Below are positions 1 through 64,000 of a stretch of 64,000 nt of DNA, one piece after another. Positions within the stretch are counted from its first letter, which is position 1. Each line of letters begins with the position of its first letter. A program made the translations under genes and the position numbers. The stretch is from Psilocybe azurescens (lineage: Eukaryota; Basidiomycota; Agaricomycetes; Agaricales; Agrocybaceae): assembly GCA_023853785.1 (NCBI GenBank), contig JAJIRX010000557.1, positions 124,001 to 188,000 of the forward strand. The letters are read 5' to 3'. Below the pieces are notes generated by a model. The model saw only the letters and a program-made list of their open reading frames with translations, was not told the DNA's origin and did no database searches.

Positions 1-2
1 CC

Positions 3-1624
3 AGTCAACGCCTTGCTCGTCTCACTTATCGAGCGTTATCCTCTTCCCCTTCTTCATGTCCTCCGCCATCCCAAAATCAGCCTAATTTCCCCTGCGTTGA
101 TGCCCACGCTGCCCGTGAATCTCGTCTCAAGGCCCAATTCAAAGCATCCGCATCCACCGTCCAACCAGACTCAGAAACGGGGCCAGAGCCAACATACGCT
201 CGTCCAAATCCAACAACATACAACACATATCATCATCCTCACCCCCTCAGACTTTCTTACTCAAGTACGCCCTTGCCATCCTTCGATATTGCCTACGAAA
301 CATGGGGTACCCTTTCGCCGTCAAAAGATAATGTGGTTCTACTCCATACCGGCTTGTCCGCTTCGTCGCATGCAGCATCGACACCTGTGAATCCCGCTCC
401 AGGCTGGTGGGAGAAGTTTATCGGTCCTGGCAAGGCCATCGACACAAATCAATTCTTCGTTATCTGCACCAATGCCATTGGTGGATGTTATGGCTCAACA
501 GGGCCTTCATCTATTGAACAAGCCACCGGAAAGCCATGGGCAACTCGCTTTCCTATTGTCTCAATATTTGACATGGTCAATGCCCAATTCTCCTTACTCG
601 ATCATCTGGGTATCAAAAACTCTATGCTAGCGTTGGTTGTTCTATGGGTGCTATGCAGAGCTTGGCAGCAGGGTGGTTGTGCCCAGAACGTGTCGGGAAG
701 ATTGTCAGTATCAGTGGAACAGCCAGGAGTAGCCCTTCAGCTGTAGCTATGCGATTCGCACAACGAGCTGGTGCGTCTTCACCTCTCTCCTTCTCGGCTA
801 TTCTCAATTCTTCGTATTAGTCCTCATGGCAGATCCCAACTGGAATAACGGTTTCTATTACGACGGTCTGCCACCTCATACTGGCATGAAACTCGCTCGT
901 CGTACGTTTTCTAGCACGGACGCAATTGTCATACATCTCTGACCAATCCTGACCACAGAAATAGCTACAATCACGTATCGCTCTGGGCCAGAGTGGGATC
1001 TTCGTTTTGGGCGTCAACTCCGGTCCGTTGAAAGCCCTTCTTTGGCCGACCAACGTCACCCTAGCATTGATAGATCACCAGCTCTATGTCCCGACTTCCT
1101 CATCGAGACATACCTCGACCACCAGGGCGAATCCTTTTGCCTCAAATATGATGCAAACTCTCTCATCTATATTTCTAAAGCCATGGATCTGTTCGACATG
1201 ACGCTGCCCGCTCTACAAGCTCTGAACATCAAGTCGTCATGTTCGTCTTCCTCACGCACAAAAATAAAACCGTCTTCATCGCGACCGCACAAAACCTCAC
1301 ATTCCAAATCTCACCCTCCACCGGTCAACCCGCCACCTCATTTGCCAGCTCTTGCCGCGGGTATGGCGCCCCTCGCACACATACCTACCCTGGTTCTCGG
1401 CGTCCAGAGCGATATTCTATTCACCGTTGAGCAGCAGCGCGAAGTTGCAGATGCCCTGCGCATGGGCGGCAACGAAAATGTGAGCTATTACGAGCTGGGA
1501 GGCGTATGGGGCCACGATACATTCTTGTAAGTTTTCAAGCTCTTCTGATTGATTTTTTGTCTTATTTCTTGATAGGATCGATACATTGAATGTGGGAGGT
1601 GCGATACGTGGGTTCTTGTCGTAG
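3..1624 (+). CDS. MET2: Homoserine O-acetyltransferase (3' part, frameshifted)
   Basis: Transfers acetyl from acetyl-CoA to homoserine, the branch into methionine biosynthesis. The reading frame is already open at base 3, so the start lies upstream of the window. Visible family segments are [10 protein letters not shown], the oxyanion/nucleophile region [15 protein letters not shown] and the C-terminal GVWGHDTFL with the catalytic His. Introns are seen at about 771-820 (GTGCGT..TTAG), 902-958 (GTACGT..ACAG) and in the last 100 bases (GTAAGT after DTFL, AG at about 1575). The stop is TAG at 1622-1624. The frame changes at an A5 run (615-619): upstream reads LDHLGIK, downstream LYASVG, and one more A would join them. 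I read this as a sequencing deletion because both sides are well conserved. The family assignment is firm. The insert-like [15 protein letters not shown] stretch before the C-terminal lobe is typical low complexity. Confidence 0.9.
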
Positions 1625-2124
1625 CTTTTCTTCTCCGATGTCCCAGCTGTACGTTGTGTTGTATATGTACTGTATATGTATATTCGTCATCTAGCTCAGA
1701 GGTAAATCACAAAAATATCATAACCCATAATCAGGTTCATGTTTTGAAGATTGAGCATAGCCGAACCGGTAAATTGATTGGAGACTTCGTCTTTTAAATC
1801 TTTATGATGGCTCAATAAACTGCATCATCTGACCGGTCCTTATTCACAAAAGATAAATCATGGTGGAAGTTGAGGTCACATCTAGGAGAATCCCGTTCAA
1901 CCCAAATGGGGCCAATGGCTGCAACAAACGCAGTAATCGCAACTTGCTCACTACTTTATCACCACTCGAGCTTGCATGAGGATCTGAACAACACCGAGTC
2001 TACTTGTATTTGAAGAACAGCTCTAGCTTTGTGTCCACGAAATCTCCCATCAACAACCAGGCTGTAACATACAGCAACTTAGCAGCATCTTCTTCAAGCC
2101 TCAGCTCTAACCTCGTTTCCAACG
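1625..2124. other. Intergenic MET2-VPS60
   Basis: About 500 bases holding the MET2 3' end and the VPS60 promoter. No open frame, RNA gene or repeat is recognised. The last 100 bases before the VPS60 ATG are pyrimidine-rich, as is common upstream of basidiomycete genes. Confidence 0.5.
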
Positions 2125-3089
2125 ATGAACAGGCTCTTTGGAACGTCGGCTAGCAAGAAGCCCAAACCCTCGCTTCAAGATGCTATCAACTCTGTAGGTC
2201 ATTGAGCCGATTCTCTTCTCAGTATCTAAAGCCAGTGTATCCAATTCAGACAGATGCGCGGATGTCCTCTATCGAGGTAAAGATCCGCAAGTTGGATGGC
2301 GAGCTCGGGAGGTACAAGGAGCAGATGTCAAAGCTGCGCAATGGCCCCGGAAAGGTCTGACTCGTCTAACTACACTGAAAGTTTCGTCTTTTACTCAATG
2401 AACCCTCTTCTTCAACCAATCCGTAAATCTTTATCCAGGACGCGATTCAACAACGCGCGCTCCGCACACTCAAGCAGAAGAGGATGTACGAAGCCCAAGT
2501 AGCCCAACTCACTCAGCAGACCTTCAACATGGAGAGTGCTGCCCTCGCCACAGAAAACCTCCGCAACACCATGGCCACAGTTGACGCAATGCAGATCGCC
2601 AACAAAGAGATGCGCAAGCAGTATGGAAAGATCGATATCGACAAAATTGAGGCGCGCTTTTTTCTCTTTGTCCCCTCCGACAAGCTTGCTGAAGTGCCAA
2701 GGTCTCTTTTGATAGAACATACACTATGATATGGAGGATATGCTTGAGCAAGCGAACGAGATCCAGGAATCGCTCGGCCGCTCATATGCTGTGCCGGATG
2801 AAATCGACGAAGCCGATCTGGAAGCTGGTGTGTCTCCCCTCGCTGCACTACCTTTTGATAGTTGCACTCACCTATTTATCATTCAGAGCTAGACGCACTG
2901 GCGCTAGAAGAGGAGGAGGAGGGCCCTTCGTACCTTGCCGACTTAAACAAGGTGCCAGACTTCATAGACGAACCCCCTGTGGAAGTAGGAGAGGCAAGTG
3001 AAATATTTTATCAGAAACAACAGTCATATCTCAAAGTTGATATCATTGATCAGACACCGAGACCAGAGGCCATCAAACAAAGTGGTTAA
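2125..3089 (+). CDS. VPS60: ESCRT-III-like subunit Vps60/CHMP5
   Basis: ESCRT-III accessory subunit acting at endosomes in multivesicular-body formation, where it partners with Vta1 and Vps4. The protein starts [20 protein letters not shown], the Vps60/CHMP5 signature, and continues with the basic, coiled Snf7 core ([34 protein letters not shown]). The acidic C-terminal part reads [18 protein letters not shown] and then [20 protein letters not shown]. Introns: after INS (GTAGGT..TTCAG), after GPGK (GTCTGA..CCAG), a noncanonical one at 2652-2715 (GC..AG), and GTGTGT..TTCAG after DLEA. Joining across the GC-AG intron gives six residues between KIE and EDML, the same number as in human CHMP5. 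The tail to TAA at 3089 ([10 protein letters not shown]...) is weakly conserved, so the last about 30 residues are less sure. Confidence 0.88.
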
Positions 3090-3195
3090 AGCAGCAGCAT
3101 TTTTATATATGTATTATTGTGATATTGTTCTTGATATTGGTATATGGGGATGTAATTGGATTGGGATTCTTTGGCTTGCCTATCGAAGTCTCGAC

Positions 3196-5384
3196 TCAGC
3201 CATACCTTTTTGACAAGCCATCATTGCTAGCAAACCAGTCGTCATTCTTCCTAGTATCTTCCACGGATGCAATGTTCACGATCGTCGATTTGCTTTGGGT
3301 ATCTAGGGTACAGCAGTGATCAGTTGCTACTCTATCGTCTCAATTGCGGTAGAAACCGTTACTCACATGCTTCAAAGGCTTCCAGACCATTCTCCCTACC
3401 AATTCCACTTTCTTTCATTCCACCCCTTCGTTATATTCCTTGTTAGTGTATGAAAATTGTCAACATGTCGTCATTGGACATACCACGGAGAACTAGGGTC
3501 GTTTCGGTGGTGTGTATTGATCCAACAGAGTCCAGATTGGATCGAGGAGGCCACGCGATGCGCTTTTGAGACATCCAACGTCCATATGCCGGCACCAAGT
3601 CCATATTTGCTAGCATTAGCCAGCGCAATACCTTCAGACTCGTTCTGCAGACTCGACATCACCTCGCGAGTTTCAAAATGTATAACAGTTTCCACGAACC
3701 TCGAATTGTTTGACGAGAACAACTGGACCGAACACTTCCTCTTGCCATAGTTCGTCTTCTATGCTTACGCCAGTGATGACTGTTGGAGGGTAGAAACTGC
3801 CCTTGGAAAAATCAAACCCGTCAAGTGTGGACACGCATTGCTTCAACCTCTCGCCCCCTGTGTGAATTTTTGCTGTGGCGGATGCTCGTTTGACAATTGC
3901 GTCGATTCGGTCCAGATGTTTCAAGGATATGACAGTACCCATGGTTGACGCTGGATTTAAAGCTTGTGGGTGATGATCAGATCCTGGATACCAGCATGCT
4001 AGAGAACCACGTACGATCACCCATTCCGTCTCTAATAAATTTGACCTTAGCGAGGAATTTGTCCATGAATTCAGCGTAGACGCTGCTGTGTACTAGAATT
4101 CGGGTACCGGAAACACAAGTCTGACCGGATGCAACGAAAGAAGCGAATGCCACCCCATTGACCGCACTTATCAAGTCTGCATCTTCAAAGACGATGATTG
4201 GTGCCTAAGTAACGAATTATACTTTCAGTTCTCGATCCAATGGGAACGGTGTATTAGTAGAGAGATATACCTTTCCTCCTAATTCTGCAGTATATCTAGC
4301 AAGGTTGGCCCCGACTACGCTTCCCAACTGACGGCCTGTCGATGTGCCAGCCTTGGAGAGGATAGTAAGTCATGAAATCAATAAAATCTAGAAAGAGCTT
4401 ACAGTTATGTCTACTTTTCGTATAAGCGAATTTCGAACTATGTCTTGTCCTGTCTGGTGTCCACCTGGGAGTATAGACAGTACACCGGGAGGTACTACGA
4501 AGTTCTCAACATTTGAATCTGTATTTTCAAGAAATACAGATCGTGATCTCACCTCCGGCCTCCTGTGCCATTTCTATGAATTTGTGAACCGTAAGAGGCG
4601 CAAGCTAATCAAATTAGTCATGGTTCACAGCTATTGTCTAGTCGAAGAGCTTACCTCTGAAGGTTTGACAACAATACTATTTCCGGCCGCTAGAGCAGGT
4701 GCGATTTTCTTGACAGCAATCAACAACGGGTGGTTGAATGGCTGGAGATCGTTTATCAGAGCTATGCCCGCGATAAAAGCAGTTTAGTAATATTCACTGT
4801 AATCTGAGCGACAACACCGAGCGGGACTCTCTCAACATAGTTGAGTAGTTGGCCTTGAGTAGGAGCCACAAAAGCTTGATGTGTCCGAAGCACAGCAGCG
4901 AAATAATCCCTGTTTGCGAGGGGAAATTGTAAATAGGAGATATTTGATTCGACACGATACTCACAGCCATTCAGGTAGGCGGCCAAGCTGCGCATTCATT
5001 TCGCGAATAGTCCTCCCCGTCTGAGTTGTTTCAAGGCGAGCAAGCTCTGGGATCTTGGCCTCCAGCAGGCGGGCTAGCTTGGACAACACCTTCGAGCGCG
5101 ATAACGGCGACGCCTTGGACCATATCCCAGAGTCAAATGCTTTTTGCGCCTCCGAGATAGTGTCTTCTACTAACTGTGAGGAGGAGGATACAACACTGGT
5201 TCCATTTGATGCTATTAGGGGACATTTCATCGAAGTAATCGCGTCGTTGCGTACGTTGCAATTCCTTCACCCGTGGCTGGGTTGATCACGGGTATTCTAC
5301 AAAGAATGGCTTGATATACTTCAGGCTTTGATTACTAGCTACTCACTCGTCTACAGAATGATTAGAGTCGTACAGCTTTATCAT
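3196..5384 (-). CDS. NAD(P)-dependent aldehyde dehydrogenase
   Basis: ALDH superfamily enzyme oxidising an aldehyde to its acid; the substrate cannot be told from sequence. The start is ATG at 5384-5382: MIKLYDSNHSVDE, then an intron, then INPATGEGIAT, another intron, and VVSSSSQLVEDTISEAQ. Later exons give RVPLGVVAQIT, PFNHPLLIAVKKIAPAL, the cofactor-loop region AGTSTGRQLGSVVG, ELGGK with the general-base Glu, ASGQTCVSGTRI with the catalytic Cys, EEVFGPV and the closing GGMKESGIGREN. The stop is TGA at 3198-3196, after a final intron that restores EAYTQSKSTIVNIASVED. At least eight introns interrupt it, all joinable in frame. It looks intact, and its length fits a 500-residue ALDH. The nearest style is the benzaldehyde/betaine-aldehyde-like group, but that is only an impression. 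Confidence 0.9.
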
Positions 5385-5978
5385 AGTATGAGAGAATCTC
5401 TGTGAATTTTGCAAATTTGAGTCTGTGGTCTTGACATAGAAGGATATGGGTGAACACACTCTGGGTGCTTGTACGATCAGTGGCCTGAGCGGGACTGGTG
5501 AGAGAGAAAGCATGGCACCGTAGTGCTCACCGCTTAAGTTGGTACAGAATCAAGTCAGAGACTTGGCACTGAGATGAACTACACGGTCACACTGATGGGG
5601 AGAATACGGAGTCCGGACCGTCTTTAAGTAAATGCCCCTCCGCTCATGTTTATTAACCATGTACTTGCTCGGGATCTCAGCCAATATAACATTGAACAGT
5701 GATCTCGAGCTATCATCAGCATTCGACAAGCCTATGACTGAACTACGAGTGAACGTTAACGCAGATCCAGAGTTACCCTGCTTTAAGTCTGAGCCAAGCA
5801 AGACCAAAGAACGCGTGAGTCACGTGGCATTTTGTCGTTGGTGGTCAATCTGGTTCCGATGGGTCCAGGGAAATAAACTGGAGTCAGGCTCAATCCTCCA
5901 TCTACATCCATCCCTCTCTCTCTCTCCACCACTATATTCTCAACACTATCTACATATATCTATAGAGAGAGCCAGACA
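5385..5978. promoter_or_regulatory. Divergent promoter region, ALDH / RCC1
   Basis: This 594-base intergenic stretch separates two head-to-head genes and must hold both promoters. A CT-rich tract (about 5909-5930, CCCTCTCTCTCTCT-like) lies 50-70 bases before the RCC1 ATG, a usual position for a pyrimidine-rich initiator in basidiomycetes. No other gene is seen. Confidence 0.5.
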
Positions 5979-7860
5979 ATGCCTCCTCGTCGTTCTTCCA
6001 GAGCACCTTCTACGAAGCCTGCTTCAAAAGCAGCTTTGGAACCCACAGCGCCCAAGTCACAAGTCAACGGCATTTCCAAGAAACGTGCAGCCTCATCAGA
6101 GAGAGAAGAATCCATCCCGTCTAAGCGATCCAAATCAGAGACTGAGAAATCAGAGAATGACCCTCCTGTGAAACCTTCTTCTACTCGCAAACCTCGCTCA
6201 AAAACAGCTGCGAAAGTCGCCGCAGAGCCTGCCACCAAAAAAGCGACTAAACTGTCACCTATCCGCGAAACCCAACCCGCACCTCATGTACAAGTCAAGC
6301 CGTACTTTAATCAACTGCCTACACCCCCTCAAAAGCAGCGACCTGGTCTAGTTCCCTTCGCTTGGGGAGCAGGCAACTTTGGCCAGTTTGGGATGGGCAC
6401 TGACGCTCTCGGTGAATTTGCCAAACCCAAGAAAAATGTTTGGGCAACAGAACAAATCGAAGACGGTGCTTTCGGCGAAGATAACGCTGGCATGGAATCT
6501 GTCGTGGCTGGTGGATTACATACCATCTTCATCGACGAAAAGGGCACAGTGCGCTTCTTTTTCCCTATATCACATTTTTTGTTTCTTACATTGTTTACAA
6601 TGCTCTAGATTTGGACATGTGGCGTTAACGATGACGCCGCTCTTGGTCGAATCACACAAGATGTCCCAGACCCCAAAAATCCCGGTGCTTTCTTAAGCGT
6701 AGATGACCTGGCCTCTGTTCCACACCCTCTGCAGACTTTGGTCGATGAAGGCTTCCGAGCCGTCACAGCTGCCTCTGGCGACAGTATCTGCGCCGCCGTG
6801 AGTGACAAAGGCGAATTACGAGTATGGGGCTCATTCCGAGTAAGTTTCCTATATAGATCCATCGAAGCAATCTCACTAATTTTCATTATCTTAGGTGAAT
6901 GAGGGCTCTCTTGGCTTCTCCAATGGACTTAAGCATCAATTCAAACCAGTGCCAATATTGGAATTGAGCCACAAACCAGGAGATGCTGAAAAGGTCTCCT
7001 CGATCGCAGCCGGGAACAACCATCTACTTGTCCTGACAACTCATGGACACATCTACTCATGGGGCGCTGGAGAACAGTCCCAACTGGGCAGAAAGGTCAT
7101 GGAACGTCGCAAAATCCACGGCACAGTGCCCGAAAAAGTTACTCTGGGTACGCGAATTCGCAAAGCTACTGTGGTGGGTGCGGGAGCATTCCATTCATTC
7201 GCCGTCGATGATAAAGGCGACGTCTGGGGATGGGGGTTAAACAGCATGGGCCAAACAGGAACGGGCTATGCATCTTCAGAAGACTCTGTCGTACAATTGC
7301 CCAAGAAAATTCAAAAGCTAAGCAAGGAGGTGCTGGGTGACGATGTTGTTATCCAAATCGTCGGGGGCACTCATCATACTCTATTCCTCCTACAATCTGG
7401 AAAAGTGTATGCATGTGGACGCTCGAGCTCTGGCCAACTTGGACTGCCAGAAGATGACCCTGCATTTAAGGACCAGGTTGATCCCGATTTCGTTACGGAG
7501 CCTGTGCTGGTCCCATTCCCAGATTCTGATGACCCAGTTGTTCAGATATCATGCGGCTCTCATAACAACTCGGCTGTGACAAGAGGAGGGTCTCTCTATT
7601 CATGGGGGCAGGGTGTTCAAGGTGAACTAGGCCTTGGGGATGAAGAAGAAGTGAAAACACCTCAAGTCGTAGTGCGTAAAGATGGTGGCGCTTGGTTTGC
7701 CGCCTCCGTGTCGTGCGGTGGCCAACATTCAATAGGACTGTTCCGCAGCAAAAGTAAACTCCTGCGAGTGCAGTTCTCGATTTACCTGTTCTCTTCATCA
7801 CATTTATGGATAGATTTATTTCCTACTTTCGATTTATTCTCGTCGCCCCCAACTATCTAA
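5979..7860 (+). CDS. RCC1: RCC1-type Ran guanine-nucleotide exchange factor (Srm1/Pim1)
   Basis: Chromatin-bound exchange factor that charges Ran with GTP in the nucleus and so drives nucleocytoplasmic transport. An N-terminal tail of about 110 residues is rich in Lys/Arg/Ser/Pro (KKRAASSEREESIPSKRSKS), suitable for nuclear import and DNA binding. Seven-bladed-propeller repeats follow: FAWGAGNFGQFGMGTDALG, TIWTCGVNDDAALGR, LRVWGSF, YSWGAGEQSQLGRK, DVWGWGLNSMGQTGTGY, VYACGRSSSGQLGL and LYSWGQGVQGELGLGDE. Introns: GTGCGC after KGT (ends at about 6608) and GTAAGT after WGSFR (ends at about 6893). The family normally ends a few residues after GQHSIGLFR. Here the frame runs on to 7860 through sequence that looks like 3' UTR. 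One extra A in the A4 run at 7750-7753 would give SKK-stop at 7757, so the true end is probably there. Confidence 0.9.
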
Positions 7861-8464
7861 TTTACTACCCTCAGGTTCCTTTATCCCACTTTGCCCCTCA
7901 TCAAATCGGACTAAACTGAACGTCACTTTACTACTTTTGTACAAGAACGACCCTGTGGCACTCCGTGACTACGTAACATCTTCGCTATCGTATAAGCTCC
8001 AAAAATGTGATTTAAAACACCATATTTTCTTGAACTCCAACTCTCCAAACCAACACTACTCTCCTCTCAATATGCCCGACTCTTCAGTGGGTGAACGCGT
8101 TTTTATATCAAAAATGCGCGTTTAAATTGCTCTGCCCCTTTGTACCATATAAGACCTTATCGGCTGTTTATACCTTCCTCAACATTGACACCTTCATATC
8201 AACCAAAGCTAAAGTCATTGCGGACAAGCTCCTTGAAGATGCTGGGAACAGAAAAATTTCGATGCCTTCGATATGTATATATACAATAGTAAGCACTGGA
8301 CGCGTCGCTTCTACTATCCAGTGTCGGTCATCACCGACGCGTCTTTTACACGTTAGACCTCTACTCTTACTGCGTTTGGAGCTTGTGGATAGCACACTAG
8401 CGACTTGGCATACTAAGATCAATAAAAAGGATTGGGAAGAGCATATGTTGTCCTCAAAGCTCTA
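7861..8464. other. Intergenic, RCC1 downstream
   Basis: Short open frames occur (for example 8091-8465), but none has recognisable protein content or supported splicing. I see no RNA gene or repeat. Confidence 0.4.
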
Positions 8465-8996
8465 ATGGCTTTTGTAGAGTTCGAGCTGGCCTGCACACAT
8501 AAGTTCAACGGTGTTCAGGATCCAAAGCGCGATCCTGAGTAGTAACTAATAATTGCTTCATCCCTTGTAGAATGCGACGATCGTGTAAATATCACCACCA
8601 AAACCATTGGAACTTGTGCAGTGGCCGTCCTTCGCGGCCTCAAGGCGAAAATCCATCTCGATGCGGCTCAATCTGGAAAATCTTCTGGAGAAGATATGCT
8701 CCTTTGCGAAGAAAATGAAGGATGTGGTTTCTTCCAAGTAGGATTGCGATCCTTTCTGCAGAGCCATTGCTCAATGTCTTTTCAAACCCAAGTCACAAGC
8801 TGACTTTGATCTCGAGATCAAGCGACTTACTGAATGGGCCGACGGCCTAGACGATGATGAAGAGAAAGAGATCTCCAGAGCTGAAATAAAGAAACAGGAG
8901 AAGAACAGGGCAAAGGTCATTGCAAAACCTTGGTTCGCCACGGGTAAAATCCATGACGAAGACGACCGTTCGGCGTTCAATCCAACTAGCGTTTGA
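8465..8996 (+). CDS. Possible small hypothetical gene
   Basis: I do not recognise this. ATG at 8465 opens MAFVEFELACTHKFNGVQDP. A 32-nt GT..AG segment (GTAGTAAC..TTGTAG, with a CTAAT branch-like box) would join it to ECDDRVNITTKTIGTCAVAV and on to GEDMLLCEENEGCGFFQ. A second hydrophilic piece, KSQADFDLEIKRLTEWADGL and EEKEISRAEIKKQEKNRAK, ends at TGA 8994-8996 but is one frame off the first, with no obvious intron to connect them. Codon use resembles coding DNA. It may be a real small gene with another base-call error, or a decaying gene. Confidence 0.28.
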
Positions 8997-9293
8997 AAAA
9001 AGCACAAGGAGTCCTTGGCAAACTCTCCAAGAGTCCCTTTGAGGGGTCCAGCGAAGTGGGACCTTACCAAGTGGACCGCTGTAGAGCGGCGAGAGTTCCA
9101 ATTTGACGGAATGGACTCTGATGAGGGGTTCTAAATTGGTTCTAGTCCCAAAGGTTGGTGTTGTAGAAATATCGCGGAAGTATATATATAGGGAACTCCG
9201 AGCAGTTTATTCGTGTCCTGGTGATAGTAGAAAAAATTATCTTATGCCAAATTCAGTGTCCAATTCATAGATGGGGTTGCAAAGACTAAGTGT

Positions 9294-10691
9294 TCATGTA
9301 TAAGTTACAGCTAGACGCCCGACAATGTAGTCGCCTGCGTTGACTGGCGGGTATTTTGGCACGTCTCCGCAGTTCGGTAAGCAGGCAACCTCAGTAGTGA
9401 AGTTGGGGTTGCAGAAAAAGGCAATGGACTGGCGTTTGGGGGTTTCACTTTCTGTGGCGTTGATGTTCTGGGCAGTAGGTGCAACGACGCGATGCAACGT
9501 CGATCTGAGAACGTCATTGCTCCAGCGGGCAAGGAGATCGCCCACGTTGACCACAATTGTTCCGGCCTATGAACAGCATTGAGAAGTTACATGTCGACGA
9601 GAGTAAAAATGAACTTACAACTGGTGTAGCTGCTATAAATTCGCCGGTGTGTGGGTTTTGCACTTCGAGCCCGCCAACGGAGTCTTGGAAGAGTAGGGTC
9701 AATGTGCCATAATCTGAAAATGGGTTTTCAGGCTCGGCTGCGAGGTGTAGCAATTGCAACTACGAACCACTGTGAGCACCCGCCCGCGCTTGTCCTTTCC
9801 CTTTCAAAAGACTTGACTTGATGGCTGGGTATGATAACAGTCGCAAATTGTGACATTTTTCGTCAATTTTATCATCGAAGAAATGTTCTTTCAGGCCTAA
9901 ACCGAGTGCAATGGAACGCATAACATGGACATGTAACTCATGGCAGGTCTGGCAACAATAGACCAATTAATGTTCGGTTCCCAAACATGCATTAAAGACA
10001 TACCTCATAGAAGTCCAGCATACGTTGCTTGAATCCAGGGGCCAAGTGTTCAGAAGGCCACTGATTTTTCCATGCCGAGTCCCAATCTCTTCCAATCTCC
10101 ATGCTTTCTTTGAAGTCCGGTGCCTTCTCCCGAAGAGCAGCTATTTCTTCAGGGTTTGCAGACTGGGTGACACGTTCACGCCCGATCGCTACATATCCAC
10201 GGTTAGAGCGAGGATCCTCCCATGCGAGCTTTCTCTTCACATAGCATTAGGTGTGCAGTAGATGTGCGCGGAGAGCAATAGGCCCCACCTTGTCATCGGA
10301 AGGCAATGCGAAAAATTGTGCACTCTGGAAATGTGAGACAGGGTTCACGTTGCGAACAAGAAAACCGTTACTCACTCTCTTGAAAGTACTTTCAACTTCA
10401 GCTGTGGTTGAAAGTGGGAAGTGGGTTTGAATGCCATGGAACACCTGGGAATTCTGACGGCTTACACGAGGTTATACCATGGTTGGAAAGATACACAAAT
10501 CCGCTTTCTTTGAACGCAGATACAATCTCTTCAGCAGTCTTCTTCTTTTCCTCAGGAGAAGACGAATTTCGAATTTTGGTAAAGTTGATTATAGGGATCC
10601 GAAATTGTGGATTTGAACGCGATATACCGGAAGAAATCTGGCGCTTTGAAACCGCTGAGCGCACAAGAACGTTCAGTCTGTAGGTGAGCAT
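9294..10691 (-). CDS. 2-oxoglutarate/Fe(II) dioxygenase, isopenicillin-N-synthase-like
   Basis: Non-haem iron oxygenase of the DIOX_N plus 2OG-FeII_Oxy type; the substrate is unknown. It starts MLTYRLNVLVRSAVSKRQIS, Arg/Ser-rich and compatible with a mitochondrial targeting peptide. DIOX_N follows with IPIINFTKI and SGFVYLSNHGI. The middle reads NRGYVAIGRERV. The iron site is GAHSDYGTLTLLFQD (His and Asp) plus STLHRVV (second His), and the 2OG-binding Arg is in PKRQSIAFF. The C-terminus is DYIVGRLAVTYT. Exons are split by several short introns (for example around 9560-9620, 9760, 9970 and 10245). All three iron ligands and the Arg are present, so the enzyme is probably active. The family is large in mushrooms and often tied to secondary metabolism, but no cluster partner is visible here. 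Confidence 0.87.
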
Positions 10692-11062
10692 GATTGTGCG
10701 GAGACAAGAGAGGATTGCACTAACATCATTATGCAGTGGGTACGCGGGAGATAAGACTTCAAGCCATGTGTAGTTCCTAATTAGGGGTCTGGACTCGCTT
10801 ACACGTTCCCAAACATTTGAGCATGCTCTTGCCTGTCATCAAAGATCAAAGCTTCACCTCTACTGTTCTGATCCAGCGAACATGAAGAGTACCATGAAGA
10901 ATTACATCGCGGTTTGCATGCGACCTAAAACGCCTACAATAAATATTTAAACCCTCAAAAATGTAACCTCTTTCCCAGTTTTATTTCAATGCATCCCAAA
11001 CATTCCAACCTACAGAGGCACTCCACATTCCCACAATTTACCCTTCACATAAACCTGATACA
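10692..11062. promoter_or_regulatory. Divergent promoter, 2OG oxygenase / membrane protein
   Basis: This 371-base stretch lies between head-to-head genes. It contains AT-rich runs (AATAAATATTTAAACC near 10939) about 120 bases before the downstream ATG, a possible TATA-type element. No gene is seen. Confidence 0.45.
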
Positions 11063-12327
11063 ATGTCCGATAGCTCTCCGCCTGCCTATACCTTTCACGG
11101 CCCAAACACTAGTCATTCCAAAGACAATGGGTTAGTGATATTCCCTTCTGACCGCAGTCCAGAGCACCTGTCTCATGGTTGCCCATTCCACCCCCACGGA
11201 CAATAGATCTGGCAGTCGGACCTATCACGTTCCAAATTACGCAACAAGGTTTGTGGGCCATACCACATTGTCCTCGTTTGTATCATGAAATTCCCGTAAC
11301 AGTTATGCCAGTGACAAGTCGAAGCTGATCTCCGTAAAATTCGTAGAAGACAAGGAATTGTCTCGAGCAGTCATAGTCGTTGTTTCGGTTTTTCTTCTCT
11401 TCGCCGCAGTTCCTTTATGCATGACAACGCTGCGGTCTTCACAGGTCGTGGTACCCCTTGTAAACCCGTCAAGAAGCTCGGAATCGACAGTGCATCCTGT
11501 TCTGGAATGGCCAACAAGCGAAGAGCCAACAAATAAGAACAAGAAACTACAGGCTGTTCGTACCGAAGAAGAGCACAGCGACATATCGTCGTCTCGGGCA
11601 ACGAGTAGTATCCCTAGGAATGGCGGAAGATCCAGGGACATACACTGGGATAGTCCACAGCCAGGTGCACGGTGCCTGGGCTTCGGAACCAGAGAATATA
11701 CAGCACGTTTGAAAAACCTGCCCTTTTTCTCCAATTGGGAGGAAGCCTGCAAAGAAACAGCAATAGAGATACATGGTGTTCTCATTGCCCAGCCAACGCG
11801 CTGCGAGAGCAAGGTTGGACAGTTGCTTTACGACTCCAGGCATAATAGTCATGATTTCTGTATTCCTATTAGTGGCCTATGGGAGGAGTTACAGGCCATT
11901 GGATCGTCGACTACCAAGAAGATCGATGTCTAGCTCGGTGGGGCAAGATCACCAACAAGGTCGGCAATCCTCTCGGTTCTTGACGTTTTCTGACCACTAT
12001 TCCGTATATATGTTAAGGGGTGCACCAAGAAAGGATCCGGAGTTCGAGTGAGTACCTCTACTACTTGTCTCGTCTGTTGGTTCGGCACTAAGTATCGTTC
12101 TTCAGCGTTTTTCCTCTCGACTCTTGGACGTTAGAAATGGCGAAGACGGGTTAATAATCTGCGGTACTGCACCTGCATTGATTGATGGAGCAGAGAAACC
12201 AGGACCAACATTCTGTGAGAGTCGCGTAAGTCGCTTTGTGCATTGATTGAATGATAAATCATTAATGCACCTTTAGGGACTTTGGGGCATATATGGAGTA
12301 TGGGACGTAGATGATCAAGCCTGTTGA
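11063..12327 (+). CDS. Basidiomycete single-pass membrane protein with repeated Cys/GLWG modules
   Basis: Assembled from short exons: MSDSSPPAYTFHGPNTSHS, then SGSRTYHVPNYAT, then YASDKSKLISVKFVEDKELS. One transmembrane helix follows (RAVIVVVSVFLLFAAVPLC), then a Ser/Thr-rich stalk, then an outer domain. The domain has two modules: ARCLGFGTREYTARL with CKETAIEIHG and GVTGHWIVDYQEDRC, and RRFSSRLLDVRNGEDGLIIC with GLWGIYGVWDVDDQAC-stop. Introns include 11815-11874 (GTTGGA..TTAG), one after ITNK, GTGAGT after GVR and GTAAGT after CESR. Each joins in frame, which fixes the model to TGA at 12325-12327. Similar proteins recur in mushroom genomes. The function is unknown, and a cell-surface role is inferred from topology only. 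Confidence 0.75.
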
Positions 12328-12415
12328 CCGCGACTTGTTACCCATGAGAGCTTTAATGTATACAAACACAGCCTATGGCATCCATGAACTGGCTAATGAC
12401 ATCTATTCAATGATA

Positions 12416-14837
12416 TTACAGGGCGATCGCTGAAGGAGAACGCAGTCGTCTAAAGACAGACATAAGTGTTTTGCCGCCATCTGAACCCCACCTGTACAAA
12501 ATTTGAAATTTGAGAATTCTATAAGAGGCGTAGACGTTACATTTAACTCACTCTCCAGCAGCAACCTCTTTGCAGCATTGCTCAAATTCCCGCGATGCCG
12601 ATACCTCATCCCACCTTTCCACAACAAAGTCCTAGAGGGAGTGTGGTTTACTAAAATTTCATGTGGACACGTACAAACAGTGGATAGCACATACCTCGAT
12701 TATGCCGTGTAGGTCGTCCCAGAGTGACGTCGCAAGGAGGAGGGCGAAGCTGGATTCGGCTGTGATGGTCGACATGATATGTTCCAATGCAAGAGTTGCC
12801 AGGTTGGGCATCGTATACCGATGTGCGACCTGATAGATCGACAGTGCTGATGCAGGGCCAGGGGCAGGAGTTGGATGAGGATGAGGATCTGGGCTGGATA
12901 TCATGGCGGCCGGTTTCCTACTGTTTCGAGGAGACGTGGGATATTGAGTTGATGGTGGAAAGTTGCTCGAGGGCGAAACATTTATGGGTTTGGGTCTAGG
13001 AATATTGGGTGATGATCCGCTGGCATTTAAGAGATGAATTGCCCCAGAGGTAGCGACAGGTTTACGAGATGTAGAAGTATTGGGGAGACGTGAGGTGCTG
13101 CTGGAGAGGGTATTCGATTTTGTAGGATTTGTTCTACTTGCAGAGACCGGAGAGTTCACAGGATTTGGATGGTATGTCTCTGACTTTCGGCTTGTTGATC
13201 TACTGACAGAAGTACTGACCGGTAGGCTATCGCCGCTGGTTGTACTTCTGTTGTCGCCTAAGACATCCTCACTGGGTTCTGTTTTATGATGGAACCGTTT
13301 CCAGTCCCATTCATCTTGCTTGCCGTTGAGCCATCTCGCACTCCAGCCTGCGCCAACGCCTTCTACAGCAATTCTAGGATCATCGTCCTGTTTGAAAAGG
13401 AGCCAATTGGCATAGCAATACTTCAAAAGCCAGTAGATTGTCTCGAAGTCCGCTTCTTCGACGACCACTGTATAAAGCTTTCTTTCGCCATTTGATTTAG
13501 CGGAATTTTCGGAGAAGGACGAAGATAGCATTGTAGCAAAATATTCCGAACGACGAGTCAAAATGTCAGAATGAGCATAGATAATCCTTTTCCTGGCCGC
13601 TGAATGAAACCCAAATGGCGAGGTAGAACCGGAGACCGAGGACCTTGTAGATTGCGGTGAATTGAGAGTCGGCGAGTCCCCGTTCCCAGTATATTTCTCC
13701 AAACATATAAAACGGACATCGCCTGTATCTGTAGAACATCATTTTGATGAATATAAATCATCTGAAATTGTGAGCGAGACTTACTAGGATTGTCTAAGGA
13801 GGCTTCCAACCCATCTAATAGGTCCCGAGGCACATAATAGATGGACGGGTGCTGAGGAATGGATGGTCCAGAAGGACAGTGTATCTGAACGCAAATAACA
13901 AACGAATCCGTTTCCCGGATCCGCGGATTTTCGAGCAAGGAGCTCAGTGATGGAAGAGGACACTCTGTCATGGCAAACTGAGAACGAGCCATGAATTATC
14001 TGAGTAATCGACTCACCCCACACTTCGCTCTCTCGACGAAAGACCCAGTCTTGCCAAAATTCCCAGATCCATTCGGGACGGGCACCTCGTTCTCCAATAC
14101 GATCATCTTGACATTTGATAGCAGCCATCATGGACGCATATGTTTCATAGTCTCCTTGTGTGAAGTCTAGCATCAAAGAAGTAATGTACATAGACAACGT
14201 CGTCGGGTCGGAAGATGCAGCACCATCAGGAGGAGCCTCAGTAGGCACTAGTGCGCATGAAAATTGAGACTGGGGTTGATATTAAGTGATTCGTTACCTA
14301 TTTCCAGCTTGAACTTATGGTCCCCAAGCATTGGCGATTGCTTTAAGACCTCAAAATCTCCCAGTTCTGTTGGAAGAGGACGTGTTCCTCCTTCAAGAGC
14401 AGAGTCTACTCCTTCCACAAAGTCCCGAAGTTTGTGAATGTCGCGAACCGACCATTCAAAGCCCTGTCGTGGAATAACGATGGTGAGCTTCTTTCATTGA
14501 TACACGCGTGAGGACAGGGTTAGAAAGGGATTACAGTAAATGTCCATTGTCTTGTCGATTCCCCGAGCGGGAATCCCATAGTAGCAGAAGGCCTGGGAGT
14601 TGCGTTGTTTCTGCCTTGAGGAGTGCCTGCGTAGCCGCTTTGAGAGCTAGTGGAAGAATAGGCAGCGCGTGGATCCCAACCGCTTTGTAAACTTGACCCT
14701 TGCATAGGATGGGGAGAATTCTGAAGGCTTCGTTGCGAGTAGCTACGAGTAACCCAAGGCCAATCGGGTCTGGCTACTGCAGGTAGTCTCCCTGGAGAAG
14801 AAGACGCAGGGGACGATAGACGAAAGTGTTCTGACAT
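12416..14837 (-). CDS. BTB/POZ-domain protein with MATH-like N-terminus
   Basis: BTB proteins commonly act as substrate adaptors for Cullin-3 ubiquitin ligases; whether this one does is inferred. The start at 14837 gives MSEHFRLSSPASSSPGRLP and a Ser/Pro-rich lead, then a MATH-like segment (RQWTFTV, GFEWSVRDIHKLRDFVEG, DHKFKLEI). The BTB core is AHSDILTRRSEYFATMLSSS and FETIYWLLKYCY. A long Ser/Thr/Pro-rich insert (about 150 residues) is followed by IYQVAHRYTMPNLATLALEH, a BACK-like region. The last exons restore DFVVERWDEVSASREFEQC and, across GTGAGT..TACAG, EWGSDGGKTLMSVFRRLRSP, ending at TAA 12418-12416. The insert splitting the BTB fold is usual in mushroom members. Gene boundaries are good, and intron positions within the first third are less certain. 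Confidence 0.8.
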
Positions 14838-15080
14838 CCAGCCCCCTTAATATCGGTTCATGGTCAACAACTAGTTTAGGCCGCTTCGCATATTCGCCAA
14901 AAGTACCCTGATTACCTTATTAGGAACATCTCAACTTGGAAGGCAACTAATACTGGTCATGTACAATCTTTGTATGTGGAGGTACCTAACATATATGACA
15001 TCTAATAGGTTTCCCAGTGAATATCAGGGAGAACATCTCGCATTACTGGAAAATGTATTAGCATATGCCAGACAAAAGAA

Positions 15081-17157
15081 TCAAGCCCGCTTACCCTCCC
15101 AGTGGTGGTTCCCTTGCTTCTTTTGCAATGCTCCCAAAGGGTTGTATTGGTCGGTCAGTATGTACCTAATATCGTCTGGGGAACTCCGGATTGAAGTGAG
15201 GTTAACTTCTCGCGTCTCCAACGATTGCAAAATGTGGCGACGCAATGGCGACCCCAGCCAATCCGATCTCCTTGTTTTCCTGAAGGTCAGTTGCGATGGA
15301 CTGCGAGTGCAGAATATGACCTAGACAGCAGGAGAGACATTAATATCTCAGTAGCATGTTAACTGATATGTAGCTGACCACATTAATAAACTCTGTCTCG
15401 TATTTTTCTGGCGTCAGTTCTTCAAACAAGTCGTGGAATGCCCGACAGGATTGGCCGAAGTTCCTTTCGAGAGTATTGATAACCAGGCGAGATGAGGTAG
15501 ACGCAATAGTTCCTGCGAAGTTCTAGCACCATAATTAGTCATAGTCCATAAACTGAGTTCAAAGTTACGTACAATGACCAGCACACCTTCCGGTTGCATC
15601 ACAGTCTTCAGGTCGTTCCAAAACTGGAAGGTAAAGAGGTGTTCGGGAACACCCCCACCAGAGAAGCAATCGTGAACGACGATATCATAAAGTGTCTCCT
15701 TATTTCCTGCCTCTATGCTGGCTCTTTTATTGGCTGCCCATGCTCGAGCATCTTCGAGAAAGACTTTGCCAGGGCCTGGGTCTGGCAGACCGAAAAATGT
15801 TCGAGCAGATGTGTATACTGCAGGATCAATCTCTACAATCGTGGTGGAGATACCATGCCGGGAGAATGCAGTCGCAGAAATACCTGCACCAAGACCACTG
15901 GAATTCCACCTATGTCAGAGCACATACTCAGAATCATTGGAAGGAACTCACATAATAAGCGCGTTATTCCATTTTCCTGCTGTTTTGGTACTGTTGACAA
16001 GACGAACGGCCTCCTGCAACACGAACGTGCTGTAAATAGAATCGCCCAAGGGCGTGCCAAATGAGTCTGTGAGCGGTGGTTCGTTATCCAAGACCTGGAC
16101 TTTATCATGGGTCCATACCCCTCCCAAGATGGAGTGGTCAGCACGGATGTATCGAGCTGAATGCAGCTGTTGATCGTTTTCGCCCTTATAATTAAGAGGG
16201 GGCAACCATTCTCCTACTGTAACCAGTCCAGTGATAGATTGTTCCGCTGATAAAATATTGAGTGGATATGTTGGATGGACATAGGTTTCGAGAAGGGGGT
16301 GTGGTAAAACGGGATTCCCAAACCGAGGATAGATTGTCCACCAGAGAGCATTGAAAGCTACCAGCAGTCCCCCAATCTTTTGTGCATTAGTGAATGTCGA
16401 AATCTGCTTCTCCTTGTTGTTTTGGCTCTTTTTCGATGCGCTCTTCGTTGTCTTGGACTGCGCTGTGTTTTTCATACAGACAATCCATAGATTGAACGCC
16501 AAGCCAGCCAGAGTCAGATACTTTTAAATCTTTGAGCCATCGATGAATGGTACACTCTGAAGGGAAATTGCTCACTATTTGGTTATCTGATATATTGTAG
16601 AAGATTGAGGTAGACGACCAAACCCTTTTTGCCAGTGCAGATGATATGAGATGAGTGATACTAGCTCGGAGTAATCTTATAACAAGTTGCGGTCTTTCTG
16701 AAGCCGAGGTATCCGTGTCCTGTTAACATGGTTGGATTTGAATAAGAAGGAGAGTTGTTGACTTGCGTACGTTTGTATCTTCCATCTCAACCACAAACGT
16801 CATCAAAAGAAAAACCAAGGGCCCCAACACGGTAGCATGCGTGAGCGCTGGGCCCAGCACTGGATCCTTGTATCTAGATGTCCACACTGCAACCCAGTAC
16901 GTTGCATTAGGGGCGAGAGTGAGTGCTAGTGCAGTGTAGAGGAAGTTGCGTTTCAATGACACGCGAACAGGATGGATTGCGGATGCGAGTACAGCTCCAA
17001 AGGCTATCTTGTCAAGGAGATAAGAGGTTGGCCCAGAGCCATAGAGTGGTGTCAGCTCGCGCGCATGAGTGAAAATGACGAGGGAAAGAGGAATAACAAC
17101 TGAAATGACTCGAAGCGCCTTCAAACCGAGATCTTTCGATGGGGCGACAGCCGACAT
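15081..17157 (-). CDS. Membrane protein with spermidine-synthase-like methyltransferase domain
   Basis: The N-terminal third (start at 17157: MSAVAPSKDLGLKALRVISV) has several hydrophobic segments (VVIPLSLVIFTHA; FLYTALALTLA; GPLVFLLMTFVVE), so the protein should be membrane-bound. The C-terminal domain is a Rossmann-fold PABS-type unit: ALIIGLGAGISATAFSRHG (SAM-type glycine loop), TTIVEIDPAVYTAARTFFGL (acidic cofactor-binding Asp), VFLEDARAW and YDIVVHDCFSGGGVPEHLF. The end reads YILTDQYNPLGALQKKQG, with TGA at 15083-15081. Donor and acceptor pairs such as GTGAGT..TCCAG before IGLGAG restore the frame. Similar fusions of transmembrane helices with a spermidine-synthase fold exist in fungi and bacteria. 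The substrate cannot be inferred, and true spermidine synthase is a different, soluble protein. Confidence 0.78.
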
Positions 17158-17503
17158 GCTAGGGCTTTGCAGTTAGAGAATGCTTGACTGTTATATAGAA
17201 CGAGAGGGTGAACAGAGTAGAGGAAGAAAAATCAATTCATGCTGCCAGCTGTGGTTAAGGCCAACGCGTAGACGTCTCATTATTTCTCCGTCGCATCCTC
17301 ATGATGTCCAACGTTTAAGCGAAGAAAAGGATGCAAATTGCTGAAACACGAGTAAGAACCAGCTTCGTCGTGCACAGAATATTTAAGCAAATCTCATGGA
17401 TACTAACAATCATTTGGAAAGAAGTAGGTACTACCACTTATACATAGTAGCCCAAATGGCAAAACAACGCCTCAAGCTAAGACTCAATAAACAGTAAAAT
17501 TAC
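17158..17503. other. Intergenic
   Basis: About 350 bases between two minus-strand genes: the promoter of the methyltransferase-fold gene and the 3' end of the M28 peptidase. Nothing further is seen. Confidence 0.4.
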
Positions 17504-20500
17504 TTAGTCCGTCAGGTGGTCAATTGATTCAACAGAAATATTCTCCGCGATATTGTCAATAAGATGTTGAAGACGATCAGCTTCACTTTGAGCCAGAGTC
17601 ACATTTTTCTCGAATGTGATAGCCTCGGTCAAACCTGGAAGCGTCGTGGCGCCGTAACCTGTTAAAAGGTTCATGTGAGTTGAATGCAAACAAGACATCG
17701 TACTTGTCCATGACAAACCTAGCCACTTTCCAGGAGCAACCGCCAAGTGTTTGTACCATTCTCTATCTTTGATACCATCCTCAGAGATGAAACCTCGTTC
17801 AAATGTACGGGCTTTCGTATTCACTGTCTGAATGCGCCTGACGAGCTTTCTAAGGCGCTTCAAAGGGAGTTTGTGGTGAGGATGGAATGATCGCAAGTGG
17901 GCGAGGTGAAGATCCCCATCATATCCCTCGTGAAGTATCATGCCCAGAAGGATTTCGTCATCTTCTTCGAATTGAGTATGAGTATCATGAGCCATCTTGT
18001 CCAGGTCAGCGCGCTTGTGAGGGCAGGAGCATTCACGTTTAAATACTTTCTTGATCTTGCAGAGAGCCTTCTGAATGATCAGCATGACCCGTCGTCTCCT
18101 CGAATGTCGCTTCTTCCATTTTTGATCAATTTCTGAAGTTCTTTCTGCGCTTTAGCCCTCTCTTTGTCGAGAGCGATGCTAGATTTTTGGAGATTCCGTA
18201 TAGACTTTTTCAAAGGTTTCAAATCCACATCAATGGATGCTTGGGAAGCAATGCTTTCAACTCTGAAAGAATTGGTTATGTCAGCAAAAATGTAGGCAGA
18301 GCGAATGGAAACGCTTACTTGTCAAGATAAGATTCAATCTCATAGGCATAGTGCGTCGTGTTAAACGGAAGAAGGGGTGAAGTAGAAAGTCGCAGAGCCT
18401 GCAAACCGAGATGTTTGGCAATAGCGACCTGAGTCTTTTATCAGTACTAGATCGCAGTAGTATTTGAGAAAGACATACGTGACGATGGAATCCAGGGTCA
18501 GCATATAGTTCTTGCCACCTCTCAGAGTCGAAAACGGAGTGGTAATGGTAAACTGGATCATGAAGGGTTGAACTAAAGCCGCCATTTGTACTCGGTATCT
18601 AGTATGGTGAATTAGTCAGATATAGTTAAAAAGGAAGAGCGAAAGACTCAAGAGCTTACTCCATTTCTTTGGAGGAAAACAGTATAATCGCTACCAGATC
18701 CTAGGGGGATACCCCGACACTGTCTGCAGCCGCAACTTCCATTTCTCGGATGGCGATGACTTCTTCGTTCACCTCGTACGTGCGATTATCTAACAGGCCA
18801 TACAAGGTACCGGAATCTTGCCTGGCATCCCAGAGCGTCCGACCCTCATCAGTAGGATGTGGAATTTGTTGAGCAGTTTCACGGATGAAATGGGCGAGAA
18901 GAGGTGACCCGGATGCGCCAAGGCGCGAACCGGATACAGAGGAATCTGTAGTTGGGGTTGGTCCAATACACATCTTCAATGAAAAGGATCTCCATACCTA
19001 GGTTAAGGTATGCAACAACGTGATCATTGATCCAATCTTCAAAGTCTTCACCCCATTCTGTGCTTCCAATAAGGCCATACTTTTCAAATTGATAAGCCAA
19101 AATTCTAAACAGATATTGCTGGCCGTGTTTACCTCCTCTGCGTCCCAGCTAGCAATGATGATAGTCCTCAACGGTTTCCATCCATGGCGTAAAAGATGCC
19201 CCAGGCCGCGAATAACCTCGTGGATCGACGCCGTCCCACTGGAAGGATCGGCGGCTCCCATTACCTGTATTGTATTAAGATGTTAAAAATGTATAAGCAT
19301 CACTGCCAACGAAGGTGTCTATACCCAAGCTATTAATCAAATGAGTGTCATTGAATATAATTAGAAAAGTAGACGCATACCATCTCTGTGATTACCAATA
19401 ACCACAACTTCATTCTTAATGAAACCCGGGATGACGCCCATGGTATTCCAAATAGGAATGACCCGAGTGTCGACTACGGGGAGAGGTGACTATAGGCCGA
19501 AGAAGTGGTGTGATGTTGCTCACCATTGTTCACAAGTCTAACAAGTTTTCCTTCCCATGTGTCACCGCTCGTCAAAGTCTTGAACAAGACGGCAGCGTTC
19601 GACCAGGAGATAGGCAAGCTTGGAATCAGAGGAATATTCGATCCCTCAGTTCGTGTGCTGTTTTCATAAGATGGGTATCCTGGAGTAGTTGGGTCACCGG
19701 GGTAGACACTAAGGTATTGTACACTGCCCCGCTGCACTGAAGTGGGGTTTCGAGCTGGTCCATATGGGTAGCTGTAATTATATAAGACTTTTGACGATAC
19801 GGCAGTATCAAGTCTTGTTGCAATAACTTACGGCAGATAACCATTTTCCACTGTCACAGTTCCATCATCTTGAGGATCAGAGTAGATAAGAACAGCCGCT
19901 GCCCCAAGTTCTTGAAAACAGTACGATAAGTCAAAGCCAGCAACGATCCGTCACAGTATGCCATCACACCTTGGCCTCCTTTAACCTAGAGCGTGAAATT
20001 GGCGTACGGTATTATGTTAGAAAGATATTGGCTTACTTTCAATCCCCGGAATATTCCACCGTAACGGCAGAGCACAATGGTGCCATTGAGGTCGACATCT
20101 GAAATGGTGTAGAATCTGAAATTAGTGAAAGCATAACAGCCATATGATCATGTATACGTGCCTTTCGCCACAAGTTTTCCATAATCCTATGGGCGACCTA
20201 TCAGCACGAATTCATAGATACAATTTTTGAGAGTTTGACCTCATGTGTGCAATAGTTGCCGTCGATGAGTTTTCCAGTAACATCGCCTCCTCGGCTCAGA
20301 CCGTGGAAGGTGGGCACATCATCAAAGTATTTTCCAGCTTCTGGGTCGGTGGAATCTGAAAATTCGACCAGACTAGCTTCAAAAATCAAGGTCCCATTGC
20401 TATCAACGATTTGGAGGTTGCGTTCCAAAGGAGTGTTCATAATAGGATAATATGTATCAATCCATGCACTGGCTTTTCGAGATGTCGAGATAGAACGTGT

Positions 20501-21015
20501 AGCATGTTGGGACTCTGATGAGCCAGCCGAGAAGATGGGCTCGGAAGAGGGAGGAGAGATACCAAGCTCTCTTTGCAGAAGTTTCAAAAAGTCTTTCGCA
20601 GTATCAAGGTCACCCGGGGTTCCAGCCATGTGAGGCTTTGTGGCAAAAAGTCTCGAAGCTTGAATGGCATCCACACCATTTGGAACAGTCCTAGTAGATG
20701 CAGGGGAATTAATCTAGTAGGTCGGAAAGCAGTAAATGTGTTTACATACAGGAGTGCTTCTTCAGCTCGTTTCCCAAAAAGCGGGCGTCGGGAATGGTGT
20801 TTTCGATCCAAGTTGAACTTGTTGCTGCCTGGTAGGACGTGAAAGTAACAGAACGAGAAGAAAATTACAGAGATGAAGAGCAATTTGCGAATTCCGTTCT
20901 TCTTCGTAGGTACTGAAGGGGGCGTCTGACTCGGCAGAGGTAAGAGTGACTCGTCGTCAGCCTTACGTTTAATAATGGTAGGATCGCCTGGCCTAAACGC
21001 CTTTTCGTCTGCCAT
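17504..21015 (-). CDS. M28 peptidase, glutamate carboxypeptidase II / transferrin-receptor type (copy 1)
   Basis: Type II membrane zinc peptidase of the Vps70/PSMA-like group. It starts [20 protein letters not shown], with one helix ([14 protein letters not shown]) then the ectodomain. The protease-associated and peptidase parts include [65 protein letters not shown] (paired Glu) and [16 protein letters not shown]. The C-terminal dimerisation domain ends [20 protein letters not shown] and [14 protein letters not shown]. About a dozen introns are present. After VGVSP the frame must move into [15 protein letters not shown]. The G5 run at 18704-18708 is one base short for this, so I treat it as a base-call deletion. 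It is divergently paired with a paralogue 247 bases away. Confidence 0.88.
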
Positions 21016-21262
21016 GGTATTTAGTGGTCAAAGTTTAAGAACCGAATGACTGCATTATGAGGACCGTATATCGTAATACTCGTATTCATGGGAAAGTCGT
21101 AGTTGATCTCCACAAGGAACTGTTGAGGATGTGGGAGCTCATTGGCTTAATAAAGAACAACCATCTAATTTGGAGGCGTAATAATTGACGTGATTTCGTC
21201 TTACCATCGCGCTTCCCCATCAGCCACGCTAACCCTATAAATGAGCCGGACCTTCATTGGGC
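21016..21262. promoter_or_regulatory. Bidirectional promoter of the M28 pair
   Basis: Only 247 bases separate the two start codons, so the paralogues share a control region. AT-rich boxes (ATAATTGACGTGATTTCG near 21180) are seen, but no motif I can name with confidence. Confidence 0.5.
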
Positions 21263-24200
21263 ATGATTCTTATGGATCTTGAAAAGCACCAAGTACCCTC
21301 TAAGGAGCTTGACGATTTGCTTGATAAACAACAAACTCTCCGCCCAGTGCACAAAGACCTACGAAAACGTCGACTACGCAGAGCTGTTGTGCATGGTGTA
21401 GGGCTGCTGGCCAGTTTTGTATTCATAACTACCCTCGCTCATATACCTCGCTCATGGAATTTCTGGGACCGTGAAGTTTCGCTTCATCTTCCTCGCCGTC
21501 CTTTATCTCTCCGAGAACGAGAAGATTTATTCCTGTGGGTCTTATTTCTTCACACAATGACGAACTATGCCAATACTGTCTCTTTTTTATCATAGCTCCA
21601 TCCCTACTGCAGAAAGTGCTTTGGAGATCTCTCGTGCATGGGCCACTCACCCCCATCTTGCAGGGAGCTCCGAAGACTTGTTGGACGCCAAAGCCATCTT
21701 GCACCTTTTTCAGGACGAATTTGACATTCCAAAATCCACCCATCTTCCGATATATGATGCCGGTAGTGCGCTGTCTCGAAATGCCACACTCCTTCTCACG
21801 ACTCCAGACGCGTCCAGCCGTCCCAGGGCATGGATTGATACCTATTATCCTGTTTTGAACACTGGAGTAGAGCAGATATTGGAGATCCTAGACGACGAAG
21901 GAACAGCTATATGGACTGCGGACCTAGTAGAAGATGGCGACCCTCGCGATGAAGATGCACATAAATATAAAGACACGATACCTGCATGGCACGGTTTAAG
22001 TTGCGACGGTGATGTCACAGGGCAACTCATCTACGCCAATTACGGAACGAAAGAGGTGAGTTTCACAATCGTAGCCGTATCAAGGCATACCTCTCATTAT
22101 TTGACCTCGCATAGGACTATGACGAGTTGCTTGCGCAAGGAACGAACTTCACGAACAAAATAGTCATTACACGCTACGGGTCTAATTTCAGAGGGCTCAA
22201 GGTAGAGCTTCTTTTCACCCGTCCACTTCATTAGTACTCACCAATTACTCATTGCAGATCCAAGGTGCTGAAATACTCGGAGCAGCAGGTGTTCTCATAT
22301 ATTCGGACCCACGCGATGATGGGTTCGTTACCACCAAAAATGATTACCCTCCGTATCCCGCAGGACCCGCTCGAAATCCCACTTCAGTTCAACGAGGAAG
22401 TGTTCAATATCTAACTTCGTACCCTGGAGATCCTACAACACCAGGATACCCCGCCTATCCAGACGCAGAGCGAACTGAAGGGTCAAATATACCTAAGATC
22501 CCAAGTTTACCCATTTCGTGGGAGAATGCTCAGAAACTTCTTGGAGAAATAGATGATTTGTATACTCACGATTCCAATGGTAGGAATATGCTTAGCGGAA
22601 AAGCAAGCAAAAGCATTATCAGGCTTATCAATCATGGTACGCAATTTCGAACCTGTTTGTATTGCCAAATCTTTACGCATGATATTCTCCTAGTCGACAC
22701 AAAAGTGACTCCAATTTGGAATGCTATGGCTTCTATTCCTGGCCATATTAAGAACGAAGTTGTCGTTATTGGCTGTCATCGTGACGGTAATCATAACTCT
22801 CCTAGTTTGTAACTGTTCATGCTGACGTTTTTCAATTATAGCATGGGTAATGGGTGCTGCAGATCCTACAAGTGGAACTGTGTCTCTTCACGAGATTATT
22901 CGTGGATATGGAGCCTTACTGAGGAAAGGATGGAAGCCACTGAGAACAAGTGATGCGATTTTCTTTTTTGAAATATTATTTCCATTCAATGCGGCCTTGT
23001 AGTCGTCATAGCAAGCTGGGATGCCGAGGAGGTTTGCCATTCCCCTTCGCGTCGCTGTGGGCTATTTGCTGATTTACTTCTTAGTATGGCCTTGTTGGCA
23101 GCACAGAGTGGGGAGAAGATTTTGCGCCATGGGTTTCCGAACACGTCGTCTCCTACCTGAATGTCGATGTGTCAGTCGCGGGTTCTCGTTTTGTTACCTC
23201 TGCTTCTCCTTCTCTTGCACACCTGATCAAACAAACTGCCAATGACGTTCCGCATCCGACTGTCGTAGGGAAAACACTCTGGGATGCATTAGACGACGAT
23301 GGGCCTTATGATTTCCAAGCCAACAACGCAACTATCGATCCCGATTTCCTGGAGCTCTACTCTTCGAGTGAAGCCATTCGCAAATCTTCCAAGACTCGTG
23401 TCATGCCTCTGGGAAGTGGTAGCGACTTTACCGTCTTTTGCAGAGATTGGGGGTTGCCAGTTCCGATCAAGGATTTGCCTTCACTCTCAGAGATGCAATA
23501 TATCACTATCACTCTATCTACGACTCGCAGCCGTGGCAAGAAAGATATGGAGATCCTGGTTTCCATCGCCATGTGCGTAAATATGAGTTTCAGAGTGGTA
23601 ATATTTTACCAACAAATTCACTGTCTATGTTCAACAGGCTGCAGTTGCTAAGCATCTAGGTCTACTCGGCTTGCGGCTCACTGACGCCATAATACTTCCC
23701 ATCAATACTACACAGTACGCATTAGAACTTGACCAATATCTCGATGAGTGCGTTCGTAAAATTTATCTTGCGTACAATCCGCTGACACTTTTTTTCAGGG
23801 TGGAGAAACTACTACCCATACTAGGAGAGAAATCGGGTGATGTCGACTTTTATTCCCTACGTAATTCCATTCAACAGGTCCAGGATGCGAGTTTCAAACT
23901 CGATAAAGAGAAATCTGATGCTGAAGAGGACTTCAAGAGACTTTTGAAGCGAATGCATTTCCCAGGCCGTCGCGGAGTAAGGTGTACTAAACGACGCTCT
24001 GGATTTTTCCGCCGCGCTGCTGACTGGGTGAAGAGCGTATTCGGTGTACCTGCTCCGACGGACAGCGAACTTCAGCTGTTCAGCCTGCGACATGCAAACT
24101 CATGGGAAGAATATCTAGAATACGCAACCGAGGCGGAAGCAGAGTTTTTGGACGCTTTGGAAGCACCTTCTGGCAGGCAGAAAGGTCATGGCTTGCCTTT

Positions 24201-24557
24201 CCCTATTCGCAAGTTTATCAAGGCCGCGAAACGTGTGGCTAGAGCCAACAAGGCCTTGAAAGCCTTTGAGCACGGGTTTATTTCTGAACACGGGATTAAG
24301 GGGAGAGAGTGGTATAAGCATCTCGGTGTGGCTCCAGGCAAATGGCTTGGTAAGTTTTGTCCGTTTCGACCTGCTTCGAAAGGTGTATTGATTATCCGCT
24401 CATTGTAGGCTATGGTGCAACCACGCTCCCCGCCCTCACAGAAGCCATCACTTATGAAAAGAACACAACGCTTATTCAATACGAAGCCAAGCGCCTAGAG
24501 GACTTGCTAGTCAACTTGGCGTCCACCATCAAACCGGAGGCCAGCGTCGAACCTTAA
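21263..24557 (+). CDS. M28 peptidase, glutamate carboxypeptidase II / transferrin-receptor type (copy 2)
   Basis: Paralogue of the gene on the other strand. The start ATG at 21263 gives MILMDLEKHQVPSKELDDLL, a basic cytoplasmic tail and one helix (VVHGVGLLASFVFITTLA). Zinc-site segments are complete: GCHRDAWVMGAADPTSG (His, Asp), [20 protein letters not shown] (Glu pair), NVDVSVAG and YHYHSIYDS (His). The dimerisation domain holds LRHANSWEEYLEYATEAEAE and ends [39 protein letters not shown], with TAA at 24557. Ten or so short introns join in frame. One exception is GSGSDFTVF to LQRLGVASSDQGF, which needs one more T in the T4 run at 23436-23439. It is a probable vacuolar or plasma-membrane carboxypeptidase; the substrate is not determinable. 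Confidence 0.88.
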
Positions 24558-24651
24558 TGTACCCTTGCAAACACTATGCTCTGGAGCTGGTATACCACAA
24601 ACACATCTAACAGGATTTTAGGATATTAAATTTAACCGATTGCGTCAATGC

Positions 24652-26440
24652 TCAATGGGGTGTTCCCCTTGCCACCTGATAAATAACCAAGGAAGGGTCG
24701 TTCAATCCCGAGTAAATCCTGTGACGAAAGTTTCCCGTTTCTTGTGCATCCATACTTGGTGTATTCACCTGCACGCTTGACACAAAAGGAAGATCGGTGT
24801 CGATTCCTTCATTCGCCAAGGGCTGGCTCGTCGTCTGCGCAACTAGAGCTGAAGAGCCAGGAACCTTTGATCGCAAAATGAGTGGGACTCTGACGTAAAA
24901 CGAGTACTAATCCTCGCCTCAAAATTTGAATCCTTCCTCTCGCTTGCTGGACGCAATGTTGCCTGATCCCACTCCCAATTACTCAGAGATGTTCGACCAA
25001 ATCCATGTCCTTGAATGTCCGACCGTAGTTTGGCACGTGAATTGAGGGTGCGCAACATTCCGAATGTATAGAATTTTCCTGTCAATAAAACGAAGAAAAG
25101 CACAAGGTGATCATCCGTCCGCTAACAATATGATACCGTTAGTTAGCATATAGGATGGTTATTTGATGGTACTATACCGGTCTAGCGTGATATAATCCTA
25201 CGGCAATGATCATGCATACGGAAGGAAGGATGGCCGATTCCCAGGTAATATGTATGACCTTCATTACTGTCTTGTCGACCTCGCGTAGGCCGGTCTTAGA
25301 TTGCCAAAGTGATATCATTACTGGCAACTTGCGTTAGATTTAACCGAAAGATATGTAAGGTAATTGGAAAGACGCACATAACAGTGTTACTGCCATCTCC
25401 AGCACTAGTTTATAATGAAGCATGTTCATTAGTCGCTGAGTAGGCAGGCAGACTCCATACAGCCCACCTAGAGATCCAAAAATCCAGAATGAAAAAGCAA
25501 CTATGGTCTGCAGCAACCATTCAATTTACATTCAATTTAAAGACAGAGGAATGGAACCACCGAGGGCAACAAGAAACGGCTAGCTGTCAATGTCTTTTAT
25601 GATGGAATGTCAGCATGGATGGTGCCTGAGAGAAAAGTGATGAGACCAACATCATCTGTTCCTTCCAGAGAACGAAATGCAATTCCCATCGCTATAGCCT
25701 GAAAATTCAGTGGTATTTCAGTATTCTTGTCTGATTAAAGTTGGATACCACGTACCAGGTACAAATTGGCGGCCATGATAAACATTGAAAGAACAGATAG
25801 CGGGCCAATCACCCAGATTTTCATTCCCATCATCTTCGATAGCCGTGGATCAACATTCGTCTCCACATTTGACCAAAAAGGCAATAATGGCCGCGGTCAT
25901 TGCAAAAGTGTGGCGCACTAACCTTCCAACACCGTTTTATATAGAATCCTTCACACAACCAACAAATACAGCCATTGAGAAACAAATCTGACCATTCTAT
26001 CCGACTCGTTGACTCAAAAAGCGTCGTTAGTATGTGTAAAAGAAAAAACGACAAAAGGCTCACCCATCGTCGATCCAAGATAAGCGTTCTCCAAGCCTTG
26101 TAGTCTTCCAATATCGTCTGTAGACTAGATAGAGGGAAAACGACTTTCATAAATGCAAGGTTAAGACATCGTTGACTTACATAGACAGAGATATTACCCC
26201 CAAAACAAAAGCCCGCTTCCGCCAGGAATCATCACGATAATCTAACATATACTTGAAAGCTTGATTGACAATAGTGCCCAACAGAAATGATTGAAGCAAT
26301 CCATCCAGCAGTATTGGACCAGGCAAGTCTTCAATTGGTTTCCCCGGGATATCATTGTTCATCGTGAAGGGACAAATGTCTGTCAGCCAGGTCGAATGGG
26401 CAACCGTATGCATTTCTGGTGGCTGACCAGCCCGACCCAC
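24652..26440 (-). CDS. DUF6533/6534-type multispan membrane protein
   Basis: A common mushroom family of seven-helix membrane proteins of unknown function. The start is either 26440 (MGRAGQPPEMHTV) or, more family-like, ATG at 26362 (MNNDIPGKPIEDLPGPILLD). Family motifs visible are GPILLDGLLQSFLLGTIVNQ, the cytosolic loop YMLDYRDDSWRKR, LQTILEDYKAWRTLI and the loop GFYIKRCWK. Further exons (25.1-25.7 kb) are short and hydrophobic. The C-terminal tail, NWEWDQATLRPASERKD then VPGSSALVAQTTSQPLANEG, is hydrophilic and ends at 24652. The exon structure of the middle is not resolved by eye. Confidence 0.7.
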
Positions 26441-26607
26441 GCAAGTGCTACAACAAAACTTTAATTAAAGCACTAGACCCCGCCAAAGGAGATCAACTTT
26501 CGAAAAAAATTATGGAGAAACAGTACAAGAAATAGAAGCAGAACGAGAATTAATCCTAAAGGACCTCAAATTTACGGTATACTAGTGTTTTTGGCAACTT
26601 GCGTAGA

Positions 26608-28941
26608 TCAGACGTCTTCCGACTCTTCAGCCTCAGGTTGCCGGAGATGTTCCCATGCATGATTGTGCTCTGCAATGGCATGTGCTACCAACTCTTCATC
26701 AGTTGCGTCGACGAAATACGCCCGTCCTTTCTCTTGGATATTTTCCCGGTACCGATGCCTAGATTTGAAACGATGAGTAGAATCTGCATCAGGATACATA
26801 AGAGTCATCACTGACTCGCAAAGTTTACAGATCAATCGACCATCGACAGGTTCTCCAAATAGATCCTCAAGGCAAACCTTCACCAGTCGAAGTCCATCTG
26901 GTCCGATGTCTGATTCGTCAATTTCTTGGTCATCCTCGGGCGCGTCGACTTGCATTGCAGTTTGGGCCTGATCATCAGAAACAGAGCTGCTGGATGCTGT
27001 AAATTGACCTTGCACATCTGTTGGACTATTTACTTGGGGTATAAGCTGACTTGAGGATGGATTAGAACTCTGAGAAACAGATGAGGTGGCAGCAGCCGTA
27101 GGGGGAAGACTGGAGGACAAGGGGCCTAAGAATGATGTAGTAGAAATTTGCTCTGCATCCTGAACTGGAGCATTTTGTTGATGAGCAGTAGCTCCCACAA
27201 GTTGGGGAGATATGACTGCGCAAGAGTTAGGTTGAGCTTGCGGCACGTCTGGTGGATGTATATATGTATCGTGGGGAGAAATAGTCGTAGCCATCGCCTG
27301 TACATTGTGTTCAACATGGTGAGAAGTGGATGTAGAAGGATCGCTGGAAGCTGGAGCCACAAAATGGGATTGTTGAGCGAGGATACGAGATGCACTTAAA
27401 GGAGTCGGCGGTGTCTCGGTGCGGCGAGATTGATTAGAAAACGTTGTTGTGGCGGAGCTCGGTGGAGGTTCTACATTGTCATAAGACGCCCGTGAAGGAT
27501 TTGGGTGGACGTCCAGGAAGTAAGGATAGGGGTTCCCATTGCGATAGACAATGGGAATGGAAGACCGTCTCAAGTTCTGTTGTAAATTGGTGCCGACAGG
27601 TATTATTCTTCCGGAAGACCCTATGTTAAAGTGCTGTTGCTCGTTTGGAGAGTGTATCTAAGTAAGAATGAATTTAAGAAGTAAGAAAGAATTATATTGT
27701 ACGAACCTGCAGTCCAGAACTGAACTGCAATGCAGAATCGTTTGTTTGTGAGGGTGCCTGTCAGACAAGGTTAACCGTATGCGTCTATGCGCAATGCAAG
27801 CCCACACCTGTTGATACTGATGTACAGAAGGACCTATCGAAAAGAATCCAGCATTAATGTGGATGATCACGATCACCGCCAGCTAATTGATTCTGACTCA
27901 CTGACTAAGTTTAATGATGATCTGCGCGACGACGGATTTGAATGCAACTGTTGTCTATCGTGAAACACGGCATTCTGGGTTTGCGGCAATTGGTCTCTAT
28001 GCTCTTGGTTATTAACTATTTGTAGATATTGGGGATGGGGAGCCGTGATTGGAGATGAGGAAAATCTGCGTTGGTCTTGTGATTGAGCTACAGATTGGGT
28101 CTGGATATAGGGTAGAGCCATGCCAGGGCGCTGTACATTATAGGGTGCGGGAGTCGATTGGACTTGGCGTCCTGGATCGTTTTGTGGAACCTGTTGACCA
28201 GTTTGCGCATGGACAAATGCATACAGCTGTTTTGAAAGCCTATGATTTTCCTCACGCAGCGTATAGTAGGATTGTCGAAGAATGTCGTGACTCTCTTGTA
28301 GTCTTGCGTATTCATTTTGAAGAACTTCAGGGACCTGAACAAGCTTCCGAATATTCTCGTTTTCAGTCTGCAATCGCCGAATTTCACTGTCTAACTCCAT
28401 AACTCTTTGCAGCTGGGCCGGCTCAGATAAGTTGGATAAGGAGATGGACGTATTTAGGGCCTTGACCGTGTTTAACAGACGCTGGTTGTCTTCGAAAAGT
28501 TTCACATTTTCGTCTCGCCATTTCAAGTTCTGGGCCTCCAATTCTTTCAGCCTCATGGGCATACCAGGAAAGTATCCAAGCTCGGAGAGGCACCCATTTG
28601 CTGTGTTAGACAGTATTTCGACTATGCGCTGGCGCGTTGTAAAAGTAGCATTGCCCTCAGGGTTCGGTGGTTGCGGTTGCGGTTGTTCGCTCTCCCGCCT
28701 GATAGATCCAAAAAAGGGAGATCAAGCCATGGTCTCGTAAACTGACACGGCAAATAAACACTTTACCCACTTTCTCTTTTCTCCTGGTTGATTGTGATTT
28801 GCTGTGGAAGAGGCACCCGGTGGCAGGGTATTCATGTGCGTAGCATGCGCTTAGGAGGTAGTTGTCCGCGTTGTAACATTGCAGCTCCAATAGGGAGTTA
28901 GTCTCGATCCAGTCCATTCTGTCCGAAAATGGGTTGCACAT
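26608..28941 (-). CDS. Hypothetical coiled-coil protein with Cys-rich C-terminus
   Basis: I do not recognise the family. The first exon is MCNPFSDRMDWIETNSLLEL (start 28941). Spliced to the next exon it reads NPEGNATFTTRQRIVEILSN. A long heptad-repeat coiled coil follows (LKELEAQNLKWRDENVKLFE; QRVMELDSEIRRLQTENENI; LREENHRLSKQL), then some 300 Gln/Ser/Pro-rich residues. The end is acidic (DDQEIDESDIGPDGLRLVKV) followed by LICKLCESVMTLM and HAIAEHNHAWEHL, a C2H2-like arrangement that could bind zinc. The composition suggests a nuclear regulator, which is inference. The 2-kb transposon begins only 78 bases upstream of the start codon, so the promoter must be compact or displaced. Confidence 0.65.
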
Positions 28942-29019
28942 TGAGGTGTCCCATCAATGTTACTATCACATCGGCAAAACGGCGCAGACCATACAGTTGC
29001 GGACAAGCAAACACATCAT

Positions 29020-30998
29020 AGGACCCCTGAAAGTACTATAAAATCCCTGAGGCCGATTCGGATAGAAATTGAGAAAAAATTCGTCTAAGGCCTTAGGCCT
29101 GTCCGGATATTTTTTTTTGGAATTTGGGCAAAACCCTCAGGTCAGCGGCCCGGATAGAAAACTGGCCCAGCCAGGAGGCCTGACCCGACTCCGGATAGAA
29201 ATTTGAAAAAAGTCTTACCTAGCAGTCGATCTCAAGGCTATAGAGAGAAACTTAACAGTGCTATACATGCAAACCACTAAGCTAAATCAACTTTCTTCAT
29301 AGCACAGTTCTAGTAGTAACCTAGAGTAAATAATGAATGGGCAGTATATTGCTTACAAAAATTTCTGCATTCCAGAAACCGTTCCATAGCCTATCTTACC
29401 ACAAATTCAATGTCATTCTACAAATATTTTTGGTCAAGACTACCACTTACAAATGCAATCCTCCATCAGCCTTCCTCTGTTCTCTCAAGCATGCACCAGA
29501 ACTCACCCAAATGGTCTCAAGATTTCTATAGATGACATCAGGAAAATAAAAAAATCACATCAGACAATATAAACTCCAAAATCCCTTGTAGATCATCATC
29601 TGTGTCATAATCTGGTCATCATAGTATAGGCCAACTCACAATGTAATTTATAGAAAGATATTGCTAGGTCCAAAAAATATTTGAAAAGTGATATTATGAG
29701 TTTGTCATAATATTATGAGTTATTAATAGAATATTTCAAAAACAATATTGCGAGTTCATAATAGTCAGGCAGGGACAATGCTGAGCATAGGGCCCACCTG
29801 ACTTGAATCCAACCCCTGACGCTCAAGATCCCTTAAATCTCATAAACCCCAGTTCCCTCAAATCCCGTCAATCCCATAAACCCCCAGAGCCCAAGAACCA
29901 TCAGTTTCTATAAGTCCCCCAGAGCCCAAGAACCCTCAGTTTCAATAAGTCCCCCAGCACCCAAGAACCCTCAGTTTCAATAAGTCCCCCGGTCCCACTG
30001 CCCTCAGTTTCAATAAGTCCCCCCGGTCCCACTGCCCTCAGAAGTAGACTGCCATTTTGTAATGAACAGCAACGGCACACACCGCCAAAACCCATACAAG
30101 CCCATTTCATTTACATTCAGTGTGAACACTACAGGGACATCAACTGAATATTGCATTTTGTTCAGTCGACAGGGTGAGCACATGATCAACCCGTGAGCTG
30201 ACAACTTCCATAATTGACCAATGTCATGTGCACTCCGTGACACCATCCAAAATAGGTAACTTTTTGGTAAAATTCATTTTATGTATAATTGCAGAGGGTC
30301 AATCGTATTATAATATAATTTTTGGTGAACCTGGTAGCCACTGCACAATCTAGTTACATTGTCCTTGCCATATTATATTTGCTTTACATTGCAGAAACAT
30401 CATTGTACCCAATCTGTAAACCATCTAATCTCTTACATGGCCTTGCAATCTAGTTATAATGTGCTTATCATATTATATTTACTTTACATTACAAAAGAAT
30501 ATTACATGTCACATATATATGGTTATGAGCTGATGTCTGTGTGTTATAATGTTGCGACAGGCTTGTGAACGTCATAATGCTAAATAGGATTTCTCTTGCT
30601 TTCCTGATGGATATGAATCTATTTAAGCAGCTAAAGGATAATCTGCAGAAAGTCTTACAGGCTGTAAAGGCATTCAGGAAGCAGATATTTGCTGAGGATG
30701 ATGAGTAGGCTAGGCAAGTTCAAAATACAAGTATAGAATTTGTATTGCATGTAATTCTTTCTAATTTTTATACTATGGCTCCCTTAAATCACATAAAAGG
30801 TTTCTGGAGCCAAATGGTATGAATTTTGGCCTTAAATTTTAATTTTTACAGTCCTGGGATATGCTGCAGGTCATGTCCAGATTAAAATTTCTCATCTTGG
30901 AGGCCTGAGCCCCCATCCAGATAAAATTTAGCCAAAACTGCCTGGATAAAAACATGAAATTTTGGCCTCAGGCATCTGAGAGTACTTTCAGGGGTCCT
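29020..30998. mobile_element. Non-autonomous DNA transposon, hAT-like 8-bp TSD
   Basis: Perfect 18-bp terminal inverted repeats (AGGACCCCTGAAAGTACT at 29020-29037, its reverse complement at 30981-30998) are flanked by perfect 8-bp direct repeats CACATCAT (29012-29019 and 30999-31006). The length is 1979 bp. Inside the ends lie subterminal repeats of a CGGATAGAAA-like box (29055, 29151 and 29203; related CCAGATAAAA and CTGGATAAAA at the right end). No transposase frame is visible. The 8-bp duplication suits hAT or a related 8-bp-TSD superfamily; the terminal bases are not the common CAGGG of hAT, so the superfamily is inferred. Confidence 0.85.
29877..30042. repeat. Minisatellite, about 35-bp units
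   Basis: Four to five tandem copies of a C-rich unit built on CCTCAGTTTCAATAAGTCCC. Units begin near 29895, 29930, 29965, 30001 and 30036, with drift in the spacer (AGAGCCCAAGAA versus GGTCCCACTG). It lies wholly inside the 2-kb transposon. Confidence 0.8.
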
Positions 30999-31006
30999 CA
31001 CATCAT

Positions 31007-32048
31007 TCTAAAAAGTGCTGTTATATGAAGGAATTGGCCTAATGAATGAATTTGTACAAGCAAAATTTTTAAATTTGCAGTTCTAAGGGAAAAATGGCCA
31101 AAAATATTGGCGACTGTCAAAAAATTTGCTAAAATCTTGGAAATTTTATTTTTAGATAGCTTCAAGGGGGTACCAGGATTTCAGAAACCACCTGGGGTAG
31201 ATATTTTTTTCTAAGGTGCTGTAGACCCTCCCCTCCTTCTATATAGAGTATGTTTTTGTCCCAATTAGATATTTTTGATGGGAATAAAAAAATATACAAC
31301 CAGATTTTTGACATATGAGATATATTGTAGGTTGGATTGGGTACTCAAGGGTCATAAACAAGTCAGGTAAACCATTCTAAACAGTTTTCAGATGCATTCA
31401 AACAGATTTGCACTGTTTTTATGTCGGACAGAACCATGGAACTCACTGCTATTATGGAGAAAATGAAATACAAATTTATTTACACCCAAAAATGACTTCT
31501 ACAGTGTGTTTATACCACTTAAATCTCAAAAGGAAGTTGCCTGCTTTCCATTGGCCCAGATTCCATGCTTTACCCACTAAAAAAATTAATTTTTTTAAGG
31601 CCTCTGGCCTCCCCCTCTACCCTCAGGTCACAGGTCATAATCTCAGTACCCCTTGGATAGCTTGCAATAAGTGTAGTCTGATCATAAAAGATTGTGACTT
31701 TTTTATCAAGCCATTCTCTCACAAAAATTCATTAAATGACCCTCAAAGCAGGCCAACCTCCCAAGAAAAGAGGAATATTTCTGGATTGAAGAACCAATCT
31801 GCCAATAAACAAGTTTGCAGGTCAGATTGTGGACACCAATCCTGCAGACCAAGCCCTGATAGCAATGTAGAAGAAGCTCCAACAAGACAGAACACTAAGG
31901 ATATGGCAAACAGTGAACAAGAGAATTATTGGAGGGTTTTATGATTGTGTTTTGCACCCATTTTCAGCTTTTTTGATATCTTTTTGACATCTCAAAAAAA
32001 AAAGGCTCTTTTTTCAACTATGCAAAAACAACTCCTACCCTTCTTTTA
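31007..32048. other. TE-derived AT-rich spacer with one 178-codon open frame
   Basis: AT-rich with long T and A runs. An open frame at 31408-31944 (MHCFYVGQNHGTHCYYGENE...) has no family I recognise and no supported start context. I regard it as chance or TE-derived. Confidence 0.35.
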
Positions 32049-32523
32049 CAGTTGTGCTCAAAAATAATGCATTGGGGTTTAAAATCAACCACTTCATCAC
32101 ATTTATGCAAATTTCTGCAGATATCTGAATTATTGTTGCAGATATTAATTTATATTCATGTGTAGGAACATCTAATGACCATCTCTTCAAAAATTTCTAG
32201 AGAATAAATTAATTTTATGGTTTTAACAAGGGAATTACTAAAGAGCTTCTGTTTGTGAACTGGGCCACACTGCCACTGAATAGAATGTTCAAGGAATCAC
32301 CCTATGAAAAGTTGCTTGTTCAAGCACAATTGAATAATAAAATTACAAATTACACTAAAAATGAGCTAGTACTTAGTATATTGCCTTTTGCCTCTTTCAA
32401 AGCATCCACCCTTTGTGGCATCAACTCATAAAGCTTGTGGATGTATGAAACATCTAATTTCTGCCATTCCTCTTGTGAAGTGGCCCATAACTGATCCAAA
32501 TTGTGTGGTAGTGGGTCTCTAGG

Positions 32524-32955
32524 TGTCAGGGTTTCCTCATTTATTTCTATTTTCATATGATTATTCTTTATTTTTATCTTATCATTTATCATTTACCATT
32601 TATCATATCTTTTATCTTTCTTAATATTTTGATTATTCCAGAAGTTTCCACCATCACTTTTCTTATTACTCATTATTACTCATCCTTACCTTCTTCATTA
32701 TTCATCATGGTCTTTCTCATTACTCATCATGGGATCTTGCTTAGTCAGTCATTTCTAGAGTAGTATAAGTACTGCATGTTTTGTAGATAGATCCCCAGCT
32801 TCAATCTCTTAGGATTTCCACTATCATTGGTGTGAACCTTCAGATCATTGATTCCTCATAAGTTTACCCTCTGCTCTCTTCTCATCCTCTGCTCTTACTC
32901 TCTTGCTTGTCTTTGTTGGTGGCCTTGTCACCCTGATTTTAGTGTTGCCCTAACA
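32524..32955. mobile_element. Solo LTR, gypsy-like ends
   Basis: 432 bp starting TGTCAGGG and ending CCCTAACA, flanked by 5-bp repeats CTAGG (32519-32523) and CTAGT (32956-32960, one mismatch). Removing the LTR and one repeat rejoins the Tc1 frame as ICIPRDPLPHNLDQ. It contains the TATA-like AGTATAAGTACTGC (about 32763). It lacks the intron-like cassette found in the Copia LTRs of this window. Confidence 0.8.
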
Positions 32956-33312
32956 CTAGTATGCAGATGCTGGTCTAACTTGTCTCAGGTATGTTCAATG
33001 ATATTCATATCTGGTGAAGATGGTGCCCAGTCCAAAATGTTGATATCCTGATCCTCAAACCATGATGTTGCAAGCTTTGATGTGTGCTTTGGATTGTTAT
33101 CCTGCACAAAAATGATATTGGATTTGTTAAAGGAGTAATTGTCAAGTGTTTCTAAAAAGATTCTTGCAAAATATTGCAATATTGAATGGCATTCATGTGC
33201 CCTTCTACATGATGAAAATGACCAAGGCCATTCCATGTTAAGCAGCCCCATATTTGCAGGCTTCCACTGCCATGCTTGACAGTTTTCTTGATGTTACGTG
33301 GTAAGAGCTCCT

Positions 33313-33714
33313 TGTTGGAATGTCAAGATGCGCATAGACTGCGTACCGTCAGATAAAGGACAAGTGTTACCCATCAGTACCAAGTGAATGTATAGCATGG
33401 TGCACAACGTATAGGTCGTGCACCATACGGTCTCAATTTCATCTTTCTTTCTTCTTTTATGTTCATATCCATTCTGGTATCGCGTAGCGTACAGACAGGA
33501 CTCGACGTATCTTGTATAACAGACCATTGTTCATTTTATTCCCTCCCTCAGTTGATCTATTGGTCCTCTGAGGTGAGCTTACTTGTTTTTATCATTAAAA
33601 TGTACCTATACTCACAATATGTAGTCTTACACATATCTATTTCTTATAGGTACTACACAATCTATACAGTTGATCTATTGGTCCTCTGAGTCTTACACAT
33701 ATCTATTTCTTATA
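33313..33714. mobile_element. Solo Copia-type LTR (a) with spliced/unspliced cassette
   Basis: Begins TGTTGGAATGTC and ends TATA (CA expected, a C-to-T change). The flanks CTCCT (33308-33312) and CTCTT (33715-33719) form a one-mismatch 5-bp duplication; excision restores PGEELLPRNIKKTVKHG in the transposase. Cassette: A1 33549-33572, intron-like 33573-33624 (GTGAGC..TGTAG, 52 nt), B1 33625-33649, linker 33650-33666, A2 33667-33690 and B2 33691-33714. A1 equals A2 at 24/24 and B1 equals B2 at 24/24. The LTR has many CpGs, unlike its surroundings, so it is a young insertion. Confidence 0.85.
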
Positions 33715-34331
33715 CTCTTCTCCTGGCCTTCTCCTACAATATTGACACCTGTTAGGCCCAAACAAGTTGAATTTGGACTCATCTGTTGCCACAATAGCCC
33801 ACCAATCATCTTCTGTCCAATCAATGTGTTTTTCAGCCCACCATTTGTACTTAGCAACATATACCCTTGACAGGAAAGGTTTTGTGATGAACCTGTCCAT
33901 TCAGACCAATCTCACAGAGGTTGTGCCAAATTGTAGAAGCACCAATAGTTGGGAAAAGCTGCCACTTGAGGTCAGCAGCATTGCATAGACATCCAAATGT
34001 GACTTCTCATTGGGCATGGCAAAGAGATTGAGGGCTGAGACATCTCAGACAACCTGACTTAGAAGCCTTAGCATAGAAATCACATTTTTATGGACTTTCT
34101 CGTAATTTCACCATACAGTGGAAGTGTTTAAATCAAGTTTGTTTGCAATATCCACAAAGTGCTGTCCAGACTCTTTCATATCAAGGATATGAGCCTTCTT
34201 TGTGGGTGTACACTTCACCATAGCATGAAAAACATGAGCAAGAGGGAAGTGGCACAAAAAGAATTGAGATTGTCTGCTGGTTGATAGTTGAAAACGATGC
34301 TGTTGAGGGAAATTGTTTGTACGACAAGGCA

Positions 34332-34697
34332 TGAATACGTTACCATATATTTTCTTTACTAACTACTATATCTGCCCAAGCTATTTCTATTTTGTTCAGG
34401 GCCTTGGCAAGCCCCTATGCATGTGCTTTATTCCCTCTACTACTGTATAGTAGCACACTATCTGTATGGCGCATTCCAGATAGATGGTATCTATTTCCCT
34501 ACTATCTTTCTTACACCCTCAGCTGTTTAATTTCCATCTTTAACTGAGGTCTGTATCTATTTTCTATTTACATTACTATTTTTATTTACTTTCACCTATA
34601 GTTACTGGCTGCACTTCATATGTAACTTTAGGTAGAATACATTCAGCCATTTACTTTCCATCTTTGACTGAATTACTCACTGCACTTTGTAACTTTA
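34332..34697 (+). mobile_element. Copia 5' LTR (c) with spliced/unspliced cassette
   Basis: The 3' boundary is set by the primer-binding site GGTTATGGGCCT at 34698; the 5' boundary (TGAATACGTTACC at 34332) is tentative. Cassette: A1 34520-34548, intron-like 34549-34601 (GTCTGT..CTATAG, 53 nt), B1 34602-34631, linker 34632-34643 (GTAGAATACATT), A2 34644-34672 and B2 34673-34697. A and B copies are recognisably the same but have drifted. Confidence 0.7.
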
Positions 34698-36900
34698 GGT
34701 TATGGGCCTCATGTGATTTTGAGAAACTCAGAATAATTTGGACAACATTTTTGTGCTCAGGAGTAACTTTGCTATTCACATACTCTAAAACATGACATCC
34801 AAATCATGAGGGCTTTTGCCCTCTATACTTTCTGATGCAGAGAAGTTTGATAGATCAAACTACCTGGAATACCATGAGACAATCCTTATGGCATGCCGTG
34901 TCCATGGCACACAAGGATACATGTACCTTGAAGGAAGGATCATGAATCCAGCTGAAAGTGTCTCACCATCAACTTCCCCCAGTCAATGATCACATTCTCT
35001 ACTACATTGACAATGACCCCTGTTGCAATTCCTCTTTCTCTGTCAGTACACAATGGATATCACTTTTCCCAGCACAGAAGAATGGGGTGCTTGGGATGTG
35101 TGGTGCTTGCTGGCAATATGCCAAAATGTGAAAAACACCATCAGACTTGGTTTGCAAACCAATAGGACAGCCAATGAAGCATGGAAGTCTTTGGAGGATT
35201 GATATAATCTATTGAGCAACCTAGCTAGAGTGTATGCACAGCAAGAACTACAAGTGGTGAAGAGACCATTGCATGGCTAACTGTGTAAAAGGATGCATAA
35301 TAAAGAGTACATAGCTGAATTTTTGGCATCCAGATGTATATAAGTGAGTGGTGATACATTTACAAAGGATGAGGGAAACTATGAAATAAGCAGTATTGGC
35401 TCACAGCTAAGCGGTATGAATGGCATAATTATGTCTAAATACTGGGCCATTGGGCTAGCTATTGTAAACAACAATATACTAACTGTAAAAGATGTAACTA
35501 CATGTTGACTGAAGAACAACAGAGGAAGGCAAAGGCATTAGCTGAGGTCGAGACACAGTGCAGTTGGTTGCGTGTTCTAAAATTAGCATGCACTAACTAC
35601 ATGTGATACAATTAAGACTTAGTGCTAAAGTACTCTAAAGGTCTCATGGAGTGCAATACAGGTCCTCATGCATCACAGACCATCTGAACAAACCAGCTCA
35701 GCCCTTATTAAATGAGTCCAATAGCAGTATGGGCAAGGGTAGCTTTAGCTGACCCAAAACATAAAGAAAAATGATAACTGCCAAGCAAGTTTTCATATTC
35801 CAGAAGCAATAACAAACAATGCACATGCATCTAGCTGAGTGGATCAGAGTATACAAATATGAAGAGTGTTCTCAACCAATAAGAGAAACAGAATAATGCA
35901 CAGCCAATGCAAGGTTGACTCATAATAAGAGTTCAACAGGCACCAAGCTGATGAACAAATTGAATAACATGGCTTAACTGGATGAACTCATTGTCAGCTG
36001 GGTTCCTAGGCAAATGCTGAAGACATTTTACTGTCAAACATTGTGGTCCCGATTATTTATTAGCGATCTGATTGGTGTAGAAAGGCTTATAGTTTGAGAA
36101 ACATGTAGTTCAGGGGTTTGTAATAGTGATTCAATTTACTAAATTATTCTCTGAAGTCATATGTACTGTACCTATAGCTATAAATTAAATGTATCTATGT
36201 AGATATCAAGCAAGCAATTTTTACCCCAAGAACATACAGTTCAGATTATTCTGTTCTGCATTTTCTGAAAGTATTAAGAACTTCAAGGATGTTAATTGCT
36301 TGTTAAGCAACAGCAATATATTGTTCACCTTTGAATTTGAAAGTAGTGCTTTGCACATTTGAAAGTAAGAGATACTTGAAGAGTTCAACTCACCTAACCA
36401 AGTCTAAAAACATTGACTTTATACCCAGCAAGAGGCCAACCAAGATATAGGGCATGCCAGCTAGCTTCACAACCTAGCTCCCTCTTGTTTCATATTTCTG
36501 AGGCCAAGAAGGTCTTTAGCTGGTAGACCAAGAGGGTCAAAGTATGTTTTATTAGGTCAAGAAGGCCACCAATTTATTTAGCTTGAAGCACATACCTGCT
36601 GATAGTGACTCTAAAAAGGTCTGGAAACGGTACTGTGTTAGAGAAGAGATTCTACAGAATTTCAAACCCCACCCTTCAGCTCAAAGCATGTACCCACTGA
36701 TAGTGACCCTAAGAAGGTCTGGAAATGGTATTATGTTAGAGTAAGAGATTTGTAAAAGTCTCAGCACCCACTGAGAAATCATAAAAACAAATATATTATT
36801 CCAAAATCCTTGCAAGCTAAGCCTTGTATTCACTCCCTGTTTGAAGATTATTGTGTAGTACAATTATTAAAAGTGCAAGCTTACCTTTCCAGTGACAAGC
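34698..36900 (+). pseudogene. Decayed Copia internal region, gag remnant
   Basis: After the primer-binding site, gag-like pieces are readable with stops and frame changes: ILSDAEKFDRSNYLEYHETI, NRTANEAWKSLED and NLLSNLARVYAQQELQVVK (about 34830-35270), then a degraded zinc-knuckle segment (GHWASYCKQQYTNCKRCNYM, near 35450-35510) and LTEEQQRKAKALAEVE. Beyond about 35.6 kb I recognise no pol motif. The region is almost free of CpG. Confidence 0.6.
36581..36757. repeat. Tandem duplication, about 95-bp period
   Basis: Two adjacent copies of a block containing CTGATAGTGACTCTAAAAAG / CTGATAGTGACCCTAAGAAG (36598 and 36697). Differences between copies are mostly CA/TG and C/T exchanges. Confidence 0.7.
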
Positions 36901-36971
36901 TAGTCATTGTAAAATTCAATTGAAATGTTAAGCTGCAAGCACACTCTGCACCAAGCATCTCTGCAGTCATC

Positions 36972-37649
36972 ATGACAGATGGGGAGGATTTCCAAACTGA
37001 CCTTTCAACATTATATATCAAACATAAATGTGCAAATGCAGTCAGCATGAACATCACTGACTCTGGGTATTACAGGAAAAAGCCCACAGATATATCTTTT
37101 CAACAGGATAATGATCCCAAACACAAGAGCAAAAAAGCCCAGAACTGGCTCCAAGACAGTGGGTTAGAAGTTATGTATGAAGTGGCCCTCTCAATCAGCA
37201 GACTTCAATCCAATTGAACACCTTTGGCATCACCTCAAAACTAGACTTGGAGAGTATAATAGGCCAGCATCTGGAATTGCAGAGTTGTAGAAGAGAGTAC
37301 AGAAGGAGTGGAATGATATTCCAGCCTCTATCTGTCAAAATCTGATAGAGAGTATGCCTAGAAGGGTTCAGGCTGTATTACAGGCAAAGAAGGCTATACC
37401 AAGTACCAGAATATTAGAATACTGTTTTATAACATGAGAGAGACAAAACTGTTCAAATGGACTTGTGCCAGTAAAATATTAATAATGTGGGAAGAAATTA
37501 AAATTACATAATGAAATAAATTGGAACATGTCATTTACATGATATTTTACCACTGTGTAAAGTGTGAACTTGTTTGGTTGAGTTGTTCTTGAGTTATTCA
37601 AGGAACAGTCCAACTTTAAAAATCATTTGGACAGTTTTGTCCCTTACTG
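36972..37649 (+). mobile_element. Tc1/mariner-type transposon B, left-truncated
   Basis: Plus-strand transposase C-terminal part: DISFQQDNDPKHKSKKAQNW, NPIEHLWHHLKTRLGEYNRP and SICQNLIESMPRRVQAVLQA, ending near 37435. The right terminal region 37441-37649 has an inner GACAAAACTGTTCAAATG and an outer CATTTGGACAGTTTTGTCCC, inverted to each other, ending ACTG then TA (37650-37651). The same design is seen in the complete element at 49057-50656. No left terminus is found. Confidence 0.75.
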
Positions 37650-37655
37650 TACTCT

Positions 37656-38135
37656 TGTTGGTGTTAATATATGCAGTTCTACATAATGCATATTCTTAGC
37701 TGTTTGACCTGACTACAGTTTAGCAGTGTTTTTGGTGCAATATATTATTAGTCTTTTGTGTTTGTTGGTGGAGATCGCACTTTCACTCTGTTTTATGTCT
37801 CTCTTTTCCCTTTTAGTACATAGTCCTTCTTATTATGGTCATATCTGCCTTTGGCACTCTCTTCATCTATTTACCGACCACGGCATATTCTCTCTATCAC
37901 GCCATTCCATGTCAGCGGTCTCACCCGAAATATATATATACTCTACCTTTGTATTCATAGGACCTTAGCCGTTACACTTCCATGTCGTCTGAGGTCAGTT
38001 ATATTCTTACTTATATATCTATACAGCATACTTATCTACCTTACAGACTTACCACTCCGTACCTCTTTAGGTAGATTATAAAAGCTGTTACACTTCCATG
38101 TTGTCTGAGACTTACCACTCCATGTACCTCTTTAG
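37656..38135. mobile_element. Copia-type LTR (e) with spliced/unspliced cassette
   Basis: The 5' boundary is uncertain (TGTT at 37656, 37662 or 37727). No primer-binding site follows, so it is a solo or 3' LTR. Cassette: A1 37966-37993, intron-like 37994-38046 (GTCAGT..TTACAG, 53 nt), B1 38047-38070, linker 38071-38081 (GTAGATTATAA), A2 38082-38109 and B2 38110-38135. A1/A2 differ at three of 28 bases; B1/B2 differ by a 2-base insertion. It retains CpGs (CCGACCACGG, CACGCC), suggesting recent arrival. Confidence 0.72.
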
Positions 38136-41100
38136 TGTTGTCTGTTGCTAATTTCATATAGTCCTTACATGTATAACTGGCTTCTGTGTATATTGATAGT
38201 ACTCTTTACTGCTACTTTCTACAAACAATGTAGCATTTGTATAGTGCTATATGCACATTAAATTATATGTAGTGCTACATATGTGTTAAATATGTGATGT
38301 TAATTGTAATAGTTAATATGTGTCACCTTTGTGAGTACCATTCAGTTGCTGATGAACATGTGTTCCATGCTGTGGCATGCATTTTTCTCTTCATTGAATA
38401 CTCTTTTTCTTTTGATGACTATCACCTTCTGCATTGTTTTCAGTGAGTCTGCTTTTGTTTCTGATCAGATTTGTTCTGATATCATTGTATAGCAATATGA
38501 TTCATTTTAATGTGAGGCCATGGAAGTTGTCTACCTTCTCTCCTATCAATTTCAGTGCCTTCAGCACAATGTTTATCAACATGTCATTGTCCTTGTTCTT
38601 ATATGCTATAAAGGACATAGTGGCCCATACCACATCTCCAGTCTTGAATGCTACTGGTTCAACACATTTTATGCTGTTATGTGGTGAGTACTTTTTTATT
38701 GGTGTTTGATATGGTTCTCACCTTGTCCTTTTTGTTCATTGGCATATTCTTGTAGATAGTCCACCTTGTTATCCATGCTGTGTATAAAGCTGGTACCACA
38801 GAGTCAAGTGAGAATGTCACATGAATTGACTCCCATTTCAAATGACATTCTGGGTTCTGTAGGTGCAAATCATTATTCTGTGAAGCAGCAAGTGCTGATG
38901 TTTATTGCTTTGTGTTCTTTGTACAGCTCTGCTTGCCATGGGTTGACCCTGATGTTCTCTCTTTCTAGATTAAGTGGCCATCATTGAGTGTAACTTCTTG
39001 ACATTAATCATGTTGTTATCAAATGATAGCATACTTAGTCCAGTTATTCTTACTGCTTGTTGAAGATATCATGCTCTGTATTTTAGGGTGTTTGTATTAT
39101 GTGATCTGCATGGTTTCTCTGGTCAGTATCTGTGTTTTCCTTTGCACTCATCATCACTCACTCAATGTATATGGATGGCAGATTGCTGCAGCACATAATA
39201 CCATACATATAGAATATCTCCTCTTCCATTATATCATCTTTGGTTTTTCTTGTTATGCACCATGAACATGGTTGCTCAATGAACACCACATGGTAGTTGT
39301 CCTCCTGTCAACAATGTCTTCAGCTAGTGGATAATGTTTTGTTAACATAATAGCATGAACTTATGTCAAATTCTGTCATTGCAGTTGATTCTTTCACATT
39401 GTGCTGTGCATCTGTGTGTGTCTGCTCCAACATGGCTTTGGTCTCTATCAAGTCATAACTAGGGTCCATGGACTGTGGTTGTTGCCTCAATGCTTGTATG
39501 TTTGTGATTCAGTGTCATGTATATGTTGCTGTATTATATGGCTTTTTTTTCTTTCTTTTAACTTCTTTTCTGTGATATCTTGTGCCTGTTTTGTATCTCA
39601 TTTTTTCTGTTCTTTGGACTTTGATATATTATTTACTCCAACAATTGAATAGGCATTTCGGCAGGTAAACTGTTTTTTTTTGTATTGTTCAGTTGTGCCT
39701 AACAAGAATATTTGTCAGTGTTCCAGTGTATTTTGAGATCTATATAGTCCTATTGCCACAATCTGTAAATTTAATGTGTTATTGTCTCTACTAATGATAC
39801 TATTCACCAAGGACAAATCCAATTGATAACCAGTCTGTTTCTTTTCTAAGTTGACAGCTGCTATAGTGATGAAGCCAGAAATACAAAAGGAGACAGCTGT
39901 GGTAGGAATATATTAAGAGAACTCTACTAACCTGAAGTTCCAATTGTTTCAAAATTCTCCAGGTATTGAAACAAAGAAGCAGCCAATGCTGCAAAAACTG
40001 AGTCAATGTTTAATAGAATCCTATTATTGCATAATGGAACTCTTAACTTTAGTCTGAGAATCCTCTTGCTCAGCAGAAGGCATGAAAATGTATAGAGCAG
40101 TTTGAAATGGAAGCAAGTAGTATTGTAATGAGGAGTTGCTGGTGGAGAAAAGAGTGAACTACTGTCATGAATAACAAGGATCAAATTGTTATTCACGACA
40201 GTAGTTTACAAGCCTATCTGATAAGCTTTGTGTGCTCTCTGATTTGTGTTCTCTGTGTGATTCAGAGTTCAACTCTTTCTCTTGTGCACGCCAATTACTT
40301 ACATTGCTTTTGTTAATTACTCTCTAACTCCCAACTTACTAATTTTTCCCTTTTTTAGGATGTAAAGTTCATAAAATATATCCCACCAAACTAATCATGT
40401 CCTTCAGACACATCTCTGTCCACTGTTCAACTTCTTGTTCAATCATTTGACTTATTCCCTTTTAGATAAGTTTGATGTCCTGTTTGGATCTAAGGCTGAG
40501 ATGAATTTGACAATTTAGTACCATTGATAATATAAGAAATAATGATTATGTAATATATTTTTCTACAGATTCTGGTACAAATACTATAATTGCAGATGCC
40601 AAGACTCAAAGAATACAGTGTAAAAATAAAAAGGACTTGTAACACTGGGCAAAGCCTCAGTCCACAATGCAAGTATTTGACATTCCCTGGTGTTATCTGG
40701 GGTTCTGTTCTCTTGTTACAGAATCACATGGCTGTGACACTCCTTATACCTAAGGGAAGTGACTCAGTTGGTACACAACCTGCAGAGACTGTTGTGCACT
40801 AGTCTTTCCTAGACAGACTTCAATATATGTGATGTACCCTATGGCTCACAATATATGAAGTCTGTTTTTACCACACCCTCCGATGTCAGAAAGTTATTAT
40901 ATAATCTTTGGACTTTGAAAATAGGATTGTGCCCACTTTACCAAGGGGGCACCAGGATTTGAAAGGCATAACTAGTGCTGAAATATTTCTGATTCACCCT
41001 TTGGCTGAACCAACTGGCCAACATAATCAGGCACACATCTATATATAGTAATATGACATCATTGGCATGCTACCTTTCCTCCCCATCCTCCCTTTGACAT

Positions 41101-41679
41101 TGTGCAAGCCTTGCAAACCCAATTTTTGGGTACTTGTTCCAAATAAACACATGTTAAATGATACTAGAGTAGTTTAGAGTATGTCGTCTAAGCATTCTTG
41201 GGCTAATCAAAGAGAAAAATGGATGTTGTTTCAATATTCTGGCTGATAGGTGACTGAAGCTGGATTGTTAAGGGTGTGTCGGACTGAATACTAGGTGCAG
41301 ACTGCTAAACTGGAACAGCCTTTACTGTCACTGGTATTGGTGTTGCCTGTGGTTGCAGAAAGGTGAGTATTGACATGTTTTTCAACTTCCTGTCAGCCTT
41401 CCTCTGCTTCAGCTGAACCTCCTTGCATATCTTAATGCCTTAGTGGTTCTTCATGATGTTCTCTACCCCTGCTGTACCACACTTCTTCCTTTTGCCACAA
41501 TCTGGACAAGTAACAAATCCTTCACTATCAACTCAAAGTTCAGGTGGCTAACCAGTTTAATATTAGCCAATGTCTAGAATATCCAAGAGCAAAAGCCTTT
41601 AATTACCTCATTACTGGCTGTTTCCATATTCTACAGGCTTTGTTCTGAGGTTTTGTGACTGTGCTTTGCCCATTGAATG
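38136..41679. other. Unassigned TE-derived sequence
   Basis: AT-rich and CpG-poor. Parts of the minus strand read like decayed protein (AFKTGDVVWATMSFIAYKNK near 38580-38640; THTDAQHNVKESTAMTEFD near 39380), but I cannot assign a family. At 41380-41530 the minus strand reads TCPDCGKRKKCGTAGVENIM and KICKEVQLKQRKADRKLKN, a Cys-rich fragment resembling a mushroom repeat-associated protein. No intact gene is seen. Confidence 0.45.
40154..40209. repeat. Near-perfect 24-bp inverted repeat (hairpin)
   Basis: Arms 40154-40177 and 40186-40209 are complementary at 22 of 24 positions around an 8-base loop. The arms include TGTCATGAATAACA and its partner TGTTATTCACGACA, so it may be two abutting transposon ends or a tiny palindromic element. 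Confidence 0.7.
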
Positions 41680-41963
41680 TGTTGGAATATAGTAAGCAAA
41701 TGCAATAGTGCCTTGCTGCCATTTGGCTGTGCGACCACCGGTTCCTTAAAAATTTGTATGCACATTCATTATAATATATTGGTTTATTAATGGTGCATTA
41801 TTGCGCTATTCCTTTTCCTATGTAGTATATGATATATTCAATTCATTATCTTTATTGCGGCATGCAATACACTTCTATTAGTTTCTATTCACTAGGTAGA
41901 TATAATTCATTCTCAGTTTTTGCCTCGCAAACAACTGAGCGTATCTGTTCTAGAATTCTTACA
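41680..41963 (+). mobile_element. Copia 5' LTR (d)
   Basis: 284 bp, TGTTGGAATATAG to TTCTTACA. It ends with a hairpin block A2-like at 41914-41939 (CTCAGTT..AACTGAG arms at 41912-41918 and 41933-41939) and a B2-like block at 41940-41963. Preceding this is AGGTAGATATAATT, matching the linker of the cassette LTRs, but no clear A1-intron-B1 copy. Confidence 0.85.
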
Positions 41964-41975
41964 GGTTATGGGCCC
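41964..41975 (+). other. Primer-binding site for half initiator tRNA-Met
   Basis: GGTTATGGGCCC directly follows the LTR. It is complementary to the anticodon stem-loop of initiator tRNA-Met (GGGCCCAUAACC), the primer type established for Drosophila copia, which uses a cleaved 5' half tRNA. Confidence 0.75.
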
Positions 41976-42038
41976 TGCCCCTGTGCATAAACTTGAAATC
42001 AAGTATTGTGTATAATTGCCTTATCTCAAACATATACC

Positions 42039-43143
42039 ATGTCAATTGCCACTACCTCCCGATCCGACTCTCTTCCTTCATCCATTCCAAAGCTCGATGC
42101 GAGTGGTGTAAATTGGATCATCTTCTCAGTCCACTTTCAAGACGCTGTTGAAGCGAAAGGCTTTTGGGGCCACTTTGATGGAACCTCTCTTTATCCAGTC
42201 AATGCAACTATCCCAGGTCCAGTAGGAGCTGATGGAAAACCCGGTCCATTGATGACTGTTATGACAGCCGAGGAGTTTGCTACAGCAACAGATAAGTGGG
42301 AGAAAGACAAGTGTTTGGCAAAATCTTTGCTTACCCAGAAGATACCTGACTCCACACTTATGTGGATCCACTCAAAGAAGTCTGTAAAGGAATGATGGGA
42401 TGCTATAGTGGCCGAATATTTTGAGAGGGAGCATATGCGCAAACCAAACTTTGTACCAAGTTCCTTGAGTCGAAATGTCTGGACAAGGCAAATGTCCATG
42501 AATTTCTAGATGCTCTACATGTTAAATGAGAGGAGTTAGCATCTGTGGGTGTAGAAATTGATGAGAAGGATTACTGATCCACCATCATTGGTTCCCTTCC
42601 CATTGCACTCTCAAATTTTGCATCAGCCCAGCTGGCTGCAGCACAGATGTATTCACCTACAAAGACCATTGCTCCTGACCTCCTCATAACACTGCTTGGC
42701 GAGGAATATGGTCACCAGAAGGCTCAGCGTACACAACGTCAAGGTGCCGGTAAATCCAAGGACAACAATGACAAAGCCATAGCAGTCAGCTAAGGCCACT
42801 CAAAGTTGAAGGGATCTAAAGGTGGTGCCAGGAAATCTTGCGGAGAGTGCTGGAACTGTGGAGAAAAGGGGCATTTTAAGGACAAATGCCCAAAGCCCTC
42901 CAAGTCTGGCGACAAGTCCAAGAAGGACAACTTGAAGAAGGAGGATGGTGGAGCTGGTTCAAAGTTGAAGGACACTGGTGCCAGTATGACAGCCATTGAA
43001 GATGATTTGGATTCAGATGGGGTGTGGGCAGCCATGGATACCAACAACAAGTCAGTCATGTCAGATAGTTACACCTCGGATGCTGGGCCATCAGATTACA
43101 TGTCTTTGAATGACGGTGACACTCCTGTGCAAGATGGTGATTG
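42039..43143 (+). pseudogene. Copia gag
   Basis: MSIATTSRSDSLPSSIPKLD, then SGVNWIIFSVHFQDAVEAKG (UBN2/gag type). Stops at 42393-42395, 42527-42529 and 42575-42577 are all TGA in places where the family has Arg. The zinc knuckle CWNCGEKGHFKDKC (about 42850-42890) is intact. An acidic tail ends at 43143. Confidence 0.8.
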
Positions 43144-43174
43144 ATTCTCTGAAGTTGAGGAGGAGAATGAGGTT

Positions 43175-45311
43175 TTGGATGTTGATTGGGATGTTATAGG
43201 AGACTCACAAAATTTGTCCAGACCCAAAACTCTCTCATCCATCACCAATAGCTCTTTTGGATCCACTGAAGAGCTTGCTTTTGCCTCAACCGAACCCACT
43301 CCCAATAGATGCATATACACCAAAACCAAACTATACAATTTGGGCTGCACACAGCATCTCTTGCTGTATTGTGAGGACTTCACTACCTTCACTGAAATAC
43401 CCCCAAGGCATCTCTGTACTGCAAACAAACAATCATTCAGTGCTACTGGAAAAGGCAAGATGGTAATCAACATACCTGATGGTGCCGATGTCCTGCAATT
43501 ACATCTAACGGAGGTTCTCTATTCTCCTGAGGTTGGCTATACCCTTATCTCCATTGGCAAACTCAATGAAAAGAGCTTTACAGCCACGTTCTTGGGTGGG
43601 AAGTGTGTCATCACAGGGCCAGATGGAGAACACATAGGTGCAGTGCCTCAAACTTGAAAAGGGGTCTACAAGATTGATCATAAGCTTGAGCTCAAAGAGG
43701 CAAATGCTGCAGTAGAGGATACACTTACCCTTGAACAACTACATCGTCGTATGGGGCATATATCCCCAGCTATTGCCCAGAAACTTGTCAATCAAGGATT
43801 TATGACAGGCGTGCGCTTGGAGGCCACACCATCAGCAGATTTTTTCTGCGAATCCTGCATGTACATGAAATCCCCGCACAAGCCTGTACCAAAAGAGCTG
43901 AGAGGGCGAGCAGGCCAAAAAATTTGGCAATGAGGTGTACAGCGACATGTGGGGGCCAGCTCCAGTTGCATCTAAAGGTGGCAATAATTATAATATCACA
44001 TACACAGACAACAGCACATGATTCACACACCTATATCTTCTTGGGGCAAAATCCAAGGCCTTCACATCCTATAAGGAATACAAAGCCTGGTGCAATAATC
44101 AGCTCAACGTGAAGATCAAAATCCTCAACTTGGATTGAGGAGGAGAGTACCTTGGGAAGGAATTTATTGTTTATCTCAAGGAGAAGGGTACAGAACAGAA
44201 ACTCAACATATATCATACTCCTCAGCATGTAGGTATTGCTGAAAGGCAAAACCATACAATCGTTGAGTGGGTGCATGCACTGCTGCATGCGAGTGGTCTT
44301 CCAAAGTCCTTATGGGGTGAGGTGGCATGCCACATTGTATGGTTGTTGAACCAAACATTGACAAAGGCTGTGAAGGGTAAAGCCCCATATGAGGCTGTAT
44401 TTGGTGTCAAACCTGATCTTTGAGGCTTACATGAATGGGGTGATAAGGTATGGGTAAGGATCAAGGGTGGTAATAAGCTTGGAGGGTGTGTTTGAGAAAG
44501 GAGATGGGTAGGAATTGATGATAGGTCAAAGGGTGTTTGCGTCTACTGGACAGACACTAGATCCATCACCATCAAGCAAAATGTCTACTATGACAATACA
44601 TGCATGTCAGTTTCACGTCTTGAGAGGGAGGATTGGGATGGCTTTGTTGATCCGGAAATTGACAAACCTGTTATACCCTCAACCTCTGCTGATAACCCAT
44701 CAGCTTTGACTTCAAATTCCACCCCTGCCCAACCTCCTGCACCACATGAACTGATTGAAACACCACCTATCCTACATGATGAGCACCAATCAGAAGCTGA
44801 AGAATCCCATTCTGAAGCTGAATCACATACCAAACAAATTTGAAAGCCAACACAATGTGTGCACAATCTTTTGGAAGGCCACGCAGTTGCTTCAAATCTT
44901 CCAAAAGGGTTGAAAGGTTGCCAAGGGCATACAGATACCAACCCCTGAAGTTCCAGTACTGAATAGCAAAACTCCAGATGCAGTTGAGCAGCCTCGAGAT
45001 ACCATTCTTGAGGGGGGAGGGAACGTCAGACTGGATGATGGTGGTGGATTGGGTGGAGGAATATGCACTGGCAGCTGAGATCAGCAAAGCTGAGGCACTT
45101 GAGCCTCAAGTCTTGCTGAGGCAAAGAAACATCCTGACTGGCCACTATGGGAGAAAGCAATACATGAAGAGTTAGCAACACTGAAAACAGCTGGAACTTG
45201 GGTTCTTGTCAACACACCTGAAGGAGTCAACATTGTTGGTAAAAATGGTTATTCCATGCTAAAAAGAATGCCACAGATAACATTGTTCAATACAAAGTGA
45301 GACTCGTTGTG
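43175..45311 (+). pseudogene. Copia protease and integrase region
   Basis: The protease motif reads YNLGCTQHL where Asp-Ser-Gly is expected, so the catalytic Asp is lost. GAG-pre-integrase follows (LEQLHRRMGHISPAIAQKLV). The integrase core is recognisable as FGNEVYSDMWGPAPVASKGG, GGEYLGKEFIVYLKEKGTEQ, HTPQHVGIAERQNHTIVEWV, SLWGEVACHIVWLLNQT and KAPYEAVFGVKPDL, with in-frame TGA at 43655, 44136, 44421 and 44493 and at least one frameshift (near 43925). The frame runs into YKVRLVVQG at 45311, where the solo LTR interrupts it. Confidence 0.82.
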
Positions 45312-45316
45312 CAAGG

Positions 45317-45760
45317 TGTTGAAGATCGGCTTGTCGTCCATCAGCTTAGTCATACTTGTCACTCCCATTCTCGTTTTCCTTCTTTCTCTTTTTGTACTTC
45401 ACCCTTTCAGTCTTCTCATGCCTTTATCATTTCCTTCGTCTGATCATCTCTCCATCACCACTCTCCTTACATTTAGTCTTGCCAATCCTTCATTTGCTTC
45501 AACATATTGCTTCCACTTCCAATGTAGCTCATTGCCTGCATTCCCTGCATCACACTTGTTTTCACATATACTCGTGCATTTGCCATTTGTACCTCAGCTG
45601 CTTTCTTTATTCGGCTGAGATATATATGCTTTTCTATTACCTTTACATAGACACTTACCCTTGTTCTGAACAGTGTCTAACGCTACGCTTCAGGTAGAAT
45701 AATTGCATAGCTGCTTTCTTTATTCGCTGAGTGTCTAACGCTACACTTAAGTTATCAACA
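45317..45760. mobile_element. Solo Copia-type LTR (b) with spliced/unspliced cassette
   Basis: TGTTGA...TCAACA termini, flanked by perfect 5-bp repeats CAAGG (45312-45316; 45761-45765). Precise removal restores VVQGLSQVPGVNYFDTF in the host reverse transcriptase. Cassette: A1 45595-45619, intron-like 45620-45673 (54 nt, ends ACAG but begins AT instead of GT), B1 45674-45693, linker from 45694 (GTAGAATAATTGCA), A2 45708-45731, B2 45732-45751, then TTATCAACA. It is CpG-rich compared with its host. Confidence 0.9.
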
Positions 45761-46151
45761 CAAGGATTATCGCAGGTTCCAGGAGTCAACTATTTTGACA
45801 CATTCACTCCCGTGGCATGTCTGGCATCAGTTTGTGCTGTACTCACTATAGCTGCTGTCAAAATTTTCAAAAATTTTCAAATTGACATAAAGGGTGCATA
45901 TCTGAATGGCGTACTCACTGAGGATGAAGTCATTTTCATGAAACAACCTCCTGGATATGCCTCAGAATCTCCAGGACTAGTTTGCAAACTTTGCAAGATG
46001 CTGTATGGGTTGAAGCAATCAGGCTGGAGGTGGTACCAGAAACTTGTTGAAATCATGGGGAAGCTAGGTTTTACAAGATGTGATGTTGACCAGGCCATCT
46101 TCTATCAGAGAAGTGGGAGGAAACTTGTTGTTGTGTTGGTACACGTCAATA

Positions 46152-46861
46152 GGGAGGTTCAAAGTTGAGCAAACTTGGATTTGATCTTGTATTTCACAGC
46201 CTTACATAACATATTTTTAAGCTCCACCATGTCACTGGTTATCATGCTGTTGCCATTGCCGACTGATCTTATGCAGATAATGTATGAAAACCTTTTATAG
46301 GTGCTCTTTCGACACTTTTGAAACTTTATTCAGGTAGTTAAGTAGTTACCATTGAATAAATTTATATTGTAAATATTAAACAAACAAAATGCATCAAAAT
46401 GCATTAAAAACGTATTGAAAACATGTCACAATCTTGTGTGCATGGAATGTTGTCAGGATCTCTAAATTACTCCAAGCCCAGAGCACTAATGGGATGCAAC
46501 TATTATACAATGGGCATATAACATGGAAAGTTTAGACTTAGTGAGTTCTACAATGTTGCAGAATATAACAATGTTAGAAACAGGGAGAGAAACTTGACAA
46601 GGGACAAAACAGAGCATAGGAGCTTGAAGATGATCTTGATAACAAAAAGCATTCTACCCCCAATTTCTACTCCCATGCCTCTTAGCACTTCATCTGCTTG
46701 CAGCAAGATAATAAACAGAATCAAAATAAAAAATAAAAATAAAATAAAAATAAACAAAAAGCATCCAGTCACACTAAAGTCACAGCAGAACTTGAATTTT
46801 ATGATTACAAATCATAGAATACAAGAACGAGAATCTGAGTTTGCTCAACTTTGAACCTCCC
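46152..46861. mobile_element. Tc1/mariner-type MITE, 710 bp
   Basis: Perfect 24-bp inverted termini (GGGAGGTTCAAAGTTGAGC... at 46152-46175; complement at 46838-46861) are flanked by TA on both sides (46150-46151; 46862-46863). No coding capacity. The interior holds an A-rich AAAATAAAA-type simple tract near 46725-46755. Confidence 0.9.
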
Positions 46862-47130
46862 TAATGACTGTAGGATTGTGGCTGTGGCACTGCCACTGAT
46901 CAAACATCTAAAAAAGGAAATCACCAAGCACATTGACCTCACGGATCTCAGAGAAATCCATTGGGTACTCAGCATCAAAATCCAATGTATCCGTGAAGCC
47001 TGAAAAATCTTCCTTTCACAATGTTTGTATATCGACTCTATTCTCTGCCGTTATAGCCTCGAGGACCTCAAGCCAGTTTCGATACTGATGGAAACCTTGA
47101 CATGTCTCACATCTGCTCAATCCCCATTGA

Positions 47131-47727
47131 TAGTGATGTGCCAGCTTGGGCTTGGCCTGAAAGCCCTGGCTTTGGCTTAGCTTTGGCAGCTCAGGCTTCA
47201 AAAAATCCTGAGCTGGGCCCCAGGCCAAAATTCAGGCTTGGCCTGGCCTGAGCCAAAGCCAGGCTGGGGCTTTCAGTGTATGAACATTTTTGGATTTTTC
47301 AGCACTAAAATTGACACATATTTACTTATATGTATATAATACATTATACCAACATGACAGCATTGATTTTTGGCTGTAGGATATGAAATGGTCATGAATT
47401 ATGGAGGATAGAGCATTTGACACATTTTTGATGGGATTTAAACTCTGCCAGGACTTACCTAACTTGCTCTTCCATCCTCTGCAGCTGCGGTGTTGGACTT
47501 GAAATGAGTTTGATGCAGCATCAAATTGATCAGTTCATGAACTTTCGCAAAATTTTTTTGTAGTTCTTGCACTTTCATGCCCTCATCTCTTAGGTACAGA
47601 AGCCAGGGCCCAGGCCAAGGGCTTGGGCTTTCAGAAATCCTGAGCCAGGCCAAAAGCCATCCCAGGCCAGCCCTTGGGCCCGGCTTGGCCTGGCTTGGGG
47701 CTTCAGGCTGGAGCTGGCACATCACTA
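47131..47727. mobile_element. hAT-type MITE, 597 bp
   Basis: Inverted termini TAGTGATGTGCCAGCT (47131-47146; complement at 47712-47727). The 8-bp flanks CCCATTGA (47123-47130) and CCCATCAA (47728-47735) differ by two transitions. The interior is rich in short palindromic GGCTTGGCCTGA / TCAGGCC repeats near both ends. No coding frame. Confidence 0.85.
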
Positions 47728-48592
47728 CCCATCAACAACTGAAGAGTTTGCAAAGATGCGCAATGTGCCATATCATGAGGCAGTTGGTTTGCTAATGTAT
47801 GTGTCACTCGGTACACACCCAGACATCACCTATGCTGTCCAAACTGTCTCGCATTTCTCGATGAAGCCTGGACTTGCTCACTGGGAGGCTGTTAAGCAGA
47901 TTTTTGCTATTTGAAGCACGTGCGACTTGTGGCTTTCATATGGTGGCACTTTGAAGGAGCTTACTGGGTATGCAAATGCAGATGATAACATGGCTGAAGA
48001 TTGTCATGCAATCTCAGGGTATGCTTTTCTACTACATGGTGGTGCCGTTTTGTGGACTACTAAATGCCAGGAGATCATTTTGCTTTCCATGACAAAAGCA
48101 AGTATGTCGCAGCTACGACGCCGTCAAAGAAGCCTTATGGCTTTGTTCTCTCATATCTCAACTTTTCAACACCTCTCTGGATGCCACCACCTTATTTTCT
48201 GACAACCAGTCAGCCATCGCCCTCACAAAAGATCACCAATACCATGCACAAATGAAACACATCAATATTTGATTCCATTTCATCTGCTGGATTGTCAAAA
48301 ATGGATCTCTGCACTTTATCTATTGTTCTACCGATGAAATGATTGCTGATACCCTCACCAAGGCCCTACCTTCACCCAAGATCAAACACTTTGCCACTGA
48401 GCTCAGCCTCATATTGGTTCGAGGGAGAGTGTTTACGAGTCCTTCTTTAGAAGGACTTGTTATTATAAGGGTGTTTCCTAGTGTTGAGTTGTAATGGTTA
48501 TTGAGCCAGCAATCAACGGCATGAAATTGATTGATTGTTCCCATCAATTATTATTATGTAATTCTTGCTATCGTTTCTGGTCATTCTTTATA

Positions 48593-50819
48593 AGGTAGGT
48601 GCAAACGTCATGTGAGGTGACTCTTGTGACCAAGCTGCTTGTCCAAATCTGGACAAATTCTGATATTTTCTTGTTATTTCACTGTACGGAATAAAATTAA
48701 GAGATCAACAAAATGAGAACTGTTCTAAATTGTATTCTTAACATTCTGGCAAAGTTTCAATCTTATCGGATCAGCCGATAAAGAGGAGTTTCCCTCGGAG
48801 TGTCATATCAGTCCAATATTACCCACAACTTGTCAATACAAAGTGAATTCCTGTGCAAGAAGTGGTCTCAATGTTGCCCAAGCTACTTGACATTGTTCTT
48901 TTTAATTCTTCTAATAGCTTACAGGGCATAGTCAATGAACAAGTGTACAAAGCCTTCTTTGTGCAATCTCCTGGCAATCTCTGCATGGACCACACAAAAC
49001 CGGAAACTACATCACAAGTTCTCATATTTTTATAATTTTGACAGTACCTATAGATACAGTAGCTCAAAAACCGTCCCAATGTTTGGCACTTTCTCACTAA
49101 TTGTTTAATAACTTGGGAAATAAATTATGTAAAAGTCTGAAAATATTTTATGTTATAGTTTAACATGTGACTAACATATTTCTTACCAAGGTCACATGAT
49201 TTTAACAAAAACTGATTAAGTAATGGAATTTACAAAATAATAGAGTATTGGGACAGTTTTTTGACTCTCTATCTAGTACTTAGTATGGCCTCCCTTTGCC
49301 TTGATAACAGCCTCCATTCTCCTTGGCATGCTTTCTATAAGCCTTTGGCATGTTTCTGAAGGTATTTCAGTCCATTCCTTTGCCAATCTCTCCCACAATT
49401 CAAATGCTCCTTTGGGTGGTGTCTCATAGGTGTTCATTTGCCTTTTGAGGTAAAACCCAAAGGTGTTCAATGGGGTTGAGATCAGGGGATTGGGGTTGCC
49501 ACTCCATAACTTCAACATTATTGGCCAAAACCATTCTTGAGCTTTTTTTGGAGGTGTGTTTGGGGTCATTATCCTGCTGAAAATCCTTTTCCCCTCTGCC
49601 ATCTCCAAGTTGTCAAAGCTTTCATCCACCCCATACTCCAAAATTTCACAGTATTGGTCTGCATTCATCTTCCCCTCAACCTCAGTGAGTGTTCCAACAC
49701 CATTCCACCCCATACAACCCCATACCATGAGATTGTTGCCCCCTCTATGCTTGACAGTTGGTGATGTTGTTCTATCTGAGATTGCTTCACCCTGGGTTTC
49801 CATGTATAGACCCTTCCATCTGAGCCAATCCTGTTGATTTTTGTTTCATCCAACCAGAGTACTCTTTTCCAATCCTCCACAGTCCAGCCAACATGATTCT
49901 GGGTGAATTTTAGGCATTTTTGACAGTGGATAGCCTTGAGGAGGGCCATTTTGATTTAACAACAGAGCAGAAGTTGTTTTCTTTGAGGACATTTCTGACT
50001 GTTTGGGCACAAACAGGAGAGGGAATAGCATCATTGATGAAGTGTGTTGCCTGGACAGCATTGTCCAGCTTTCCTGTTTTGATTTGACAAAAAGGACCTG
50101 TTTATCCTTGGGAGTAAGCTTGGAGGGACGTCCACCTTTGTTATTTTGGGGTTTTATTTGTTGGCATCCACTTCCCTCTTGATTCTTCCAACAGTAGACT
50201 TTCCCAAACCAGTTTTAGACTCTATTTGATGAAGAGAATAGCCCTCTTCAAGAAGATTGAGGACAGAATTGTACTGAGAAGGTGTTGCAGGCTTCATGAT
50301 GTGGTGGTTAAAGAGAAAGATGGTTGAACTTGAATTCAACATTGCAAATGTGTACAAATAGTGTCACATGACCTTGTTTAATTTTCTCACAATTTATACA
50401 AAGCAATTTGGCTTTCTACAAGCATGTAAAGCTATTATTTTATAGGGTCAAAAAACTGTCCCAATGTTTTATTATTTTGTAAATTTCATTACTTAATCAG
50501 TTTTTGTTAAAATCATGTGACCTTGGTGAGAAATATGTTAGTCACATGTTAAACTATAACATATAATATTTTCAGACTTTTACATAATTTATTTCCCAAG
50601 TTATTAAATAATTAGTGAGAAAGTGCCAAACATTGGGATGGTTTTTTGAGCTACTGTATATAGGGCCTCTATCTACAATCCTCATTTTCAACATTTCAGA
50701 AAATCATTGGAGGAATGCATCAAACACGTGTTTAGTGCTAAATTGGTGTGTCTCGTCCAAATTTGGCTGCCTGTCACATTGCTCACATGACGTTTGCAGC
50801 TTGTGGTTGACACCTACCT
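48593..50819. mobile_element. TA-type MITE carrying a nested Tc1 element
   Basis: Short inverted termini AGGTAGGTG (48593-48601; complement CACCTACCT 50811-50819) with flanking TA (48591-48592; 50820-50821). CAAACGTCATGTGAG near the left end (48603) matches its complement near the right end (about 50783). Without the inner Tc1 it is about 625 bp and non-coding. Confidence 0.7.
49057..50656 (-). mobile_element. Tc1/mariner-type transposon C with 209-bp inverted repeats
   Basis: 1600 bp, TIRs 49057-49265 and 50448-50656, nearly identical, starting CAGTAGCTCAAAAA and flanked by TA. Each TIR carries an inner inverted echo of its outer end. The minus-strand transposase is broken by frameshifts: MKPATPSQYNSVLNLLEEGY with HTH, then GWTVEDWKRVLWLDETKINR (first Asp), TVKHRGGNNLMVWGCMGWNG, a frame change in the expected QDNDPKHTSKKAQ block (around 49570) and ETCQRLIESMPRRMEAVIKA, ending near 49273. 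Confidence 0.88.
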
Positions 50820-51079
50820 TAATAACAGAAATCAAACTTCATTGTTTAAGTGTTTAAATAAAAGAGCTAGTCTACTATTTTATGTTAAAGTAAACTAAAA
50901 AAGACCTCATACCTTGAATCAAGTGCAATGATGCATGGAAGCAGTAAGTCTTAGCACTCTTAATGTTAAATCACAAAACTGTATAACTATAGCATAAAAA
51001 TGATTAAATCAAGGTTAAAAACAGACATGGACATAGGGATGGACTCGTACCATGTGTAAGCAATGGCCCTCTTTACAAG

Positions 51080-51364
51080 TGGAATATAGTAAGCAAACAC
51101 AATAGCACCTTGCTGCTGTTCGGCTGTGTGACTGCCAGTTCCTTAAAAATTCATACGCACATTCATTATAATATATTGGTTTATTAACAGTGCATTATTG
51201 TGCTATTCCTTTTCCTATGTAGTATATGATATATTCAATTCATTATCTTTATTGCAATGGCATGCAATACACTTCTATTAGTTTCCATTCACTAGGTAGA
51301 TATAATTCATTCTCAGTCATTTGCCTTGCAAACAACTGAGCGTATCTGTTCTAGAATTCTTACA
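51080..51364 (+). mobile_element. Copia 3' LTR (d')
   Basis: 285 bp, partner of the LTR at 41680-41963 but starting TGGAATATAG, three bases short at the 5' end. It ends TTCTTACA followed by GAATG, the same target duplication as on the left. Differences from the left LTR are almost only at TG/CA/CG sites. Confidence 0.88.
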
Positions 51365-51369
51365 GAATG

Positions 51370-53301
51370 CTTGCTGATTTTTGTTGATCGTCTCCAGTCT
51401 CAGATCTCATCTAATCTCCATTGATCTGACTCCATTCCCTTCTGATTCTCCTTGATCTCATGCAAATACATAAATAAGTAAATATTCAACTGATATATAT
51501 TGTCCCATGAGTCATTTTGCAGCGATTTTTAGGCTTTACTTGAGAGTGTACAAAAATTTTTTTTTGGCCTGACAGCTGGACCAACCACCCAGCACCCAGT
51601 CCGGCATTTAAATCCCAGTGCCCCCTTGCACTTTTACTTGACAAAAAGAAGATCTATAAAAACAATTAGAAAGTGTCAATCAACATTCATGCAAATTTTT
51701 GAGAGCTTTCAAATAGATGTGGAAGTGCTGGACACCCATTTGTCTGGCTCAAGGCAAAGTCAAAAGATTATTCTGCTTGGTCTGCACCAGAATGAAAGCC
51801 GCTGAAAAACTCCTCCTCTCAACACAAAATTTAAACCATCTATTATTTGAACCAAAGAAATGTGCTATACCTTTCAAAAGGCTTGAATTATCTGTGTTGT
51901 TGCGTCTACTAGACACGACAATAATTCAAGCTCCGAAGATTACATAAGAACTTTCTGACACTGTTCCGACGGTGTCGTAAAAAGGACTAGTTGTGCACCC
52001 CAAAAAGAATCCCTATGTACTTTAGACATGTTGTATACACGGAAAATTGTTGTTCTCTTAAGATGTACACGGGGGATGTGCAAAAACATGTATCTAGGCA
52101 GCTTACATATGCACTTGACGAAATAGGAAAGCTCGGCTAAGTTCAAAAAAAGTTTTTGCCGTGCGGTTCTGGGCCACCGTACATGGGGTATGGTCTCTCG
52201 GACTGTCGGCCGGGTGCCAGCTGTTCCTATATATATTGGGATCATCTTCCGGTCTTCCTACATCCTAAATGGCCCATCTTGGGCATTGCGCTCTCCTCGA
52301 TGGCAAGTCGCGGACTCGCAGACTGTCCTCTGCATTCAAGGAATTTTGAAAACGACGAGAGGCGCATTAACGGCGTAAATGACATTCAAATACTATTGCA
52401 GAATACTAGAGAATAGTACCCGTGGTTACAAAGATTGACGGCCAAAAAGACCGCTAAAAAGTAATGAGGATGAGGCCGCACCATTCGCAGATCTTGGGTA
52501 GAACTTCATAAAGTCTAGCATCGCTCCATATACTTCGCAAATTTACGCTACTAGTAGTGTCGTTCCGTTCGCGAATGAATGAACACGACGATAGAGTACC
52601 ATGTTACTGACGCTCAGGAAATATTTGAATTGCTGTAGAAATAATTAACTGTTATATTGATGATATCTTGCTCTTGGAGAGCACTTGGAGTCCACATGTA
52701 CTTAATCATCTGTATTTCTGGGCGCGCAGCCAGAGGGGCACGGGTGCCAGGATCCGCCTCGTTTCATTTCTGTCAGGTTAAAAACATTCCAAAAGAGGAT
52801 TTATCAAACTTTATTTTTGGGTACGTACGACTGTGAGATACTTCAAACTGTAAAAATACATCCACGTATCTAGGAGGTGTATTGAATCCCAAAATATCTT
52901 AACCACAGCGCTGCTGCTAACCCTGATGGATCAAGTATCTGATGAGATAGCCTTGATATTGTTACACACAGTGAATGAGTGAATGAGGGGATAGCAAGAA
53001 GAGTCCTTCGCTCCAATATCTCCCACAAAGTATTTATGCAACAACCAAGCCCCAGATATGCTGTGAAATAGAATAAAGATAGCAGGATCTCGGAAAAAGT
53101 ATTGCGTCCCTATGGTGGGAAAGGAAGACAACAACCGTGAGGAGATTACCCACAGGGTAGGGAAGGGAGCCCGGAGGTGACATTCGGTGCTGATTATATT
53201 CGTAAAAAGCGGCCAAAATCACCGTCGAGGCCGGAAATGTATGTGTTGTCGACGAATCAAATATGGCAGTCATATTTTCTATCCACTTGGCGTTGGAGGT
53301 A
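51370..53301. other. Transition zone, no supported gene
   Basis: AT-rich up to about 51.9 kb, then CpG-containing unique-looking sequence. Short frames (for example 52156-52416 on plus) have no recognised content. No repeats or RNA genes are seen. Confidence 0.4.
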
Positions 53302-54016
53302 TCAGATCCGGAGGGGTTCGCGCAGCAACTGTGAATACAGGCAGTATTCTTTGAGACATGGGAGGTGAAGGGGTGGACTGTGGGTGACAACTGCGGAGTA
53401 TCCTGTTCGAGACGCTAGGGTCCTTGGGTGGCCTGGATTCATATCATCGTAAGAGGGCGGACGAGGAAAGTATGGGGGTGCGGGTTCACGTAGCGACGGG
53501 CGGCGTAGGATGCCCGGATTGCGTTCAAGTTCATCAAGCTCCCTCTGGAGATGATGTCTCTGCAGGATATCCGCAATCCTATCACGATGAGGTGTTTTCT
53601 TGTAGATGTAATAACAACGTATGAGGCTCAGAAGCACGCCTGCAATGACAAGACCTCCGATAACTTCAACAGCGATAAGGATAGGTTTATGCCCCGAGCG
53701 CGGTGGAGCAGGACTGGACTCTGGTGGTGGTGGTCTGGCATGGCTAGAATGACCTGGAAAGGGAATAGGCCTAGTGTTGGTGGCGGGTATTATATGAGGT
53801 GATTGAATTGAATGACTAAGATGAAGAGAACTGTGTGCTGATGAATGTTTGAAAGAGGTTGGGAAGTGAGTAGGATGTGTCGATGTGGATGCTTGAGAAG
53901 AGGCAGGGACCTGCGGCGCTGCGCTAACGCTATGGCAGAGAAATGAGTGCAGAACAAAGAAATATATCGACAGCTTACAATGCAAGAAAGAAAAAAATAA
54001 AGGCTATGACAAGCAT
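53302..54016 (-). CDS. Secreted-type single-pass membrane protein with PPxY motif
   Basis: The start is best placed at ATG 54016: MLVIAFIFFFLA, an intron (GTAAGC..CATAG), then FVSAAPQVPA, giving a clean signal peptide. A Ser/His/Pro-rich ectodomain of about 90 residues follows, then one helix (PILIAVEVIGGLVIAGVLLS), a basic stop-transfer (YYIYKKTPHRDR), the cytosolic LQRHHLQRELDELERNPGIL and PPYFPRPPSYDDM. PPSY is a WW-domain ligand of the kind recognised by Rsp5-type ubiquitin ligases. The end at 53302 may hide a further intron. I recognise no family; mucin-like surface proteins of this layout are common in mushrooms. Confidence 0.6.
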
Positions 54017-54276
54017 CCTGAATAATAAAGGTGGGCTATGGTTCCATGGTGGTAGTGAAGACGAAGTAGTAATGCCTAATAATAACACAGTCGACTCATG
54101 ATTGATCTAAAGATGACCGGTCTGCAATTAGTCAGCATTCGTCGGTGATTCGGCATGTGAATAAGCGGCCATTTGGTGACTGACTGATTACACCCAATAT
54201 TATCGGACTCAGACTCGTATTTAATCCTCTACTCCGTTCCATCCCATATTCCTTCTCACCTCGCGCTCTTCCTACA
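54017..54276. promoter_or_regulatory. Divergent promoter, membrane protein / RIB1
   Basis: A 260-base gap between head-to-head genes. GTATTTAAT lies near 54215, about 60 bases before the RIB1 ATG, and a pyrimidine-rich tract follows. No riboswitch-like FMN element is seen. Confidence 0.45.
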
Positions 54277-55829
54277 ATGCCTCTTCCAAAAATCTACCCT
54301 CTCGTGCCGACCAAGCTTTACTTGATATCCTTACCGGCCCAGATCCTCAAGCCGCAAAGTCTACCTTCGCTCGACGTGATGCTGCACTCGACCCTCTTTT
54401 AATCGCAGCGGCAGCTGCTTCGGGGCCACATGTAACCAGAAATCATTACCACCACGATTTCTTTCCAGGGGTCATGCTACCTCAAGCAGAGGGTGCCTGG
54501 GATTGGACCAAGTACACCGGGGAAGACCCATCTGCAAAGGGAGGACGCAAACGCCTTGCATATGTGAGCCGTCAAGGACCTCGTAGACAGCGTTTGGAGC
54601 TTGCGGAGGAGGGTAAAGAAAACGATCATCCACGTGAGATTGAACCACTCAAGTCGGCAGACAATGTCCCACCCGCATCCAAGAAACGTCGACCTTCCCT
54701 TGCGTCTTCCGCCACACCAATTAATACCGACGTCAAAGCCCGGTCAAAAGCGCAATCCCACTCTGATTCTATCTCCCATTCTAATTCTAACCATCAGTCA
54801 CTGCCACCCGTAGAAGTCAAATGTATGGCTCGCACTCGTATACCCACACCCCACGGTCCGGCTTTCTTGCATCTATACCACAACAATCGTGATAGCAAAG
54901 AGCACCTTGCAGTTGTCATAGACCCAGAGCAGCTATCCGGATCTTCGGGGATCTACTCTGCCGCACCTCCCATCCGCTCACGATCACTAGATGCAGTTTG
55001 GAGTGAAAACGAGACAGAAATGGAACGTATTATCCGGGGAGCTTATGTCGGCCGCCTGTCCTCCACTTCAAAACACGCTTCTGATCCATCTCTCCAAGTG
55101 CCCAGTTCGAGTACCATCAAAGACATTATTCCACCCCCGCTCATCCGAATACACTCCGAATGCTTTACTGGCGAGACTATAGGTAGTATGCGCTGCGACT
55201 GTGGCGAGCAACTCGACGAAGCCATTCGACAGATATCTTTACCTATCGTTCTTCCATCTACCCCATCCCATCCATGTGAAACTACCATTCCCGGACGTGG
55301 AGCAGTTATTTACCTTCGTCAAGAAGGACGCGGAATTGGCCTTTTGTCCAAAATCCGAGCCTACAATCTTCAAGATATGGGGCACGACACCGTCACTGCG
55401 AATCTCATGCTCGGGCATAAAGCGGACGAAAGAGGATATGAAATTGCGGGCGCCATCCTTCGGGATCTCAATCTTGGCACAAGCTCTCCAAACTCAATAT
55501 CTGAGGGCGTCAGGATTCTGACCAACAACCCAGACAAGGTGGAGGCTTTGCAGAAGGAAGGTATACAGGTGGCGGAGCGAGTACCTATGATTCCTCGTAG
55601 CTGGCAACATCGGAAAGCAGTCGCGGATGCAAGCAATATGGCTGAAGATGCGGATACCCGTTTATTTTTTCGTGGATCAAAAGACGGTGAGAAACAGGCG
55701 ACGATGGTTATGGGCTCTAAAGCCGTTTATGGAGACGACCTGGATAAATATTTGAGAACTAAAGTACTCCGGATGGGACATATGTTACCGCTATGGATGG
55801 AGGAACCCGACGTGACCACTATTTACTAG
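54277..55829 (+). CDS. RIB1: GTP cyclohydrolase II
   Basis: First committed enzyme of riboflavin synthesis, opening GTP to a diaminopyrimidine with loss of formate and pyrophosphate. The zinc site is complete: ECFTGETIGSMRCDCGEQLD (three Cys). Further family blocks are RGAVIYLRQEGRGIGLLSKI, YNLQDMGHDTVTANLMLGHK, DERGYEIAGAILRDLN and VRILTNNPDKVEALQKEGI. No introns are needed. An uninterrupted frame starts at ATG 54474, but the same frame is coding back to NLPSRADQALLDILTGPDP. ATG 54277 (MPLPK) reaches it if the A5 run 54288-54292 has lost one A. I prefer 54277 as the true start. About 150 residues of variable sequence (low complexity at SDSISHSNSNHQS) precede the catalytic core. Confidence 0.92.
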
Positions 55830-56462
55830 GATATACGAGTTAATCTATGGCACTCTCCAGCTTACTTTTTTATATGTACCACTATGACATTCATTAATTT
55901 TCACACGTGCAAATCTGAGAAAACTCTAAAAATAATCCCTTTAAAGGTAGTGGCGGAGTTGTTAATAAAGAATCTTGATTCCAACCTTGTTCCAACCTTA
56001 CCCTAGTTGACTTCCGGAATTTGAACCGTAACTGATTGCGTCAGGCAAACTCGTACGCTCATCGGAAATGCTTAGCCTTGCTATTGTGATGAATTGGTGA
56101 TGGAGTGCTTTTCGAGGAGTATTCAGTATAGTCGTCTTCAATGCCCTCAAACCTCCTAATTAATGCTCTTGGATAACATTGGATCGCATCTATCCCAGTG
56201 ACGACTCTGCCAGCTTTGACTTTGACTTTTTCAATGTCTATTACCAGCTCAATCTTATTCACATGAACGGAGAGGCGAACACTAAGTACACATGGCAAGA
56301 TGCCAAGAGATCTCATTGTCTTGTGTGTCCGCGTACAACCCTGTATGACCCACTTGGAGCTGGTAGCTGGTAGCCAGGCCACGAATGCCATCAATCCTCT
56401 CTCTCCTCTTCCCTTCTACATCCGTGATTTTTTCTTTTCCCTTCCTTTCTTCTGCAGGCTTC
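55830..56462. other. Intergenic RIB1-GH17
   Basis: Converts from the RIB1 3' end into the glucanase promoter. The last 80 bases are strongly pyrimidine-rich and contain TTCTGCAG eight bases before the ATG, which could be the acceptor of a 5'-UTR intron. No gene is seen. Confidence 0.45.
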
Positions 56463-58301
56463 ATGTCCGACGTTCACTATCAATCGTTGGAAAAGACTGG
56501 TGCGTTTGAGAAGCCAGAGAAGAGGTCAAAGCGTTCAAAAATTATTGTGGGTTTCATTGTCGAATTCCTTCTAGTCGTAGACTGAAACTGTATCGAAGAT
56601 TGCTGTCTCTGTCGTTGGTCTTCTAATTCTCATTGCTATCGGTGTCGCTGTTGGAGTGATTGTCTCAAATAACAACAAAGAGAAGTCGTCGGGCAGCAGC
56701 AGCAACGGTACCAAGAGTGGCTCAAATTCAAACTCTGCCGACCCAAGTCTGTTCAAGAAAGATGCAAGACTCCACAGGTCTTTGTACGGCCTAGCTTACA
56801 CACCAGAGGGATCATTGCCGGACCATGGCTGTAGCAGTACTCTAGGTATGCTTTTACCGTCTGATTTTTCCATACTGCCCCTTATTGATGACCTCAACAG
56901 CTCAAGTAATCACCGATGTTCAAGTATGAAAATTCTCACATATTATCATAGCTTATATTGACCATTTATTTCAGCTTATGTCCCAGCTGACCCCTCGTAT
57001 CCGTCTCTACGGTGCTGATTGCAACCAAACTGCCCTTGTGGTACGTCACATTTGCAATTTTATCGCTTGGCCCACTATTAACTGGAATCTCATGATGCAT
57101 TAGCTGGAAGCCATTAGACAAACCAAGGTCGACCTTAAGGTGTACTTGGGCAACTACGTCGTTGATGGCGATCCCAGTGCATATGAGCGACAACGCGATG
57201 TTCTCAAGGAAGCCCTTCAGACCTATGGAAGTGCTAACATTGCAGGAATTACGGTTGGAAATGAGTTCATGCTGAAGTATGTTCTATTTGAAATTCAAAA
57301 GTAATCGCCCGCTTATATTCTCAATCTCCAGTTACGTGACTGGCCGCAAAATTGAGGACGTCAATAGCGCAGAAGCGGATGAAGGTGAATGCCATTTTGA
57401 TATGACCGAATAATTTATTCAGAGATTATGTCCAGGTGCTACCATTCTGGTAAAAAATATCGCTGATACCAGGGCTATGATCGCTTCTTTGAATCTGCCC
57501 AATCCCATTCCGGTTGGTAACTCGGATGCTGGAAGTTACTTCAGTAATAAGGTCCTGGAGAATGTTGAATACGGGGTAATTGTTGCCTCTCTTACCCTTA
57601 TGTGCCGTCTCTAAAGCTTCGAACTCTAGCTATCCAACGTTCACGCCTGGTTTGCAAATACGACCATCGAGGAATCTTCGCCCTGGGTCAGAAAGTTCTT
57701 TGACGAGACAAACGTCCAACCTGCCTCTCTTTTACCTAATAAAGTGATAGAAATCAAATCTTGGCACAGCCATCTTTACTGATTCATTCTTTCTAGCCCA
57801 CGATGTACCTGGCTGAGACTGGTTGGCCAACTGTACGTTTCTTTTTACTCGACTTCGAGTCTGATCCTGACTTGTGTTTTCCAGGGATCTAAAGATCTTG
57901 GAAATGCAAATAACGGTTTCGCCGACGCATCCGTCGTCAATCTACAAAAATTTATCGACGCTTTCGTGTGCCAGGCTAATGCTGACGGAGTCCCCTACTT
58001 TTTCTTTGAGGTGAGTCCTAGTCGAAGAAGTTCATAGCATATGATGAACGCTAGTTTGATACGTCTAGTATTTCGATGAAGAGTGGAAGGCGAGTTCTAG
58101 TCAACATCGTTATACCTTTATATACTAACACTAGATGCGTTCAGGACATCAAATATGGCGGTGTTGAGGGCTATTGGGGTCTTTTTAACAAGGAGTAAGT
58201 GCCTCCTTTATTTGTTGTTTTAATGCACAAGTGATAATATTCATTATTTCTGCAGCCGAACACTCAAAGATATCACAATTCCCACCTGCATATCTCCCTG
58301 A
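56463..58301 (+). CDS. GH17 beta-1,3-glucanase, type II membrane-anchored
   Basis: Cell-wall glycoside hydrolase acting on beta-1,3-glucan. The N-terminus is MSDVHYQSLEKTGAFEKPEK with a basic KRSKRSK, then a signal anchor (VVGLLILIAIGVAVGVI) and a Ser/Gly/Asn-rich linker. GH17 core: LYGLAYTPEGSLPDHGCSST, TPRIRLYGADCNQTALVLEA, KVYLGNYVVDGDP, ITVGNEFM (acid/base Glu), NVHAWFANTT, MYLAETGWPTGSKDLGN (nucleophile Glu) and PYFFFEYFDEEWK. The end is GVEGYWGLFNKDRTLKDITI, stop TGA at 58301. About ten short introns are present. The first (about 56548-56581) would be only 34 nt, so that splice is uncertain. Both catalytic Glu are present. Confidence 0.87.
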
Positions 58302-58700
58302 TAACATATTTCTTGTCGATCCTTCTCTTCACGAACTTTTACGAACTCTATTACATATTTTGACTTTGCTCGACTTTGGGCATTGTTTGGTTTCGTCCCC
58401 AGTTTAATCGTTTGCAATGTTTTTCCCCATGGGAGCAAATACCTAGCCGCTCGTTACCCGTACTCCATACACCTGTATACGTACAATTGGACATTTCTTA
58501 CATATTGCGCTCTTCAATGCACCTTGTTGAATTTACTGATTTATGGTGGCCCGGGATTGATTCCGGTTGTCGTGCCATTGATGCCAACTGTCTTACGTAA
58601 TAAGTACAACTTATTGTGCACAGAATTTAGGGCTTGATCAAGTCTTTGAAGGGCCTTGGACACTAGTTCCGACTTACTATCAATACCCGTCTTGTACCAT
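58302..58700. other. Intergenic GH17-VPS17
   Basis: About 400 bases: the GH17 3' end and the VPS17 promoter. An in-frame ATG at 58656 (MDTSSDLLSIPVLYH) lies upstream of the preferred VPS17 start. Nothing else is seen. Confidence 0.4.
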
Positions 58701-61003
58701 ATGTATGACCCTCTAGGCTCTACAAGTGCTGCCTTCGGCGGAGTCGATGACTCCCAAACTCCTCCATGGCCAACGACACCTCACTCTCCAGGTTCCTCCA
58801 TCCCAAACATGCGCCGTGCCTCCCCAGTGCCTCCGACTCCAGACAAGGGACCAACCCCGGGACTGTATGGTAAAGAACCGCAGATATATGGTCAGCCAAA
58901 TCCAGGGCTTATCTCACCCCGAGAGACTCCTGGCTCAAATGGCGTAAAATATGAGAAAACTGAACCATACTTGCGCGTACGAATCAATGGCCTCGACAGG
59001 AACAGGCGAGATATCCTATTCAAACTCGATGCACAGGTGCATTTGACTCTTTTACCCTGATATGCCGAGCAGTGACTATATACACTCATTCTAGACCAAT
59101 CTATCCAACTTCAATGGCACGACGTATCGTAATGTGTCGCGCTCCTATCTCGAGTTTCAGCAGTTCTACGAATCCATCGTACACAGTAATCCTCAAACTA
59201 TTGTACCAGCCCTACCTCTTGCTCAAACGTCTGCTCCAACTGACGAGGAAGATGATCGACTCGTGAAGATTATGCTACAGCGGTGGATCACCAGAGTTTG
59301 CGAAGATCCCATCCTTCTGCATGACGAAGACCTCCGCTCCTTCATTGAGAGCGATTTTGGCTATCAGCCTACCCCTCGACCAAGGCGTAAGGCCTCATCT
59401 GGATTTGGTATCATCCGACGAGGTGTACCAGACGAGGACGAGGAACTTCAACGCGCCAGATTTGAATTAACGAAACTCGAGGGGCAATTTTTCGAAACAG
59501 CCAAAGCGGTGGATAGACTTGCTATTACACGAAAAGGTTGGTTTTGAATGCTCTTTCAATCCACAGGGAAATATCTGACTTTTCACGCTAGCCCTTGCCA
59601 CCGCTCACTCAGAAATGGGTAATAAGCTCGTCAATGTCGCCACTACAGAGGCTCATCCACCACTGGGGAATGCCCTTCGCAAACTCGGCAGAACATGGCA
59701 CAGTGTGGCTGACCTTGAGCATGCCCAAGCAATTAGTGAATGTGTAATTCTGGGCGACTCTCTGGGATACCAAGGGATGAATGCGCGATCTGCCAAGGAA
59801 ACTCTGCAAATGCGCACCGGAGTTTTGGAAGAATATCAAAGCGCAGTCAAAACGACTATCTCGAAGCGGCGCCAGATTGAACGTTTGAAAGCAAGCTCTA
59901 ACATTCGTCCCGACCGGGTGGATGAGGCTTTGGAGGAGATTGAAGAAGTAGGTGTTCGTTTCGTCTACTCTTCTTTTTCGTTGCTTACATCCAACTTACT
60001 AGGCAAATCGATACGAGCAAACATTAGCTAAGCGTGCTGAAGGTATCTCTCAGAATCTTCACCGCGCCTTGCACACACACAACAAATATGCTAACGATGA
60101 CATCACGACGGCGCTCATCGAACATGCTCGCTCTTCAATCATGTATGAACGCCAACTTCTGCGGGAGCTGGAAGCTCTCCGAGTCGATTTTAGCAATGCA
60201 GACAAGAAAGTTGTCCCTTCTGGCGGTGGTGTACCTAAGCCTTCTATTGTACCACCACTTGAAGATTACTCTGAACGATCGCATCCTGACCCTGCTCCCA
60301 CTGCTCCGTTGTCAAATGGATTCCACCAACCTGCCTACGCACAACCACCTCATACTGCGGGAATAACGTCGCAAAATGGTTTCACTCCACATCGAGTTCT
60401 TATTCAAGCTCCTAACCCTGTTTTGGGTAACCCTCAAAGTCCTCTACCACCTCCCTTCCCTCAAACACCGGTCGGAAGACAAGATCCGTTGTCTGCTGCG
60501 TCCATTCGCTCATTCCAACCCACGCAATCACCGCTGTCCCCTTCCAATTCTCAATTTGCCAGGCATCCTTTGCCTTCACAATCGCCTGGTGCAGGCTCAT
60601 CGTCTCCAGGCGTTTCCTATACTCCGAACGTAGCGCCCAAACCGTCGATCAACGAACCTCTAGGTGGTAAGTTCGTGGATGGAACGAAATCCATGTTTGT
60701 TACCAAATCAACATCGGGACCCCGGCCTTCTCCACTTTCTTTCTCTTCTTCTACTTCAAATATCCAAGGACCGACATCCAGTGCACCGTTTGATCCTCTT
60801 CGCAGTGACTCTCACCCCCGTTCTCTTCGCCTTTGAACGATCCTTCCGGTCAAGGATCTGTTCAACAGCCGTCGCGACCACAGGAAACAGATCCTCTCGG
60901 TTCCATCAGACCCCATCAAATGTCGAGCTCGGTTCGTGTTCAACCTATGAGACCGAGGTTGGACGCTCGCGAAGCCGCCAGCAAACTTGCGAATATGTTT
61001 TGA
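58701..61003 (+). CDS. VPS17: Retromer sorting nexin Vps17 (PX-BAR)
   Basis: Endosomal coat subunit that pairs with Vps5 to tubulate membranes for endosome-to-Golgi retrieval. The start ATG at 58701 gives MYDPLGSTSAAFGGVDD. A Pro-rich lead precedes the PX domain (YLRVRINGLDRNRRDILFKL; SYLEFQQFYESIVHSNPQTI). The BAR part reads KLEGQFFETAKAVDRLAITR, GYQGMNARSAKETLQMRTGV, KTTISKRRQIERLKASSNIR and LIEHARSSIMYERQLLRELE. A 200-residue Ser/Pro tail follows. The direct frame stops at 60836, but the conserved tail LDAREAASKLANMF lies one frame over, ending at TGA 61001-61003. It is reached by a 50-nt GTGACT..TCAAG intron (from about 60805) or by one missing C at the C5 run near 60820. Introns also lie near 59040-59094, 59538-59590 and 59949-60002. 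Confidence 0.88.
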
Positions 61004-61119
61004 GCACGGATATTTGCATCCTCTTACCTAGTTTGCTTCCTCTCCGACAATATGCATGTTCTTCATTTGGATAACAATAATTATTTATGCAGCAACACGA
61101 GTCCAGCGATACTAAAATG

Positions 61120-62657
61120 TTAAGAATTGTTAAGGAATGATATTGGATTAATTTTCCTGCTGTCAACCAAATGGAACCGTTCTTGCCGACCATGGATAAA
61201 TTGCCATGTCTGTGACTCCGCCGACCAAGCTACGTTTTCTTCTTGGCGGAATCTAATCGTCGCATTTCGTTCGGGGACAAAATGATAAGCATAAAGCTCG
61301 ATGCTGTAGTATGTGTTGGGAAGTATCAGAAGTTCTCCGAGAATCGGCACATATTCAGGAAGGTTTAGAAAGCCTAGACGGTCGGCACCACTTTCGCGTT
61401 CAATACAGTATTTGAAGGAGAGAGAGTTGAAACATACATACCCATGACAGCTCCAGCATCATGACCCCAGTCACCAATGGGATGCGAGTAGATCTGACCC
61501 TCTATGTCCTCTGATTTCATTTGGACCAGGCTACGTCGGAGAACAGTATTTCCTGATATTCCAGGCTCCATATTTTCCAGAATAATGTCTTGCATTCGAT
61601 TGCTTTTCTTCATGCCTTCTTTTAGACTCTCTGGAGCATCGGTCTCTGGATCTAAGCCATTTGTTCTGAGGACATATGCCATGTGCTGTGTGTCTGTATT
61701 CAGACCCATTGCAGTGATTCCGAAGTCTATGTGCAGGATGTCTCCTTCCTGAATCACGTTGTCTGTACCCGCCCATCCTGGAAAAGACTCCTCGACTAAA
61801 ACTGATACTCTGGGTTGATTCCATGTGGTCACATTAAGGATCTGCATCTGTTCGCGGAACCACCAGCTCAGGTCCTGCCTCTGACATGTCAGATTATTAA
61901 AAGACAACTGTATGGAACTAAGAGCACCTCAGTAGTGGTCTGCCCAGGTCTAATGACCTTGTGAGAGAACCCCTGCTCAAGCATAGCCCATACATTTTCC
62001 TGCATCTTTTGATAATAGTCCAGTTGTCCATCGACCTTGGTCGCGACAAATTCGACGGCGAGCATTGGTTCATCGACCATCTTGTTCATCCAGTAGTCGC
62101 CCAATTCTCGTCGGATGACGGAAAGCTCCCCAGCATGAAGACCTCCTGCAAACGCAATATCTTCATCTGTGTTAAGAACGATGGTTTCTGGATTAAATTT
62201 GTCGAGCGTGTTGCGCAGTTCTGGCCAAACCTGACCGGTGTTGTCTATCCATTTGAGTGGATTAGGTGCGCCAGCCAAGGACGACCGGTTAGAATGAAAT
62301 AGGAGAACGGTGCGCCTGTGAGCATCGAAGTCGGTAGCATTCTTGATAGACCACCAAATGGTATCCTCAGCATGCTCTCTTTGACATATCTATTCTAACG
62401 TGAGTATTTGATTGCTTGAAGAAATTTAGAGAAGGATGTTAACATACCAGCCACGCTTGCACGTTATATTTCTTTAGCAGCTTTGGTATTCTGGATATTC
62501 TCTCCGCTGTCCATTGGTCTTGTATTGACGCACGCTCGCGCAGAGGTGGCAATGTTTGGTATTGTGCAGGCTCTGTAGGATGTTTCTTATGTGCTGACGA
62601 GCCTAGTGTAGTGCAAGCTAAGACGGTAAAGACATAAAGAAGAGCTAAGTAAGGCAT
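61120..62657 (-). CDS. Secreted M24-family metallopeptidase (creatinase/Xaa-Pro peptidase-like)
   Basis: The start at 62657 gives MPYLALLYVFTVLACTTLGS, a signal peptide. The creatinase N-terminal domain (KKYNVQAWLVC; REHAEDTIWWSIKNATDFDA) is followed by the pita-bread fold. Visible ligands are HIDFGITAMGLNTDTQHM (two Asp), SHPIGDWGHDAGAVMG (His) and IRFRQEENVAW (Glu near the end). The C-terminus is HLVDSRKINPISFLNNS, stop at 61120. Introns fall near 61375-61440, 61870-61930, 62285-62310 and 62390-62445. The extracellular destination is inferred from the signal peptide. True prolidase or aminopeptidase-P activity cannot be told from sequence. Confidence 0.83.
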
Positions 62658-62874
62658 AGTCTTTTGAGATACTTATTCCCCAGCATCTTGAACTGTCCTA
62701 TATATGTGTAAGTTCTTCTCACTGACATGGCCATGGTCGTGGATGATGGAATTAAGTGGGGTCACCGGCCGGTCCGTTTGTTACCCGAACCAGGCCAAAT
62801 TTGGTAATTCCACTTTGGTTTACATGTGCACTAGCCTCGAACTTGAAATTGACTCTCAACTTCAGTTCAACTCG

Positions 62875-64000
62875 ATGGTCGATTCAAACCAAGGAAGCTC
62901 CTCTTCTTCTTCTAAGTCGGAGTCAGACACACCTACCATTTCACAATTGACAACTCCGCAATCGCTACCTGATGCTCAACATGTAGAACGACAGACAGAG
63001 TCAAGTCAAACTCCTGCAGAGAATAGAGCGGACCTGATTGCCAGGGCTCGCTCATTTCTTGCTTCTCCTCAGGTCCAACATCAAGACCTAGTTGCGAAGC
63101 GCGCATTCCTTGTTGAGAAAGGTCTAAATGATCTCGAGATTGAGAAACTATTGTTTGACATAGTATGCGTCTGTTCGAGTGCATTGCCAGGCCTCTTTTT
63201 AACATCTTTATTATCTGCTCAGCCTCCATTAATGCCTACCATTCCACCAAAAACATACCCACAACCTCGTCCGTCAAATTTGCCAGTTCTGCTACTGGGC
63301 CTTGCTCGTCTCTTCTCGTGGTTGGCAGGCGGCTCTGCAGTCCTGCTTCTCATATATCATGCAAGTCTCTTTATTTTAGCTTGAATTTCTTATTAGCTCA
63401 ACGTCTATCGTTTTAGCGAATATTGCTGCCTAGAATTACGCGAACCTCGCTTGCCAGGCATTCATTGAAATCTCATCACCTTTTATTATTCAGGCAACTC
63501 ACGACGTCATTATCATCGTTCAAGGAATCTCAGTCAGAATCGTTCTCTGTCCTTCCACGTCCAGACCCCTCAAACGAACCAAAACCATTTTCAACTTGTA
63601 CCTCTGTGCAGGATATCCTCAAAATAATCGAGGAAACCACTAGAGGCCCTGACTTTTCACAAATACCACACATCACTGTCCTGCGTTGTGCAATCCGAAC
63701 TCTGTCAAAAGACAAAGATGGGAAGCCCGTCAATCCCACAACGGACGAGCTTTACCGATATCTTGAGGCGCAAATTCCTTGGCTGCTCACTGAGGAGGGG
63801 TTTGATTACGAGGTACGCATTATTCGTGATAATTTGTTGTGGGATCGTCCTGAGAGTGTAACAGGGCAAAATGTGGGAGACTCTGTCTACTTCATCTTTG
63901 TTTGGAAAAGTAGTTCCTGCGATCACTTCCATCTCTCAACGCGACGCAATGGAACCAACCTCAGGCTCGCAAACGCATTGGGAATACATTACACCTGCAC
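62875..64000 (+). CDS. PEX14: Peroxin Pex14 (5' part)
   Basis: Central docking component of the peroxisomal matrix-protein import machinery. ATG at 62875: MVDSNQGSSSSSSKSESDTP. The conserved N-terminal domain binds Pex5/Pex19: NRADLIARARSFLASPQVQH and KRAFLVEKGLNDLEIEKLL. An intron then leads to a Pro-rich segment (PPLMPTIPPKTYPQPRPSNL) and a hydrophobic stretch (PVLLLGLARLFSWLAGGSAV) fitting the membrane-associated region. Downstream exons (63420 onward) hold a Ser-rich region and VQDILKIIEETTRGPDFSQI. The gene runs off the window end. The family call rests on the N-terminal domain; the C-terminal part is less conserved. Confidence 0.82.

Follow-up and report, generated by a model that had tools for sequence, protein, structure and literature searches.

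A short segment of Psilocybe azurescens Copia LTRs looks as if it were rebuilt from spliced RNA during copying

The window analysed here, a stretch of 64,000 nucleotides of Psilocybe azurescens (contig JAJIRX010000557.1, positions 124,001 to 188,000), contains four LTRs, designated (a), (c), (e) and (b), in which the family letters (a to n overall) are labels of this analysis. Spliced self-alignment recovered the order A1, intron, B1, linker, A2B2 in all four, at the positions originally predicted, and in each of them A2B2 (hereafter R2) equals A1 plus B1 (R1) without the intron. By eye, (c) is a 5' LTR followed by a primer-binding site (PBS), and the other three are solo LTRs flanked by 5-bp target duplications, with one mismatch in that of (a). 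Their features are listed in Table 1.

Table 1. Features of the four LTRs in the window.
Feature	Position	Strand	Basis
LTR (a), solo, TGTTGG..TTATA	33313..33714	+	start TGTT and target duplication read from sequence; family a ends from LTR pairs
(a) target duplication, CTCCT / CTCTT	33308-33312 / 33715-33719		read from sequence
(a) A1, first R1 exon; putative transcription start 33550	33550..33572	+	alignment, repeat edges, TATA-like motif survey
(a) intron 1, GTGAGC..ATGTAG, 52 nt	33573..33624	+	spliced self-alignment
(a) B1, second R1 exon, ends TTATAG	33625..33649	+	sequence, spliced self-alignment
(a) linker, opens GTACTA, proposed intron 2 donor	33650..33667	+	sequence, alignment, repeat edges
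(a) R2 (A2+B2), spliced R1 copy, LTR end; without acceptor G here (solo LTR)	33668..33714	+	spliced self-alignment
(c) A1	34521..34548	+	sequence, spliced self-alignment
(c) intron 1, GTCTGT..CTATAG, 53 nt	34549..34601	+	read from sequence; program placement differs
(c) B1, ends TTTAG	34602..34631	+	sequence
(c) linker, opens GTAGAA	34632..34644	+	sequence
(c) R2, end of 5' LTR	34645..34697	+	sequence, spliced self-alignment
(c) PBS GGTTATGGGCC; first G completes proposed intron 2 acceptor	34698..34708	+	sequence vs full elements
LTR (e), solo, GTGTT duplication both sides	37763..38134	+	read from sequence
(e) A1	37967..37993	+	spliced self-alignment
(e) intron 1, GTCAGT..TTACAG, 53 nt	37994..38046	+	spliced self-alignment
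(e) B1, ends TTTAG	38047..38070	+	spliced self-alignment
(e) linker, GTAGATTATAAA	38071..38082	+	spliced self-alignment
(e) R2, LTR end	38083..38134	+	spliced self-alignment
LTR (b), solo, TGTTGA..TCAACA, CAAGG duplication both sides, inserted in Copia RT region	45317..45760	+	sequence, family ends, RVT_2 match C471:169749-170186
(b) A1	45596..45619	+	spliced self-alignment
(b) intron 1, 54 nt, donor decayed to AT; GTACAT in relatives	45620..45673	+	alignment, relatives
(b) B1, ends TTCAG	45674..45693	+	spliced self-alignment
(b) linker, opens GTAGAA	45694..45708	+	spliced self-alignment
(b) R2	45709..45751	+	spliced self-alignment
(b) U5, TTATCAACA	45752..45760	+	sequence, family ends

The alignment scored 45 for (a) (A 24/24, B 24/24), 38 for (e) (A 25/27, B 24/26), 33 for (b) (A 23/24, B 20/23) and 28 for (c), where the program placed an intron of 59 nt and reading of the sequence by eye gave the 53 nt of Table 1. 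None of 15 shuffles of the (a) stretch scored above 13.5, and no score above 11.5 came from 40 pieces of 300 bases drawn at random from the window; together with the copies present on many contigs, these controls rule out chance or artefact as the source of the cassette. The predicted intron-like lengths of 52, 53, 53 and 54 nt were matched, that of (c) by eye, and so were the linker starts, GTACT in one LTR and GTAGA in three. The claim that A and B differ completely between LTRs held for the whole LTRs, which are unalike, but not for short motifs, as in all four A1 opens with AG and closes with CTGAG (CTGAA in the A2 copy of (c)), B contains a CTNAY motif, and AG/GT comes after B1.

The elements to which these LTRs belong are of the Copia type. 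An RVT_2 match (Copia-type RT) lies between the LTR pairs of contigs C480, C62 and C157 for family a and of C819, C918 and C829 for family b, and 5-bp target duplications were seen by eye in 8/8 full elements (L094-L101). The LTRs of a, b and e start with TGTTG and the ends are CA in b, TATA in a and TTTA in c and e. The 5' LTRs are directly followed by the PBS GGTTATGGGCCCCG, which would pair with the anticodon arm of initiator tRNA-Met.

The prediction that most family members keep the cassette was borne out in 82 of the 93 related loci examined (R2 equal to R1 minus intron 1 in 80 by program and in two by eye). Four further families were found via the PBS, and two families have only intron 2, as we call the linker plus R2. 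The layout is not universal, since neither the two-intron nor the one-intron form was present in 15 of 24 sampled LTR-type primer-site loci; these 24 are the 26 sampled minus two (L118, L119) that by eye resemble initiator tRNA genes and probably are such, although ARAGORN reported no gene in the cut pieces.

The edges of the repeat were compared in 81 of 96 loci for its start and in 78 for its end. R1 and R2 agreed in 31/81 copies one base before the opening AG and in 80/81 at its A; at the other end, the A of the last AG agreed in 77/78 and the position directly following that AG in 21/78. The repeat thus begins with an AG, has a TATA-like motif some 30 nt upstream, and closes at AG/GT, or at AG/GC in two one-intron families. 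Families a, b and e have such a motif roughly 30 nt ahead of A1, but it was absent from 8 of the 31 copies of b, and among the 13 c copies none lay near -30, which counts against the model proposed below. On these sequences the transfer repeat R is A plus B. The original prediction, in which A alone was the repeat for strand transfer, is corrected in this respect, as B is homogenised too.

The linker plus second R itself looks like an intron. GT directly follows R1 in 78/81 copies (GCAAGT in the one-intron families), although one of the 78 donors (GTCATT, L084) was probably misplaced by the program. CTNAY, as a branch-site motif, occurs within R2 in 75/78 copies compared with 18% of random 30-mers. 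The linker plus R2 measures 54-69 nt, similar to the 55 and 60 nt of two introns in one host gene. The stretch accordingly has GT/GC..AG ends, a branch-like motif and a host-like length, the latter judged from two introns of a single gene, and a second intron is suggested by the GT conserved in the linker together with the AG closing B2; its removal would take linker, A2 and B2 out of the 5' leader. The PBS supplies the G of its acceptor in families a, c, e and h, so that a complete site would be guaranteed only for 5' LTRs. The whole acceptor AG of families b, f, g, k and m is within the LTR; something else must then keep the 3' LTR unspliced, which weighs against the proposal, as does the lack of a +5 G in the intron 2 donors of every two-intron family seen.

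Concerted evolution, as originally claimed, was evident when R1 and R2 were compared within and between LTRs. The distance within an LTR was 0.009 in family a, 0.028 in b and 0.109 in c, whereas between LTRs it was 0.161, 0.199 and 0.254, respectively, and in 1000 partner shuffles the observed within-LTR distance was never reached. In family a, 166 variant cells were common to both copies, of 172 in R1 and 174 in R2. The analysis used 80 of the 93 loci; left out were two regular by eye (L061, L024), five rearranged (L081, L082, L022, L031, L027), four truncated (L021, L028, L036, L083) and two partial matches (L093, L049).

The junction in front of R2 has a hot spot of variation at one base. 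Among near-identical junctions, the base just before R2 was the sole difference in 45 of 49 single-difference pairs; it was polymorphic in 11/14 groups, and the base before R1 in 0/16 (L080 and L087 were left out here and, with L024, from the TATA-like and CTNAY surveys). Of the five rearranged LTRs, L081 and L082 lack exactly intron 1, L022 and L031 are without both introns and L027 carries a duplicated unspliced unit. All five fit the by-products predicted by the model below, but L022 and L031 could also stem from deletion between direct repeats and L027 from slippage. R2 itself and L081, L082, L022 and L031 hint indirectly that the introns are removed from RNA. Two observations count against the model: six b loci (L009-L014) have one A1/A2 indel in common, and R1/R2 mismatches are common to L070/L071 and to L068/L072. 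This points either to leaky rewriting or to descent of these copies from a single parent with two unlike LTRs.

The anatomy, repeat edges, concerted evolution, variable junction base and rearranged forms are established by sequence, and RNA splicing as modelled here, the positions of transcription start and polyadenylation and the frequency of rewriting are inferred. We propose, with a probability of about 0.75, that the LTR of these Copia elements is organised as U3, R1, linker, R2 and U5, that both introns are spliced from the leader and that R2 is rewritten from spliced R1. R1, usually split into A and B by a small spliceosomal intron 1, would begin with the transcription start at the A of its opening AG. 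The 5' leader would lose intron 1 and also intron 2, from the GT/GC after R1 to the AG closing R2, leaving R1 fused directly to U5/PBS, and the strong-stop cDNA primed at the PBS would therefore end in a copy of spliced R1. This cDNA would pair with the R2 close to the 3' terminus of a transcript whose 3' LTR is unspliced and be elongated across the linker, B1, intron 1 and A1 to reach U3, so that the new LTR would regain both introns and its R2 would be a new copy of spliced R1. The idea of leader splicing in the original prediction agrees with the signs of a junction between spliced cDNA and an unspliced 3' LTR (the junction base and the rearranged LTRs), but its single intron is insufficient: splicing of intron 1 alone would add a linker plus AB unit in each cycle. 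As leaders would then grow, intron 1 alone is not favoured as the full mechanism, and no A1-intron-B1-linker-AB-linker-AB arrangement was recognised among the 93 loci. Direct splicing from A1 to B2 was also rejected, as B would stay unhomogenised.

Other explanations account for part of these data. An unlikely one is that only intron 1 is spliced and that the reverse transcriptase bypasses the linker and second R of the leader by jumping between the direct repeats R2 and R1. Retroviral reverse transcriptases favour such jumps where repeats are close and identical, as R1 and R2 are, the intron 2 donors of the two-intron families are weak, and homogenisation and the junction scar would be accounted for as well; it leaves unexplained, however, the GT/GC after R1 in 78/81 copies and in f and g, the presence of AG and of a branch-like motif where R2 ends, and the narrow length of 54-69 nt.

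Much less probable is a purely DNA-level process, in which gene conversion or recombination within LTRs keeps R1 and R2 alike, the intronless R2 arose once and spliced RNA has no role in each cycle. Conversion is common between close repeats, and recombination could have produced L022, L031 and L027, but conversion from R2 should delete intron 1, yet this intron is present in 82/93 loci; moreover, the repeat edges fall on splice signals and a constant AG, and such a process does not predict hypervariability at just the one base before R2. Marginally more improbable still is that the introns, like those of other LTR elements that have them, serve expression (export, translation or subgenomic RNA) and that R2 is a by-product of occasional reverse transcription of a spliced transcript. 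As far as the sections of the articles drawn on here go, introns of Ogre and EVADE yield subgenomic RNAs (PMC12786077) and spliced HIV-1 RNAs undergo reverse transcription (PMC1868081). Against this stand a layout that is stable in many families and repeatedly rewritten, and the position of both proposed introns in the leader, upstream of the PBS.

Under the two-intron model, it looks as if a short part of each LTR were rebuilt from spliced RNA during copying, and host splicing would then be part of the replication of these elements. We lean towards the broader view that they form a Copia class dependent on host splicing for correct copying, in which linker, second R and acceptor constitute an intron whose 3' splice site is completed by the PBS in several families. 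Splicing would mark the 5' end of the genome, strip the poly(A) region there and allow R2 to be rebuilt in each cycle, and the introns would outlive reverse transcription via the unspliced 3' LTR. Reverse transcription of RNA is expected to eliminate introns; in these elements they apparently persist owing to their LTR location, and splicing confined to one end would be a functional step in first-strand transfer. If true, this would be a new dependence of retroelements on the spliceosome, a natural answer to the presence of start and poly(A) sites within one repeat, and a strand transfer recorded in genomes as a readable one-base scar.

Compared with known systems, the elements resemble Ty1/Copia in the RVT_2 match between paired LTRs about 5.3 kb apart, the 5-bp target duplications and the PBS by the 5' LTR, and differ in that their LTRs contain introns as well as a second R copy, which is spliced. 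In the Drosophila copia type, the PBS matches an internal part of initiator tRNA-Met. DIRS/PAT-like elements have split direct repeats (A1..B1 A2 B2), an order similar to A1-x-B1-A2B2, but here it lies inside the LTR within about 165 bases and with splice signals; the LTR pairs and 5-bp target duplications set the present elements apart from DIRS-like ones. The fungal GalEa Copia elements also show an unusual start of replication, but, in the part of the article used here, have a hairpin site instead of a recognisable PBS (PMC5445492), whereas the present elements do have a PBS; "intron" and "splic" do not occur in the main text of that article. The plant elements Ogre and EVADE, in the portion of the source considered, use host splicing through functional introns (PMC12786077), but here the introns lie in the LTR and the spliced leader is apparently the sequence that is reverse transcribed. 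In HIV-1, within the same limit on the source, spliced RNA is also copied to DNA (PMC1868081), but as a side template, whereas here it would be the regular strong-stop template, with the introns brought back from the other end.

The original prediction held that four LTRs of the window, (a), (b), (c) and (e), share a cassette in the order A1, intron 1, B1, linker and A2B2, so that a first repeat (R1, A1 plus B1) recurs without the intron as a second one (R2). This was borne out by spliced self-alignment, in which all four yielded the cassette with scores over those of shuffled and random controls. For host introns, an RCC1-like gene, whose exon showed 100% identity to a Psilocybe cyanescens protein (P0001) with 89% of the query covered, contains two of 60 and 55 nt.

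When the 70.4-Mb assembly containing the window was searched by LTR similarity, at least 38, 44, 14 and 2 pieces matched Copia LTR families a, b, c and e, respectively, and several were LTR pairs around 5.3 kb apart with an RVT_2 match in between. Among 93 inspected loci, all picked by LTR similarity (37 a, 40 b, 14 c and 2 e), the cassette was regular in 82 (80 by program and 2 by eye), 5 were rearranged and 6 were truncated or partial matches; the cassette is thus present in most of the family members inspected, rather than absent as would have spoken against the prediction.

As these loci came from LTR similarity, a sample based on the primer-binding site (PBS) was added. The PBS pattern was detected at 109 sites in the genome and, of 100 listed, 13 were at loci already inspected; 26 further sites were taken, many for a nearby RVT_2 match, making this a non-random sample. 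After removal of two sites resembling tRNA genes, a two-intron form was found at 4 of 24 loci, in four new families (L111 in h, L117 in k, L121 in m and L131 in n), and a one-intron form at five, in two families (L105 and L110 in f; L108, L112 and L133 in g). Neither form was detected at the other 15, where mostly 180-194 bases were read and a much longer U5 could escape, nor in 161-200 more upstream bases at three of them (L102, L106 and L107). The layout is absent from many sampled Copia-type loci of the same genome, which counts against the model considered below. In L111, a Copia element with the cassette, the RVT_2 match lies in a 1593-aa open frame and the repeats are exact (A 30/30, B 27/27), so the layout is present in a recent copy.

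The predicted concerted evolution was upheld in families a, b and c, where identity within LTRs exceeded that between copies. Counting both LTRs of one element separately, so that copies are not all independent, mean distances between repeats within an LTR vs. across LTRs were 0.009 vs. 0.161 in family a (never below 0.109 in 1000 partner shuffles), 0.028 vs. 0.199 in b and 0.109 vs. 0.254 in the more decayed c, with R1 and R2 exact in 23/33, 16/32 and 1/13 copies. In family f, L105 and L110 differ by one base, identically in both repeats. A common A1/A2 indel was found in six b loci (L009-L014), and R1/R2 mismatches are common to L070 and L071 and to L068 and L072. These shared differences count against the model considered below, and would reflect either leaky rewriting or a parent with two unlike LTRs.

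These patterns are best modelled by a strong-stop cDNA with spliced R1 that would anneal to R2 of the unspliced 3' LTR. The base preceding R2 was analysed in 79 copies, compared inside groups having the same first 12 bases of R2. In 49 pairs, not independent of each other, with exactly one difference in the 10 bases before R2, this lay at -1 in 45, at -2 in 3 and at -3 in 1. Of 14 groups identical over -9 to -2, 11 were polymorphic at -1, and the same test gave 1/15 at -3 and 0/16 before R1. The base is T in 38 copies, C in 30, A in 10 and G in 1, and that preceding R1 is C in 78/79. We infer from these comparisons that reverse transcriptase may have appended the variable base to the end of the strong-stop cDNA, with fixation on transfer.

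Aligned on the first AG, R1 and R2 agree in 31/81 copies at the base before and in 80/81 at its A; with the last R1 AG as the anchor, agreement is 77/78 at A, 50/78 at G and 21/78 at the next base. The last G is often absent because the LTR of families a, c, e and h ends in A, the G being that of the PBS or target. As edges were set by local alignment, the finding is the position on AG and AG/GT, not the edge itself. By program, AG/GT lies at most 12 positions from the R1 end in 78/81 copies; families f and g show AG/GCAAGT. A TATA-like motif begins between -31 and -36 in 32/32 copies of family a and between -27 and -31 in 23/31 of b. For both copies of e it lies within a TA run spanning -30 to -38 and, by eye, its start is around -36 in g and -32 in k; none was found near the same positions in c. 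An inverted repeat connecting the last U3 bases with the donor of intron 1 has relatives in b, c and e; outward from AG, 7/7 bases pair in 26/32 b and 6/13 c copies and just 4 of 7 in family a. Its arms change on both sides between subfamilies (GTACCTC with GTAC, ATACCTC with GTAT, GGACCTC with GTCC, TGACCTC with GTCA), and its 5' arm is upstream of the inferred start site. Strong-stop cDNA folding back on itself might account for this inverted repeat, as might a start site further upstream.

The linker plus R2 may be a second intron of 54-69 nt that begins with GT or GC and ends with AG; the linker (around 11-35) and R (22-55) vary separately and the total stays in the intron range. CTNAY occurs within R2 in 75/78 copies, compared to 18% of random 30-mers from the window. 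Excision of linker plus R2 would set R1 directly on U5/PBS, the same junction as in the new R2, and would explain the conserved GT noticed originally and arrays without growth. Against splicing of intron 2 counts the lack of a +5 G at its donor in every two-intron family. In families a, c, e and h, the 5' LTR alone is certain to have a complete acceptor. Families b, f, g, k and m carry it within the LTR, so the 3' LTR must be protected otherwise, for example by cleavage ahead of R2 completion, which is a further point against the model.

Under the same model, copies of partly spliced, fully spliced or unspliced leaders could anneal to either A1 or A2, and the five rearranged LTRs match what would be expected of such events. 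Direct-repeat recombination could likewise have produced L022, L031 and L027; in L081 and L082, A2B2 would have had to convert A1-i-B1.

Features of the window and of genomic loci (C438, contig; i, intron 1)
Feature	Position (strand)	Context	Observation
LTRs (a), (b), (e)		solo LTRs	5-bp duplications, by eye
LTR (c)		5' LTR	followed by PBS, by eye
L081		3' LTR	U3-AB-linker-AB, intron 1 precisely lost
L082		5' LTR with PBS	U3-AB-linker-AB, intron 1 precisely lost
L022		5' LTR with PBS	U3-AB-U5
L031		3' LTR	U3-AB-U5
L027			A1-i-B1-linker-A1-i-B1-linker-AB-U5
L111	C438:623993-628259	family h	
Inverted repeat	45589-45626		GTACCTC/AG .. CTGAG/GTAC
Putative decayed Tc1/mariner transposase	33001-34400	contains LTR (a)	resemblance by eye
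Putative decayed Tc1/mariner transposase	36950-37450	adjoins LTR (e)	resemblance by eye
Two opposite-strand frames	17504-18151 (-), 23602-24405 (+)		each with transferrin-receptor-like dimerisation domain
Short direct repeats	29890-30007		CCCCC core, period around 33-35 bases

No LTR with a spliced second R was found among the titles and abstract starts listed by searches of an open library. Among known systems, copia uses half-tRNA priming, DIRS elements have split direct repeats, fungal introns have a splice and branch consensus, and reverse transcriptase jumps between direct repeats.
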